57,749 nucleotides of DNA from Sandaracinus sp. (GTDB taxonomy: Bacteria > Myxococcota_A > Polyangia > Polyangiales > Houyiibacteriaceae): contig PABA01000067.1 in NCBI GenBank assembly GCA_002699025.1, positions 1 through 57,749 of the forward strand, read 5' to 3'. Positions 1 through 57,749 of this stretch are shown one piece after another. A model generated the notes under the pieces. That model did no database searches. It saw nothing but the letters and a program-made list of their open reading frames with translations, and had not been told where the DNA came from. The first letter of the stretch is position 1. The number at the start of each line of letters is the position of its first letter. The position numbers and the translations under genes are program-made.

Positions 1-12
1 AACGCGCGCCGC

Positions 13-1377
13 TCAGACCCACATGCCCAGGATGACCTGCGCGACGCTGAAGTAGACGATCAGCCCCAGCACGTCGACGACGCTCGCGATGAAGGGCGTG
101 GAGCTCACCGCCGGGTCGAGCCCGGCGCGCTGGATGAGCATCGGCAGGAGCGAGCCGATGATCGTGCTCAGCGTCACGATCGCCAGGATGCTCATGCCCA
201 CGGCGATGCCGAGCGCCGTCGCGTCGACGGTCTCCCCGGCGAACCAGCCGCGGCCGAAGCCCATCAGCCCGAGGATCAGCCCGAGCGCCAACCCGATCAC
301 CATCTCCCGCCCGAAGACCTTCAACCAGTCGCCCGGCTGCGCCTCGCCCACGGCCATCGCGCGGATGATCAGCGTCGAGCTCTGCGACCCGGCGTTGCCG
401 CCGCTCGCGATGATCAGCGGGATGAACACGGCGAGCTCCATGGTCGCGCGCAGCGTGCTCTGGTTCTGCTCCATCACCGTCGCCGTCAGCAGCTGCCCGA
501 GGAAGAGCACGATCAGCCACGCGCCCCGCTTCCACACGAACTCGAGCAGCCCGGTGCTGAAGTAGGCGTCCTCGAGCGGCACGACGCCGCCCATCATCTG
601 CGCGTCCTCGGTCGCCTCCTCGATGACCACGTCGACCACGTCGTCGACGGTCACCACGCCCAGCATGCCGTCCTGGTCGTCCACGACCGGCAGCGCCGCC
701 AGGTCGTAGCGCGCGATCTTCTGCGCGACGTCCTCCTGATCGTCCGTCGGCCGCGCCCAGACGACCTTCTCGGTCATGATGTCCGCGAGCTCCTGCCCCG
801 GATCGCTGAGGATCAGGTCGCGCAGCGAGACCACCCCGAGGAGCTTCTCGCCGTAGCCGACCACGTAGAGGTAGTAGATGGTCTCGGCCTCGCCCTCGTT
901 CGCGATCTTCCGGACCTCCTCGACGGCCTCCCAGACCTTCATGTCCGGGCGCAGGCCGACGTACTCGGTGGTCATCAGACCGCCGGCCGTCTCCGGGTCG
1001 TAGGCGAGGAGCTCCTGGGTCTCCTCGACGATCTCCTTGTCGAGACGCCCGAGGTAGGCCTCGACCTCGTCCTCCTCGAGCTCCTCGAAGAAGTCGACCC
1101 GATCGTCCGGGTCCATGGCCGTGAGCAGCTCCGTCGCCCGCTCCTCGTCGACGGCCTCGAGCACCACGCGCTGACGCTCGGGGGAGAGCCGCTCGATCAC
1201 GTCCGCGCCGGCCTCCGAGGAGAGCGCATGCACCAGATCCGCGACCTGCTCGATGGGGAGGTCCTCGAGGAGCTCGGCCACGTCCTCCGGGTGGAACTCG
1301 TCGAACGCCGCCTGGAGCGCCTCGGGGTCGGCCTTCAGGGCCTGGAGATCGGGTCCGAGGAGCGAGGCGAGGCGCAT
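13..1377 (-). CDS. mgtE: Magnesium transporter MgtE
   Basis: Mg2+-gated Mg2+ channel of the inner membrane, 454 aa, the usual length for MgtE. The N-terminal acidic helical domain (about residues 1-130, rich in DLPIEQ and ELLTAMDPDDR repeats) is followed by two CBS domains (about 135-255), a plug helix, and five membrane helices. The pore-helix signature PLIIASGGNAGSQSS and the last-helix motif GLDPAVSSTPFIASVVD are intact, including the conserved Asp that coordinates Mg2+ in the pore. The ATG at 1377 is chosen because it gives the canonical N-terminus; the open frame runs far upstream only because of GC content. It is divergent from the kinase gene at 1456 with a 78-bp gap. No Mg2+ riboswitch is visible in that gap. 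Function is confident by family. Confidence 0.95.
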   Translation of the reverse strand: MRLASLLGPDLQALKADPEALQAAFDEFHPEDVAELLEDLPIEQVADLVHALSSEAGADVIERLSPERQRVVLEAVDEERATELLTAMDPDDRVDFFEELEEDEVEAYLGRLDKEIVEETQELLAYDPETAGGLMTTEYVGLRPDMKVWEAVEEVRKIANEGEAETIYYLYVVGYGEKLLGVVSLRDLILSDPGQELADIMTEKVVWARPTDDQEDVAQKIARYDLAALPVVDDQDGMLGVVTVDDVVDVVIEEATEDAQMMGGVVPLEDAYFSTGLLEFVWKRGAWLIVLFLGQLLTATVMEQNQSTLRATMELAVFIPLIIASGGNAGSQSSTLIIRAMAVGEAQPGDWLKVFGREMVIGLALGLILGLMGFGRGWFAGETVDATALGIAVGMSILAIVTLSTIIGSLLPMLIQRAGLDPAVSSTPFIASVVDVLGLIVYFSVAQVILGMWV

Positions 1378-1443
1378 GGCCGGCCCATTGTGGCGGAAGG
1401 GCGGCGGATGACAACGGCGCGCCCGCGGCTCCCCCCGTTGGGG

Positions 1444-1449
1444 TAAGAT
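1444..1449 (+). promoter_or_regulatory. -10 box TAAGAT abutting a start codon (leaderless type)
   Basis: TAAGAT lies 6 nt before the GTG at 1456. The geometry places the transcription start at or next to the start codon. One of nine such TANNNT boxes in the window. No clear -35 is seen. Confidence 0.45.
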
Positions 1450-1455
1450 TCGGAG

Positions 1456-2913
1456 GTGGCGGCGCGACGCGCAGAGGTGGCCGGGGCCTTCGCCGAGCGG
1501 CGAACGCGCCGTCTGGTCGCCGACCCGAAGGTCCGGCGCGTCTACCTCGAGCGCGGCGGCGCCCACTCCTTCCTCGACGCGGTCGGCGCCACGCCCTGGG
1601 TCGCCCTCTCGGACTACACGGCCGTGCTGGACGCGGCGGAGACGGCGCTCGGAGGCACGGCCCTGCGGAAGACCGCCCGCGAGCTCATGGGCGAGGAGAT
1701 CGAGCGCGGCCGCTTCTCCCCGCTCGGGCCGCTGATGGAGAGCGGGGGCGAGCCGCGCGCGATCTTCGGGCGCGTCGCGCCGCTCCTCTGGGACAGCGCG
1801 CTCCGCCACGCGGGCAGCCTGCGCGTCACATCGACGCCGCGCGGCGTCGACATGCTCCTCGACGGCGTGGCGACGCCCTTCCTCGAGTCGCCGGGCCTGA
1901 GGCAGATGTTCGCCGGCACCATCCTCGGGCTCCTCGACCGGCTCGGGTTGAAGGCGCGGCTGAGGCTCGTCGACCAGCCGGAGGCGGAGCGGCTCGTCGT
2001 GCGCCTCGAGTGGACGGACCAGCCGGCGACCGAGGTCGGCATGCGCCGGCCGACGCGCGACTCGACGCCGCCGCCGGACGTGGGGCTCCACGCCGGCGAC
2101 GCGCTCGCCGGGCGCTACCGGCTGACGCACGCGATCGGCGCGGGCGGCTTCGGGCAGGTCTGGCGCGCGACGGACGCGAAGCTCGGGCGCGAGGTCGCCG
2201 TGAAGGTGCTGCACGGGCACGTCGCCGAGCAGGCGTGGGAGCTGCTCGAGAAGGAGGCCCGGATCCTCGCCGGCGTACGCCACCCGAACATCGTCACGCT
2301 CTACGAGGTGGAGCGCTCCGGCGGGCGCTGGCCCTTCCTCGTGCTCGAGCTCCTGCCGGGCGTCTCGCTCACGGAGCAGGTGCTGCGCGAGGGGCCTGTG
2401 CCGCCGGGGCTCGCGTGCAAGGTCGCCGGCCTGCTGCTCAACGGGCTCGAGGCGGCGCACGAGGCGGGCGTGCTCCATCGGGACGTGACGCCGCACAACG
2501 TGCTGCTCTCGCGCTCGGGCGGGAGCGGGCGCTCGGTGAAGCTGATCGACTTCGGGCTGGCGGGGCGCGTGGACGACGACGACGCGCGCGTCGGCACGCT
2601 GAGCTACATGGCGCCGGAGCAGCTCCAGGGCGCGGAGCCGACCGTGCGGAGCGACCTCTACAGCGTGGGCGCGACCCTCTACCACGCGCTCACCGGGCGC
2701 CCGCCCTACGCGCTGCAGGAGTACGAGGACAAGCGCGCCTTCTTCGCCGCCGTGGCGAAGGGCCCCTTGCCCTCCCTGGGGGATCTCCCCGCGCCGCTCG
2801 TGCCCGTGCTGCGGAAGGCGCTGGCGAAGGATCCGGCGGCGCGCTTCGGGAGCTGCGCCGAGATGCGCGCGGCCTGCGACGAGGCCCGCCGCGCGCTCCG
2901 CGAGGACGACTGA
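1456..2913 (+). CDS. Ser/Thr protein kinase with N-terminal DUF2378-like domain
   Basis: 485 aa. Residues about 20-188 form a domain that resembles the myxobacterial DUF2378/TIGR02265 family: a Trp-Val and Tyr near 48-54, a Leu-Gly near 65, RHAG at 117-120, a Gly-rich helix near 154-165, and a closing hydrophobic-Glu-Trp near 184-186. A Pro-rich linker leads to a Hanks-type kinase domain (about 218-480): glycine loop GAGGFG (228-233), Lys250 in VAVKVL, catalytic HRD (341-343) with PHN, DFG (365-367), and GTLSYMAPEQL. All catalytic residues are present, so it should be active. No membrane helix follows, so it is probably cytoplasmic. The GTG start has a TAAGAT box 6 nt upstream and no spaced Shine-Dalgarno. 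The same sensor-like domain sits at the C-terminus of the kinase encoded at 39692-41134. Ligand and substrate are unknown. Confidence 0.9.
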   Translation: MAARRAEVAGAFAERRTRRLVADPKVRRVYLERGGAHSFLDAVGATPWVALSDYTAVLDAAETALGGTALRKTARELMGEEIERGRFSPLGPLMESGGEPRAIFGRVAPLLWDSALRHAGSLRVTSTPRGVDMLLDGVATPFLESPGLRQMFAGTILGLLDRLGLKARLRLVDQPEAERLVVRLEWTDQPATEVGMRRPTRDSTPPPDVGLHAGDALAGRYRLTHAIGAGGFGQVWRATDAKLGREVAVKVLHGHVAEQAWELLEKEARILAGVRHPNIVTLYEVERSGGRWPFLVLELLPGVSLTEQVLREGPVPPGLACKVAGLLLNGLEAAHEAGVLHRDVTPHNVLLSRSGGSGRSVKLIDFGLAGRVDDDDARVGTLSYMAPEQLQGAEPTVRSDLYSVGATLYHALTGRPPYALQEYEDKRAFFAAVAKGPLPSLGDLPAPLVPVLRKALAKDPAARFGSCAEMRAACDEARRALREDD

Positions 2914-3028
2914 CTCCGCGCGCGACGGGCACGAGCCGCAGCCGCCGGACGGCGCCCACAACGTGTTCTCCGCGCCGGCTTCTCCTACGCCGTATGCGCC
3001 GGCACAGGATTCTCCTGCGCGTCTTCTC

Positions 3029-3844
3029 CTACACCGTCTTCACGAAGCGCTCTCGGGGGAGCCGGATGCGGGGCCCGTACACGCCGCCGCGGCGGCGCCG
3101 GCCGGCGCCGATGACCATGGTCACGATCGCGTCGCGCCCGAGGCCGAGGATGCGCCGGACGCGCTCCTCGTCCATGCCCTCCATCGGGCAGCTGTCGTAG
3201 CCGGCGGCGCGGAACGCGAGCATCAGGTTCTCGCAGGCGAGCGCGGTCGTCTTCACCGCCCAGGTGACCAGCTCGGCCCGGCTCGTGGGTCCCCGGGGGA
3301 TCGGACGCACGAGCCCGACCGCGCTGACGAGCGCCTTCTTGACCGGGCCGAGCAACCCGAGCGGCCCGTTGTCGTAAGCGATGCGGGTGATGAGCGAGTA
3401 GTAGGCGTGCATCGACTTCGGCCACGTCCAGACGTCGCGCTCGAGGTGCCGCAGGATGTCGCGCGCGTTTCGCTTCCAGGTGTCGATCCGCGCCACGGCC
3501 ACGATCAGCTCCGCGGCCGTGGCGGCGGCGGGCTGCGAGAGGCAGGCCTCGACCAGGGCTTGCTTCTTCGCCGGATCGACCACCCGGTAGAGCTCCCAGC
3601 ACTGCAGGTTCGACGAGGTCGGCGCGAGGAGCGCGAGGTCGAGGCAGCGCTCGACGACCTCGTCCGGGATCGGCTCGTCCGCGAAGCGGCGGACGCTCCG
3701 GCGCGACTCGACGACGGTGGCGAAGGCCTCGAAGTCCGTGGGCGGGGCCTCTTCCCAGTACTGCTTGACCGACGGCTTGCTCTGCACCGCGGCAGCGTAG
3801 CCGACCCGGCCGCAGATGGCGCGGCGCGTCGTGGGCGAGACCAC
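3029..3844 (-). CDS. Nitroreductase family protein
   Basis: 271 aa FMN-dependent NAD(P)H oxidoreductase of the nitroreductase fold. The N-terminal FMN-binding signature ESRRSVRRF (46-54) is followed by ALLAPTSSNLQCWELY, and the C-terminal half has the expected AVKTTALACENLMLAFRAAGYDSCPMEG segment before a glycine-containing strand (VIGAGRRRRGG) that usually closes the FMN site. The GTG at 3844 is preferred because GGAGG lies 4 nt upstream; a second GTG at 3787 would give 252 aa. Physiological substrate is not predictable from sequence. It stands alone, 168 bp from the acetyltransferase gene upstream on the same strand. Confidence 0.88.
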   Translation of the reverse strand: MVSPTTRRAICGRVGYAAAVQSKPSVKQYWEEAPPTDFEAFATVVESRRSVRRFADEPIPDEVVERCLDLALLAPTSSNLQCWELYRVVDPAKKQALVEACLSQPAAATAAELIVAVARIDTWKRNARDILRHLERDVWTWPKSMHAYYSLITRIAYDNGPLGLLGPVKKALVSAVGLVRPIPRGPTSRAELVTWAVKTTALACENLMLAFRAAGYDSCPMEGMDEERVRRILGLGRDAIVTMVIGAGRRRRGGVYGPRIRLPRERFVKTV

Positions 3845-4012
3845 GCGTCCTCCCCCTCGCTCGACGCCTCGGCCGTGCTCGCGCCCGGCAAGCAGAAGGG
3901 CCGCCAGAGGAAGCCGCAGAGGAAGCCACCAGAGGAAGCCGCCAGAGAGATGCCGGTGAGGGGAGGGGCGAGATGGGCTCGTCCCGCCCGCGGGTCGTCG
4001 GTCGCCGCGCGG

Positions 4013-4531
4013 CTAGCCCGGCCGGGGTTTCTTGCGCTGCGGGAGGGCGCGCGCCGGGACGCCCATGGCCGTGGCGCCGGGCGGCACGTCCGTGACGACG
4101 AGCGAGTTGGCGGCGACGATGGCGCCCTTCCCCACGCGCACCGGGCCGAGCACCTTCGCGCCAGCGCCGATGAAGGCGTCGTCCTCGATGATCGGCGCGC
4201 CCTCGATGTCGTTCCGGGTCCCGATGGTCACGTCGTGCATGATGCCGACCCGATCGCCGATCACCGCGTCCGGGTGGATGCGCACGTTGCGCCCGTGGAT
4301 GAAGTGCGGGGCGGCGCCCACCCGGGTCTCGCGGTGGAGCCGCGTCCCCGTGACCAGCTCCACGCCCAGGCCGAGCATGCCGTAGCCCTTCGAGGCGACC
4401 CCGCGGACCGGCCCCGGGAGCCCCTCGGCCGCCTGCCCGAGCCGGTAGACGAGCAGGGGCCAGAGCGCGGGGTCGGCCCAGCCCTCGTGCCGCGCCGCGT
4501 CGGCCCGGAGCCGCTTCCACAGTCGCCTCAT
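4013..4531 (-). CDS. Hexapeptide-repeat acetyltransferase, serine O-acetyltransferase-like
   Basis: 172 aa left-handed beta-helix acyltransferase. A short helical N-terminus (1-65) precedes hexapeptide turns from about 70 to 160 (VGAAPHFIHG, IHPDAVIGDRVGIMHDVTIG, IIEDDAFIGAGAKVLGP). His86 and His99 lie where serine acetyltransferases carry catalytic and substrate-binding His. The C-terminal GVPARAL is typical of this fold. It is shorter than CysE (about 270 aa), matching the short SAT class, but colanic-acid type acyltransferases have the same shape, so the acceptor is uncertain. ATG at 4531 has a TAGGCT box 6 nt upstream and no Shine-Dalgarno. Confidence 0.85.
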   Translation of the reverse strand: MRRLWKRLRADAARHEGWADPALWPLLVYRLGQAAEGLPGPVRGVASKGYGMLGLGVELVTGTRLHRETRVGAAPHFIHGRNVRIHPDAVIGDRVGIMHDVTIGTRNDIEGAPIIEDDAFIGAGAKVLGPVRVGKGAIVAANSLVVTDVPPGATAMGVPARALPQRKKPRPG

Positions 4532-4537
4532 GGTGGA

Positions 4538-4543
4538 AGCCTA
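4538..4543 (-). promoter_or_regulatory. -10 box TAGGCT abutting a start codon (leaderless type)
   Basis: TAGGCT on the minus strand ends 6 nt before the ATG at 4531. The same hexamer is found before three other genes in the window (8612, 11474, 17928). Confidence 0.5.
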
Positions 4544-4572
4544 TCGCAGACCGGGGTGGGGCGCGCCGTGGT

Positions 4573-5162
4573 CGACACCGACCGGCCGGGGCGCGATTGG
4601 CCCGGCACCGACCTGTTGGTGCGCCGCCCGCCCGCCCACCGATCGACCGAAACTCACTCGCGCCGACACCGACCCGCCGGTGCCCCTTCCGGCCACGCAC
4701 CGGCGCCACACCGACCGGGCGGTACGCGCGCTCGGCCCACACCGACCTGCCGGTGCGCGACTGGCCCGGCACCGACCTATCGGTGCGCCGCCGGCCCGCC
4801 CACCGATCGACCGAAACTCACTCGCACCGACACCGACCCGCCGGTGCCCCTTCCGGCCCCGCACCAGACCCGCCGACCGGGCGGTACGCGCGCTCGGCCC
4901 ACACCGACCTGCCGGTGCGCGCTCGAAGGACACCGACCCGCCAGTGCGCCGCTGGCCCGGCACCGACATGCCGGTGCGCGCTCGAACAACACCGACCCGC
5001 CAGTGCGCCGCTGGCCCCGCACCGACATGCCGGTGCGCGCTCGAAGGACACCGACCAGCCGCGCCGCTGGCCCGGCACCGACATGCCGGTGCGCGCTCGA
5101 ACAACACCGACCCGCCAGTGCGCCGCTGGCCCGGCACCGGCATGCCGGGGGGCCGCCCGAGG
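4573..5162. repeat. Array of about 17 imperfect palindromic micro-repeats
   Basis: A 770-bp gene-free spacer filled with about 17 copies of a 16-bp near-palindrome, consensus CACCGACMTGCCGGTG (5-bp arms CACCG/CGGTG), spaced about 20-40 bp. Several copies have one weakened arm (CCAGTG, GCGGTA). It has higher-order structure: a unit of about 164 bp is duplicated (the phrase GATCGACCGAAACTCACTCG starts at 4641 and 4805), and from 4961 the array has a 56-59 bp period (4961, 5020, 5076, 5135). The frames read through without stops, but the period is not a multiple of three and nothing resembles a protein. It resembles a REP/MITE-derived or slippage-amplified array. Confidence 0.8.
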
Positions 5163-5301
5163 AGGGCCGCAGGGGGGCCGCGGGAGACCGCAGCACGAAA
5201 GCAGGACGAAGGCGGGACGACGGCAGGAAGACGGCAGGGCGAACGGTGACGGGTAGGCGACGTCGTTGACCGACGCGCGCAGCCGCGGCTATCCCGCGGG
5301 C

Positions 5302-6468
5302 ATGAAGACGGGCGCGTGGGGGGAGCGAGCACCGCGGACCGGCGTCCTCGCCCTCGTGGCGCTCGCGCTGGCGTGCGGCGGAGACGACGACGCGGCCCGA
5401 CCGGACGGCGGCATCGACACGGGCGGAGAGGACGCTGGCGCAGAGGACGCCGGCGAACGGCGCGACGCCGGCACCGACGCGAGCTTCCCGGTGGGGCGAC
5501 CGGACGCGAGCGTCCCCGGGCCCTGTGAACGCTACGGCGCCGGCGTGCGGGTCTTCGACGTGGACGAGCGTCACCCGCCCGAGATCTCCGGCCTCGCCAT
5601 CAGCCGCGGGAACCCCGGCGTGCTCTGGGTGCACGACGACGGCGGCAACCCAGCCGTGCTCGTCGCCCTGAGCTTCGCCGGGGAGGTCGTGGCCCGGATC
5701 CACCTCGCCGCGCCGCTCGTCTACCCGCCCTTCCCGCTCGACGAGGCCGCCTTCCAGTTCAACAACGACTGGGAAGACCTCGCCCTCGGGCCCTGCGCCG
5801 AGGGGAGCGACACGGACTGCCTCTACGTCGCCGACTTCGGCGACAACGACGCCGGCAAGCAGGACAACCCCGGCTTCCACTACACGGTCTTCCGCGTGCC
5901 CGAGCCGGAGCTCGACCCGGTGCTCGAGCCGAGCGGCGAGGTGGACGAGCTCACGAGCGAGGACTGGGTCGGCTTCCCCTTCCGCTACGCGGACCGCGCC
6001 CACGACGCCGAGGGGCTCGCCGTCGATCCGAGCGGCCGCCCGATCGTCTTCACGAAGGAGCGCGAGGAGGACGCGACGCACGTCTTCCGCTTCGGGCCGC
6101 TCCCCGAGACGGCGCCGCGCACCTTCGCGCCCGTGGAGGAGCTCGAGCGCATGGCCTCGCTCACGCTCACCGACGAGTCCCTCGACCTGGCGACCGGGGC
6201 GGACCTGAACCGGAGCGCGGACCGGCTCGCGCTCCGCACCTACCGGCACGTCTACGAGTACCGCTTCGCGGCGTTCCCGGAGGGCCTCGAGGCCCTCTCG
6301 GACGCGGACCTCGTGCCCGGCGTCGTCCCCGACCTCGATTTCCCGCGCGAGTCCCCGCAAGGCGAAGCGGTCGCCTACGACCCCTTCACCGGCCACCTGC
6401 TGACCATCAGCGAGCACGTCCGCGGCATCGGCATCCCCTCGCTCCACGAGCTCCCCTGCGCGGAGTGA
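5302..6468 (+). CDS. Lipoprotein with beta-propeller-like domain
   Basis: 388 aa. A signal peptide runs to the ALALACGGDDD lipobox region, so it is predicted to be a lipoprotein. An Asp-Ala-Gly-rich linker (to about residue 65) follows. The mature domain has repeated blade-like phrases: EISGLAISRGNPGVLWVHDDGG, NNDWEDLALGPC, CLYVADFGDN, HDAEGLAVDPSGRPIVFTKE, and ATGADLNRSADRLALRTY. These resemble six-bladed propellers of the esterase-like-phytase/SdiA-regulated type. No catalytic residues can be assigned. The ATG at 5302 is chosen because the signal peptide begins there. It lies between two repeat-rich spacers and is likely monocistronic. Confidence 0.8.
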   Translation: MKTGAWGERAPRTGVLALVALALACGGDDDAARPDGGIDTGGEDAGAEDAGERRDAGTDASFPVGRPDASVPGPCERYGAGVRVFDVDERHPPEISGLAISRGNPGVLWVHDDGGNPAVLVALSFAGEVVARIHLAAPLVYPPFPLDEAAFQFNNDWEDLALGPCAEGSDTDCLYVADFGDNDAGKQDNPGFHYTVFRVPEPELDPVLEPSGEVDELTSEDWVGFPFRYADRAHDAEGLAVDPSGRPIVFTKEREEDATHVFRFGPLPETAPRTFAPVEELERMASLTLTDESLDLATGADLNRSADRLALRTYRHVYEYRFAAFPEGLEALSDADLVPGVVPDLDFPRESPQGEAVAYDPFTGHLLTISEHVRGIGIPSLHELPCAE

Positions 6469-6591
6469 GCGCCCGCGCAGGCGGGCCGCACGAGCAGGTG
6501 GCACGGGCGGCCGGCATGGGTGGCAGAGGCGGGCGGCGCGGCGGGCGGGCTTACGGCACGGGCGGGCGGCGCCGGCGGAGGGACGCCACGG

Positions 6592-6656
6592 GCGGACGAC
6601 TCCAGCGGACGACTCCGGCGGACGACTCCGGCGGACGACTCCGGCGGACGACTCCG
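6592..6656. repeat. 13-bp tandem repeat, 5 copies
   Basis: Five copies of GCGGACGACTCCG, starting at 6592, 6605, 6618, 6631 and 6644 (the first has an A in the last position). The unit contains the mini-inverted repeat TCCG-G-CGGA. It lies in the gene-free 6469-6870 spacer. Confidence 0.9.
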
Positions 6657-6674
6657 GGCGCCCGCTCTCGCCCG

Positions 6675-6811
6675 GCTCGACGTCGGCGAGTCGGGCGAGA
6701 GCGGGGAGCACGTGGCGGCTCGGGCGGACGGCACGGGCGGACGGCACGGGGAGCCGGCCCACGCGCTCGACGTCGGTGAGCACGGCGAGAGAGGGGAGCG
6801 CGTGGCGGCTC
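6675..6811. repeat. 47-bp direct repeat, 2 copies 90 bp apart
   Basis: Positions 6675-6721 and 6765-6811 are near-identical, both starting GCTCGACGTCGG and ending CGTGGCGGCTC. The segment between them contains two short copies of GGACGGCACGGG. The rest of the 6469-6870 spacer is low-complexity GC sequence without a gene. Confidence 0.8.
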
Positions 6812-6870
6812 CCGAGCGCGGCGCGGGGCCGGCGCGCCGCGGCTCGCGGGATCGACTCGCCGGATCTGCT

Positions 6871-7779
6871 ATGGCTCGCCCCATGATCACGCTGCGCCTC
6901 GGACTCGAGTGGTTCCTCAACCCGGATCACCTCCCTTTCCTCGTCGCCCAGGAGAAGGGCTGGCTGAAGGAGGCCGGCCTCGACCTCCACCTCGTGGAGC
7001 CGCAGGAGCACCTGGACGCCGCGGAGGCGATCCAGAAGGGCGAGCTGGACGTCGCGATCACCGAGCCGCTCCACCTCGTGGAGGACCGGGCGCAGGGCCG
7101 CGCGGTCCGGGGCTTCGCCCGCTTCCTGCACACGAACGGCGGCGTGATGTACTTCGCGGAGAGCGGCATCGAGCGCCCCCGCGACATGGCGGGCAAGCGC
7201 ATCCAGTATCCGGGCGCGCCGGGGCCGGGGGGGCCGGCGATCGTCGGGACGATGGTCGAGGCGGACGGCGGCCGGGCCCCCGTCGACGACTTCGTGCGGG
7301 TGAACGAAGGCTTCCACCACACGCAGGCGCTCGTGGACGGCAAGGCCGACGTGGCGACGCTCGCCTTCTACAACTTCGAGCTCGTCGAGGCGCGCCACCT
7401 CGGCCACGACGCGCGCTTCTTCGCGCTTCGCGATTGGGGCGTGCCCGACTTCTGCCAGCTCGTGCTCTTCACGACGCCGCGCGTGCTGAAGGACCGGCGC
7501 GGCGCGCTACAGGCCCTCGTGAAGCAGCTCCGCCGAGGCATCGACTTCGTCCACCAGCACCCGGAGGAGGCGCGGGCGCTCTACTTCCGCGCGAGCGGCG
7601 CGGACCCGGAGGACCCGCTCGGGGCGAAGATCTTCGCGGCGACCGCGCCCTGCTTCACCTTCGACTTCTCCATGAGCGACGACTACTTCCGCCGGCTCGC
7701 GAGCTGGATGGCCGAGCGCGGCCTGGTCGCCTCGGCGCCACCGCCCGAGACGCTCTGGACGAACGAGATCGCCTTCTGA
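6871..7779 (+). CDS. THI5/NMT1-like protein (ABC substrate-binding fold, cytoplasmic)
   Basis: 302 aa. It aligns along its whole length with the THI5/NMT1-ThiY family: LEWFLNPDHLPFLVAQEKGWLKEAGLDLHLVEP (12-44), a GELDVAIT strand (57-64), AGKRIQYPG, DGKADVAT, VPDFCQLVLF, IDFVHQHPEEA, then TFDFSMSDDY. There is no signal peptide or lipobox, unlike the ThiY transporter lipoproteins, and no permease gene is adjacent. Eukaryotic-type THI5 makes HMP-phosphate from PLP and its own histidine. By alignment from memory, His68 here falls at that histidine, but the PLP lysine position is Thr64 and the Cys-rich CCCFC motif is reduced to one Cys. It may be a binding protein or a variant enzyme. A second ATG at 6883 could also be the start. 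Confidence 0.75.
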   Translation: MARPMITLRLGLEWFLNPDHLPFLVAQEKGWLKEAGLDLHLVEPQEHLDAAEAIQKGELDVAITEPLHLVEDRAQGRAVRGFARFLHTNGGVMYFAESGIERPRDMAGKRIQYPGAPGPGGPAIVGTMVEADGGRAPVDDFVRVNEGFHHTQALVDGKADVATLAFYNFELVEARHLGHDARFFALRDWGVPDFCQLVLFTTPRVLKDRRGALQALVKQLRRGIDFVHQHPEEARALYFRASGADPEDPLGAKIFAATAPCFTFDFSMSDDYFRRLASWMAERGLVASAPPPETLWTNEIAF

Positions 7780-7810
7780 GCCCGCCCCGGCAGCGCGGCC
7801 GGGAGCGCGC

Positions 7811-8425
7811 TCAGGGCGCTTCGTCTTCCGCGTTCGAGCGCTTCGGATGACCCTCCGCGAGCGACTCCTGCTCGCGCTCCTGGGTCATCCCTTTCGCGCT
7901 CGAGAGGCGCGTCTCCGCGTGCGGGTCGTCCGTCCGCGCCACGCTCTCCGCATGCGCCTCGCTCGCCTTCGCCTCGCTCAGGGGGTGCGCGCTGCCCGGC
8001 CGACCGTCGGCGAGCCGATGGCCTCCCCCGGCATGCGCGGGGGGCGGCGCGGAGCCCTGCTCGACCGGGCGCACGAGGCCCCGCACGTCCGCCGGCAGGC
8101 CCGAGACGAGCGCGTGGGCGCCCCCATCGTCGAGGCTCGCCGCGAGCCAGCTCAGCACCGTGGAGACCCGCTCCACGGCCTGCGCCTCGTCGAGCCCTTC
8201 GAGCGCAGCGAGGAGCCTCGGCAGCCCCGCCGCGTCGTCGAACTTCTCCGCGCGGAGCGCCTCGAACCAGGCCGGCGGGAGCCGGCTCTGGAGGCGGTTC
8301 GCCGCGGGCCAGGGGATCAGCGGGGAGACCGCCGAGAGCACCTGCCGAACGGCCTCGTCCGCGTCGTCGACCGACGCGACACCGAGGTGATCCCGGAGGT
8401 GGCGCAACACATCACTCGTATCCAT
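7811..8425 (-). CDS. DUF2267 domain protein
   Basis: 204 aa. The N-terminal 100 residues fit DUF2267: three-helix repeats with DVLRHLRDHLG, AVRQVLSAVSPLIPWPAANRLQSRLPPAWFEAL, then a second repeat ending ALVSGLPADVRGL. The C-terminal 80 residues are low-complexity and charged (AHAESVARTDD, SSAKGMTQERE) and probably disordered. No enzymatic motif. Family function is unknown. It converges on the THI5-like gene, with only 31 bp between the stop codons. Confidence 0.8.
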   Translation of the reverse strand: MDTSDVLRHLRDHLGVASVDDADEAVRQVLSAVSPLIPWPAANRLQSRLPPAWFEALRAEKFDDAAGLPRLLAALEGLDEAQAVERVSTVLSWLAASLDDGGAHALVSGLPADVRGLVRPVEQGSAPPPAHAGGGHRLADGRPGSAHPLSEAKASEAHAESVARTDDPHAETRLSSAKGMTQEREQESLAEGHPKRSNAEDEAP

Positions 8426-8599
8426 GTACCGAATCCAACCTCTTCCTCGATAGCAGGCAGGCCCCCGCGCGAGAAGGGGCAGAACGCCGCCATGAGCCGA
8501 AAACGAACGGCGCCCGGAGTAGAAGAGGGCGCCCGGCGGGCGACCTTTCGGCACGGGCGAAGGGTTCACCCCGGAGCCTGCGTCGCGACGGCGACGGTG

Positions 8600-8605
8600 T
8601 AGGCT
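8600..8605 (+). promoter_or_regulatory. -10 box TAGGCT abutting a start codon (leaderless type)
   Basis: TAGGCT followed by GCCGCC and GTG at 8612, nearly identical to the site before the RegB-like gene (TAGGCT, GCCTCCC, GTG at 17928). Confidence 0.5.
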
Positions 8606-8611
8606 GCCGCC

Positions 8612-10845
8612 GTGGAGCTGCCCTTCCTGCTCGAGCACGGCGAGCGCGTCCACCTCGCGCTCGTGGCCCTCGCCGCCGCCCTCGGCGCGCTCGGAGCGCG
8701 GCGCCGCCGCCTCCGCGCGCGCCACGCCCAGGCGCGCACGCAGCGGGGCGCGCTGGGCGAGGCGCAGGGGGTGCGCGAGGAAGGCCCGGCGACGCTGCGG
8801 GGACGGCTCCGCGGTGGCGAAGGGGAGGCGGCCGCCCACGACGACCCCCACACGGCGACGCGCGCCGAGCGCCTCGCGCTCGAGACGGAGGCCGGGCGCG
8901 TCGCGATCGACGGGGCGGTCCGGGTGGAGGTCGGCAGCGCGGAGCGCGTCGGCCACGAGGGCACGGCGCCACGGCGCTCGCTCCGCTTCGGCGACGAGGT
9001 CCTCGCCGCCGGCCAGCTCGAGCGACGGACGCGCGAAGCGGAGGGCTACCGCAGCGACGCGAGCGAGTGGGCGCTCGTCCCCGGCGGCGCGGGGGTCGTG
9101 CACCTCGCGGCCCTCACGACGCGGCGCACCTTCGTGCCCCTCCGGTGGCTCGTCGCGGCGCCCTCCTCGGCGCCATCTTCGGGTTCGGCGCGATGGCCGC
9201 CATCGGCTGGTCGGCCGCGTCCGTGCGCGCCGACGAGGAGGCCACGGAGCCGCCACGCGCCTGGACGTTCGCCGCGGCCATGGGGCCCTGGGCGCGCGAG
9301 GAGGCCCTCCGCGAGATGGAGTACTGGCTGCTCCGGCACCTCGAGGGCGACGAGGAGAACGCCGACGCCTACGTCGCGCTCCAGGCGCTCCGCGGGCTGC
9401 CGGGACACTACGCGCTGGGCGGCCTGGTGGAGAACGGTTACCTGGCGCGCGCCGAGGACGTGCTCGCCCGTTCGCCGGACGCGGAGCGGCACGACGTGGA
9501 GCGTGTGGCGCGGGCCTACGGAGCCACCGGCGACTTCGTCTCCGGGTCGCGGGTGATGGCGGCGCATCCGGAACGCATGGCCGAGGGGAGCTTCGCGCAG
9601 CCGGAGGTGCTGATGCACCTGCTCGCTGGCAACCTGCCGGCGGCGCGCCGCGCCCAGGAGCGCGAGGTGGACGAGGACGATCGGGCCTGCCTGGCGGCCT
9701 ACCTTCGGGCGCGCCTCGGGATCGACGCAGAGGAGGCGCAGGCGGAGCTGATGTCGCGGGTGGAGCGCGACGACGCCTGCCGGCTCCTCCACGCGGACCT
9801 CGCCGAAGGGGAGGCGCGGCTGGCGCGGCTCGGTCCGCTCGCCGGATCCGAAGAGGCCGACTACCCGTTGGACAACATGGCCCTGCTCCTCCGCGCCGAG
9901 GCCTGCGCGCAGTCCCCCGAGCGCTGGCGTGCCGGCGAGGCGATCACGGCACACGGAACGGACGCAGCGGACGGAACGGACGCGGCGGACGAAGGCGGGG
10001 AAGCCGGACGCGCGGGGGCGGGGTCGGACGGGGCGAACGGCGCGAACGAAGCCGACGCCGCGACCGAAGCCAGCGAGCCCGGCGACGCGGGCGGGGAGGC
10101 CGACCCCTGCGCCATCGAGGGGCTCCCGCGGCGGGGCGCCAGCGCGCTCGTCGACCCGCGTCACGGCTGGGGCTACGACGGCGTGCCGGCGCTGGCCGCC
10201 CGCGTCGCCCGCGCGCTCGAGGCGCGCGACCACCCGCGCGCGTGGCGGCTCGCGAGCGACGCCCACCAGCAGGTCGCGCTCTTCCGAGGCCTGACCATGG
10301 ACCTCGAGGGCGCGAAGGCGTCCATCGACGCGGCCCGCCACGCCCTCCGCGCGAGCGACGCACCGAGCACCGATCGACGCGACGAGCTGCGCGCCATGGA
10401 GCTCGCCGTGCAGGCGCTCGAGGGGGAGGTCGGCGCGGCGCGGCGCGCCGCCGAGGCGGAGGGGCTCGGACGGATCGTCGGCGCGCTCCGCGTGCTCGAC
10501 CCGAGCGTGGATCGGGACACGCTGGCGGCGGCGGGGCTCCTGGACGCGGACGCGGACACGCTGCTCCGAGGCGGGGAGGTCGAGCTGCCCTCGCCCCGGG
10601 ACGGGCTCCTGGCGCTCGTGCGGAGCGAGTCGATTCCGTCCTCGCTCTGGCGCTGGTTCCGCGAAGACCCGCGGCACCACGCGATGATGGACCCGCACTA
10701 CAACGTGAGCGAGCTCGCCCGGGAGCGCCTGCTCTGGCACGCGGCGGGGCAGCCGACCGACGGGCTCGAGCGCATGCTCGAGGCCTACCGGGTCGCGCTC
10801 TTCGCGGAGGACACGGCCCTGGCCCTGCAGGTCGCGAGCCGCTGA
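8612..10845 (+). CDS. GIDE-like/alpha-solenoid membrane protein, apparently frameshifted near 9160
   Basis: I read this as one gene in two frames. From GTG 8612 the first frame encodes a membrane helix (about residues 14-27) and a domain like the GIDE family: RAERLALETEAGRVAIDG, RSLRFGDEVLAAGQLERR, GYRSDASEWALVP. It loses protein character after RRTFVPLRWLVAA near 9160. At that point the -1 frame opens with ALLGAIFGFGAMAAIGW, the continuation of a membrane helix, and runs to 10845. The C-terminal part is helical with TPR-like repeats and a low-complexity Ala/Gly/Asp insert (about 9945-10105). The shift sits in GTCGCGGCGCCC, a likely place for a missing base. It could be a sequencing error, a true mutation, or less likely programmed frameshifting. 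Function unknown. Confidence 0.6.
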
Positions 10846-10867
10846 GAAGGCGCGGGCCCCGGAGGCG

Positions 10868-11474
10868 TCACTCGTCCGACCGCGCTGGGGGGAGCGGCGG
10901 GCGAAGCGGCGGGAAGAGCCGCGAGACGGCCAGGTCGACGGCCTCGAACGGAGGGATGGCCGCGCTCTCGTCGCCGTACACCCCCACGACGATCCAGTCC
11001 CCTTCGTCGCCGAGCCGATGCGCCTCGAGCAGACGCTGCTCGACGTCCACGATCCAGTAGTGCGCGACGCCGTGCGCCGCGTAGAGGCGGCGCTTCGTGA
11101 CGCGGTCGTGGCGCGCGTTGCTGGGCGAGAGGATCTCGCAGATCCAGTCCGGGACGACGTCGATGGGCCGGGCGTACCAGGGATCGGCGAGGCGCTCCCT
11201 TCGCCACCCGGACATGTCCGGCCGGAGGATGTCGTGCGGCCCGAAGCGGACGTCGACCTCCGGGAAGATCCACCAGCCGCCGGGGCCACCGCGGCCGTCG
11301 TCGTCCTGGAACGGGCCACCGATGAAGCGACCGAGCGCCCGCTGCGCGTTGCATTGGATCGGCAGCGGCGCCGGGCTCGTCACCACGGTCCCCGCGACGA
11401 CCGGCGCGGACGCCCTCGTCGAGGGCCCGCAGGTCCTCGTAGGTGGCGAGCTTCGCGGCGGGATCGGCGGCCAC
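10868..11474 (-). CDS. Uma2/DUF820 family protein with an apparent N-terminal frameshift
   Basis: The Uma2 (PD-(D/E)XK nuclease-like) fold is clear from 11386 downward: PEVDVRFGPHDILRPDMSGW, then VVPDWICEILSPSNARHDRVTKRRLYAAHGVAHYWIVDVEQ, with Asp, Glu and Lys in the expected places. The family's N-terminal phrase, here LATYEDLRALDEGVRA, is encoded from the GTG at 11474 in a different frame. It joins the body (PVVAGTVVTSPAPLP) only after a one-base shift near 11402. A TAGGCT box 6 nt upstream of 11474 supports that start. If the shift is real, translation could restart at GTG 11386 and give 172 aa. Cellular role of Uma2 proteins is not established. Confidence 0.75.
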
Positions 11475-11480
11475 GGGAGC

Positions 11481-11486
11481 AGCCTA
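11481..11486 (-). promoter_or_regulatory. -10 box TAGGCT abutting a start codon (leaderless type)
   Basis: TAGGCT on the minus strand, 6 nt (GCTCCC) before GTG 11474. It supports the long form of the Uma2 gene. Confidence 0.5.
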
Positions 11487-11524
11487 CCAACGTCCCGCGA
11501 GGCCAGCGAGGGCGCCCGCTCGCT

Positions 11525-12346
11525 TCAGGGCGCGCGGCAGTAGGTGATCTCCCAGACGCTCACGGTGCCGATGCACTCCTCGCCACCGGCGCAGCTCGGC
11601 GCGCCATCCGGACGACAGACCTGCCGGCAGCGGTTCACGTCCCCGCTCCGCACGCAGACCAGCCCCTCGGCGCAGCGCCCGGCGGCCCCGCCGCACTCCT
11701 CGCCGACGGCGCGCGGGCCGGCCTCGCGGCAGACGGTGATCGGCTCCTCCGTCTCGGGGTCGAAGGTCGGCGCGCAGCCGTCCGCCGGGTCGGCGCAGTC
11801 CTGCGCGTAGACGTCGCAGCGGGGCGGCGCCTCGCGGCAGACGCGCACGCAGCTCCCGCCGCTGAAGGCGCCCGAGCACTCCCAGCCGCTGGGGCAGGCG
11901 CCGACGCTCCCCTCGGGACAGAGCGGGTGGCAGCGGAGCCCGTCGCCGAAGTCGAGGCAGAGCAGGCCCGGCGCGCAGCTCGCCGCCGTGGTGCAGGCCT
12001 CGCCGAGGCCGAGCGGCTCGGCCTCGTGGTTGGTGCAGCGGAAGAAGTCGGTCTCGTCCGGGCGACAGGAGCGCCCCTCGGGGCAGGTCGCGGCGTCGAA
12101 GGGGTCGCAGTCGCCCTCGGGCTCGCAGAGAGGTCCGGCGTCGACCGGCGCGGCGGCGTCCTCGGCCGGGCCCGCGTCCGCAGGCGCGGGGCCGGCGTCG
12201 TCGTCGCTCGGCTCACCGGCATCCGCAGACGGCACGAAGGCGTCGACGCCGCCGGCGTCGCGGCGGCCGGTGGGATCGCCCCCGTCGTCGCCGGAGGCGG
12301 CGCAGGCGAGAAGCGAGAGTGAGGCGAGGAGAGCGAGCGCGCGCAC
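11525..12346 (-). CDS. Cysteine-rich lipoprotein
   Basis: 273 aa. A signal peptide ends at LSLLAC (lipobox Cys15), followed by an Asp/Ala/Gly/Pro-rich linker to about residue 72. The rest contains about 20 cysteines in recurring C-x(4-8)-C phrases such as CPEGRSC, EACTTAASCAPGLLCLDFG, LRCHPLCPEGSVGACPSGWEC, and EECGGAAGRCAEGLVC. Such proteins are abundant on myxobacterial surfaces and are probably disulfide-bonded. No enzyme or binding motif is recognised. GTG start at 12346. The molybdoenzyme gene lies 60 bp upstream on the same strand, so co-transcription is possible. Confidence 0.82.
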   Translation of the reverse strand: MRALALLASLSLLACAASGDDGGDPTGRRDAGGVDAFVPSADAGEPSDDDAGPAPADAGPAEDAAAPVDAGPLCEPEGDCDPFDAATCPEGRSCRPDETDFFRCTNHEAEPLGLGEACTTAASCAPGLLCLDFGDGLRCHPLCPEGSVGACPSGWECSGAFSGGSCVRVCREAPPRCDVYAQDCADPADGCAPTFDPETEEPITVCREAGPRAVGEECGGAAGRCAEGLVCVRSGDVNRCRQVCRPDGAPSCAGGEECIGTVSVWEITYCRAP

Positions 12347-12406
12347 GCCTCACGTTCCCGCGCGGGTGGACACGGCGCAAGCGCGTCGCGGCTCCCGCGC
12401 TCCGAA

Positions 12407-14545
12407 TCAGCCGACCGGCGCGAGCTCCACCCGGTGCGCGAGCATGATGGCCTGGCCGCTCACCGGCTCCATCACGCCGCCGGGGATCACGCGGTTCACG
12501 TTGCCGCCGCCGAGCGTCGCCGCGAAGGCGAGCCCGCTCCCCTCGTGGCCCCAGCCGTGGGGCACGGCGACGACGCCCCGCGCGACCTCGTCGCTCAGCC
12601 GCGCGGGCAGCCGGATGGCCCCCGCCTCGCTCGAGAGCTCGACGAGCGCGCCCTCCTCGATGCCCCGCGCGGCCGCGTCCTCCGGATGCACGATCGCCGC
12701 CGGCGCCGGCTCGGGGCGGAGCCGCGGCAGGTTGTGCATCCAGCTGTTGTGGGACTTCCGCTGGCGGCGCCCGATCAGCGCGAGCTTCCCGTCGCCGGCC
12801 TCCCCCTCGAGCCGGCGCGCGTGCGCCTCGAGGCGCGGGAGGTCGGCGAGGATGCGCGGCGCGTCGAGGTGCACGCGCCCGTCCTCGGTGAAGACCCGCT
12901 GGCCGAGGAAGGTCCCGGGCGCGTTCGGCTCGAGCAGCACGCCCTCGGGCTTCGCCTTCAGCTCGCCGAGCGTCGTCTGGCCGCCCCAGCGGAGCGCCAG
13001 CGCGAGGAGGTGGTCGGGCGTGAGCTCGAGCCCGAGCCGGCCGAGGAGCGCGTTCAGGCCCGGCACGAGCTGGCAGAGGGAGGCGCCGAGGGGCTTGGCT
13101 CCGCAGGCCCGGGCGAGGTCGCCGAAGATGCGCCACTCCTCCCGGCGCTCGTGCTTCGGCGGCAGCACCGCCGGCGTGTACTGGGCGTGCGGCGTCGGCT
13201 GCAGGACGGTCCAGCTCACGGGGAAGTCCGAGCGCTCGAGCATGTCCGTGGCCGGCAGGAGGTAGTCGGCGAAGCGCGCGGTCTCGTTCGGGTAGAGGTC
13301 GATGGAGACGAGCAGGTCGAGCTCGCCGAGGGCCGCCTCCATGGCCGCGCCGGGCGTCGAGTGGAGCGGGTTGCCGCAGCTCACGAAGAGGGCGCGGACG
13401 CGCTCCGGGTGGTCGACGGTGATCTCCTCGGGGAGCGCGGCGATGGGGAAGGCGCCGGCGACGCGGTGCCAGCCGCCCGCGAGCGTGCGGTGCTCGTCGG
13501 CCGTGCCGAGGCCGAGGACCTTCGCCATCGTGAAGGCGTCGAAGGCACCGCGCGGGACGAGCAGGCCGCCGGGCGCGTCGAGGTGGCCGGTGACGAGGTG
13601 GAGGCCCTGGAGGAGCCAGTAGGCGAGTGAGCCGAAGGGGCCCATGTTCACGCCCGTCGACATGTAGAGGCAGGCGCCCTTCGCGCGGAGGAAGGCCAGC
13701 GCGAGGGCGCGGCTCTGCTCGGCGGGGATGCCCGTGAGCGGCGCGCAGCGCTCGGGGGTCCAGGGGCGCGCGGCCTCGACGAGGGCGTCCGTGCCGCGGG
13801 CGACCGGCGCGAGGGCGGCGGCGTCCACGGCGCGCTCCTCGTGGGCGATCACGTGGAGCATGGCGAGGAGGAGGTAGACGTCCGTGCCGGGGCGGATCGG
13901 GAGGTGCTCGCCGACCTTGGCGGCGGTCTCCGTGCGGCGCGGGTCGACGATGACGACGCGGCCGCCGCGCGCCTCGATGGCCTGGAGGCGGCCGAGGGCG
14001 TTCGGCGCGTGGACCATGGACATCTGGCTGATCGCCGGGTTCGAGCCGAGGCAGACGAAGAGCTCGGTGCGCTCGAGGTCGGGCACCGGGTGGACGATGG
14101 AGAGGCCGTAGAGCTGCGTGGCGACGTCGAACTTCGGGTTGGCGTCGATGGAGTGGGAGGCGAAGTGGTTGGGGGAGCCGAGGGCCTCGAGGAAGGCGGC
14201 GGAGAAGAGGACGTTCTGGAAGCTGAAGAAGGTCGGGTTGCCGGCGTAGTGGGCGACGCAGCGGTCGCCGTGGGCGGCGCGGAGGGCGCGGACGCGGGCG
14301 CCGATCTCGCGGAGGGCCTGGGACCAGGAGATGCGCACGAAGGTGTCGCCGACGCGCTTCATCGGGTGGTTCAGGCGGTCCGGATCCTCGTGGAGGGCGC
14401 CGAGGGAGAGGCCCTTCACGCAAGCGTAGCCGCGGCTCACGGGGTGGTCGCGGTCGGCGCGGAGCTGGACGAGGCGCTCGCCCTCGGTGGTGGCGACGAG
14501 GCCGCAGTGGGCCTCGCAGATGCGGCAGAAGGTCCGGGTCTTCAC
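12407..14545 (-). CDS. Molybdopterin oxidoreductase, catalytic subunit
   Basis: 712 aa enzyme of the DMSO reductase superfamily (formate dehydrogenase/BisC-like). The N-terminus has the [4Fe-4S] motif Cys7-x2-Cys10-x3-Cys14-x27-Cys42 and the RGYACVKG loop. Next come ISWSQALREIG, GNPTFFSFQN, SHSIDANPKF in the region that supplies the Mo ligand, LFVCLGSNPAISQ, and VVIVDPRRTETA for cofactor binding. SCGNPLHSTPGA and a C-terminal molybdopterin-dinucleotide domain (NSWMHNLPRL, VPHGWGHEGSG, VNRVIPGGVMEPVSG) complete the fold. There is no Tat signal, so it is cytoplasmic. No electron-transfer subunit, FdhD or MobA gene is adjacent. The Mo ligand cannot be assigned with certainty; Ser is my best reading. 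GTG start with TACCCT 6 nt upstream. Confidence 0.88.
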   Translation of the reverse strand: MKTRTFCRICEAHCGLVATTEGERLVQLRADRDHPVSRGYACVKGLSLGALHEDPDRLNHPMKRVGDTFVRISWSQALREIGARVRALRAAHGDRCVAHYAGNPTFFSFQNVLFSAAFLEALGSPNHFASHSIDANPKFDVATQLYGLSIVHPVPDLERTELFVCLGSNPAISQMSMVHAPNALGRLQAIEARGGRVVIVDPRRTETAAKVGEHLPIRPGTDVYLLLAMLHVIAHEERAVDAAALAPVARGTDALVEAARPWTPERCAPLTGIPAEQSRALALAFLRAKGACLYMSTGVNMGPFGSLAYWLLQGLHLVTGHLDAPGGLLVPRGAFDAFTMAKVLGLGTADEHRTLAGGWHRVAGAFPIAALPEEITVDHPERVRALFVSCGNPLHSTPGAAMEAALGELDLLVSIDLYPNETARFADYLLPATDMLERSDFPVSWTVLQPTPHAQYTPAVLPPKHERREEWRIFGDLARACGAKPLGASLCQLVPGLNALLGRLGLELTPDHLLALALRWGGQTTLGELKAKPEGVLLEPNAPGTFLGQRVFTEDGRVHLDAPRILADLPRLEAHARRLEGEAGDGKLALIGRRQRKSHNSWMHNLPRLRPEPAPAAIVHPEDAAARGIEEGALVELSSEAGAIRLPARLSDEVARGVVAVPHGWGHEGSGLAFAATLGGGNVNRVIPGGVMEPVSGQAIMLAHRVELAPVG

Positions 14546-14551
14546 GGGGAC

Positions 14552-14557
14552 AGGGTA
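14552..14557 (-). promoter_or_regulatory. -10 box TACCCT abutting a start codon (leaderless type)
   Basis: TACCCT on the minus strand, 6 nt (GTCCCC) before GTG 14545. It fits TANNNT. Confidence 0.4.
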
Positions 14558-14658
14558 GCGGGGAGACGGCGACGGTGGGGGCGACGTCGAGGTGGACGGG
14601 TCTTCACGTGCTCCGTCCCGGGTACGGCGTGCCTCCGTACAGCGTGCCTCCGTCCCCC

Positions 14659-14710
14659 GTTCTCTGCGGACGTTCTCTGCGGACGTTCTCTGCGGACGTT
14701 CTCTGCGGAC
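14659..14710. repeat. 13-bp tandem repeat, 4 perfect copies
   Basis: GTTCTCTGCGGAC occurs at 14659, 14672, 14685 and 14698 without mismatch. Just upstream a different phrase, GCGTGCCTCCGT, occurs twice (about 14628-14654). The array lies in the 248-bp divergent spacer between the molybdoenzyme gene and the 161-aa gene. Confidence 0.92.
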
Positions 14711-14793
14711 GCGGTCTGGTCCGATGCGTGTAGGTGCGTGTGCGCAACGGGCGCCCCGAGCGGGCCGATGGGCGGCTCCGAAAGGAGGCGTGC

Positions 14794-15279
14794 ATGTACA
14801 CGCGAAAGGACGATTGGCGATTCGGGTGCTCGGGGTCGAGCATGGCGTGGGCGGCGGAGTGGTACGGGCGGCACGAGCCGGTGGTGGACCGCTGGCTGCA
14901 CGAGCTCGAGGCGGCGCAGGACCCGAGCTGGCCGGCCGCCGAGCACGCGGCCTTCTGCCTGGTCCACCATCGGGCGAGCGAGACGGATGGGCGCCCGGAC
15001 TGGGAGGCCTTCGACGTCACGGGCTTCCTCTTTCAGGACCTCCCGGAAGGGGGCACGGTCGGGCTGCAGGGGCCGGTCGAGGAGTTCTTCGACCACCTCG
15101 TCGAGATCTTCCGGCGCTTCGTCGAGGCCGATCTCGTCGACGCGGAGCGCGGCGAGGAGTGGCTCGCCGAGCTGACGGAAGCGCGGGAGGACTTCCTCGT
15201 CTTCTTCGACGAGGAGCGCCCCTGGGAGGAGCGGGAGGCGATCTGGCTCCGGCGCCTCGGCCGCGAGCGGGTGGCCTGA
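14794..15279 (+). CDS. Hypothetical acidic protein, 161 aa
   Basis: Not recognised. The start is well defined: ATG 14794 has AAAGGAGG at 14781-14788, the strongest Shine-Dalgarno in the window. The protein is soluble, aromatic-rich and acidic, with no signal peptide: WRFGCSGSSMAWAAEWYGRHEP, AAEHAAFCLVHHRASETDGRPDWEAFDV, then a helical half with FFDHLVEIFRRFVEADL and FLVFFDEERPWEEREAIWLRRL. A GC hairpin follows 9 bp after the stop, so it is probably monocistronic. Strong Shine-Dalgarno plus terminator suggests good expression. Confidence 0.75.
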   Translation: MYTRKDDWRFGCSGSSMAWAAEWYGRHEPVVDRWLHELEAAQDPSWPAAEHAAFCLVHHRASETDGRPDWEAFDVTGFLFQDLPEGGTVGLQGPVEEFFDHLVEIFRRFVEADLVDAERGEEWLAELTEAREDFLVFFDEERPWEEREAIWLRRLGRERVA

Positions 15280-15287
15280 CGAAACGA

Positions 15288-15319
15288 GACGGGGCGGGCC
15301 CGGCTGGGTCCGCCCCGTC
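15288..15319 (+). terminator. Hairpin terminator after the 161-aa gene
   Basis: GACGGGGCGG pairs with CCGCCCCGTC around a 12-nt loop, starting 9 nt after the stop. There is no U-tract, so termination may need a factor or be bidirectional with the converging MbnP-like gene. Confidence 0.6.
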
Positions 15320-15365
15320 ATGCGTCGGCCGTCGCGCTCGGTCGTCGCGCTCGGTCGTGGGCCGC

Positions 15366-16190
15366 TCAGGGGGTGCCGCGGCCGGCCCGGAACACGCTCT
15401 GCGCGCCCGCCCCGGCGCCGCCGAAGCCGAGGCCGAGGTTCTCGAACATCGGGCCGCAGTCCACGTCGCTCGGGGCGGACATGCAGCCGGGGGGCGTCTC
15501 CTCGACGTTGGCGAGGGTCGAGCCCTCCACGAGCGCGGCGAGGTCGAAGACGATGGCTTCGCGCGCCGGGTCGAGGGCGAGGTCGACGTCGACGACGTTC
15601 GGCGTCGCGCAGCTCGCGTTGCCCATCATGTCGCCCTCGCAGGCGGTGGAGCCGAGGTGGAGGCGCCAGCCCTCGAAGGCCGAGCTCTCGCCGTCGATGC
15701 GGATGAACTTGTAGCCGCCGAGCCAGTTCCAGAACATCGAGGTGAGGTTCAGCGGCGCGCCGGCGGTGGCGGCGTCGGCGTGGTTCATCTCCGCGGGGAC
15801 GCCCACCCGGAAGCGCACGCCCACGTACTCGCCGGCCGGCGCGGTGCCGGTGACGGTGGCGTTGAGGTCCGGGTTGCCCATGTCGCCGCAGCCGTCCTCG
15901 AAGTCGAGGAGCGCGACCGTGCCGTCCTGCCAGCGGCCGTCGTCGTCCATGGCGAGGGCGACCTCGTCGCCGTCGGCGGTCACGAGGCGGACGTCGTGGA
16001 CGTAGAAGCGGAGGTCCACGGGGGTGAGGTCGAGGCCCCCTTCGCCGAGGCCCGAGTAGGTCTGGCCGCACTCGAAGCCGGCGTCGCCGACGACGGCGGC
16101 GAAGGAGAGGGAGACGGGCTCCTCGTCGTCGCCGCCGCAGGCGAGCGCGAAGGGGAGCGCGAGGGCGAGGGGAAGGGCGTGACGCAGCAT
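15366..16190 (-). CDS. MbnP-like protein (metallo-mystery pair, AZL_007920/MXAN_0976 family)
   Basis: 274 aa with a lipoprotein-type signal peptide (LALPFALACGGDDEE). The mature part matches the four-Cys 'metallo-mystery pair' family, whose member MbnP binds copper: FECGQTYSGLG, VDLRFYVHDVRLV, RWQDGTVALLDFEDGCGD, GEYVGVRFRVGVPAEMNH, NLTSMFWNWLGGYKFIRIDGE, GWRLHLGSTACEGD, CATPNVVDVDL. In this family the partner is normally an adjacent di-haem MauG-like enzyme (MbnH/MXAN_0977). None is present in this window, so this copy is an orphan. The ATG at 16190 has TAGCTT 7 nt upstream. It is divergent from the CGTC-type outer-membrane gene at 16315, suggesting joint regulation. Confidence 0.85.
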   Translation of the reverse strand: MLRHALPLALALPFALACGGDDEEPVSLSFAAVVGDAGFECGQTYSGLGEGGLDLTPVDLRFYVHDVRLVTADGDEVALAMDDDGRWQDGTVALLDFEDGCGDMGNPDLNATVTGTAPAGEYVGVRFRVGVPAEMNHADAATAGAPLNLTSMFWNWLGGYKFIRIDGESSAFEGWRLHLGSTACEGDMMGNASCATPNVVDVDLALDPAREAIVFDLAALVEGSTLANVEETPPGCMSAPSDVDCGPMFENLGLGFGGAGAGAQSVFRAGRGTP

Positions 16191-16197
16191 GGGTCCC

Positions 16198-16203
16198 AAG
16201 CTA
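16198..16203 (-). promoter_or_regulatory. -10 box TAGCTT abutting a start codon (leaderless type)
   Basis: TAGCTT on the minus strand, 7 nt (GGGACCC) before ATG 16190. Confidence 0.45.
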
Positions 16204-16314
16204 GCGGGTTCGGCGGCGGGGCGGCACGCGGCAAAAGGTCGCAGCCCCGCGTGAGGGGCGACGCGACGATTTGCCGCATCGAGCGCGCGGCCGATCGCGC
16301 GAAGACTCCCCATC

Positions 16315-17217
16315 GTGCGCACCTCGCTCCGCGCGGGCCTCGCCCTCCTCGTGCTCGTCGCCGCCGCCCTCCCGGCCCGGCGGGCGCGCGCATGCGGCAC
16401 CTGCTCGGTCGGCGATCCGACGCTCACGGCCTTCGGCGCCGGCCTGCCCGCGCGCCATCGGGTGCGCGCCGTGGCCGCGCTCCGCACGCGCCGGGAGACC
16501 GTCACCGAGGGCGCCGCGCGCCTCGAGCTCCGCGAGCGCCGCCTCGAGCTCGGGCTCGCCTGGGCGCCGAGCGATCGCTGGGTGCTCTCGGCCCTGGTGC
16601 CGGTCGTCCACCAGCGCGTCACCTGGCCGAACCTCGCGGAGGAGCGCCGCTGGGGCCTCGGCGACGCGGCGCTCCAGGCGCGGGGCGTGCTCTGGCGCGA
16701 CCGCGGCTTCGCTCCGGCGCACGTGCTCTCGGGGCTGGTCGGCCTCGAGCTGCCCACGGCGTCCGACCTCGCCCGCGCGGAGCAGCTCGCGAGCGACGAC
16801 GCCCAGCCCGGCTCGCGGAGCTGGGACCCGACGGCCGGGCTCGCCTACGCCTTCTTCGGCGGCGCCTTCTCGCTCCAGTCGGCGGCGACGCTCCTCGTCC
16901 CCCTGAGCGAGGGCTTCGGCGGGCGGCGCCCGGGGCCGACGCTGCGCCTGCTCGCCCTCGGCCAGTGGCAGCCCCACGAGGTCATCGGCTTCCGCCTCGG
17001 CGCCACGGCGCGGGTCGACGGCCGCGACCGGGTGGACGGCGCCCGCGACGCGCAGAGCGGCGGCGCGCTCGTGAAGGGCACGGCCGGCCTGCTCCTCGCG
17101 CCCCACCCGCGCCTGCTCCTCGAGGCCCGCGCGAGCCTGCCCGTCTGGCAGGAGCGGCGCGGCGGCCACGAAGACGGCTTCGCCATGTTCCTCGGAGGCA
17201 TCCTTGAGCTCCACTGA
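16315..17217 (+). CDS. Predicted outer-membrane beta-barrel with N-terminal CGTC motif
   Basis: 300 aa. A signal peptide (about 1-25, ending LPARRARA) is followed directly by CGTCSVGDPTLTAFG, a CxxC at the mature N-terminus. The rest has alternating hydrophobic/polar strands typical of a barrel: RVRAVAALRTRRETV, RRLELGLAWAPSDRWVLSALVPVVHQRV, LGDAALQARGVLW, LSGLVGLELPT, DPTAGLAYAFFGGAFSLQSAATLLVPL, RLLALGQWQPHEVIGFRLGATARV, LLEARASLPVW. No enzymatic motif. It is divergent from the MbnP-like gene and overlaps the next gene by 14 bp, so a role with copper or cytochrome proteins is suggested only by context. Confidence 0.75.
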   Translation: MRTSLRAGLALLVLVAAALPARRARACGTCSVGDPTLTAFGAGLPARHRVRAVAALRTRRETVTEGAARLELRERRLELGLAWAPSDRWVLSALVPVVHQRVTWPNLAEERRWGLGDAALQARGVLWRDRGFAPAHVLSGLVGLELPTASDLARAEQLASDDAQPGSRSWDPTAGLAYAFFGGAFSLQSAATLLVPLSEGFGGRRPGPTLRLLALGQWQPHEVIGFRLGATARVDGRDRVDGARDAQSGGALVKGTAGLLLAPHPRLLLEARASLPVWQERRGGHEDGFAMFLGGILELH

Positions 17218-17914
17218 ACGACCCGCGCTGCGTCGGCGGCCCCGCGCACGCCGCCCTCGTCCGCTGCCCGCGGGGCGCGCCGCGGCGATCCTCTTGGCGC
17301 TCCTCGCGCTTCACTGCGTCGGCTACGACCCGGGGCTCGAGCTCGAGCTCGCCCTCCGCGCCGAGCCCGTGCCTCAGGCGATGGAGACGCCCGAAGGCGG
17401 CTGGCTCCGGCTCGCCGCCGCCGAGGTGCGCTTCGACGGCGCCGAGCTCGTCGCCTGCGCGGACGAGGGCGAGGCCCCCCTGGCGGCGCTCCTCGCGGAG
17501 CTCGGGCCCGAGCGCGCCCGCGCCCACGGCCTCGAGGCGAGCGGCGAGGCCATGGTGCTCGCCGTGGACGCGCTCCACGGCACCGGCGCGCCCGTCGCCG
17601 CCGGGACGCTCCGCCCCCTCCCCGGGCGCTACTGCGCGCTCCGCGTCCACCTCGCCGAGGGGCTCCACCTGGCGGGGGAGCGCGAGGCGCCGGGGGATCG
17701 GGCGGCGCCCTTCGACGTCGCGAGCCCGGAGCCGCTCGACGTCGAGCTCCCCTTCGACGCGCCGCTCGCCCTCGACCGGCCCGAGGCGCTCCTCCGCACG
17801 ATCGTGCTCGACCCGCGCTGCTGGGCCGCGGCGCTCCCCGCCGAGGCGCGCCCCGAGGACGCCGCCGAGGTCGTCGCCGCCTGCCTCCGCGTCGATTCCC
17901 CGCCGGCGCCGTAA
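17204..17914 (+). CDS. Hypothetical lipoprotein coupled to the CGTC barrel gene
   Basis: 236 aa from a TTG start with GGAGG at 17194-17198, overlapping the previous gene by 14 bp, so translation is probably coupled. A basic N-terminus (RRRPRARRPRP) leads to a hydrophobic stretch and LLALHC lipobox. The mature part has strands WLRLAAAEVRFDGAELVAC and LPGRYCALRVHLAEGLH, which faintly recall the strand order of the MbnP family (DLRFYVHDVRLV and GEYVGVRFRVG in the neighbour). Homology is not certain. The gene ends 13 bp before the RegB-like start. Function unknown. Confidence 0.7.
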   Translation: MSSTERPALRRRPRARRPRPLPAGRAAAILLALLALHCVGYDPGLELELALRAEPVPQAMETPEGGWLRLAAAEVRFDGAELVACADEGEAPLAALLAELGPERARAHGLEASGEAMVLAVDALHGTGAPVAAGTLRPLPGRYCALRVHLAEGLHLAGEREAPGDRAAPFDVASPEPLDVELPFDAPLALDRPEALLRTIVLDPRCWAAALPAEARPEDAAEVVAACLRVDSPPAP

Positions 17915-17920
17915 TAGGCT
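17915..17920 (+). promoter_or_regulatory. -10 box TAGGCT abutting a start codon (leaderless type)
   Basis: TAGGCT, then GCCTCCC, then GTG 17928. The box lies immediately after the stop of the upstream gene (17914), so the histidine kinase gene can have its own promoter. Confidence 0.5.
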
Positions 17921-17927
17921 GCCTCCC

Positions 17928-19187
17928 GTGTCCGCCCTCGCCGTCGCACCGCGCTGGCTCGTCCGCCTCCGCTGGGTGGCCGTCGGCGCCGAGGCTCTGG
18001 CGATCGGCGTCGCCGCCTTCGCGCTCGGCCTCGAGCTCCCGCTCGGCACGCTCTTCGCGCTGGTCGGCCTCCACGCCCTGAGCAACCTGGTGCTGGCGGC
18101 GCGGCGCGACCGGCTCGACGAGGCCGGCTGGGGCGGCGCGCTCCTCTTCGACGTCTGGCTCCTCACGGCGCTCCTGGCCCAGAGCGGCGGGCCGACCAAC
18201 CCCTTCAGCGTCCTCTACTTCGTGCAGGTGGTGCTCGCCGCCGTGCTCCTCGGCTACGGCTGGACCTTCGCGCTCTGGCTCAACGCCGTCAGCGGCTACG
18301 GCACGCTCTTCTTCTTCCATCACCCGGTGCCGGGGCTCGGCCACGACGCACACGGGCATGGAGGCTTCCAGCTCCACCTCTACGGCATGGCGATCGCGTT
18401 CGCCGTGGCGGCGGGCTTTCTGGCCTTCTTCGTGGCGCGCCTCTCGGCGGCGTTCCGGGAGCGGGAGGCGGCCCTGACGGCGAGCCGCGCGCGGGCGGAG
18501 AAGGCGCAGCGCGTGGCCAGCCTGACGACGCTCGCCGCGGGCGCGGCCCACGAGCTGGCGACGCCCCTCGGGACGATCGCGGTGGTCGCCGGGGAGCTCG
18601 CGCGGGAGCTCGAGGGGGCGGGGGAGGCGCAGGCCGAGCTCGCCGAGGACGCGCGGGTGATCCGGAGCGAGGTGGATCGCTGCCGCCGCATCCTGGACTC
18701 GATGAGCGCCGACGCCGGGGACGTGCTCGGCGAGAGCCCGGAGACCGTCCCCTTCGCGGAGCTCGCCGAGGAGGTGCGCGCCGATCTCGCCGAGGCGCGC
18801 CGGGGGCGGCTGCGGGTCGGCGGGGCGGGCGTGATGCGGGTGCCGCGGCGGGCGGCGCGGCAAGCGATCGAGAGCTTGGTGCAGAACGCCTTCGACGCGG
18901 CGCCCGAGGGCGAGGTGGAGCTGCGGCTCGAGGGGGCCGAGGTGGTGGTGCGCGATCGGGGGGCGGGCATGGACGCGGAGACGCTCGAGCGGGTCGGCGA
19001 GCCCTTCTTCACGACGAAGGCGCCGGGGCGGGGGATGGGCCTCGGGCTCTTCTTGGCGCGGGCGACGGCGGAGGCGCTCGGGGGCGGGCTCGAGCTGAGC
19101 TCGGCGCCGGGAGAGGGCACGACGGCGCGCTGGCGCGTGGACCCGGCGCGGGTGGAGGATGCGGGGGCAGACGAGGAGCGAGCATGA
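17928..19187 (+). CDS. RegB/PrrB-like redox sensor histidine kinase
   Basis: 419 aa inner-membrane sensor kinase. Membrane helices span about residues 12-170. The quinone-site heptad of RegB, GGPTNPF, is intact at 87-93. The H-box AAGAAHELATPLGTI has His208, and Cys252 in EVDRCRRIL matches the redox-active cysteine of RegB. ATPase motifs follow: N-box LVQNAFDAAP, G1 RDRGAGMD, F-box PFFTTK, G2 GRGMGLGLFLA. A His-rich loop (HHPVPGLGHDAHGHGGFQLH, 131-150) is unusual and could bind metal. RegB senses respiratory redox state through quinone and Cys. It overlaps the response-regulator gene by 4 bp. The position next to MbnP- and CGTC-type genes suggests redox or copper-linked control. Confidence 0.9.
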   Translation: MSALAVAPRWLVRLRWVAVGAEALAIGVAAFALGLELPLGTLFALVGLHALSNLVLAARRDRLDEAGWGGALLFDVWLLTALLAQSGGPTNPFSVLYFVQVVLAAVLLGYGWTFALWLNAVSGYGTLFFFHHPVPGLGHDAHGHGGFQLHLYGMAIAFAVAAGFLAFFVARLSAAFREREAALTASRARAEKAQRVASLTTLAAGAAHELATPLGTIAVVAGELARELEGAGEAQAELAEDARVIRSEVDRCRRILDSMSADAGDVLGESPETVPFAELAEEVRADLAEARRGRLRVGGAGVMRVPRRAARQAIESLVQNAFDAAPEGEVELRLEGAEVVVRDRGAGMDAETLERVGEPFFTTKAPGRGMGLGLFLARATAEALGGGLELSSAPGEGTTARWRVDPARVEDAGADEERA

Positions 19188-19759
19188 GCGAGGGCGAGCA
19201 CGACGCGCAGACGCTGCTGATCATCGACGACGACGACGTGTTCCGGACGCACGTGTCGCGGGCCTTCGAGCGGCGGGGCTACGAGGTGTGGAAGGCGGCG
19301 GACGTCGGCGAGGGGCTCGAGCTGGCGCGGGAGCATGCGCCCGAGCGGGTGCTGCTCGACCTGCGCATGCCGGGCGGCTCCGGGCTGGACCTCTTGCAGG
19401 CGCTGCTCGAGGTGGACCCGGCGACGAACGTGGTGATGCTGACGGGCTACGGGAGCATCGCGACGGCGCTCGAGGCGGTGCGGCGGGGGGCGACGCACTA
19501 CCTGACGAAGCCGGCCGACGTGGACGAGATCCTGGCGGCCTTCGCGCGGAAGGACCTGCCGCCGGACGCGGAGCTGCCGCCGCCGCCCGCGGAGGACGAT
19601 GCGGAGGCGACGACGCCCTCGCTGGCGCGGGTGGAGTGGGAGCACATCCAGCGGGTGCTGACGGACTGCGGCGGCAACATCACGCAGGCGGCCAAGCGCC
19701 TCGGCATCCACCGGCGATCGCTGCAGCGGAAGCTGCAGAAGTACCCCGTCCCGCGTTGA
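19184..19759 (+). CDS. RegA/PrrA/ActR-like response regulator
   Basis: 191 aa. The receiver domain has the acidic pocket DDDD (15-18), phosphoacceptor Asp59 in VLLDLRMPGGSG, Thr in MLTGYGS and Lys in YLTKPAD. A Pro/Glu linker leads to a C-terminal Fis-type helix-turn-helix, GNITQAAKRLGIHRRSLQRKLQKYP, the RegA family signature. The ATG overlaps the kinase stop (ATGA). Partner of the kinase at 17928 and likely a DNA-binding regulator of redox or respiratory genes. A stem-loop follows at once. Confidence 0.92.
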   Translation: MSEGEHDAQTLLIIDDDDVFRTHVSRAFERRGYEVWKAADVGEGLELAREHAPERVLLDLRMPGGSGLDLLQALLEVDPATNVVMLTGYGSIATALEAVRRGATHYLTKPADVDEILAAFARKDLPPDAELPPPPAEDDAEATTPSLARVEWEHIQRVLTDCGGNITQAAKRLGIHRRSLQRKLQKYPVPR

Positions 19760-19765
19760 CCGCCT

Positions 19766-19791
19766 GATCGGCCGCCTGGCGGCGACCGATC
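19766..19791 (+). terminator. Hairpin after the RegBA-like operon
   Basis: GATCGG-C-CGCC pairs with GGCG-A-CCGATC around a TGGC loop, starting 7 nt after the stop. No U-tract. Confidence 0.6.
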
Positions 19792-19794
19792 GGA

Positions 19795-20098
19795 CGGGGG
19801 GTGTCGGGGTTTCGCCGCCGCAGGCGACGAGCCCGCCTTCGGCGGGCGGGGGTCGGGGGACTGGGGCGAGGTGGACGGGTGGGAAGCGGGGTCGCTCTTC
19901 GAGCCCCGCGGGCGGCGGCGCGGGGGTCGGGGGATCGGGGGATCGGGGTTTCGTCGCCGCAGGCGACGAGCCCGCCTTCGGCGGGCGGGGGTCCGGGAAC
20001 TGGGGCGAGGTGGATGGCTGGGAAGCGGGGTCGCTCTCGTAGCCCTCGCGGGCGGCGGGCGGGGGTCGGGGGTTCGTCGCCGCAGGCGGTGAGACGCT
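19795..20098. repeat. Hairpin-rich direct repeats upstream of the GT-C gene
   Basis: About 300 bp with two full copies and one part copy of a unit of about 139 bp. Each begins GGGTTTCG(T/C)CGCCGCAGGCGACGAG (containing the palindrome GTCGCC-GCA-GGCGAC) and continues with CCCGCCTTCGGCGGGCGGGG (stem CCCGCC/GGCGGG) and GGGAACTGGGGCGAGG. The same family occurs at 21583-22030 on the other side of the gene at 20137. No gene is present. Confidence 0.8.
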
Positions 20099-20136
20099 GA
20101 TCCCGCGGCCGGAGGCCGCTACGCTCCGCAGCCGTC

Positions 20137-21582
20137 GTGCCTGCCGCTCGTCCGACTCGCGCCGCCTTCCCCTGGGGGCGCCTCGCCCTCTACGGCGCCG
20201 TGCACGGCGCGCTGGGCGCGCTCTTCCTCCTCGCGGGCCCGTACGCGGCGACGGCCTTCCCGCTCGACGACGCCTACATCCACCACGTCTACGCGGAGGG
20301 CGTCGCCTTCGGGGAGGGCTTCGCCTACAACCCGGGCGCGCCGGCGAACGGCGCGACCAGCCCGCTCTGGGTGCTCCTCCTCGCGCCGCTCCGCCTCCTC
20401 GGCCTCCGCGGCGCCGCGCTCGTCCTGCCGACCAAGCTCCTCGGGCTCGCCCTGGGCGCGCTCCTCGCGCTCGTCGCCGACCACCTCGCCGCCGCCCTCG
20501 GCGCCTCCCCGAAGGCGCGCTTCGCCGCCGGGCTCCTCGTCGCGGCGAACCCGCTCGTCGTCTACGGCGCCGTCTCGGGCATGGAGCTGCCGCTCGCGAG
20601 CCTGCTCCTCCTCGCGGCGCTCCTCGCCCTCGCGCGCCGGCGCCTCCTCGCCGCCGGCCTCGCGCTCGGCGCCGGCATCCTCGCGCGCCCGGAGCTCACG
20701 CTCGCCTGGCTCTTCGTCGCGGGGCTCGAGGGGCGGCGCCGGCGCGCGCCCCCGCCGACCGCGCTCTGGCTGCCGGGGGCCCTCGTCTGGGCCGTCTGGA
20801 TGGGGCGCTCGCTCCACGTCGCCGACGCCTGGTTGCCGACGACCTTCGCCGCGAAGCACGACGCCGCCGGGCTGGCGCAGTGGGTGGACGTGCCCTGGGC
20901 CGCGCTGATCGCGCTCGGGGGACCGCTCGCGATCGTCACCCTGCCGCTCGGGGTGCTGGCGATCCGGCGCTGGTGGCGGCGGCCCTCGACGGCGCGGATG
21001 GCGGCGCTCGCGCTCCTCGTCTTCCTCCCCCTCGGGGTGGCCTGGGCGCACGACATCGCGGAGCCGACGCGCTTCTTCTGGTGGCGCTACGGCGCGCCGG
21101 TGCTGCCCCTCGCGCTGGTGATCGCGGCCTGCGGGCTCGACGCGCTCCCGGCCCCGCGCCGGGGGCTGGCGGCCGGGGCGGCGCTGCTGCTGGGGCTCGC
21201 CTTCGCCTGGCCGGCGGCGCGGGACCAGGCCGAGCACGCGCGGAACATCACCGAGCTCAACGTGGCGGCGGCGCGCTGGCTCGAGGAGCGGGTGGGCGAG
21301 CGGGACTGGCTGGCGAGCAACGACGCCGGGGCCGTGCGCCTCCTGACCGAGCGGCCGGTGGTCGACCTCATCGGGCTCAACGATCACCGCATGCGGACGC
21401 CGGCGCGGGCCGAGGTGCTCGAGGCGGCCGACCCGCGCTACTACGTGGTCTTCGAGAGCTGGTTCCCGAACATGGTCGCGAGCCCGCGCTTCCGCGTGGT
21501 GCGGCGCTTCCGCTCGGAGCCCTACGTGGTGTGCCGCGAGTGCGCGCAGTCGGAGCTGCTCATCCTCGAGCGCGTGCGATAG
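20137..21582 (+). CDS. GT-C fold integral membrane glycosyltransferase-like protein
   Basis: 481 aa with about 10 hydrophobic helices. The first periplasmic loop has the Asp-Asp motif typical of GT-C enzymes (FPLDDAYIHHVYAEG, Asp44-Asp45) followed by GEGFAYNPGAPANGATSPLWVLLLAP, a phrase common in GT39/GT87-like and AftB-like proteins. NPLVVYGAVSGMELPLAS and ILARPELTLAW add to the match. A soluble C-terminal domain (about 370-481) includes WLASNDAGAVRLLTERPVVDLIGLND. These enzymes use polyprenyl-phosphate sugars at the outer face of the inner membrane. Donor and acceptor cannot be predicted, and no other glycan genes are nearby. GTG start at 20137. Confidence 0.75.
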   Translation: MPAARPTRAAFPWGRLALYGAVHGALGALFLLAGPYAATAFPLDDAYIHHVYAEGVAFGEGFAYNPGAPANGATSPLWVLLLAPLRLLGLRGAALVLPTKLLGLALGALLALVADHLAAALGASPKARFAAGLLVAANPLVVYGAVSGMELPLASLLLLAALLALARRRLLAAGLALGAGILARPELTLAWLFVAGLEGRRRRAPPPTALWLPGALVWAVWMGRSLHVADAWLPTTFAAKHDAAGLAQWVDVPWAALIALGGPLAIVTLPLGVLAIRRWWRRPSTARMAALALLVFLPLGVAWAHDIAEPTRFFWWRYGAPVLPLALVIAACGLDALPAPRRGLAAGAALLLGLAFAWPAARDQAEHARNITELNVAAARWLEERVGERDWLASNDAGAVRLLTERPVVDLIGLNDHRMRTPARAEVLEAADPRYYVVFESWFPNMVASPRFRVVRRFRSEPYVVCRECAQSELLILERVR

Positions 21583-22030
21583 GCGGCCTTTGGCCGCGGG
21601 GGGCGGGGTTTCGTCGCCCACGGCGACGAGTGGCCTTCGGCCGCGGGGTCCGGGAACTGGGCCGAGGAGAGCGGGTGGGGGGCAGGGTCGCTCGTGAGGC
21701 GGCCTCTGGCCGCGGGGGGCGGGGTTTCGTCGCCGCAGGCGACGAGCGGCCTTCGGCCGCGGGGGTCCGGGAACTGGGCCGAGGAGAGCGGGTGGGTGGC
21801 GGGGTCGCTCGTGAGGCGGCCTTTGGCCGCGGGGGTCGGGGTTTCGTCGCCGCGGGCGACGAGCGGCCTTCGGCCGCGGGGGTCGGGGAACTGGGCCGAG
21901 GAGAGCGGGTGCGTGGCAGGGTCGCTCGTGAGGCGGCCTTTGGCCGCGGGGATCGGGGTTTCGTCGGCGGGCGGGCGCGCGGGGAACTGGGCCGAGGCGA
22001 GCGGGGGGACGGGGCCGCTCGTCGTGGGCA
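21583..22030. repeat. 116-117 bp direct repeats downstream of the GT-C gene
   Basis: Four copies, the last truncated, with TTTCGTCG at 21609, 21725, 21842 and 21959. Each full unit carries GTCGCCGCAGGCGACGAG, CGGCCTTCGGCCGCGGGG and GGGAACTGGGCCGAGGAGAG, and ends GGGTCGCTCGTGAGGCGGCC, giving two stem-loops per unit. The family is the same as at 19795-20098. From 22031 to 22241 I see nothing beyond ordinary GC-rich spacer before rimO. Confidence 0.88.
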
Positions 22031-22241
22031 CTCGCGGGCGGCTGGGCGGCCGCTGGTGCGGTCGGCGGAGACCCCGAGGTCCCTCGTCGTGCCCGGCGAA
22101 GGGGGCGGGGCCGGCGCGCGTGAGGGCGCTCATGAGCGGCCCCACGTGCGGCGCTCGGGAATCGGCGCTATCCCTCTCCGCTGTCTCTGCCCCCGCCGCG
22201 CCGCACCTCCCCGCGCGCGGCCCCGCTCCGCGCCCCCTCCC

Positions 22242-23651
22242 ATGACCGACGACCGCACCATCCACTTCGTCTCGCTCGGCTGCGCGAAGAACCGCGTCGA
22301 CACCGAGATCATGCTCGGCGTCAGCGGCGTCGAGGGCTTCCGCCACGTCGACGATCCGTCCGACGCGGAGGTCATCGTCATCAACACCTGCGGCTTCATC
22401 GGCCCGGCCAAGGAGGAGAGCGTCGACACCATCCTCGAGATGGCCGAGCTCAAGGAGGCGGGCCGCTGCGAGCGCCTCGTCGTCGCCGGCTGCCTGAGCC
22501 AGCGCTACCCGGACGAGCTCGCGACCGAGATGCCGGAGGTCGACCACTTCCTCGGCTCGTCGGACATGCTCAAGCTCGGCGCCGTGCTCCGCCGCGAGGC
22601 GAAGGAGCGCATGCTCGTCGGCAACCCGGCCGAGTACACGATGCGGGCGACGGACCCGCGCCAGCTCACGCAGCGCGGCCACAGCGCCTACGTGAAGATC
22701 GCCGAGGGCTGCAACCGGAGCTGCTCCTTCTGCGCCATCCCGTCCTTCCGCGGCAAGCAGCGGAGCCGCCCCATCGCCGACGTCGTCGCCGAGGCCGAGC
22801 GGCTGGCGGCCCAGGGCGTGGTCGAGGTGAACCTGATCAGCCAGGACACGATCGCCTACGGCCGCGACCTCGAGGGGCGCCCGACGCTGGCCGATCTCGC
22901 GGCGGCGCTCGCCGAGGTGGAGGGGCTCCGCTGGGTGCGCCTGCACTACCTCTACCCGGAGAAGCTCACGGATCCGCTGATCGAGCTCCTCGCCCAGCAC
23001 CCGAAGGTGCTGTCCTACGTGGACATGCCGCTCCAGCACGCGGCCTCGCCGATGCTGAAGCGCATGCGGCGCGGGCACGGCGGCAAGCGGCTGCGCGACG
23101 TCGTGACGCGGCTGCGGACGGCGATCCCGGACCTGGTCTTTCGGACCAGCTTCATCGTCGGGCACCCGGGCGAGACCGAGGCGGACTTCGCCGAGCTCGA
23201 GGACTTCGTGCGCTGGGCCGAGTTCGACCACGTGGGCGTCTTCCTCTACTCGCTGGAGGAGGGGACGCGCTCCGGGGAGATGGGCGACGAGGCGGTCGAC
23301 GAGAAGGTCGCGGAGGCGCGGCATCGGAAGCTGATGCGGCTGCAGCGGCCGATCAGCCGGGAGCGGCTGAAGGCGCGCATCGGGACCGAGCTGGACGTGC
23401 TCGTGGACGGCATCAGCGACGAGAGCGAGTTCCTGCTCGAGGGGCGCTGGTGGGGGCAGGCGCCGGAGGTGGACGGGAAGGTCTACCTGGCGAACGGCGC
23501 GGCCCAGCCCGGCGAGGTGCGGCGGGCGCTGGTGACGGACGCCGCGGACTACGACCTGGTCGCCGACCTGCTCACGCCCGAGGGCGAGTGGGACGCCCCG
23601 CCCGGCGCGAAGAAGCCCCGCCGCCGCAAGGTCAAGCTGCGGACCGTTTGA
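22242..23651 (+). CDS. rimO: Ribosomal protein uS12 methylthiotransferase RimO
   Basis: 469 aa radical-SAM enzyme that adds a methylthio group to the conserved Asp of ribosomal protein S12. The N-terminal MTTase domain holds one [4Fe-4S] cluster through Cys14 (SLGCAKNRVDTE), Cys50 (INTCGF) and Cys84 (VAGCLSQRY). The radical-SAM motif CNRSCSFC (157-164) binds the second. VNLISQDTIAYGRDLEG, LHYLYPEKLTD, VDMPLQHAA and FIVGHPGETEADF are RimO hallmarks that separate it from MiaB. The C-terminal TRAM domain (about 375-440) is present. The ATG at 22242 gives the canonical N-terminus. Single gene. Confidence 0.96.
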   Translation: MTDDRTIHFVSLGCAKNRVDTEIMLGVSGVEGFRHVDDPSDAEVIVINTCGFIGPAKEESVDTILEMAELKEAGRCERLVVAGCLSQRYPDELATEMPEVDHFLGSSDMLKLGAVLRREAKERMLVGNPAEYTMRATDPRQLTQRGHSAYVKIAEGCNRSCSFCAIPSFRGKQRSRPIADVVAEAERLAAQGVVEVNLISQDTIAYGRDLEGRPTLADLAAALAEVEGLRWVRLHYLYPEKLTDPLIELLAQHPKVLSYVDMPLQHAASPMLKRMRRGHGGKRLRDVVTRLRTAIPDLVFRTSFIVGHPGETEADFAELEDFVRWAEFDHVGVFLYSLEEGTRSGEMGDEAVDEKVAEARHRKLMRLQRPISRERLKARIGTELDVLVDGISDESEFLLEGRWWGQAPEVDGKVYLANGAAQPGEVRRALVTDAADYDLVADLLTPEGEWDAPPGAKKPRRRKVKLRTV

Positions 23652-23726
23652 CGGGTGGGTCGTGGCCAGCCGTGCCGACCATCGGCGCAGCCCGCGTCGC
23701 GCTCCCGGGTCGCCGCAGCCCGATGC

Positions 23727-23732
23727 TATCGT
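23727..23732 (+). promoter_or_regulatory. -10 box TATCGT abutting a start codon (leaderless type)
   Basis: TATCGT followed by 7 nt and GTG 23740. It supports this GTG as the start. Confidence 0.4.
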
Positions 23733-23739
23733 CCGCGCG

Positions 23740-24459
23740 GTGCGTCCTGCTCCCCTCGGCTGGCTGCTCTCGGCGGCGCTCCTCCTGAGCGGCTGCGCGT
23801 CGGCGGTGCCCGCGTGGAGCGGCGGCTCGACCACGCCGAAGCAGCGGACGGACGTCGCCCTCGGCGGCGCGGCCCGGGTGCCGACGGGCGAGCTCCGCGA
23901 CCTCGAGGGCCTGCCCCAGCGGCGCGCCGCGCAGGGCGGCGGCGTCGTCCCCGTGGGCATGCTCCGGCGCGGGCTGACGCGGCACCTCGACGTCGGCCTG
24001 ATGGTCGCCGGCACGGACGCGCGCCTCGAGCTCCGCGGCGAGCTCGGCGTCGAGGAGGGGTCCACGCGCTCGGCCTGGGTCTGGGCGGTGGCGCCCCAGG
24101 TCGGCTGGATCCCGGAGGAGGACGGCTCGGGGAGCGGGACGCGCTTCGGCCTCGACCTGCCCTTCGTGCGCGCGATGGACTTCGGCGGCGTCTACGACGT
24201 GTGGTTCGGGCTGCGCGTCGGGGCCGAGGGCGTGACCGGTGACTTCGCCCTCGAGGAGGGCGGCGCCGCGGCCGGGGCGTCGGCCTTCGGGCTCCGGGCG
24301 GGCGGGCTCGTCGGCCTCGCGGCGGGCTTCCGGCGCGTGCACGCCTTCCTCGAGGTGACGGTCGCCTACGAGCGCTGGTGGGGCAGCCATGGGGAGCGCT
24401 CCCTCGACCGCGGCGGCGCCGTGCTCCTCCCCGCCTTCGGCCTCCGCGTCCGCCTCTGA
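23740..24459 (+). CDS. Exported lipoprotein, predicted beta-barrel-like
   Basis: 239 aa from GTG 23740. Signal peptide with lipobox LLLSGCASA (Cys at about 18). The mature part has repeated amphipathic strands (LGGAARVPTGEL, HLDVGLMVAGTDARLELRGELGV, AWVWAVAPQVGWIPEE, TRFGLDLPFVRAM, VYDVWFGLRVGAEGV, GLRAGGLVGLAAGFRRVHAFLEVTVAYERWW, LLPAFGLRVRL), like small outer-membrane barrels. The upstream in-frame extension is arginine-rich filler and rejected. Follows rimO by 88 bp. Function unknown. Confidence 0.75.
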   Translation: MRPAPLGWLLSAALLLSGCASAVPAWSGGSTTPKQRTDVALGGAARVPTGELRDLEGLPQRRAAQGGGVVPVGMLRRGLTRHLDVGLMVAGTDARLELRGELGVEEGSTRSAWVWAVAPQVGWIPEEDGSGSGTRFGLDLPFVRAMDFGGVYDVWFGLRVGAEGVTGDFALEEGGAAAGASAFGLRAGGLVGLAAGFRRVHAFLEVTVAYERWWGSHGERSLDRGGAVLLPAFGLRVRL

Positions 24460-25012
24460 GCGCCTGCTCGCGACCCGCCGGTCGCGAGGCTCTGCCCGTT
24501 CCGCCGCCCGCTGCCCGTCCGCTGTCAGTCGGCGGCGTCGGCGGCGTCGGCTGCCGACGGGCGGGACCCCGTTCGCGGAAGAGGGGAGCGTCCGTCGCCG
24601 CGGCGACTCGATGGGGCTCGCCGGCTCCTCCGCGTCCGCTCGGACCTGCTCGCGACCCGTCGGTCGAGGAGCGCTGCGATCGCCCCTCCTGGCCCCACCA
24701 CTCGTCGGCGCGAAGAGCTGGCGCGACGTCTTCCCGAACGCCACGCTCGCGAAGCACGCGGCCCACCGCATCGAAGCGCACCTCGCGCGCGTCGGCGCCG
24801 GCGGCTGACTCGCGATCCCGCCGTGGGATCCCGCCGTGGGATCCACCGTACGATCCATCGAGCGAGCGACCGGGCGAGGGACCGGGCGACCGACCGGGCG
24901 ACCGACCGCACGGTCCATCGGCGAGCGAGCGGGCGGGCGACCGACCTGGCGACCGACTGAACGCTCGCCGACCCACCGTACGCTCCGCCGCGCCCCCCGC
25001 GTCGCGGGGCTC
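24460..25012. other. Gene-free low-complexity spacer with 12-13 bp repeats
   Basis: No convincing gene in 553 bp. Contents: two similar phrases CCTGCTCGCGACCCG(C/T)CGGTCG near 24465 and 24647; three 13-bp units, GATCCCGCCGTGG at 24814 and 24827 and GATCCACCGTACG at 24840; then a degenerate GCGACCGACCGG repeat from about 24867 to 24958. A short in-frame stretch around 24705-24808 reads GAKSWRDVFPNATLAKHAAHRIEAHLA, but no start or homology supports a gene. Confidence 0.6.
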
Positions 25013-25711
25013 TCAGCGCATGTTCGCCCGGTCGAGCGTCTCCTGGGCGCGATCGACGGCCTCGTCGGCGGCCATGCCCACCGTCCCCTCCAGGATCGCG
25101 TCGGCCATGGCGTTCGACTTCAACGCGATCTCGAGCTCGCCGTCCGTGACGCGGATCGTGCCACCGCCATCCCGAGGCACCTCGATCTCGAAGGTGCAGT
25201 GGAGCGTCTGCGCCTCGAACCGGTCGCACTCGAGGGGCGGGTCGCGGAACATCGCCACGTGGCGCTCGCCGCCCTGGACGTAGACGAAGCTCGGCAGCCG
25301 CATGGCGGCGCGGATGTCCCGCCCCCGCACGGCGCTCCGGATGTCATGGGCGAAGCGGGCCGGATACTCGACGTCGCGGACGTCCCAGCCGGTCAGCAGG
25401 ATCTCGACGCCGTGCTCCTCCTCCGGCCCGTCGAAGGCGGCGAGGACGGTCGTGCGCGAGGTCGCCTGGTTTCGGTCGGCCTCGAGGTGCTCGAAGCGGT
25501 GCGCCTCCCCGTCGATGGTCGCGCGGATGAAGCCCTCGGTCATCTCCGGGCCCTCGTCGACGGGCGCCGCCGGGGCCTCGCTCTCTGCCTCCGCCGCCGG
25601 AGCGCCCGTGGAAGGCGCGGCCGCCGGGGCCGGCCCGGGCTCGTCCTCGCTGCAGGCCGAGCTCACGACGAGGGGGGCGAGGAGAGCGACGAAGGAGAGG
25701 TGGAGGCGCAT
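25013..25711 (-). CDS. Hypothetical lipoprotein
   Basis: 232 aa. Signal peptide to LVVSSACSEDEPG (lipobox Cys about 20) and an Ala/Pro/Glu linker to about residue 58. The mature domain begins EGFIRATIDGEAHRFEHLEAD, has beta-rich phrases (VEILLTGWDVRDVEYPARF, SFVYVQGGERHVAMFRDPPLECDRF, LHCTFEIEVPRDGGGTIRVTDGELEIALKS) and ends in a helix (ADEAVDRAQETLDRA). The two cysteines in LECDRF and LHCTF may pair. Not recognised. ATG 25711 chosen for the signal peptide. Confidence 0.78.
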   Translation of the reverse strand: MRLHLSFVALLAPLVVSSACSEDEPGPAPAAAPSTGAPAAEAESEAPAAPVDEGPEMTEGFIRATIDGEAHRFEHLEADRNQATSRTTVLAAFDGPEEEHGVEILLTGWDVRDVEYPARFAHDIRSAVRGRDIRAAMRLPSFVYVQGGERHVAMFRDPPLECDRFEAQTLHCTFEIEVPRDGGGTIRVTDGELEIALKSNAMADAILEGTVGMAADEAVDRAQETLDRANMR

Positions 25712-25901
25712 GGGACGACGCTCCCACGGGGCGCGTCGGCGACACAAACCGCGAACGGGGGCGGCGCGACGGGAATCGCGTCGCGCGCCGCGCAGATCGG
25801 GATCCGGCTCGCGGCCGCGACGCGATGGAGCCTCCGGACGAGGGGCTCGGCTCGTTCCCCCCATCCCTCACCAGCAGGCGAGGGCAGGGGTCGTGTTCCG
25901 G

Positions 25902-28073
25902 CTACATCCCCGCCGGCACGGTCCCCACGATCGCGAGGTCCGCCACCGCCGAGTCCTCCCGCACGTCCAGCGGCCGCGCCAGCTCGAAGCTCAGCGCGAA
26001 GCCGTCCAGCTCCGGCGCGATGCCCGTCAGGTCGCCGACCTCCAGCGCCGGCAGCTCCAGCGAGAGCCCGTCCATCACGGCCCCCCGCAGCTCGGGCCAG
26101 AGCTGATCCCGCAGGATCCCCTCGAGCCCCTCCTCGTTGATCGGCGGCCGTGCCTCTGTGGACTCGATGATCCACGTCCGGATGAACGGCTCCTCGTCGA
26201 CGTTCAGCACGATGGCGCCGTCCACGATGTCGAGCGTCACGCCCGCCTCGATGGTCACGCCGAAGCGCGTGTCCGCCCCGAGCGCGTTCAGCTGGAGCTC
26301 CGCCTGACCCAGCGCCAGCACCAGGTCGGTCGTCTCCGCCCCCCGCGCCGGCCGGATCACCGGCGGCAGCTTCCCGCTCAGGTCCGCGCCCATCACCAGC
26401 CCCGCCAGGTCCTCCGGCAAGATGGCCGTCGCGTCGATCTCGAGCAGCCCGCTGTTCCAGAGCGTGTGGAGCAGCCCGTTCAGGAGCGCCACCTTCATGC
26501 CGAGCTGCACGGGCGTCGTCTCGAAGAGCGGGTCGGTCACGCCGACCAGGTCCGCCGCGCCCCGGCTCTCGGGCCAGGCCGGCGTCGCGTCCGTGCTCAC
26601 CGTCATCTGCAGCGGCGTCCGCATCCAGCGCCGGTAGCGCGTGTCGATCGAGGCCACGCGCCCGTCCAGCTGAATCGTCACCGGCGGGAAGAGCTCCGTC
26701 TCCAGCGGGATCGTCTGATCCTGGAGCGCCGTGTCGAGCGAGCCGATCGCGTCCGCGAGCACCGCCGGGATCGCGTCGAGGAGCGAGTCCCCGAAGGCGT
26801 CCCGGAGCTGGTCCTCGAGCGTCGAGCGGAGGAGCCCCTCGGCGAGCTGCAGGATCGCGTTCGCCTCCGCCGAGCGGAAGCGCCCCTCGACGTCCTCGAT
26901 GGCGATGGTCAGCTCCTCCACGGACGCCTCCACCGGCGCCTCCGGGCCCGCCTTCGACACGTCGAGGCGCGCGAAGGCCGAGAGGCTCGCCGTCAGCCCG
27001 CCGCCGAGGTCCAGCATGGTCCCCTCGAACTCGAGGTTGCCCACCGTGTCCGCGTCCAGCGTGCCGATGCGCAGGAAGAGCTCGGCGCCCCCCTCGACCA
27101 CGTCCACGACCACGTCGATGTCGCTCGTGCGCACCTCCGTGATGCGCAGGAAGAGCGTCGGCGCGTTGTCGATCACGGGGTCCGGCAGGAAGCCCCGGAA
27201 GTCCACGTTCTGCAGGACCAGCTCGAAGATGTCCGCCAGGTCCTCCGTCCGCACCGGGTCCGCCATCGTGTCGAGGGGCTCCCCATCGTCGAAGAAGCGC
27301 TGCCCGAGCTGGAGCGTGATGCCCTCACCGAAGGTCACCTCCGGGCGCGTCCCCTCGGAGTCCATGGCCGGCCGGTAGTCCTCCGCCCAGAGCACGTCCA
27401 TCTCCACGCGCGCGTCCTCGGTCACGCCGTCCGACGCGACCACCTCGATGTGGTTGATGCCGAAGAGCGCCGGCAGCTCGGTCCGGAAGGCGCCCATCTC
27501 GTCGAGCTCCACCGTCGAGCCGTTCACGAAGACCCGCAGCGTGCCCGCGCTCGTCTCCGTGTCCGCCACCGAGCCCTCGACCACGATCGCCGTGGCCTCC
27601 CCGCCGCCGAGCTCGGCGCCCGGGGTCGGCGAGGTGACCTCGAGGTTCGGCGCGCCCGCGTCGACGAAGATCTGCGCGAAGTCGCAGAGCGGCTCCTCGC
27701 CGGAGGGGCCCGCGCGCACGGTGCAGGCGTTGAACTGGATGCGCCCCTCGGTGGTCAGCTCGAAGACGCCCTCGCCCATGTCGGCGGCGGCGTCGTCCTC
27801 GACCGAGAAGACCACCTCGGCGCCCTCGATGATCTCCTCGTCGATGTCGATCACCTCGACCTCGAGCCGCACGCTCTGGCCGATGCGGTAGGCGCTCCGG
27901 GCCGGGGCCACCGTGACCTCGATGCCGAAGGGCACGGGGCCGTCGGGCCCGCCGTCGAGCCGCGGCCCGGCGTCGGGGAGGCCCATGCCGTCGTCGTCCC
28001 CACAGGCGCCGAGGAGGGCGAGGGCGAGGGCCGGGAGCAGGAGCAGGCGTCGCGTCGTCGTCATGGCGTTCAT
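25902..28073 (-). CDS. Lipoprotein with Ig-like domains and predicted TULIP/BPI-like domains (paralogue 2)
   Basis: 723 aa. Lipobox LALLGAC (Cys24) and a short Asp/Gly linker. A Big/Ig-like domain (about 45-125) and a second beta-sandwich (about 135-230: APNLEVTSPTPGAEL, FGINHIEVVASDG) follow. The last 480 residues have the alternating strand and amphipathic-helix pattern of TULIP lipid-binding proteins, twice: LQLAEGLLRSTLEDQLRDAFGDSLLDAIPAVL with PLETELFPPVTIQLDGRV, then VQLGMKVALLNGLLHTLWNSGLLEIDA, LSGKLPPVIRP, LQLNALG, and a closing GLEGILRDQLWPELRGAVMDGLSLELPALEVGD. It is homologous to the gene 10 bp upstream. ATG 28073 is preferred over GTG 28082 because GAGG lies 8 nt before it. The TULIP assignment is a fold prediction by pattern, not by search. 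Confidence 0.78.
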   Translation of the reverse strand: MNAMTTTRRLLLLPALALALLGACGDDDGMGLPDAGPRLDGGPDGPVPFGIEVTVAPARSAYRIGQSVRLEVEVIDIDEEIIEGAEVVFSVEDDAAADMGEGVFELTTEGRIQFNACTVRAGPSGEEPLCDFAQIFVDAGAPNLEVTSPTPGAELGGGEATAIVVEGSVADTETSAGTLRVFVNGSTVELDEMGAFRTELPALFGINHIEVVASDGVTEDARVEMDVLWAEDYRPAMDSEGTRPEVTFGEGITLQLGQRFFDDGEPLDTMADPVRTEDLADIFELVLQNVDFRGFLPDPVIDNAPTLFLRITEVRTSDIDVVVDVVEGGAELFLRIGTLDADTVGNLEFEGTMLDLGGGLTASLSAFARLDVSKAGPEAPVEASVEELTIAIEDVEGRFRSAEANAILQLAEGLLRSTLEDQLRDAFGDSLLDAIPAVLADAIGSLDTALQDQTIPLETELFPPVTIQLDGRVASIDTRYRRWMRTPLQMTVSTDATPAWPESRGAADLVGVTDPLFETTPVQLGMKVALLNGLLHTLWNSGLLEIDATAILPEDLAGLVMGADLSGKLPPVIRPARGAETTDLVLALGQAELQLNALGADTRFGVTIEAGVTLDIVDGAIVLNVDEEPFIRTWIIESTEARPPINEEGLEGILRDQLWPELRGAVMDGLSLELPALEVGDLTGIAPELDGFALSFELARPLDVREDSAVADLAIVGTVPAGM

Positions 28074-28083
28074 CGCGTTCACC

Positions 28084-30834
28084 TCAGAGCGTCCCGAAGT
28101 CGCCGCGGAGCACGAAGTGCTGCGGCTCGTTCGCCAGGGAGGGAGAGCGGATGCCGAGCTCCGTGCCGCGCGGCACGCCGAAGGTGCTCAGCGAGTCGGG
28201 CAGCGCGAAGGAGGGCACGGGGAGCGCCGGCAGCGCGTCGTTCAGGACGTTGTCCACGATCGACTGCACCAGCGTGCGGAGGAAACGCTCGAGCACCTCG
28301 CGGGTCGAGGCGTCGAGGCTCACGTCGCCGGTCGAGAAGCTCAGCTCCTCGATGGTGATGTCCTCGAAGCTCAGGTCGTTGCCCATCAGCGCCACGTTCG
28401 TGGTCGCCCGCGCGCCGAGCGTGACCCGGATCGGCTCCTCGAAGAGCCCCGGGTAGACCAGCGCCAGGTCGAGGGCGCCGATGCCGATCTGCACGAAGTC
28501 GCCCTCGGGGCCGCTGATCATCTCCGCGACCGGCGGCAGGCGCCCGTTCAGGTCCGCCGTCAGCCCCTCCGGGAGGCTCCCGCCGAGCGCGTCGCCGGTG
28601 ACCGTCCCGTTCAGGAGCCCACCGCGCCAGACCGCATGCGTCACCTGGTTGAAGAGCACCGAGTGGATGCTCACGCCCATGGATTGGCTCAGGGCCGGGT
28701 CGTCGAGGAAGGAGGGCGAGGCCCCGGGCGGGATGGCTACGCCGAGGCTCGGGGTGCCGATGGCCGTCGGACCCCGGAAGCGCGTGCCGATGCCGACGAG
28801 GAAGCGCGAGGGGGTCGTGCTCACGGACGAGAAGCCGACGCCGAAGCTGATCGGGATCGGGTCGCCGCCGCCGAGGCTCGGCACGTCCAGGCTCGTCCCC
28901 AGGCTCGAGATGTCCAGGCCGGCGACGACGCCGTCGAGGATGTCGTTGAAGTTGTCGCGGATGTAGTCGCGGAGGAGGTTCTCCACCGTGCTCCGGAGCG
29001 TGCCCTCGGCGAGGTCGGCGACGATGTTCACCACCGCGCCGTCGAGCCCGCTGAAGCTCGTGTCGACGCCGCCGATGCTCACGTCGACCGTGCCCGGGCG
29101 CACGGTGATGCGCGGCCGGCCGCCCGAGAGGGTGATGTCGAAGATCATCGACACGCGCGGGTCGTCGAAGGTGACCCAGCCCTCCGTGTCGAAGGGGATG
29201 CCGATGACCCGGCCACGCACCCGGAGCCGCACGCGCAGCCGATCGAAGGCGACGCGCGCCGAGAGGCCGCCGTCCACGAGCCGGAGCTCCACCGACTTCG
29301 AGCCGGACAGGTCGAGGCGCTGGTAGTCGACCCGCGAGCGCACGGTGCAGGAGCCGAAGGGCCCGCCGACGTCGCAGCTGTCGGCCTTGAGCGGGTTCGA
29401 GTCCGAGAGGGCGCTGTCGAGCGTGCTGGCGAGCCCGTCCGAGTCGAGCACGGTCTGCAGGAGATCCCCGAGCGAGTCGATGCCGCCCGAGCGGTCCCCG
29501 TCGTCGATGGCGTCCTGCCGGAGCTTCAGCGAGACCGTGTTCCCGAGCACGTCGTCCGGATCGGCCCAGACGTCCGAGGCCAGGAAGGTGCAGGTCTGGC
29601 TCGACTCGGCGCCGAAGCTGTCGATGGCCGTGATGTCGACGAAGTTCATGCCGAAGCGCGCCGTCACGGGCACGCTGAAGGTGCCGTCGGCGCTCAGCGT
29701 CGCGACCTCGCCGTTCACGACCACCACGTCCGTGCCGCTCGTGTCCGAGACCTCGCCGGAGAAGGTGACCGTCCCGCCGGGCGCCACGTCGACCATGGCG
29801 CCGTCGGCCGGGCTCGTGCACTGGATGGAGGGGCCGTTGCCGTTGACGACGATCTCCACCGAGCCCGTGAGCGGCACGTCGCCCTCCGTGGGCGGCGCGA
29901 CCGTCGCGGTCACGACGTAGGTGCCGTCCGCGTCGTAGCGGAAGCGGTTGCGGCCGAGCGTGGAGCCGGGCGGCTCGCTGACGAAGGCCACGTCCGCGTC
30001 GGGGATCGGGTTGTCGTAGACGTCCGTCACCGCGGCGACCACCTCGACCACCTGGCCGATGGCGTAGACCGGCTGATCGGGCACCTTCGCGAGGGCCAGG
30101 GTCGCCGGCAGGGAGGGCGTGACCTCGACCCGCTCGGGCACGCTCGCGGCGCCCGCGAGCTCGCAGCTGACGTCGTAGGTCCCGGCGCGCGTGAAGGTCG
30201 TCGTCAGCCCGTCGGAGGTGTTGCCCTCGTCCATGGGCTCGACGCTCACGCTCGGCTCCGCGTCCTCGATGCGGTTGCCGAAGGCGTCGAAGACGTCGCA
30301 GCTCGCCGTGACCGTCCCGCCGGCCTCGACGCTCGAGCGATCCACGGAGGTGACGACCTCCGCCGGGTCGCCCGGGAGGATGCGCACGACGGCCGGGCTC
30401 TCGTCGGTGAGCATCAGGTCCGAGAAGGCGCAGCTGATCTCCACCTCACCGGCGCGCGCGGCGATGAGGCTGCCGTCCATGCGCTCGATGGAGGTCTCCG
30501 GGGAGACGCGGTAGGTCGGCGTGCGCCCGGCCGACGAATAGAGCTCGCCGCTCTCGTCGAGGATCAGGCAGCTGACCATGATCACCTCGCCGGCGCGCAC
30601 CTCCTCCGGCGCCATGGTCTGCACGAGCACCGGGTTCGGCACGTCGACCGGCGCGAGCCCGCCGTCCGGGAGCAGGTTGCCCCCGTCGGTCGTGGGCATC
30701 GGCCCGTCGTCGTCCCCGCAGCCGGCCCCGAGGGCCAGCAGCGCCGCGAGGGCGATCGACCCGATGAGAGAGGACCCCGAGAAAGAAAAGCCTGCACGCA
30801 TGGCGCGGCGGCGGATGGGTGAAGACCCCCGCAT
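28084..30834 (-). CDS. Large lipoprotein with Ig-like domains and predicted TULIP/BPI-like domains (paralogue 1)
   Basis: 916 aa, first gene of a two-gene operon. ATG 30834 has GGAGGT at 30841-30846. Lipobox LGAGC (Cys39) then DDD. About three Big-like Ig domains (60-330), each with a VRAGEV-, VEAGGT- or YAIGQVVEV-type opening strand. A beta-sandwich follows (PSIQCTSPADGAMV, FGMNFVDITAIDSFG), matching the same module in the paralogue. The C-terminal 480 residues have the TULIP-like pattern: VNIVADLAEGTLRSTVENLLRDYIRDNFNDIL, then VSIHSVLFNQVTHAVWRGGLLNG, LNGRLPPVAEMISG, IGIGALDLALVYPGLFEEPIRVTLGARAT, LERFLRTLVQSIVDNVLNDALPALPVPSFALPDSL. The second block closely recalls the C-terminal barrel of BPI/LBP. 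Likely a surface or periplasmic hydrophobic-ligand carrier. Lipid ligand unknown. Confidence 0.8.
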   Translation of the reverse strand: MRGSSPIRRRAMRAGFSFSGSSLIGSIALAALLALGAGCGDDDGPMPTTDGGNLLPDGGLAPVDVPNPVLVQTMAPEEVRAGEVIMVSCLILDESGELYSSAGRTPTYRVSPETSIERMDGSLIAARAGEVEISCAFSDLMLTDESPAVVRILPGDPAEVVTSVDRSSVEAGGTVTASCDVFDAFGNRIEDAEPSVSVEPMDEGNTSDGLTTTFTRAGTYDVSCELAGAASVPERVEVTPSLPATLALAKVPDQPVYAIGQVVEVVAAVTDVYDNPIPDADVAFVSEPPGSTLGRNRFRYDADGTYVVTATVAPPTEGDVPLTGSVEIVVNGNGPSIQCTSPADGAMVDVAPGGTVTFSGEVSDTSGTDVVVVNGEVATLSADGTFSVPVTARFGMNFVDITAIDSFGAESSQTCTFLASDVWADPDDVLGNTVSLKLRQDAIDDGDRSGGIDSLGDLLQTVLDSDGLASTLDSALSDSNPLKADSCDVGGPFGSCTVRSRVDYQRLDLSGSKSVELRLVDGGLSARVAFDRLRVRLRVRGRVIGIPFDTEGWVTFDDPRVSMIFDITLSGGRPRITVRPGTVDVSIGGVDTSFSGLDGAVVNIVADLAEGTLRSTVENLLRDYIRDNFNDILDGVVAGLDISSLGTSLDVPSLGGGDPIPISFGVGFSSVSTTPSRFLVGIGTRFRGPTAIGTPSLGVAIPPGASPSFLDDPALSQSMGVSIHSVLFNQVTHAVWRGGLLNGTVTGDALGGSLPEGLTADLNGRLPPVAEMISGPEGDFVQIGIGALDLALVYPGLFEEPIRVTLGARATTNVALMGNDLSFEDITIEELSFSTGDVSLDASTREVLERFLRTLVQSIVDNVLNDALPALPVPSFALPDSLSTFGVPRGTELGIRSPSLANEPQHFVLRGDFGTL

Positions 30835-31176
30835 GAGCACACCTCCGAAGAGCACGCGACGAAAAACGAACCCCGTTCTCCGCCGACCCCGACGCGTCGA
30901 GGGTATCGGGCTTCGCGCCGATCCGGCAAACGATGGAGGCGGATCCCTACGCCCCACGTGTAGGCGGATGTGCGACCTGCGCGGTCCCGCGCGCGCCGCC
31001 CGAACGGGCTCCGAGCCGCGGCGACACCATCGGGTCGGGAAGGCCCCATCGAATGCCGCTCATGGCGTGGGGAGAAGCGCCGTTGCCCCACCCGGCTGCC
31101 CTCTCTAGAGTCCGGATCCGGAGACCCGGGCCGCGCCGCTCCCGCGCCGCCCGCTCCAGCGGAACACGAGCCCCCG
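30835..31176. other. Divergent spacer between the TULIP-like and Ccm operons
   Basis: 342 bp with no gene. It holds the GGAGGT ribosome site of the minus-strand gene (30841-30846), an interrupted inverted repeat CCTAC...GTAGG at about 30947-30965, and short A-rich patches (30863-30870). No confident -35/-10 pair. Confidence 0.5.
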
Positions 31177-33800
<2,624 letters not shown>

Positions 33801-33804
<4 letters not shown>

Positions 33805-34487
33805 GCGCGCTGCTCCCGTGGGTCTTCGTGGCGCTGGCGGCGGTCACGCTGATGGCCGGCCTCTACGCGCTCTGGGCGAGCTTCCGGGCGGCCTTCGGGG
33901 CCGCCGAGATGCCCGACATGCAGGGCACGGTGGAGGCGGCGAGCCGGCGCGAGCTGGTGGCCGAGAAGGAGGCGCTGCTGCAGAACCTCCGCGACCTCCG
34001 CTTCGACCACGACCAGGGCAAGCTCTCGCGGAGCGACTTCGAGCGGCTGGACGCGAAGCTGCGGGCGCGGGCGAAGCAGGTGCTGAAGCTGCTCGACGCG
34101 GACGTGGAGCCCTTCCGCGAGAAGGCCGAGGCGCTGATCGCCGAGCGCATCGGCAAGGACGTGCGGGCGCCCTACCGGAAGAGCCAGAAGCCGGAGGACG
34201 CGGACGCGCCGACGGAGAGCGGGGCGGCCGAAGAGGACGCGCCGGCGGAGAGCACGGCGGCGGAGAGCACGGCGGCGGAGAGCACGCCGGCGGAGAACGC
34301 TGGCGTGAAGGCCTGCCCCGAGTGCGAGACCGAGAACGACGCGGACGCCGTCTTCTGCAAGAAGTGCGGGCATCGCTTCGCGGAGGCAGGCGACGCCGAA
34401 GCGAAGCCGGAGAGCGGCGACGCCGACGACGCCGAGGCGAGCTCGGAGCGCGACGACGCCGCCGAGGCGGAGGGAGACCGGGCATGA
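33801..34487 (+). CDS. CcmI-like membrane protein with C-terminal zinc ribbon
   Basis: 228 aa. One N-terminal membrane helix (LLPWVFVALAAVTLMAGLYALW) and a coiled-coil segment like CcmI/CycH N-termini: LVAEKEALLQNLRDLRFDHDQGKLSRSDFERL. An acidic linker with repeated AAEST follows. A zinc ribbon CPEC...CKKCGHRF (about 171-191) precedes an acidic tail. CcmI normally presents apocytochrome to the CcmFH lyase through TPRs, which are absent here. The ATG overlaps the ccmFH stop and the stop overlaps the next ATG, so the three genes form a tight operon. Confidence 0.75.
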
Positions 34488-35938
34488 GCACGCGACGTCA
34501 CCTCCTCGCCGGGCGGCCGCTTCTCGCCGGTGCGCGCCTCGCTGGCGCGCTCCTCGCCGGTGCGCTCCTCGCCGCGCCGCTCCTCGCCGCCCTGCCCGCC
34601 CACGCGCAGGGCCCCGACGGCCCGGCCGCCGGTCCGGCGGAGGCCACGCCGAGCGGTCCCTCGGACGCCATGCGCCAGGCGGGCCAGGCGCGCCGTGAGC
34701 GCGAAGCCGAGGCCGCCGAGGCCCGCCGCCGCGACGCCCAGCGCGCCGCCGGCGTCGACGCGGGCTCGGTCCGCGACGCGCTCCGCGGTGGCCGCGGGGA
34801 GATCGCGACCGCCACCGCGTCCACCTCCGTGCCGGTCGGCACGATCGCCATCCAGGTCGTCGACGAGCGCGGCCAGGGCGTCCCCGGCGCCTCGATCCGC
34901 CTCGGCATCATGAACGCCGACAGCAGCCGCGACAGCCGCACGGCCCAGACCGACGCCGAGGGCCTCTTCGCCTTCCAGGACCTGCCCACGGGCTCGGGCC
35001 AGTCCTACCGCGTCAACATCCCGCACCAGGGCGCCACCTACAGCTCGACGCCCTTCCGCCTCGAGCCCGACCGCGGCCACCTGGTGCGCGTCGTGCGCCT
35101 GCCCGTCACCCGCGACACGCGCGGCCTGCTCCAGACGATCGGGCAGACCATGCTCGAGTACCGGGCCGGGCGCGTCCACATCACCCAGCAGGCGCAGCTC
35201 GCCAACCTCGGCCGGGAGACGATCGTCTTCGGCGACGAGGGCCTCGAGGTGAGGCTGCCGCGCGGCTTCACCGCCTTCCAGAGCGGGCGCGTGATGAGCG
35301 ACCAGACGCTCGTGCCCGACGAGGAGGGCTTCCACCTGAAGGGCTCGCTCCCGCCCGGCCGCACCACGCTCACCTGGGCCTACGACGTGCCGCTCGACGG
35401 CACGGACGTGCACCTCTCCATGCCCATGCCCTTCCGCACGTTCCGCTACGTGGTGATGACCGACCACTCGGAGGGCATGGCGCTCCGCGTCGAGGGCATG
35501 CCCGACGGCGAGGCGCGCGAGTCGAACGGGCGGAAGTTCCTCGTCTCGCAGATCGAGCGGAGCCCCGGGGACGCGCCCTGGGACCGGCTGGCGATCACCG
35601 TCGAGGGCATCCCCGGGCCGGGCCCGCTCCGCTGGCTGGCCGTGGGCGGCGCCATCGTGCTGCTGATCTTCGGGCTGCTGCTGGCGACGCGCGGCGGCGA
35701 CCAGGCCGGCGCGCTGGCGCGGGCGCGGGAGGCGCGGCGGGAGGAGCTGCTCGAGGACGCGGCGGAGGTCGAGCGCCTCTTCGCGGCGAACGAGATCGGC
35801 CCGAAGTTCCGGACGCGGCGCATGGAGGAGATCGTCGCCGAGCTGGCGTCGCTGCTCCGCCTCGACGAGGCCGCGTCCACGTCGCGCGAGACGCCTCCCC
35901 CCGCGCGCACGAAGCGGCGCCGCGCCCGCCGCGCCTGA
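34484..35938 (+). CDS. Exported protein with carboxypeptidase-regulatory-like domain, Ccm operon
   Basis: 484 aa. Signal peptide (to about residue 42, ALPAHAQG), a charged helical segment (GQARREREAEAAEARRRDAQ), then a carboxypeptidase-regulatory-like Ig fold (about 120-205: GTIAIQVVDERGQGVPGASIRLG, TDAEGLFAFQDLPTG). A longer beta region follows (YRAGRVHITQQAQLANLG, FHLKGSLPPGRTTLTWAYDVPLDG), and then a C-terminal membrane helix (LRWLAVGGAIVLLIFGLLLA) with a cytoplasmic helical tail. The overlap with the CcmI-like gene (ATGA) ties it to cytochrome c maturation, but its role there is unknown. Confidence 0.78.
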   Translation: MSTRRHLLAGRPLLAGARLAGALLAGALLAAPLLAALPAHAQGPDGPAAGPAEATPSGPSDAMRQAGQARREREAEAAEARRRDAQRAAGVDAGSVRDALRGGRGEIATATASTSVPVGTIAIQVVDERGQGVPGASIRLGIMNADSSRDSRTAQTDAEGLFAFQDLPTGSGQSYRVNIPHQGATYSSTPFRLEPDRGHLVRVVRLPVTRDTRGLLQTIGQTMLEYRAGRVHITQQAQLANLGRETIVFGDEGLEVRLPRGFTAFQSGRVMSDQTLVPDEEGFHLKGSLPPGRTTLTWAYDVPLDGTDVHLSMPMPFRTFRYVVMTDHSEGMALRVEGMPDGEARESNGRKFLVSQIERSPGDAPWDRLAITVEGIPGPGPLRWLAVGGAIVLLIFGLLLATRGGDQAGALARAREARREELLEDAAEVERLFAANEIGPKFRTRRMEEIVAELASLLRLDEAASTSRETPPPARTKRRRARRA

Positions 35939-36217
35939 GGCCCCGCTTCGTTCGCAGGCAGCCCGCGTCCCGCTCTCCGCGGGCCCGAGGGTCACACGCT
36001 CTGCGGCCGCATGCGCGGACCGGGGCGGCTCGGATGACGCGGCGCGGCATGCTCCTCCCGGCCCCGTCCCGGTCTCGCACGCGCTGCGATCCGGGGCCCC
36101 GGGTTGCGTAAGCGTTGCGTCAGCCTCGCTCGCCAGCCCCCCTCGATCGGGTGGCCTCGCCGGCCAACCGGCCAGAAGCGCGGGTGGGAACGGCGCGTGC
36201 ATCGCGTCCGAAGCATC

Positions 36218-36685
36218 ATGGGACTCCGCGCCAAGTTCAGCGAAGCCCACCGCCGCCTCGAAGGCGTGCTCGACCGCCTGCGCCGCGACGAGCAGCAGGG
36301 CTCCGCCCTCGCCAGCAGCTTCGCCATGCTCGACCGCTCCCTCCGGGAGCTCTTCGACGAGGAGGAGGCCTACCTCCTCCCCCGTCTCCGCCGCACGGAC
36401 CCGAGCGAGGCCGCCGTGCTCGCCGGGCAACACCAGGCCCTGCGGGCGCGCCTCGCGGCCCTGCGCGCGCTCGTCACGGCGCCGATCGAAGGCAGCCCCC
36501 GCGGCCTCCTCGTCGCCGACCTGATGGGCGAGCTCGCCGCCGAGCTGAGGCTCCACCGCGAGCGCAAGGAGGGCTTCCTCTACCCCTGGGCCGAGCAGCA
36601 CCTCGGGCGCTACCTCACCGATAGCCTCACGCCCCCTCCGCCCCCGGAAGACGCCGCGCCCTCGCTGACCCGCGCCGCCGAGTAG
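36218..36685 (+). CDS. Hemerythrin-like (HHE) domain protein
   Basis: 155 aa four-helix bundle. Candidate iron ligands fit the HHE pattern: His11 (FSEAHRRL), Glu48-50 ([13 protein letters not shown]), His72 ([12 protein letters not shown]), His113 and Glu118 ([19 protein letters not shown]). It is likely a di-iron O2- or NO-responsive cytoplasmic protein, but exact chemistry is unpredictable. ATG 36218 is chosen because the bundle starts there. A rho-independent terminator follows 3 bp after the stop. Confidence 0.8.
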
Positions 36686-36687
36686 CT

Positions 36688-36710
36688 GGGGGCCCGCGCC
36701 CCCATTTTCT
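36688..36710 (+). terminator. Rho-independent terminator
   Basis: GGGGGC pairs with GCCCCC around a CCGC loop, followed by ATTTTCT. It is the only hairpin in the window I found with a real U-tract. It separates the hemerythrin-like gene from clpB. Confidence 0.85.
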
Positions 36711-36713
36711 CCG

Positions 36714-36741
36714 TTGACGCCGACGCGGCCGTGCTTAGCTT
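36714..36741 (+). promoter_or_regulatory. Possible housekeeping promoter upstream of clpB
   Basis: TTGACG at 36714-36719 with TAGCTT 16 nt later (36736-36741). The -35 matches 5 of 6 and the -10 is weak. No CIRCE element or heat-shock sigma consensus is visible. Confidence 0.35.
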
Positions 36742-36910
36742 GGCCGTCGTGACGCGAGGAGGGCCGCCGCCCGGCCCGACCTCGCCGACCCTGCGGACAC
36801 GGGACCTCCGACGACCCGACGAGGCGCCCGTCCGTCCGCCCACCGCCTGACGACCGACGACGAACGCGAACCCCGGGCGACCGCGCCCGACCTCACCTGG
36901 AACGACTCCG

Positions 36911-39511
<2,601 letters not shown>

Positions 39512-39528
39512 GCCCGGAGCTCCTCGAA

Positions 39529-39558
39529 GACGCCCGTCGCGACCCCGCGGCGGGCGTC
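39529..39558 (+). terminator. Hairpin terminator after clpB
   Basis: GACGCCCGTCGC pairs with GCGGCGGGCGTC (12 bp, one G-T pair) around a 6-nt loop, 18 nt after the stop. A short TT follows. Confidence 0.65.
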
Positions 39559-39691
39559 TTCGCGTGTGGGGGGGCGCGGCGGCGCAGGGCGAAGGCGCGG
39601 CAGCGCAGGGCGAAGGCGGGCGGCAGGGGCAGGAGCAAGGACGGGCAGGAGCAAGGACACGGCGCGGGGTGGGGGCGGTCGCGGTCCGCGC

Positions 39692-41134
39692 TCAGGCGGT
39701 GCCGATGGGATCGATGAGCACGCCGGAGCGCCCGAGGCGCACGCTCCAGAGGACGTCGTCGTGCAGATCGCGCACCTCCACCCGGCCCACCAGCTCGAGC
39801 GCGTCGAGCACGCCGAGGAGCGAGCCCGAGAGGGCGGCGCGCCAGCCGGGCGAGGTGCGGAGCTGCGGCGGGGCGCCCACGACCGAGAACGTGACGAGCC
39901 CGTCGCGCGGGGCGGAGGTCGCCAGCTCGCCCGCGTGGCGGAAGGAGGCGCTCCAGAAGCGCGGCAGCATCGCCGGGAGGCCCCCCGCACGCGGGATCCC
40001 GGAGAAGGGCCCGCTCGCGATCTCCTGGCGCAAGATGCCGCGCAGGCAGTCGACCAGCCGCTCCTCGCCGAGCACGGCCCAGGCGGCGTCGAGGAGACGC
40101 GCGTACTCCTCCACGGAGACCCAGCCCGCGCCGCCGACGTCCTCCAGGAAGGCGCGCCGGCCGCCGTGCGCCAGATAGCGCGACGCGACCCCCTCCATCG
40201 CCACGAGCGCCGCGACCCGAGGCGCCGCGAGCGCGCCGGCGATGGCCGAGGGCGCAGCGGGCTCGGGCTCCAAGGTCGGCGCGAGGTGCTGGGCCGTGCG
40301 GAGCAGCGCGAGCGCCGCGAGCATCTCCTCGGCGTCGTCGAAGCGCTCGCTCGGCTCGAGCGCGAGGGCGTGCTCGACGAAGGCCTCGAGCAGGGGGTTC
40401 GAGCGCCCGTAGGCCTCGCGGAAGGAGGGCCGCTCCCCCTCCATGATCGCGCCGAAGGTCGCCTGGGGCGTGGCCCGGCCCGCGAAGGCGGGCTCCCCCG
40501 AGAGCATCTCGTAGAGCAGGAGCCCGACGCCGTAGAGGTCCGCCCGCTGATCTGGCGTGCGCCCGTGGAGGCGCTCCGGCGCGATGTAGCCGGGCGTCCC
40601 CGCGATGCGCTCGGTGTCCCAGGCGTCCGCCCAGGAGCGGCTCACGCCGAGGTCGATCAGCTTGATGCCCTCGGCGCCGCGCATGACGTTGGCCGGCTTC
40701 AGGTCACCGTGGAGGATCGTGCGCCGGTGGAGCGCCGCGACGCCGCGCAGGATGGCCTCGGTCGTGCCGAGGGCCGACTCCAAGGTCAACGGGCCGCGGG
40801 CGATGCGCGTCGCGAGGGTCTCGCCGTCGAGGAGCTCCATGACCAGGTAGGGAGGCTCCGTGTCGAAGGCCGCGTCGAGGATGCGGACCACGTAGGGGGA
40901 CTGGACGCTGGCGAGGAGCGCGCCCTCGCGCGCCGAGGCGCCGGGGGCGTGGCCCTCGTCCGGGGGGTGGAGGAGCTTCAACGCGACGCGCCGGTCGAGG
41001 CGCTGGTCCAGCGCCTCGAAGACCTCGGCGTGACCACCGCGCCCGAGCCGACCGACGAGCCGGTAGCGGCCCCCCAGCGTCGAGCCCAGCCTCGAGCCCG
41101 GTGTCGAGCCCGGTGCCTGGACGCCCTCCCCCAT
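39692..41134 (-). CDS. Ser/Thr protein kinase with C-terminal DUF2378-like domain
   Basis: 480 aa. Kinase domain at 22-280: GRGGHAEVF loop, Lys54 in VALKLL, catalytic HGDLKPANV (142-150, Asp144), DLG instead of DFG (161-163), GTPGYIAPERL, and DLYGVGLLLYEML. A short linker leads to a C-terminal domain (about 305-470) clearly homologous to the N-terminal domain of the kinase at 1456: shared phrases include HGG..AFLEDVG, GWVSVEEYARLLDAAW, EIASGPFS, FRHAG, APRDG, SPGWR and GSLLGVLDALEL. The order of modules is therefore reversed between the two kinases. ATG 41134 is used; an earlier in-frame ATG would overlap the divergent gene. The divergent gene at 41157 may be a stand-alone copy of the same domain. 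Confidence 0.9.
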   Translation of the reverse strand: MGEGVQAPGSTPGSRLGSTLGGRYRLVGRLGRGGHAEVFEALDQRLDRRVALKLLHPPDEGHAPGASAREGALLASVQSPYVVRILDAAFDTEPPYLVMELLDGETLATRIARGPLTLESALGTTEAILRGVAALHRRTILHGDLKPANVMRGAEGIKLIDLGVSRSWADAWDTERIAGTPGYIAPERLHGRTPDQRADLYGVGLLLYEMLSGEPAFAGRATPQATFGAIMEGERPSFREAYGRSNPLLEAFVEHALALEPSERFDDAEEMLAALALLRTAQHLAPTLEPEPAAPSAIAGALAAPRVAALVAMEGVASRYLAHGGRRAFLEDVGGAGWVSVEEYARLLDAAWAVLGEERLVDCLRGILRQEIASGPFSGIPRAGGLPAMLPRFWSASFRHAGELATSAPRDGLVTFSVVGAPPQLRTSPGWRAALSGSLLGVLDALELVGRVEVRDLHDDVLWSVRLGRSGVLIDPIGTA

Positions 41135-41156
41135 GCGCGTCAGGATAATCCCCAGG

Positions 41157-41753
41157 ATGAGTGAGTCCAAGGTGCTGGGGCGAACCCTCGCCGTGCTCCA
41201 CGCGGTGGTGAGCGAGGAGCTCGGCCACGCGGGCCGGGACCTCGACGCCTCGCTCTCCCCGGCGTTCCGGGCCGCTCTCGCCGAGGGGCTCGGGCCGGCG
41301 CGGCTCCACCCGCGCGCCTGGGCCCGAGAGCTCCTCGCGCCGCTCCGCGCTCCGGGGGACCACGGGCGCGTCGGGCGCGAGCTCGCCGATCGGGAGCTCT
41401 CGCGCGGCCCCTACCGCTTCGCGCTGCGCGCCCTCCGACCGGACGGGCTCGGCGCCGTGCTCCCCGCGCTGATCGGGCGCGCGTTCCCGCGGACGAGCCT
41501 CCGGATCGAGCCCCGGGCGCCGCGCGGCTGCACGCTCGTGTGGAGCCAGTGCGAGGGGTTCGACGACGCGCTCTGGTCGCTTCAGGAGGGGATGGCGCGG
41601 CGCGTCCTCGAGCTCGCGGGGCGGCACCGGTACGAGTGGCGGCGCGAGGGGGGCGGGCGCGACGGGGCCACCGAGATGCGCTGCGTGACGACCTGGGCCG
41701 ATCCGGACGAGACGCCGACGCTCCCGCCGCCGCCGCTCCCGGTCGCGCCCTGA
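41157..41753 (+). CDS. Stand-alone DUF2378-like protein
   Basis: 198 aa. A helical N-terminus (VLGRTLAVLHAVVSEELGHAGRDL) is followed by a domain that fits the DUF2378/TIGR02265 outline also seen in the two kinases: AWARELLAPL, VGRELADRELSRGPYRFALRAL, VLPALIGRAFPRTSLRIEPRAPRGCTLVWSQCEGFDDALWSLQEGMARRVLELAG, closing with MRCVTTW. It ends in a Pro-rich tail. It is divergent from the kinase gene at 41134, with start codons 22 bp apart. GATAAT lies 7 nt before this ATG, and its complement may serve the kinase gene, so the pair is probably co-regulated. Possible ligand sensor or partner of the kinase (inference). Confidence 0.75.
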   Translation: MSESKVLGRTLAVLHAVVSEELGHAGRDLDASLSPAFRAALAEGLGPARLHPRAWARELLAPLRAPGDHGRVGRELADRELSRGPYRFALRALRPDGLGAVLPALIGRAFPRTSLRIEPRAPRGCTLVWSQCEGFDDALWSLQEGMARRVLELAGRHRYEWRREGGGRDGATEMRCVTTWADPDETPTLPPPPLPVAP

Positions 41754-41938
41754 GCGCGCCTTCTCCGCTCGCCTCGCGATCGCCGTCGTTGGCTCGCCCG
41801 CAGCCCGTCGGGTCCCCGGCGCATCCCGGGCGCCGGTTCTTCGACGAGACGCGGACGCGGCTCCGGCCCGGCCGGCCTGGGTGCGCCCCCTTTCGCCCTT
41901 CGCAGCGGGCCCTCGGTCGCGCCGGGCCCGATCGGGTG

Positions 41939-41944
41939 TAGCGT
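41939..41944 (+). promoter_or_regulatory. -10 box TAGCGT abutting a start codon (leaderless type)
   Basis: TAGCGT followed by GCGCGC and ATG 41951. Confidence 0.45.
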
Positions 41945-41950
41945 GCGCGC

Positions 41951-42490
41951 ATGCTTCGATGCGTCTTCTTCTTCCTCCTGCTCGCCACGCTCCTCGCATG
42001 CGGCGGCGCGGACGACTCCGAGACGACCCCGAGCGCGGGCGAGACCTCCGCGGGGGGCACGAACGGCGAGGAGCTCGAGGGCGGGACCTGCGGCGAGGTG
42101 CCCGAAGGTACCGAGCCACCCTGCGCGTCGAGCTCGGGGCAGGCCGCGGAGAGCACGGAGGCGCCGAGCGAAGACGAGGGCGCCGCGCCCGAAGGCCGCG
42201 CCGGCGAGGGCGCCGCGAGCGAGGCCGGCGAGACGACGGATGGGGAGCAGAGCCTCGCCGCCGCGATGCAGATCACCTGCCACGACGCCATCGCGGCGGC
42301 CGAGAGCGCCACGCATCCGTCCGAGCGCGCCGCGCTCGTCGCCCGGCACATCCAGGAGCACGTCACGCACCCCCGCGTCATCGCCTTCTTCGAGGAGGCC
42401 GCCACCCTCTCGCCCGACGCCCGCCAGGCGCGCATGAACGCGCTCGTCGAGGAGGCCGGGCTCGAGAGCTGCCCGCTCGCGGAACGGTGA
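41951..42490 (+). CDS. Hypothetical lipoprotein, 179 aa
   Basis: Signal peptide and lipobox LLATLLACGG (Cys17), a long Glu/Ala/Ser/Gly linker (to about residue 100) and a small helical C-terminal domain: AAAMQITCHDAIAAAESATHPSERAALVARHIQEHVTHPRVIAFFEEA, then MNALVEEAGLESCPL. The two cysteines of the folded part may form a disulfide, and the His-rich helix is notable. No family recognised. The TAGCGT box fixes the start. Confidence 0.78.
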   Translation: MLRCVFFFLLLATLLACGGADDSETTPSAGETSAGGTNGEELEGGTCGEVPEGTEPPCASSSGQAAESTEAPSEDEGAAPEGRAGEGAASEAGETTDGEQSLAAAMQITCHDAIAAAESATHPSERAALVARHIQEHVTHPRVIAFFEEAATLSPDARQARMNALVEEAGLESCPLAER

Positions 42491-42526
42491 GCGCCGCGCT
42501 GCGCTTCGCGCGCGGTGGTCCGCGCG

Positions 42527-42820
42527 CTAGCGCACGAGCCGGGCGGCGACCCCGAAGGGGTCGGACACGAAGACGCCGGCCGCGATCGGCGCATCGCCGA
42601 CGAGCTTCGCGCTCCGCGGGCGCAGGCCTCGGGCGAGCACCCGGTCGTCGCGCACGTGCTTCTCGCGCCGACCGTGGTGGACGAAGCGCATCGGGCTGCG
42701 CGCCGCGTCCTCCGTGTAGCCGGGCTCGCCCGCGCGCGCGGCGGACCAGGCGAGCGGCGTCAGCGGGAGGGCGTCACTCGGCGGCTTCCAGCTCGTGCGC
42801 TCCGGGCTCGCTCTCATCAC
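42527..42820 (-). CDS. Hypothetical small protein, 97 aa
   Basis: A possible gene overlapping the end of the membrane-protein gene upstream by 47 bp. The sequence has no stop-poor artefact look: TSWKPPSDALPLTPLAWSAARAGEPGYTEDAARSPMRFVHHGRREKHVRDDRVLARG and a C-terminal PIAAGVFVSDPFGVAARLVR. GTG 42820 or ATG 42817 could start it. No homology recognised, so this is tentative. Confidence 0.4.
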   Translation of the reverse strand: MMRASPERTSWKPPSDALPLTPLAWSAARAGEPGYTEDAARSPMRFVHHGRREKHVRDDRVLARGLRPRSAKLVGDAPIAAGVFVSDPFGVAARLVR

Positions 42821-43220
42821 GTCGGGCCTCCTCCCGGCCCAGCCCGTCGCGGTGGTACACGACCCACGCCGGCGCCAGCACGAAGACGAGGCCGAAGGCG
42901 AGGAGACCGGCCGTCCAACCGTTCGGGAGGAGCGCGACGGCGACCAGGCCGAAGAGGGCGAGGAACACGCCGAAGCCGGCTTCGAGCCGGTAGGTCTTCA
43001 GGAAGTGGGGGAGCGCGACGCGCCAGCGGACCTCGGACGCGCCGCGCGGCGTCGCCCAGCTCGCGACGTAGAGCGCGGCGGCGCAGCCGGCGAGGAGGTG
43101 ACAGGCGGTGCGGAGCCGCCAGTCCTCGAGGGGGCCCGGCGCGAAGCCGATGAGCTGGTACGCGGCCGAGAGGAAGATCAGTCGGAGGCCTCGGCGGGGG
43201 TCCTTCTTCTTCGGGGACAT
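42774..43220 (-). CDS. Small four-helix membrane protein (third of three)
   Basis: 148 aa. Basic N-terminus (MSPKKKDPRRG), helices at about 12-28, 43-58, 90-105 and 108-130 (GFGVFLALFGLVAVALL, WTAGLLAFGLVFVLAPAWVVYH), then an acidic tail. Two helices, an Arg-rich loop, then two helices: the same layout as the genes at 43298 and 43718. There is no Shine-Dalgarno. A 34-nt sequence shared with those two genes abuts the ATG. Confidence 0.72.
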   Translation of the reverse strand: MSPKKKDPRRGLRLIFLSAAYQLIGFAPGPLEDWRLRTACHLLAGCAAALYVASWATPRGASEVRWRVALPHFLKTYRLEAGFGVFLALFGLVAVALLPNGWTAGLLAFGLVFVLAPAWVVYHRDGLGREEARRDESEPGAHELEAAE

Positions 43221-43254
43221 GGACGCCCTCTCGTCCACGGCCGGGGCGGGTTGC
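43221..43254 (-). promoter_or_regulatory. Conserved 34-nt leaderless-type promoter, copy C
   Basis: Reading toward the ATG at 43220: GCAACCCGCCCCGGC at the distal end, then CGTGG-ACGAG-AGGGC-GTCC. GCAAC lies exactly at -34 to -30. See copies at 43712 and 44144. Confidence 0.6.
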
Positions 43255-43297
43255 GTACCCGGCGGCACTCGGGCGCGCGGCGTTCGGGAGACGATCG

Positions 43298-43711
43298 TCA
43301 GAAGGGCGAGTCGGGGTCCGCGGGGCGAGACGGCTCGAGGGTGTAGGGGCGGTCGAGGACGAGGATGGGCACGGCGAGGAGGATCCCGACCGCGACGAAG
43401 ATGCGCCAGCCGGCGGGCCGCTCGGTGACGACCGCGCCGATGCCCGTGCCGAAGAAGACGGCCAGGTTCGCCGCGAGCAGCGCGGGATGCTCGCGGCCGA
43501 AGCGGCGCAGCGCGCCCCGGAAGGTGGCGTGGCGGCAGGGTTCGGGGAGCGTCGCGGCCGTCACGACGCCGACGAGGACCATGGCGCCCAGGGTCAGGAG
43601 CGCGACCTCGATCGGGCTGGTGAAGTGGAGCCAGGCGAGGGCGCCGACGGTGGCCACGTAGAGGAAACGGAAGGCGGGGGCGTGGTGGAGGGAGCGGCTC
43701 GAGCGAATCAT
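43298..43711 (-). CDS. Small four-helix membrane protein (second of three)
   Basis: 137 aa. Helices at about 16-30, 33-52, 77-92 and 101-118: FLYVATVGALAWLHF, EVALLTLGAMVLVGVVTAA, AANLAVFFGTGIGAVV, RIFVAVGILLAVPILVL. A basic loop (FRGALRRFGREH) lies between pairs. Same layout and same leader as its neighbours, so probably paralogous although sequence identity is low. It starts 6 bp after the upstream stop yet has its own copy of the leader. Function unknown. Confidence 0.72.
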   Translation of the reverse strand: MIRSSRSLHHAPAFRFLYVATVGALAWLHFTSPIEVALLTLGAMVLVGVVTAATLPEPCRHATFRGALRRFGREHPALLAANLAVFFGTGIGAVVTERPAGWRIFVAVGILLAVPILVLDRPYTLEPSRPADPDSPF

Positions 43712-43745
43712 GCGCGCCTACTCGACCGGAGCCGGGGCCGGTTGC
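43712..43745 (-). promoter_or_regulatory. Conserved 34-nt leaderless-type promoter, copy B
   Basis: Reading toward ATG 43711: GCAACCGGCCCCGGC at the distal end, then TCCGG-TCGAG-TAGGC-GCGC. It overlaps the 3' end of the upstream gene, so part of the leader is coding. Confidence 0.6.
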
Positions 43746-44143
43746 CGTCCCGGCGCTCCGCCCTTCGCTGCCGCCTCGCGGAGGTGGAGGAGGCGGAACA
43801 TCCACGCGAGGTGGGCGAAGACGACCACAAGGAAGGAGAGGCCCTCACGGGTCCAGGAGAGGACCGCGCCGAGGGCGCTCCCCCCGAGGACGAGCAGGCC
43901 CACCACAGCGAGGCCGCGATGGTGGCAGAGCACGTGGCGCGCGGCGTCGCCGAAGCGGTAGCCCTTCGGCGCGCCGAGCAGGGAGCCGAGAAGCGACGAG
44001 CTCAGAAAGACGAAGAGGAAGAGCGCGCCGAGCTGCTCGGTGGCGTCATCCGCCGCGTAGAAGCTCCAGGCCATGCCGCCGAGCAGCAGCAGCAGCAGGG
44101 TACGGAGCTCGGAGGAGTCGAGGAGGGAGCGGGAGTCCGACAT
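43718..44143 (-). CDS. Small four-helix membrane protein (first of three)
   Basis: 141 aa. Helices: LRTLLLLLLGGMAWSFYAA, LGALFLFVFLSSSLLGSLL, GLAVVGLLVLGGSALGAVLSW, LSFLVVVFAHLAWMFRLLHL. The central loop GAPKGYRFGDAARHVLCHHRG has Cys-His-His. Two-plus-two helix layout as in the next two genes. ATG 44143 is preceded by copy A of the 34-nt block. Function unknown. Confidence 0.72.
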   Translation of the reverse strand: MSDSRSLLDSSELRTLLLLLLGGMAWSFYAADDATEQLGALFLFVFLSSSLLGSLLGAPKGYRFGDAARHVLCHHRGLAVVGLLVLGGSALGAVLSWTREGLSFLVVVFAHLAWMFRLLHLREAAAKGGAPGRQPAPAPVE

Positions 44144-44177
44144 GCGCGCGGTCTCGTCCGGCGACGCGGCGAGTTGC
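44144..44177 (-). promoter_or_regulatory. Conserved 34-nt leaderless-type promoter, copy A
   Basis: Reading toward ATG 44143: GCAACTCGCCGCGTC at the distal end, then GCCGG-ACGAG-ACCGC-GCGC. Same length as copies B and C. Confidence 0.6.
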
Positions 44178-44220
44178 CGGCGAGATCACCGCCAGAGCTC
44201 AGCGGGCTCCCAACCGGAGC

Positions 44221-44658
44221 TCAGCGGGCGGGCTCCCAGCCGCCGCCGCGCTGCCGGCGCCGGTGCTCGGGCTTCAGCTCGCTCCGCGCGTCGGGCGCGA
44301 GGAGCTCGCAGGGGTCGAACCAGTGGACGGTGCGGGCGCGCCCGCGGACGGCCGGGAGGGGCTCGGCGGCGAACTCGGCGTTGTCCGGGCAGCGGGCGTG
44401 CCAGAGCGCGTCGTGGCTCGGGACGTCGTCGAGGGCGAGGAGCTCCTTCAGGCCGCCGTTGCAGTTCGTGGTCGCGACGAGCACCGGCGCCGGGAGCGGC
44501 GGGCTGGCGACGCGGAGCACGACGTCGTGGTGGAACTCGCCCTGCGTCCGATGGGCGACGAGGTCGTAGCCGCCGCCGGCGTCGCGGAGGGCCGCGAGGA
44601 GCTCGCCGAGGGTGAGGTGCCGGATCCAGGCGTCGAGCGAGCGGGGGTCGGGCGCCAT
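44221..44658 (-). CDS. Hypothetical protein, 145 aa
   Basis: Soluble. Starts MAPDPRSLDAWIRHLTLGELLAALRDAGGGYDLVAHRTQGEFHHDVVL, then PVLVATTNCNGGLKELLALDDVPSHDALWHARCPDN and VHWFDPCELLAPDARSEL. Three cysteines and several His are present, but no family is recognised. It lies 32 bp downstream of the membrane-protein gene at 44691 on the same strand, so they may share a transcript. Confidence 0.65.
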   Translation of the reverse strand: MAPDPRSLDAWIRHLTLGELLAALRDAGGGYDLVAHRTQGEFHHDVVLRVASPPLPAPVLVATTNCNGGLKELLALDDVPSHDALWHARCPDNAEFAAEPLPAVRGRARTVHWFDPCELLAPDARSELKPEHRRRQRGGGWEPAR

Positions 44659-44690
44659 GCGATCTCCGTCGGGCCGCGGCGCCCGCCGTT

Positions 44691-46379
44691 TCACGGGGCG
44701 TCGCGGGTCAGCGCCTCGTCGAGGCCCTCGAGCGCCCCGACGACCAGCTCCCGGTAGGCCCGGCCGTCCTCCGCGCCGAGCGCGAAGATCAGCGACGAGC
44801 TCTCCATGCGCAGCTCGGGCGGCGGCGTCAGCGCCACGCTCCGCTCGAAGCGCGCGCCGCCCCCCTCCCCCGGTGTCCCGGGCCGCCGGGGCGCGAGCCG
44901 CACCGTCACCATCACCGCCAGGCCCTGCAGCGTCGTCGCGGGCCCGGTCCCCGCCGCGCGCCGCACCGTGTAGACCGTCCCCGTCGGCTGCACGCTCCAG
45001 ACGACCTCGAGCCGGAGCCGCGGCCCGCCCTCGTCCGCGAAGGCCTGCTCGGACGCGAAGCGCAGGCGCTCCTCCGGGATCCACCGCGCGAGCCAGGCCT
45101 CGAGCTCCGCGCGGAGCGGCCCGTCCACCGCCCGCGCCATCTCCGGGCCGAAGCGCTCGCCCATCGGCCCGAGCAGCCCGGCGTTCGCCGGCCGCCGGAA
45201 GATCGCCTCGAGCCGCATGCGCTCCTCCGCCGTCGGCCCGCGGAGCGCGTGCCCCACGCTGAGCGTCGTCGCCGGATCGTCCCGCAGCCGGAGCAGCTCC
45301 TCCTCGAGCACGGGCTGGAGCGCCGGCTCGGACCGCACCGCCGCGAGCCGCTCCTGGAGCCGCGCCGCCTGCCGCTGGGCCTCCTCGCTCGCCAGCCGCC
45401 CGAGGATCGCCTCCGCGTCCTCCCGATGGGGCGAGCTCGGCCGCGCCTGCACGAAGCGCCGGAGCGCATCCGGCCCCTCGCGCCGCGCCGCCTCGAAGCG
45501 CGCCCGCGGGAGATGCACCTCGCGCACGGCCTCCGCGTGCCGCCCCTCGCCGCCCAGGTAGCGGAGCCACCCCCGCACCGTGCCCACGCGCCGCGCCCGG
45601 TCGAAGGAGGCGTCGTCGCTCAGCCGGTTGCGCGCCCACCAGGCGCCGGGCCCGAGGAGCGCGAGCGTCAGCCCGGCGATCAGGGCCGCCCGGCTCCGCC
45701 GCGGCGCCGCCCAGCGCATGCCCCCGCCGCCCCCGCTCCGGTAGGGCCCGGCCTCGGCCGCCGGCCCCCGCGGCCCGGTCTCCGCGAAGATGAGCACCCG
45801 CTCGAGGGCGCCGATGTCCACCTCGGCCCGGGCGTCCTCGAGCATCGCCGCCATGCCCTCGACCTCGGCCGCCAGGCGCCGGGCCTGCTCGCGGGTGGGG
45901 AAGGAGAAGCTCGCCTGGTGCCCGTCGGCGAAGACGAGCCGCAGATCCCAGGCGCGCCCCTCGCGGGTCGTGTCCTCGATCACCCGCGACTCCCGCAGGT
46001 GCTCGAGGCTCCAGACGCGCAGCCGCTCGCCGGCGCGCTCGACCAGCTCGCCCTTCAGGAGGTAGCGGCCGTCCTCGCGCGACCGGCGCCGCCCGAGCTG
46101 GACGAGCCGCACGAGCGCGCCGCCGACGAGACCGAGCCCGAGCGCCCAGGCGGTGATCGCCAGCGGCGCCTGGAGCGCGTCGCGCCCATCCGGCGCGCCG
46201 AAGTCCCGAAGCGCGAGCCCGAAGAGCCCCCCGAGCGCGAGGAGGAGCAGCACGAGCGGCTCGAGCACGCTCGGCCGGACGCGCGTCTGCGCCCGCGGCC
46301 TGCGCAGCGCCTCCTCGAGCCGCGCGCGCGTGCCCGGGGGGAGCGCCCGTCGATCGATCTCTTGCCCCTGAGGACCCAC
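44691..46379 (-). CDS. Hypothetical membrane protein, 562 aa
   Basis: Helices at about 38-57 (VLEPLVLLLLALGGLFGLAL) and 72-92 (LAITAWALGLGLVGGALVRLV), then a PH-like region (GRYLLKGELVERAGERLRVWSLEHLRESRVIEDTTREGRAWDLRLVFADGHQASFSFPTREQARRL). A third helix follows at about 230-250. The rest is a long extracytoplasmic helical domain ending in beta-rich segments (LRLEVVWSVQPTGTVYTVRR, VMVTVRLAPRR, LRMESSSLIFAL). GTG start with TAGAAC 6 nt upstream, a near-match to the leaderless box. Not recognised. Confidence 0.72.
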   Translation of the reverse strand: MGPQGQEIDRRALPPGTRARLEEALRRPRAQTRVRPSVLEPLVLLLLALGGLFGLALRDFGAPDGRDALQAPLAITAWALGLGLVGGALVRLVQLGRRRSREDGRYLLKGELVERAGERLRVWSLEHLRESRVIEDTTREGRAWDLRLVFADGHQASFSFPTREQARRLAAEVEGMAAMLEDARAEVDIGALERVLIFAETGPRGPAAEAGPYRSGGGGGMRWAAPRRSRAALIAGLTLALLGPGAWWARNRLSDDASFDRARRVGTVRGWLRYLGGEGRHAEAVREVHLPRARFEAARREGPDALRRFVQARPSSPHREDAEAILGRLASEEAQRQAARLQERLAAVRSEPALQPVLEEELLRLRDDPATTLSVGHALRGPTAEERMRLEAIFRRPANAGLLGPMGERFGPEMARAVDGPLRAELEAWLARWIPEERLRFASEQAFADEGGPRLRLEVVWSVQPTGTVYTVRRAAGTGPATTLQGLAVMVTVRLAPRRPGTPGEGGGARFERSVALTPPPELRMESSSLIFALGAEDGRAYRELVVGALEGLDEALTRDAP

Positions 46380-46581
46380 GGGGACGTTCTACGCGAGCGG
46401 CCACGCCGTGTCCCCTGCCGGCCTCCCGTCGCGCCGTCCCCCGGAGCCATCCGCTCGTGCCGTCCTGGGCAGCGACCCGTGCGTCGTCCCATCGCGCGCC
46501 GCCCCGCGTCCTCGCGCCCCGCTCGCCGAAGCTCCGCGTGCGCCCACCCCGCCGGGGAGGTATGGACCCTCCCTCGTGGCC

Positions 46582-47610
46582 ATGAACCGGCCGAAGATGT
46601 TCGCGATCTGGATGGGGATCGCGCTCGGGGGAAGCGGCACCATCGCCGTCGCCTTCGCCGACGCCTGGACCGGCCCCTGGGGCCGCTTCCTGACCGTCGT
46701 GCACCTCATGCCGGTGCTCCTGGCGACGATCTTCGTGCAGGGCCCGATCCTGAAGCAGCCGGTCCTCGCCCCCCTCGGGTTGAACCTGAAGCTCGGGCGC
46801 TGGTGGCTGATCGCCTGGCTCTCTCCGGTGCTCCTCCTCGCCCTCGGCGTCCTCTTCGCCTGGCTGATCTTCGGCGTCGACCCGGTGCTCGACGCGCAGA
46901 GCTACGTCGACCACAAGCGCGCGCTCCTCTCCGGCGAGGCCCTCGAGAGCTTCGACGCCCAGCTCCGCGAGAGCCCGCCGCCGAGCCCGATCTGGTTCTG
47001 GCTCGTGGTCCAGGGGCTCCCGGCCGGCGTGACGCTGAACATGCTCGTCGCCCTCGCCGGCGAGATCGGCTTCCGGGGCTTCCTCTTCCGCGAGGTGCGC
47101 GGCGGCTTCTGGCGGCGCGCGCTGCTCATCGGCCTCGCCGAGGCGGCCTTCCTCGCCCTCCCCGCCGCCTTCGGGCACTTCTTCCCGGAGCACCCGCTCC
47201 GCGGCGCGGCCTCGATCGCCGCCTGGGCCCTGGTCGCCTCGCCCGTGCTCGTCTACCTGCGCGTGCGCGCCGACTCGACCGTGGCCGTCGCGATCTTCCG
47301 CGGCACGGTGCTCGCGCTCGGCGTGGCCGCCGCGGAGATCGCCTGGACGGCCGAGGACTGGCAGCGCCCCTTCTTCGGCGTCGCCGGGGTCGCCGCCATG
47401 CTCGTCGCCCTCGGCGCCTGCGCCCTCCACGATCGCTTCGTGGCGAAGACGCGGCTGATCTTCGCGCCCGCGCCCGGCGCGGAGGGGCAGGGCGCGGCGA
47501 AGAAGAAGAAGCAGCCGGCCCCTTCGAAGGCGCCCGACGACGAGACTCCGGACGAGGCGGCCGACGCCTCCGAGGAGCCCGCCGCCGCGTCCGCCGCCCG
47601 CGACGCTTGA
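46582..47610 (+). CDS. CPBP/CAAX-like intramembrane protease family protein
   Basis: 342 aa with about eight membrane helices. The family signature region is AGEIGFRGFLFREVRGG near residue 161, which aligns with the EExxxR motif but has Gly in place of the first Glu. A later AAFGHFF supplies the FxxxH His. Since the first Glu and this His activate water in Rce1-type proteases, catalysis is doubtful. It may be a non-proteolytic homologue, or my alignment is off by one. The C-terminal 45 residues are a Lys-rich then acidic tail (AAKKKKQPAPSK). ATG 46582; GTG 46576 is an alternative. Confidence 0.75.
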   Translation: MNRPKMFAIWMGIALGGSGTIAVAFADAWTGPWGRFLTVVHLMPVLLATIFVQGPILKQPVLAPLGLNLKLGRWWLIAWLSPVLLLALGVLFAWLIFGVDPVLDAQSYVDHKRALLSGEALESFDAQLRESPPPSPIWFWLVVQGLPAGVTLNMLVALAGEIGFRGFLFREVRGGFWRRALLIGLAEAAFLALPAAFGHFFPEHPLRGAASIAAWALVASPVLVYLRVRADSTVAVAIFRGTVLALGVAAAEIAWTAEDWQRPFFGVAGVAAMLVALGACALHDRFVAKTRLIFAPAPGAEGQGAAKKKKQPAPSKAPDDETPDEAADASEEPAAASAARDA

Positions 47611-47644
47611 ACCGCCGATCGGGCTCTGGCATGACGGTAGGCCG

Positions 47645-48397
47645 ATGCGCGGCGGCCACCTCCAGACCTGCTTCCCCACCGGGCGGCACTACCCCGGCAT
47701 CGCCGACCTCATCGCCCAGGCGATCCGCAGCGTCCCGGGCCTCTGCGTCGAGTTCGAGCCCGGCCGCCAGTGGACCGAGGTGCCCTTCGTCGTCATCGAC
47801 TTCGAGACGACGGGCACCAACCCGGAAGAGGACCGCATCCTCGAGATCGGCGCCGTGGGCTTCGACGCGGGTGGCCGCGTGACCTTCAAGGAGGGCCTCC
47901 TCGTCGACCCGGGCATCCCGGTGCCCGAAGAGGCGCGGGCGGTCCACGGCATCACCGACGAGGAGCTCGAGGGGGCGCCGCGCTTCCCCGAGGTGCTCCC
48001 CAAGCTGATCGAGCTCCTCGAGGGGCGCCTGCCGGTCGCCTACAACGCGAGCTTCGACCGCTCCTTCCTCCACGCCGAGGTGAAGCGCGCCGCGAGCGCC
48101 CTCCCCGGCGGCGAGCTCCCGCCGGCCATGCGCGACGACGTGGTCTGGGTCGACCCGCTCGTCTGGGCGCGCGAGATCCTCAAGGACCAGAAGAGCCGCA
48201 AGCTCGGCGACGTCTGCTCCCACTTCGGCATCCCCCTCGAGCAGGCTCACCGCGCCGCCGGCGACGCCGAGGCGACGGGCCGCGTGCTCCTCGCCCTCGC
48301 CCCGCAGATGCCCGCCGTCTACGGCGAGCTCGTGCGCTTGCAGACCCGCTACGCCGCCTTCCAGGAGGCGGAGCTCACGCGCTGGAAGCGCTTCTGA
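47645..48397 (+). CDS. DEDDh 3'-5' exonuclease (DNA polymerase III epsilon-like)
   Basis: 250 aa. Exo I VVIDFETTGTNPEEDRILEIGAV (Asp52, Glu54), HGITDEEL, Exo II VAYNASFDRSFL and Exo III HRAAGDAEATGRVL give all five DEDDh residues. An N-terminal 45-residue extension precedes the nuclease core, and a Leu/Arg-rich tail ends RWKRF. No BRCT, helicase or UvrC domain is fused and no clamp-binding motif is obvious. Likely a stand-alone proofreading or repair exonuclease. Starts 34 bp after the CPBP gene, so co-transcription is possible. Confidence 0.88.
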   Translation: MRGGHLQTCFPTGRHYPGIADLIAQAIRSVPGLCVEFEPGRQWTEVPFVVIDFETTGTNPEEDRILEIGAVGFDAGGRVTFKEGLLVDPGIPVPEEARAVHGITDEELEGAPRFPEVLPKLIELLEGRLPVAYNASFDRSFLHAEVKRAASALPGGELPPAMRDDVVWVDPLVWAREILKDQKSRKLGDVCSHFGIPLEQAHRAAGDAEATGRVLLALAPQMPAVYGELVRLQTRYAAFQEAELTRWKRF

Positions 48398-48419
48398 CGC
48401 CGGCGAGCCGGCCGCGCGA

Positions 48420-49619
48420 TCAGCGCTCCCAGCGGTAGCCGATCATCACCGCGTCGACGTCGAGGTGCGGCCGGTCGTAGCGGCTGAAGCCGATCGAGAT
48501 CGACTCGCGCCCGCGCTCCCCGTCGAGGCTCGTGAAGAGGACGAGGCGGAGGCTCCACTCGTGGGCGCGGAAGGCGGCCAGGTCGCTGTCGGCCGTGCGC
48601 GGGTCCGCGTCCTCGTGGACCCGCGGCGGCACCCAGGTGGTGAAGAAGTCGACGGCGCTCTGGTCGTGGAGCCGGTAGCCCCCGCGTACGTAGAGGCGGC
48701 GCCCGAGCCATTGGTAGAGCTCGAGCTCGAGCGTGTGCGCGTCGAGGCCGAAGTCGTCGCGGTAGTAGCGGTAGCCTGCGTGGAGCGTGGAGCGGGTCGC
48801 GGGCACGTGTTGGCGGAGCTCGGCGCTGAGCGCGTGGCGGAGGCGCGTGCCCGGGAAGATCTCGCCCGGGCGCACGACGCGGCGGTCCGTGGGGAGCGAG
48901 TTCCAGACCTGCTCGAGGCGGCCCCACTGGTAGGTGAGGTCGTAGCCGAGGGAGGCGACGGTAGTGGGGGAGAGGATCTGCGAGCCGCCGACGAAGGCGT
49001 GGAGCGCGCTGCGCTTGGTGAAGCCGAGGTCGAGGCCCTGGGGCGTGAGCGGGTCGAAGGCGTCGACGAAGAGGTCGACGCCGGCGCGGAGGGTCGCGTT
49101 GTCCTGGGCGAGCTCGCGGGCGTAGGCGAGCCCGCCGAAGCCGCCCTTGAGGTACTCCTCGATGTGCGCGCCGTAGCGGAAGGTGAGCGCGTCGTCGTCG
49201 GTCGGGCGCCACTCGGTGCGGAGGTCGAGCTCGAGGGCCTCGTTCACGCGCGAGGCGCTCGAGACGGCGTCGAGGGCGTCGGCGGAGGCGCTGGTGACGA
49301 TGTCGACGGGGATCGTCGCGACGTGGCGCACGCGCGCGTTCTGCCGGAGGGCGACGCGGAAGCTCGGCTGGTAGACGTCGAGCTCCTCGCTGCCGCGCTC
49401 GACGCCGTCGATGACGCACACGTCCGCCTGGGACTGGGCGCCGCGGCCGCTCTGGCCGAAGTAGGCGGCCTGCACGGCGACCTCCTCGACGCGCCAGTCC
49501 TGGGCGGCCGCGGGGGCGGCGATCAGGGGGAGCAGCGCCGTCGCGGCGAGGAGCCTCCGAGCGACGGAGGCACGAGCGCGGGGGCGGCGCTCCGTCGCCG
49601 CGTCAGTTCCCGCAGGCAC
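48420..49619 (-). CDS. DUF3570 outer-membrane protein
   Basis: 399 aa. Signal peptide to AAPAAAQ, then a beta-barrel with many aromatic strands: VEEVAVQAAYFGQSGRG, YQPSFRVALRQNARVRHVATIPVDIVTSASADALDAVSSASRVNEA, the signature segment of DUF3570, LTFRYGAHIEEYLKGGFGGLAYAREL, LHAGYRYYRDDFGLDAHTLELELYQWLG, and a C-terminal DAVMIGYRWER ending in an aromatic strand. DUF3570 usually travels with DUF4266, and often with an ApbE flavin transferase and a thioredoxin-like protein. Here only DUF4266 is present, overlapping by 17 bp. GTG start at 49619. Confidence 0.87.
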   Translation of the reverse strand: MPAGTDAATERRPRARASVARRLLAATALLPLIAAPAAAQDWRVEEVAVQAAYFGQSGRGAQSQADVCVIDGVERGSEELDVYQPSFRVALRQNARVRHVATIPVDIVTSASADALDAVSSASRVNEALELDLRTEWRPTDDDALTFRYGAHIEEYLKGGFGGLAYARELAQDNATLRAGVDLFVDAFDPLTPQGLDLGFTKRSALHAFVGGSQILSPTTVASLGYDLTYQWGRLEQVWNSLPTDRRVVRPGEIFPGTRLRHALSAELRQHVPATRSTLHAGYRYYRDDFGLDAHTLELELYQWLGRRLYVRGGYRLHDQSAVDFFTTWVPPRVHEDADPRTADSDLAAFRAHEWSLRLVLFTSLDGERGRESISIGFSRYDRPHLDVDAVMIGYRWER

Positions 49620-49830
49620 AGCCGCCTCCGCTCCGGGTGCCGCCCCCGCCGCCCGCCCCCTCGCGCGAGGTGTGCACTTTGCGGCGCGAGCGCGCTTCGA
49701 GCGGGTCCGGCTGGGCGGCCATGGTCGGGTCGGCCAGGTATTCGCGCTCGTGCGCGGCGACCACCACGCAACCCGACGCGGAGGCGAGGAGCAGACAGAG
49801 CGCCGCGCGGAGGGCGATCGTACGGAACAT
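49603..49830 (-). CDS. DUF4266 small lipoprotein
   Basis: 75 aa. Lipobox ASASGCVVV (Cys about 21), then VAAHEREYLADPTMAAQPDPLEARSRRKVHTSREGAGGGGG and a C-terminal GGGCACGN, the hallmark ending of DUF4266. It overlaps the start of the DUF3570 gene by 17 bp, so they are translationally coupled. The C-terminal Cys-x-Cys may be a metal or disulfide site. ATG 49830 chosen for the signal peptide; TAGGCC lies 8 nt upstream. Confidence 0.87.
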   Translation of the reverse strand: MFRTIALRAALCLLLASASGCVVVAAHEREYLADPTMAAQPDPLEARSRRKVHTSREGAGGGGGTRSGGGCACGN

Positions 49831-49895
49831 CGCCCTCGGGCCTATCACCGGCGCCGCCGACCGTCAGCTCACCCGAGGTCCCGGCCGCGATCTCG

Positions 49896-50456
49896 TCACC
49901 GGCTGCGGGTCCAGCGCTGCACCCGGTGGACGGCGCGGAGCACCGTCTCGACGAGGCCGAGGGTCGCCGGGAGGAGCGCCGAGAGGACGGGGACGTGCAC
50001 CGTCTCCTGCGCCTCGAGGGCGGCGACCGTCTCCGCCGGGAGCCCGTGCTCGCGCGCGCCGTCGAGCAACAGCCGCAGGTAGCGCCGAGACGGGCGGCGC
50101 CCCTCGACCGGGCGTGTGGTCGCGTAGGCGAAGGCCTCGACCGGCGCCCCTTCGCGCGGCCTCGCCTCGAGCCGGACCCGGGCGTAGCCCGGCCCCTCGA
50201 AGTCGTCGAGCCGCGCCGCGTCCCGCGCCTCGAGCAGGTGGAGCACGCCCCAGGCCGTCGCGCCGGGCGCCTCCAGGAGCCCGGCGAAGACCGGCTCGAT
50301 CGGCGGGAAGCCCGCCTCCACGAAGCCCACGCGCCAGCCCCGCACGCACGCCGCCCGGCTCTGCCGCGGCGCGATCCCGCGCCGGCCCCGCAGGACCCGC
50401 GTCGCCATGTTCGCCCCGAAGGCGAAGTACCAGACCGGCGCCTCCTGCTCCTCCAC
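49896..50456 (-). CDS. Gamma-glutamylcyclotransferase-like (GGCT/AIG2 fold) protein
   Basis: 186 aa. The nucleating loop YFAFGANM (10-17) and the catalytic Glu87 in LDDFEGPGYARV define the family. WRVGFVEAGFPPIEPVFAGLLEAPGATAWGVLHLLEA and FAYATTRPVEGRRPSRRYLRLLLDGAREHGLP match GGCT-like proteins well. These remove gamma-glutamyl groups as 5-oxoproline from glutathione-type or gamma-glutamylamine substrates. The substrate here is unknown. Monocistronic. The 284-bp spacer upstream of it (50457-50740) holds no visible gene. Confidence 0.87.
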   Translation of the reverse strand: MEEQEAPVWYFAFGANMATRVLRGRRGIAPRQSRAACVRGWRVGFVEAGFPPIEPVFAGLLEAPGATAWGVLHLLEARDAARLDDFEGPGYARVRLEARPREGAPVEAFAYATTRPVEGRRPSRRYLRLLLDGAREHGLPAETVAALEAQETVHVPVLSALLPATLGLVETVLRAVHRVQRWTRSR

Positions 50457-50740
50457 TCCCCGAGCCTGCCCGCTCGCCGCGTCGAGCGAAAGCGCCGGGC
50501 GCCCGCCCCCGGAGCCCTGGCGCGGCGTCCACCACGCCGCGCGCAGGCGAGGGAGCGGCGCCCGCCCGGGCCCTCGGACCGTGCCACCCCATCACACCCA
50601 CCGCGCGAGGCCGTGCCACGGCGCGCCCCCTCGGCCCCGGCGCGCAGGCGATGTCATGGTCCGAACCGCGTACGGCCTCGAGGGCGGGGCTCGGCGCGCG
50701 GCCTCGTACGCGGGCACGCGCCGTGCAGGCCCGAGAGCCC

Positions 50741-51250
50741 ATGCCTCGACTCTCGCCCCGCGCCCACCGCCGCCTCGTCCTGGCCGCCCTCCTCCTCGCC
50801 AGCGCCGCGTCCATCGCCACGAGCAAGGCCTACTCGACCTCCCTCGAGGCCCACGCCCACGCCCACGCCCCCGACGCCTCCCCGGAGCTCGCCTTCGAGC
50901 TCTTCGCGAACGCCGCCGCGCTCGAGCAGACCGAAGAGAGCGCCCTCGAGCTCGTCTTCGAGACCGACGGAGAGTCGGGAGCCCCTGCGGGGGGCGTGGT
51001 CGCCGAGTGGAGCGAGACGGGCGAGGTGGCCGGCAGCGCGCCTGCCGGCCAGCCCTCGCTGCGGGTGGAGGCCTGGCACGGGGGCTGCGCCCTCGACGAG
51101 CTGGGCGACTGCCGGCGCACCCTCCGCGTGCTCGCCTCGCGTGCCTACGACCTCGAGCTGCACGCCGTCTTCGTGGACCCGCCCGACGACGAGGGCGACG
51201 GCGTGCCCTACCCCGACGCCGCGCGCCTGGAGATCCGGAGCCTCGAGTGA
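50741..51250 (+). CDS. Hypothetical exported protein, 169 aa
   Basis: A basic N-terminus and hydrophobic helix (RRLVLAALLLASAASIA) form an uncleaved anchor or signal peptide. The rest is acidic with His-Ala repeats (EAHAHAHAPDA, a possible metal-binding stretch), beta-rich (ALELVFETDGE, PSLRVEAWHGGCALDELGDCRRTLRVLASRAYDLELHAVFVDPP) and has two Cys likely to pair. First gene of a three-gene run with 4-bp overlaps (50741, 51247, 51795). Not recognised. Confidence 0.7.
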   Translation: MPRLSPRAHRRLVLAALLLASAASIATSKAYSTSLEAHAHAHAPDASPELAFELFANAAALEQTEESALELVFETDGESGAPAGGVVAEWSETGEVAGSAPAGQPSLRVEAWHGGCALDELGDCRRTLRVLASRAYDLELHAVFVDPPDDEGDGVPYPDAARLEIRSLE

Positions 51251-51798
51251 GACCGAGCCTCCCAGACGGCCGCTTCCCCTCGCCACTCCCCGGCGCGCGC
51301 ATGCTGCACCCCGTCGTGCTCGGGGCCCTCGCCCTCTGGCTGCTCAACGATCACCTCCTCAAGGACGCGGCGCCCGGTCCGCTCACGGGGAAGCTCAGCG
51401 ACGTCGCCGGGCTGATCGTCGTGCCTGCCTCCGTCGCGAGCGCCGTGGAGCTCTGGCGTGCGCGGCGCCCGAGCTGGACGGCAGCGCCCCGCTGGCTGGC
51501 CGGCGCGGCGCTCGCGACCGCGGCCCTCCTGATCGCCATCAACCTCTCCCCCGCCGCGGCGTGGCTCTGGCAGCACGCTCTCGCCGCCGCCCAGTGGCCC
51601 TTCCGTCTCTTCGCCGCGCTCGCCGAGGGCCACCCCGCGCCTGAGCTGCTCCCGGTGCACCACACCCTGGACCCGACCGACGCCCTGACCGCCCCCGCTG
51701 CGCTGCTCCCGATCCTGCTCGAGCGCCGAGCGAGTCGACGCGTCATCGGCTCGGATGTGGCGCCCGCCGCCACGCGCACTACGATCCGCCGCGCATGA
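51247..51798 (+). CDS. Hypothetical membrane protein, 183 aa
   Basis: GTG 51247 overlaps the previous stop (GTGA); ATG 51301 is an alternative that begins at the first helix. Helices: LHPVVLGALALWLLNDHLL, LSDVAGLIVVPASVASAVELW, WLAGAALATAALLIAINL, with DAAPGPLTGKLSDVAG between the first two. This DAA-G-LTGKLSDVAG phrase is found in small membrane proteins of unknown function. It overlaps carboxypeptidase Taq by 4 bp. Confidence 0.7.
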   Translation: MRPSLPDGRFPSPLPGARMLHPVVLGALALWLLNDHLLKDAAPGPLTGKLSDVAGLIVVPASVASAVELWRARRPSWTAAPRWLAGAALATAALLIAINLSPAAAWLWQHALAAAQWPFRLFAALAEGHPAPELLPVHHTLDPTDALTAPAALLPILLERRASRRVIGSDVAPAATRTTIRRA

Positions 51799-53303
51799 CC
51801 GACGCGCAGTTGAGCGAGCTGAAGCACGAGCTCCGGGCCATCCACGATCTCCAGGCCGCGGCCGCCGTGCTCGAGTGGGACCAGTCGACCTACATGCCGG
51901 CCGCCGGCGCCGCCGCGAGGGGTCGACAGATCGCCCTCCTCGGCCGCCTCGCCCACGAGCGCATGACGGCGCCGCGCATGGGCGAGCTCCTGAAGGGGCT
52001 GGGCGGCGTGGCCGACGCGGACTCGATCGAGGGCGCCCTGGTGCGCCGCGCCCGCCGCGAGCACGAGCGCGCCACCCGTGTGCCCGGCGAGCTGGTCAGC
52101 GCGATCAAGAGCCACACGGCCGAGTCCTACGTGGCCTGGACGAAGGCGCGCCCGGCGAACGACTTCGCCGCCGTGCGCCCCTACCTCGAGAAGACCGTCG
52201 AGCTCAGCCGGCGCTGGTCCGCCTGCTTCCCGGAGGCCGAGCACGTCCTCGACCCGCTCATCGACGCGCAGGACCCGGGCATGAGCGCCGCCTCCGTGCG
52301 GAGCCTCTTCGCCGAGCTCCGCGCGGCCCTCGTGCCGATCGTGAAGACCCTCCTCGCGCGCCCCGCCCCCGAGCGCGCCTTCCTCGGCCGCCCCTTCCCC
52401 AAGGCCGCCCAGCGCGCCTTCGGTGAGCAGGTCATCCGCCAGCTCGGCTACGACTTCGAGCGCGGCCGGCAGGACGAGACGGCGCACCCCTTCATGATCC
52501 GCTTCTCGGCGGGCGACGTCCGCATCACGACGCGCTTCGACGAGGCCGACCCGACCGAGGCCCTCTTCGGCACGGTCCACGAGGCCGGCCACGCGATGTA
52601 CGAGCAGAACATCGCCGCCGAGCTCGACGGTACGCCCCTCGGCGAGGGCACCTCCGCCGGCGTGCACGAGAGCCAGTCGCGCCTCTGGGAGAACCTCGTC
52701 GCCCGGAGCCGCCCCTTCTGGACGCGCTTCTACCCGGCGCTGCTCGAGACCTTCCCCGAGCAGCTCGCGGGCATCGACGCCGACGCCTTCCACCGCGCCA
52801 TCAACACGGTCGAGCGCTCGCTGATCCGCACCGACTCGGACGAGGTCACCTACAACCTCCACGTCATGCTGCGCTTCGATCTCGAGGCCCAGCTCCTCGA
52901 GGGCACGCTCCCCGTGAAGGACCTCCCGGACGCCTGGAACGCGCGCATCGAGGCCGACCTCGGCGTGCGCCCGCCGAGCGACGCCCTCGGCTGCATGCAG
53001 GACGTGCACTGGTACTGCACCACCGTCGGCGGGACCTTCCAGGGCTACGCGCTCGGGAACCTCATGGCCGCGCAGTTCTTCGCGGCCGCCGAGCGCGCGC
53101 TCGGGGACGTCGACGCGGCCATCGCCGAGGGTGACTTCGCCCCGCTCCGTGGCTGGCTCACGGAGAACGTGTACCGCCACGGCGCCCGCTACCTGCCCGA
53201 CGAGCTCGTCGAGAAGGCCACCGGCGCGCCGCTCTCCATCGCGCCCTTCATCGCCTACCTGAAGGGCAAGTACGGGCCGCTCTACGGCGTCGAGAGCTGG
53301 TAG
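51795..53303 (+). CDS. Carboxypeptidase Taq (M32 metallocarboxypeptidase)
   Basis: 502 aa, the usual length. Zinc site HEAGHAMYEQN with His262-Glu263-x2-His266, followed by the downstream ESQSRLWENLVARS that supplies the third zinc ligand. The N-terminal phrase LEWDQSTYMPAAGAAARGRQIALL and C-terminal GCMQDVHWYCTTVGGTFQGYALGNLMAAQFF are M32 hallmarks. Cytoplasmic, removes C-terminal residues with broad specificity, often heat-stable. ATG 51795 overlaps the previous stop. A hairpin follows. Confidence 0.95.
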   Translation: MTDAQLSELKHELRAIHDLQAAAAVLEWDQSTYMPAAGAAARGRQIALLGRLAHERMTAPRMGELLKGLGGVADADSIEGALVRRARREHERATRVPGELVSAIKSHTAESYVAWTKARPANDFAAVRPYLEKTVELSRRWSACFPEAEHVLDPLIDAQDPGMSAASVRSLFAELRAALVPIVKTLLARPAPERAFLGRPFPKAAQRAFGEQVIRQLGYDFERGRQDETAHPFMIRFSAGDVRITTRFDEADPTEALFGTVHEAGHAMYEQNIAAELDGTPLGEGTSAGVHESQSRLWENLVARSRPFWTRFYPALLETFPEQLAGIDADAFHRAINTVERSLIRTDSDEVTYNLHVMLRFDLEAQLLEGTLPVKDLPDAWNARIEADLGVRPPSDALGCMQDVHWYCTTVGGTFQGYALGNLMAAQFFAAAERALGDVDAAIAEGDFAPLRGWLTENVYRHGARYLPDELVEKATGAPLSIAPFIAYLKGKYGPLYGVESW

Positions 53304-53312
53304 GCGCCCGGG

Positions 53313-53333
53313 CGGGCCGAAGGAGCCGGCCCG
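53313..53333 (+). terminator. Hairpin after carboxypeptidase Taq
   Basis: CGGGCCG pairs with CGGCCCG around a 7-nt loop, 10 nt after the stop. It is followed by a C-rich run and TTT. Confidence 0.55.
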
Positions 53334-53381
53334 GCCCCGCCCCCCTTTGCTCCCCCGACCGCCTGTACTACACCCGGCGCC

Positions 53382-54107
53382 GTGTTCGACGCATTCGCCA
53401 CGGCGGACGGCTGGGTCGCGCTCCTCACGCTGACGGCGCTGGAGACGATCCTCGGCATCGACAACGTCGTCTTCATCGCGATCCTCACGGCGAAGCTGCC
53501 GAAGGACCAGCAGAAGACCGCGTACCGGCTCGGCCTGCTCGGGGCGATGCTCTCGCGCATCGCGCTCCTCTTCGCGATCAGCTGGGTGATGGGGCTGACC
53601 GAGCCGCTCTTCGGGCTCTTCGGCAAGGAGATCACGGGGCGCTCGCTGATCCTCCTCGGGGGCGGCCTCTTCCTCATGTACAAGGCGGCCACCGAGATCT
53701 ACGAGAAGGTCGAGGGGCCGGCCGAGGAGGAGGAGGTCGCGCGCCGCGCCAAGGGGCTCTGGAGCGCGATCTTCCAGATCACGCTCCTCGACATCGTCTT
53801 CAGCCTCGACTCGGTGATCACCGCCGTCGGCGTGGTCGACGACATCAGCGTGATGGTGGTCGCCGTGATGGTCTCCATCGGCATCATGCTCGCCTTCGCG
53901 AAGCCCATCGGCGACTTCGTGAACAACCATCCGTCGATGAAGATCCTCGCGCTCTCCTTCCTGCTCCTGATCGGCCTCCTGCTCGTGGCCGAGGGCTTCG
54001 GCGAGCACCTCGACAAGCGCTACATCTACTTCGCCATGGGCTTCGGGCTGAGCATCGAGCTGCTGAACATGCGCTTCCGGAAGAAGAACCCGGAGGCCGA
54101 GCTCTGA
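53382..54107 (+). CDS. TerC family membrane protein
   Basis: 241 aa, seven or more helices. Family motifs: LTLTALETILGIDNVVFIAIL with the metal-relevant ETxLGxDN, a cytoplasmic acidic loop (EGPAEEEEVARRAKG), and the repeat motif ITLLDIVFSLDSVITAVG (DxxFSLDS). C-terminal KRYIYFAMGFGLSIELLNM. TerC/Alx-type proteins export Mn2+ or support metal loading of exoenzymes; the name refers to tellurium resistance. GTG start. No yybP-ykoY Mn2+ riboswitch in the upstream gap. PhzF follows 17 bp after the stop. Confidence 0.93.
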   Translation: MFDAFATADGWVALLTLTALETILGIDNVVFIAILTAKLPKDQQKTAYRLGLLGAMLSRIALLFAISWVMGLTEPLFGLFGKEITGRSLILLGGGLFLMYKAATEIYEKVEGPAEEEEVARRAKGLWSAIFQITLLDIVFSLDSVITAVGVVDDISVMVVAVMVSIGIMLAFAKPIGDFVNNHPSMKILALSFLLLIGLLLVAEGFGEHLDKRYIYFAMGFGLSIELLNMRFRKKNPEAEL

Positions 54108-54124
54108 GCCCGCGCCTGCTGCAG

Positions 54125-54934
54125 GTGGACGCCTTCGTGGACGCGGCGGGCGCCTTCACCGGGAACCCGGCCGCCGTCTGCCTGCTCCCCGCGGGCGCGA
54201 CGCCGAGCGACGGCTGGCGGCAGGCGGTGGCGGCGGAGATGAACCTCTCCGAGACGGCCTTCGTGGAGCGGCGCGAGGCGGGCTGGGCCATCCGCTGGAT
54301 GACGCCCGAGGCCGAGGTCGACCTCTGTGGCCACGCGACGCTGGCGAGCGCCCACGCGCTCTACGAGGAAGGGCTCGTGGAGGCGGCGACCGAGCTGGTC
54401 TTCGCGAGCCGCTCGGGGCCGCTGCGGGCGCGGCGGCTGGGGCGCGCGGACGACGCCGGCCGGGCGCTCCTCGAGCTCGACTTCCCCGCCACGGCTCCCG
54501 CGCCGGCCGAGGCGCCGCCGGGGCTGCTCGAGGCGCTCGGCGTGGGCGAGGCCCTGACCGTCGCGCGCTCGCGCTTCGACGTGCTCGTGCAGCTCGCGGA
54601 CGAGGCGGCCGTGCGCGCGCTCGAGCCGGATCTGCGCCGGCTCCGCGCGGTCGACGCGCGCGGCGTGATCGTCACCGCCGCCGGCGACGCGGTGGACCTG
54701 GTCTCGCGCTTCTTCGCGCCGGCGGTGGGCGTCGACGAGGACCCGGTGACGGGCAGCGCGCACTGCGCCCTCGCGCCCTTCTGGGCCGAGCGGCTCGGAC
54801 GGAAGACGCTGCGGGCGCGCCAGCTCTCGCGCCGGGGCGGTCGGCTCGAGCTCGAGCTGGTCGGCGAGCGGGTGAAGCTCCGCGGGGCGGCTGTGACGAC
54901 GCTGCGAGGCGAGCTGACCGTGCCGCTCGACTGA
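54125..54934 (+). CDS. PhzF family isomerase
   Basis: 269 aa with the two-lobed diaminopimelate-epimerase-like fold. VDAFVDAAGAFTGNPAAVCLLP at the N-terminus, catalytic Glu43 in MNLSETAFVE, the first-lobe DLCGHATLASAHAL and the second-lobe DEDPVTGSAHCAL are all present. No phenazine genes are nearby, so the substrate is not trans-2,3-dihydro-3-hydroxyanthranilate by context. The GTG at 54125 may be slightly short: LLQ precedes it in frame, and the family usually has a few residues before VDAF. Likely co-transcribed with terC. Confidence 0.92.
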   Translation: MDAFVDAAGAFTGNPAAVCLLPAGATPSDGWRQAVAAEMNLSETAFVERREAGWAIRWMTPEAEVDLCGHATLASAHALYEEGLVEAATELVFASRSGPLRARRLGRADDAGRALLELDFPATAPAPAEAPPGLLEALGVGEALTVARSRFDVLVQLADEAAVRALEPDLRRLRAVDARGVIVTAAGDAVDLVSRFFAPAVGVDEDPVTGSAHCALAPFWAERLGRKTLRARQLSRRGGRLELELVGERVKLRGAAVTTLRGELTVPLD

Positions 54935-55018
54935 GGACACCCCCTCCGCTCCCATCACCTGGGCCGTTCGCGACGAGAAGGTGGACTCGCTAGCGCGGGC
55001 TTCGCTGCCGCCGACACC

Positions 55019-55302
55019 AGGAATCCTGCGGACACCGGGGAGTCCTGCGGACACCGGCGGGGACCTGCGGGGAGTCCTGCGGACGCCAGGGAGTCCTGCG
55101 GACGCCAGGGAGCCCTGCGGACGCCAGGGAGCCCTGCGGACGCCAGGGAGCCCTGCGGATGCCCGGGAGTCCTGCGGACGCCGGGGAGCCCTGCGGACGC
55201 CGGGGAGTCCTGCGGACGCCGGGGAGTCCTGCGGACGCCCAGGAGTCCTGCGGACGTCGGGAAGTCCTGCGGACACCGGCAGGGAGTCCTGCGGACGCTG
55301 GG
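55019..55302. repeat. 19-bp tandem repeat array, about 14 copies
   Basis: Consensus GGGAGTCCTGCGGACGCCA. The GAG of the unit falls at 55091, 55110, 55129, 55148, 55167, 55186, 55205, 55224 and 55243, then AAG at 55262: strictly 19 bp apart. Degenerate copies lie on both ends, with a 22-bp step to 55284. Each unit holds the hairpin GTCC-TGC-GGAC or its GCCC variant. The period is not a multiple of three, so coding is unlikely. It lies in the 719-bp spacer after phzF. Confidence 0.92.
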
Positions 55303-55391
55303 GCTTGCGGCGCCGGGCGGGGGGGAGGCGAAATCGTCGTGATCTCGCGTGGCTGGACGCCCGCGAGGGGCCAGCTGGACGAGTGCTCCCG

Positions 55392-55419
55392 AAGTTGAAC
55401 ATGACGTCAAGTTCAACTT
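55392..55419. promoter_or_regulatory. 28-bp near-perfect palindrome, candidate operator
   Basis: Arms AAGTTGAAC (55392-55400) and GTTCAACTT (55411-55419) flank ATGACGTCAA, whose core TGACGTCA is itself palindromic. Only one base pair (A/A flanking the core) breaks full symmetry. It is far more A/T-rich than its surroundings. It lies 187 bp upstream of a candidate promoter at 55579. It could be an operator, or less likely a hairpin. Confidence 0.6.
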
Positions 55420-55578
55420 TGGCGCGGAGGGCGGCCCGGACGGCGGCGGACCGGCTCGCGGGCGGGCCCGAGCATATGGCGCGCGGCTCGCGCGCGGGGC
55501 GTCACGTCGCCGCCTCGACCCCCTCCAAGTGCCGGCGCCCGCAGCGGGTGGCGAAGAACGGGTTGCACTCCGCCGCGT

Positions 55579-55607
55579 TTGCCAAATAGTGCGAAGGAGC
55601 ATCTAAG
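55579..55607 (+). promoter_or_regulatory. Candidate housekeeping promoter for the lipoprotein pair
   Basis: TTGCCA (55579-55584), 17-bp spacer, TCTAAG (55602-55607), in an unusually A/T-rich patch (55575-55635), 47 bp before ATG 55654. Matches 5 of 6 and 4 of 6. Confidence 0.5.
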
Positions 55608-55653
55608 ACAAAATCTTCTAAAGCCTCCCTCTTTGCCTTCCTTCGAGCCTCCC

Positions 55654-57081
55654 ATGCGCCACGCCCTCCCCCTCGCCGCGCTCCTCGCCCTCGCCTCTTC
55701 CCTCGCCGCCTGTGGCGACGACGACGGCGGCTCCGTCGACCCCTCCCCCGACGCGGGCGCGCCGGCCGACGACGCCGGCGCCGAGCGCGACCCAGACTTC
55801 GTCGCGAGCTGCACCTACGTGAACGGCTTCTCCGGGAGCGAGGACTGCAAGGAGTACCGCGGCCCCGGCTGGTCCCCCGAGGGCGCCGCGCGCGACTGCG
55901 AGCGCGTCTTCCTCGGTGAGGCCGGCGCCTTCGTGGAGGGCGAGGCCTGCGCCTTCGAGGAGGAGGTCGGCCGCTGCGTCGTCGGCACGCCCGGCCAGCC
56001 GCGCGGCTACGTGCTCGTGAGCAGCGGCGACCCGACCAACTGCGGCGCCGCCCAGTCCGCCTGCGAGACCTTCGCTGGCGGCACCTTCGAGCCGGCGCCG
56101 ATCTGCGCCTCCTGCGAGCCCGGCGAGGAGACGGGCCAGCCCTTCATCCCGATGTTCGTCGACTGCCGGGACCCGATCGAGGGCGAGCCCGCCGGCGCCG
56201 GCCCGGACGGCCAGGTCTGCACGCCGACCATCATCTCCGGCTCGACCGAGCCCGGCCGCCGCTACACCGACTACGCGGACTGCAGCGTCGTGCTCACGCA
56301 GCGCCCCTACTACGCCGAGGACGCGGGCGTGGAGATGGACCCGGAGGACCCGCGCCTCGACGACGCCGAGTACATGGCCGAGGTCGACTGGTTGAAGGAG
56401 CAGGCCGAGGCGAGCGCCTGCGCCTGCTGCCACACGGCGTCGGACACGCCCGAGGGCGCCGCCATCTGGGACACGGAGGCGGGGCCGCTCTGGGTCGACA
56501 CGATCAGCGACGAGGCGCTGGCGATGCTCGCGGGCTTCACCGACTCGGCCGCCTTCGGCTTCCTGCCCGCCGAGGAGAACAACGGCTTCGATCGCTCCGA
56601 GACCGGCCTGCCGACGACCGACGTGCCGCGGCTGAGGGCCTTCGCCGAGCGCGAGCTGGCGCGGCGCGAGCTGAGCGTCGAGGAGGCGCGCGAGCTCGAG
56701 CCCTTCGCGCCCTTCTTCCGGGAGCTCATCGAGTTCGAGCCGGAGGCCTGCCCCGAGGGCACGGGCGTCGACGCGGATGGGCAGCTCCGCTGGACCGGCG
56801 GCGGCGCGCGCTACGTGCACGTGCTCGAGGCCGACGCGCAGGCGCCCGGAACGCCGCCGAACTGGGACCTGCCCGAGGGGACGCTCTGGGCGATCTCCGT
56901 GCCGCCGGACGTCGGCGCCATGGGCTGCGGCATGGCCTACGGCGAGCTGCCCGAGGGGGCCGTGCAGCGCGTGCCGGCCGAGGGGGCGCCGCCCGCGCTC
57001 GAGTCCGGCGAGCAGTACTTCCTCTACGTGCAGCGCGACATCGTGCAGCCGATCACCCGCTGCCTCTTCACGGCGCCGTGA
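55654..57081 (+). CDS. Large Cys-rich lipoprotein with a CACCH motif
   Basis: 475 aa. Lipobox SLAACGDDDGG (Cys20) and an Asp-Ala-Gly linker to about residue 45. The N-terminal half is Cys-rich (SCTYVNGFSGSEDCKEYRGPGWSPEGAARDCERVFLGEAGAF, RCVVG, NCGAAQSACETFAGG, ICASCEPGEETGQPF). A central segment has ASACACCHTASDTPEGA, which contains a haem-c-type CxxCH. WDTEAGPLWVDTISDEALAMLAGFTDSAAFGFLPAEENNGFDRS follows. The C-terminal domain has RYVHVLEADAQAPGTPPNWDLPEGTLWAISVP. It resembles secreted myxobacterial proteins with Planctomycete-type cytochrome segments; haem binding is inference. The GTG of the next gene overlaps its stop. Confidence 0.8.
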   Translation: MRHALPLAALLALASSLAACGDDDGGSVDPSPDAGAPADDAGAERDPDFVASCTYVNGFSGSEDCKEYRGPGWSPEGAARDCERVFLGEAGAFVEGEACAFEEEVGRCVVGTPGQPRGYVLVSSGDPTNCGAAQSACETFAGGTFEPAPICASCEPGEETGQPFIPMFVDCRDPIEGEPAGAGPDGQVCTPTIISGSTEPGRRYTDYADCSVVLTQRPYYAEDAGVEMDPEDPRLDDAEYMAEVDWLKEQAEASACACCHTASDTPEGAAIWDTEAGPLWVDTISDEALAMLAGFTDSAAFGFLPAEENNGFDRSETGLPTTDVPRLRAFAERELARRELSVEEARELEPFAPFFRELIEFEPEACPEGTGVDADGQLRWTGGGARYVHVLEADAQAPGTPPNWDLPEGTLWAISVPPDVGAMGCGMAYGELPEGAVQRVPAEGAPPALESGEQYFLYVQRDIVQPITRCLFTAP

Positions 57082-57533
57082 GGGCGGGCGTCCTGCAGGG
57101 CGTCGCGCTCGTCGTGCTCGCGTTCGCCGGCTGCGGCGGCGACGACGGCCCCGCCGGCCCGAGCGGCCCGGGGGAGGACGCGGGCGCGCCCCTCGCCGAC
57201 GCCGGCCCCGCGAGCTGCGCGACGGAGGAGGGCGTGCGCGCGCTCGTCTTCGCGCCGAGCTGCGCCGGGAGCGCCTGCCACGACGCGAGCCGCCCGCGCG
57301 CCGGCCTGGACCTCGTGACGCCGGGGTTGAGCGAGCGCATCCAGGGCGTCCGCTCCGTGCACGCCGCGTGCGAGGACCAGCTCCTGGTGGTGCCCGGCGA
57401 CGCCCCGGCGAGCTTCTTCATGGAGAAGCTCCTCGGCACCCACGACACGAGCTGCGGCGACCCGATGCCGAACCGCGGGGAGCTCACGCCGGAGCAGGTC
57501 CGCTGCGTGGCGGAGTGGATCGGGAGCCTCTAG
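57078..57533 (+). CDS. Small lipoprotein with cytochrome-like CX4CH motif
   Basis: 151 aa. GTG 57078 overlaps the previous stop (GTGA). Signal peptide with lipobox LAFAGCGGDDG (Cys19), then EDAGAPLADAG linker. The folded part, VFAPSCAGSACHDASRPRAGLDLVTPG followed by VVPGDAPASFFMEKLLGTHDTSCGDPMPNRGELTPEQVRCVAEWIGSL, matches the layout of c-type-cytochrome-like domains of Planctomycete/Myxococcota proteins (Cys...CH near the start, MP near the end, closing amphipathic helix). The haem motif is CAGSACH rather than CxxCH, so haem attachment is uncertain. Probably works with the upstream lipoprotein. Confidence 0.78.
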   Translation: MRAGVLQGVALVVLAFAGCGGDDGPAGPSGPGEDAGAPLADAGPASCATEEGVRALVFAPSCAGSACHDASRPRAGLDLVTPGLSERIQGVRSVHAACEDQLLVVPGDAPASFFMEKLLGTHDTSCGDPMPNRGELTPEQVRCVAEWIGSL

Positions 57534-57749
57534 GCGAGCCCAGAGGGCGAGCCCACCCGTGCCCTGTACCGTGAACACGTCGGCTGGGCGTTCCAGCCGG
57601 CTCGAGTAGCCCGCCCTCCGAGAGTGCCACCTGTGCCCCGCGCCTCGAGTGCCTGGCACGGACATGCGCCTCGGAGGGGGGTGCTGCGCCAAGGTCCCGT
57701 GGGAGGTCGCGCTTCGAGCGCCAGTACAGGGCCGACCATGCCGCAGCGA
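57534..57749. other. Terminal spacer
   Basis: 216 bp to the window end, no gene seen. It contains a short hairpin at 57581-57599 (CGGCTGG, loop GCGTT, CCAGCCG) about 45 nt after the last stop, possibly a weak terminator. Confidence 0.5.

Follow-up and report, generated by a model that had tools for sequence, protein, structure and literature searches.

The window, the whole stretch of 57,749 nucleotides that was analysed, is DNA of a myxobacterium-like bacterium and contains two adjoining genes for predicted lipoproteins, both on the minus strand, as are all of their parts given below. Gene 1 (type 1; 28084-30834) encodes a protein of 916 aa made up of a lipobox, four Ig-like modules, and a predicted BPI-like two-barrel region, and gene 2 (type 2; 25902-28073) encodes a protein of 723 aa with a lipobox, two Ig-like modules, and a region of the same kind. 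The stop codon of gene 1 (28084-28086) is separated from the ATG of gene 2 (28073) by a gap of 10 nt. Each protein starts with a hydrophobic signal that ends in a lipobox-like cysteine, i.e., Cys39 in gene 1 (LALGAGC39; 30718-30834) and Cys24 in gene 2 (LALLGAC24; 28002-28073), so that the two open reading frames, their lengths, and their lipoprotein character are as the original prediction described them. By the lipobox, which also occurs in most of the relatives examined for either type, both are predicted bacterial lipoproteins, with acylation read from the sequence. Acidic residues follow the cysteine in both proteins, and the motif GDDDG leads into an acidic, Pro/Gly-rich linker, which in gene 1 is rich in Asp as well and in gene 2 is similar. 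As position +2 carries no known retention signal, the two proteins would be anchored in the outer membrane.

The surroundings of the pair have features of their own. Downstream and on the same strand lies a small lipoprotein-like open reading frame (25013-25864; MRLHLSFVALLAPLVVSSAC...), which gave no meaningful Pfam or NCBIfam match and is not kept beside the pair in relatives. On the other side, in divergent orientation, a single open frame on the plus strand (30970-33804) contains CcmF (Cytochrom_C_asm, CcmF_C) and CcmH domains and looks like a CcmF-CcmH fusion. Farther away, a tandem intergenic repeat with a unit of 117-139 nt and palindromic pieces flanks the open reading frame 20137-21582 on both sides (19795-20088 and 21581-22022); the repeat unit has 67 matches dispersed over the genome from which the window comes. 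A promoter and terminator scan found no such elements.

Recognition of either protein by Pfam is confined to the Ig-like part, and an NCBIfam scan of both proteins gave nothing relevant. Modules 1-3 of gene 1 (residues ~66-331; 29842-30639) are Big_1/PKD-like with weak Big_1 and PKD matches, and are kept in relatives. Module 4 (residues 333-421; 29572-29838) resembles glucodextranase domain B (PF09136, E 9e-11), and its model matches 1ug9 and 3pdg. The two modules of gene 2 (27381-27938) are equivalent to modules 3 and 4 of gene 1 according to Pfam, BLAST, and the model, whose Ig-like part superposes on 1ug9 with Z 11.6 and 1.6 Å over 81 residues. The Ig-like modules suspected earlier in both proteins are thus recovered, since Glucodextran_B passes the Pfam cut-off in each (E 6e-7 in gene 2), next to weak Big_1, Big_7, and PKD matches.

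The two proteins are related to each other by BLAST (25% identity over 604 positions, E 2e-28), with the match beginning at the third Ig-like module of gene 1. The pair therefore arose by duplication, gene 1 having two extra N-terminal modules. The two-barrel regions of type 1 and type 2 are homologous throughout (hhalign 99.7%, E 4e-25). The description of the two as paralogues that differ mainly by the number of Ig domains therefore holds for their architecture, but not for their C-terminal parts, which have strongly diverged (~25% identity).

The C-terminal regions comprise 487 residues in gene 1 and ~480 in gene 2. Structures were predicted with AlphaFold2 without templates, from shallow alignments of window and locus sequences (A3 with 17 rows for gene 1 and A4 with 12 rows for gene 2; relatives are 22-61% identical to gene 1 in the folding alignment). 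Mean pLDDT and pTM were 85.3 and 0.77 for gene 1 and 86.4 and 0.76 for gene 2. In VIA-align comparisons, BPI was the top match of both models (gene 1: Z 19.3, 420 residues, 4.5 Å; gene 2: Z 18.8, 413 residues, 4.2 Å, both barrels together), followed by LBP (Z 17.9 and 18.2, respectively) and CETP (Z 14.8 and 15.5), with superposition on BPI-type structures at 4-5 Å rmsd. Single-barrel TULIPs, such as Der f 7, SPLUNC1, the juvenile hormone binding protein, and Mdm12, and Ig domains score clearly lower. Foldseek was concordant (E 1e-20 for gene 1 and 3.6e-15 for gene 2).

In gene 1, the N-terminal barrel (residues ~430-647; 28894-29547) was delimited from the model against BPI and the four single-barrel proteins just named, and the C-terminal barrel (residues ~648-916; 28087-28893), with the motif NxxxHxxWxxG, reaches the last residue of BPI in the model. 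The corresponding barrels of gene 2, placed by comparison of its model with BPI, are formed by residues ~244-450 (26724-27344) and ~451-720 (25914-26723). Since the matches span BPI residues 1 to 456, they cover both barrels and the joint between them. In a BPI-like pseudodimer, two tandem barrels meet head to head, and in each of them an antiparallel sheet is wrapped around a long helix; both models have the expected order of strands and helices together with the full-length superposition on BPI. Across the family, hydrophobic and polar residues alternate in several barrel strands, and several long strands show no such alternation. The BPI/LBP-like two-barrel pattern that had been read from the sequence is borne out in both proteins, and the structural comparison with BPI, CETP, and Takeout proposed at that time was positive for each, as a whole two-barrel boomerang. 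On these models, both proteins almost certainly adopt the TULIP fold, although likeness of fold alone is no proof of function.

Independently of the models, a sequence relationship to animal proteins is also detectable. The type-1 family profile matched the PDB sequences of LBP (E 7.2e-5) and BPI (E 0.013) over the N-terminal barrel, and hhalign aligned the same barrel with two BPI/LBP fragments (E 0.001, 21%). A search of the PDB sequences with the single window proteins gave nothing useful, and the type-2 family profile alone gave no significant match to BPI or LBP. Type 1 is thus related to a known TULIP directly, and the link of type 2 to such a protein runs solely via type 1, its homologue. 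The Pfam LBP_BPI_CETP family was weakly matched by four of 17 type-1 members (best E 0.0069); formal membership (PF01273/PF02886) was rejected, as members fall below the curated cut-off where a score is shown. That the first barrel of type 1 lies near enough to animal LBP for a simple profile search bears on the origin of BPI-like proteins.

Relatives were collected by protein searches of 57 related genomes and one scan of a species-level genome collection. Full-length relatives on named contigs come from Myxococcota, namely Sandaracinaceae, other Myxococcales MAGs, and Lujinxingia vulgaris. Outside this phylum, the search covered the peptide patterns of the scan and the plasmids, and the plasmid collection gave no match to the family. 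Among 377 Myxococcota genomes, a barrel-only type-1 profile (A5), which includes single-Ig relatives, found matches in 183, and a type-2 profile (A6) gave 62 strong matches in 48. In 53 of these 62 cases, the gene immediately upstream of the type-2 gene is of type 1 and has the same orientation, and the two barrel regions are 654-1159 nt apart. Eight of the remaining nine cannot be counted, because the contig ends within ~120 nt of the match or cuts the start of gene 2. The ninth, a divergent second copy (G269:C126), is preceded by only 267 nt of contig, in which no type-1 end was found, and may be a true exception. Hence, 53/54 testable type-2 genes are paired with type 1. In the loci of the full-length relatives, a gene 2 homologue directly follows a gene 1 homologue in nearly all that are sufficiently long.

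Type 1 and the single-Ig relatives also occur alone. The latter form a third class, in which tandem hexapeptides (IVGPSM, IVAPDM) are inserted in the C-terminal barrel region after HxxWxxGG (L018, 1951-2061; L023, 2898-2991; also L022, L024, L026, and L030). As the hexapeptides are encoded by 18-nt tandem DNA repeats, their copy number may vary between strains.

Seven genomes of family f38 (G086, G106, G115, G154, G249, G281, and G299) have at least two complete type-1/type-2 pairs at separate places, so that the pair has been duplicated as a unit. No genomic partners beyond the pair were conserved across the loci of relatives, so that the pair itself is the unit. Kinase genes recur near some copies; kinases are abundant in Myxococcota. 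The earlier suggestion of a link to predation gains nothing from this distribution, as the family occurs widely across the phylum without conserved neighbouring genes. Because the same two genes are kept adjacent in related bacteria, they very probably work together.

On the basis of a fold, an architecture, and a pairing that are well supported, we propose that the two proteins are co-operating, envelope-anchored lipid-binding proteins, a reading to which we give a probability of about 60%, and the same applies to lipid binding and transfer as their main job; the membrane side, the ligand, the partnership, and transfer are what we infer. The acylated N-terminal cysteine would tether each protein to a membrane, and the flexible acidic linker and the Ig stalk, of four modules in one and two in the other, would hold the barrels away from it. 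The hydrophobic interior of the barrels could then shield the acyl chains of a phospholipid, a fatty acid, or another hydrophobic molecule, and the two proteins, unequal in reach, may pass lipids to each other or between their own membrane and a facing one.

One alternative is that the proteins are scavengers that replace absent fatty-acid synthesis in prey-dependent bacteria by feeding prey lipids to FadL-type transporters. It draws on Lujinxingia, a member of the Bradymonabacteria: L. vulgaris carries the pair, and within its family fabF was found in none of the 17 genomes that have the pair. FabB/F and FabI are reportedly absent from Bradymonabacteria, which have many copies of fadL (PMC7460792). 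However, fabF is present in the window genome and in 29/31 paired genomes outside the L. vulgaris family, which makes scavenging of prey fatty acids at most lineage-specific. The gene is absent from 19/48 paired genomes versus 90/329 others (Fisher p 0.09, ignoring phylogeny). As a general role, replacement of lost fatty-acid synthesis was therefore rejected, and we regard the scavenger explanation as unlikely.

Alternatively, the proteins might have a structural or adhesive role at the surface, with a BPI-like fold that no longer binds lipids and makes protein-protein contacts on an Ig stalk. Some TULIP-fold proteins may act via protein binding instead of lipid movement, adhesins typically have Ig-like stalks, and the hexapeptide insertions of the single-Ig relatives would suit such a role. 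However, the two-barrel architecture is kept whole, and some amphipathic strand alternation with it, at 25-60% identity, and a unit of two such proteins fits the function of a tube better. We consider adhesion quite improbable as the explanation of the pair.

The charge of the barrels bears on LPS binding of the BPI type. The N-terminal barrels of the window proteins have net charges of -10 (type 1) and -30 (type 2), and the family medians for the two barrels are -10 and -12 in type 1 and -28 and -21.5 in type 2. The N-domains of BPI and LBP are not strongly negative, unlike the barrels of the pair. Although BPI and LBP are the closest fold and gene 1 has an arginine-rich strand (RLRVRLRVRGRV, residues 532-543) that HMMER aligns with BPI/LBP residues ~85-105, a BPI/LBP-like clamp, in which a basic barrel tip would hold LPS or anionic lipid headgroups, either the cell's own or those of prey, is quite unlikely. 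The window proteins and most relatives have two acidic barrels, with no basic N-terminal barrel like that of LPS-binding BPI/LBP, and only 5/25 relatives have their most basic segment at the arginine-rich strand. A conserved LPS-binding strand was rejected, since this strand is not kept across the family. Thus, from the functional suggestions of the original prediction, the lipid-carrying tube stays plausible and LPS binding of the BPI type is disfavoured.

If the two proteins are indeed co-operating lipid binders, their tight pairing offers a concrete system for lipid traffic in the diderm envelope, one that extends to prey-dependent bacteria unable to make their own fatty acids. A bolder version, which we hold to be doubtful, is a surface lipid relay in Myxococcota, where long- and short-stalked BPI-like lipoproteins would act as functional counterparts of LBP and CETP, drawing lipids from other cells, either prey or kin, and handing them across the envelope.

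With this pair, the bacterial TULIPs gain a stalked BPI-type family, found widely in a single phylum, nearly always paired where this is testable, and absent from Pfam and NCBIfam annotation. The view that bacterial TULIPs have seldom been described no longer holds, as widespread bacterial families have been reported (PMC6791001). Among them, DUF4403 is a bacterial BPI-like pseudodimer, described alongside YceB, DUF2140, and DUF2993 (Levine 2019; PMC6791001). A literature search for TULIP lipoproteins of Myxococcota found no paper. DUF4403 was found by Pfam in 11/57 related genomes and not in the window genome, and its Pfam model matched neither window protein nor the family members scanned. 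Membership in DUF4403 was rejected on this ground and on hhalign probabilities of 0.2-0.5% against a set of 12 DUF4403 members from related genomes; as the hhalign profiles are shallow, the two families may still share a remote ancestor. We therefore treat the pair as a separate, apparently undescribed family of the same kind as the known bacterial BPI-like TULIPs.

Several known systems share parts of this design. The Ig-like modules of both proteins resemble glucodextranase domain B and other bacterial Ig-like domains (PF09136, PF02369, PF17957), but would form a stalk here and are not attached to an enzyme. P47 and OrfX (5wix, 6ekt, 8bgm) are also bacterial TULIP-fold proteins, but they are clostridial, have neither a lipoprotein signal nor an Ig stalk, and give a weaker structural match (Z 8.7-9.2). 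YceB/DUF1439 (3l6i) is, like the pair, an envelope lipoprotein with a TULIP barrel, but it has a single barrel without an Ig stalk and appeared only as a weak Foldseek match (E 0.004). DUF4403 (PF14356; ~460 aa) is likewise an envelope-located BPI-like pseudodimer, with a short linker of 20-25 aa (PMC6791001) in place of the Ig stalks of the pair. The closest likeness is to BPI, LBP, and CETP (PF01273 and PF02886; 1bp1, 1ewf, 4m4d, 2obd), which share the two consecutive barrels over their full length (Z 15-19; 390-420 residues aligned at 10-13% identity). In contrast to these animal proteins, the members of the pair are predicted bacterial lipoproteins on Ig stalks, are encoded together, and have acidic barrels.
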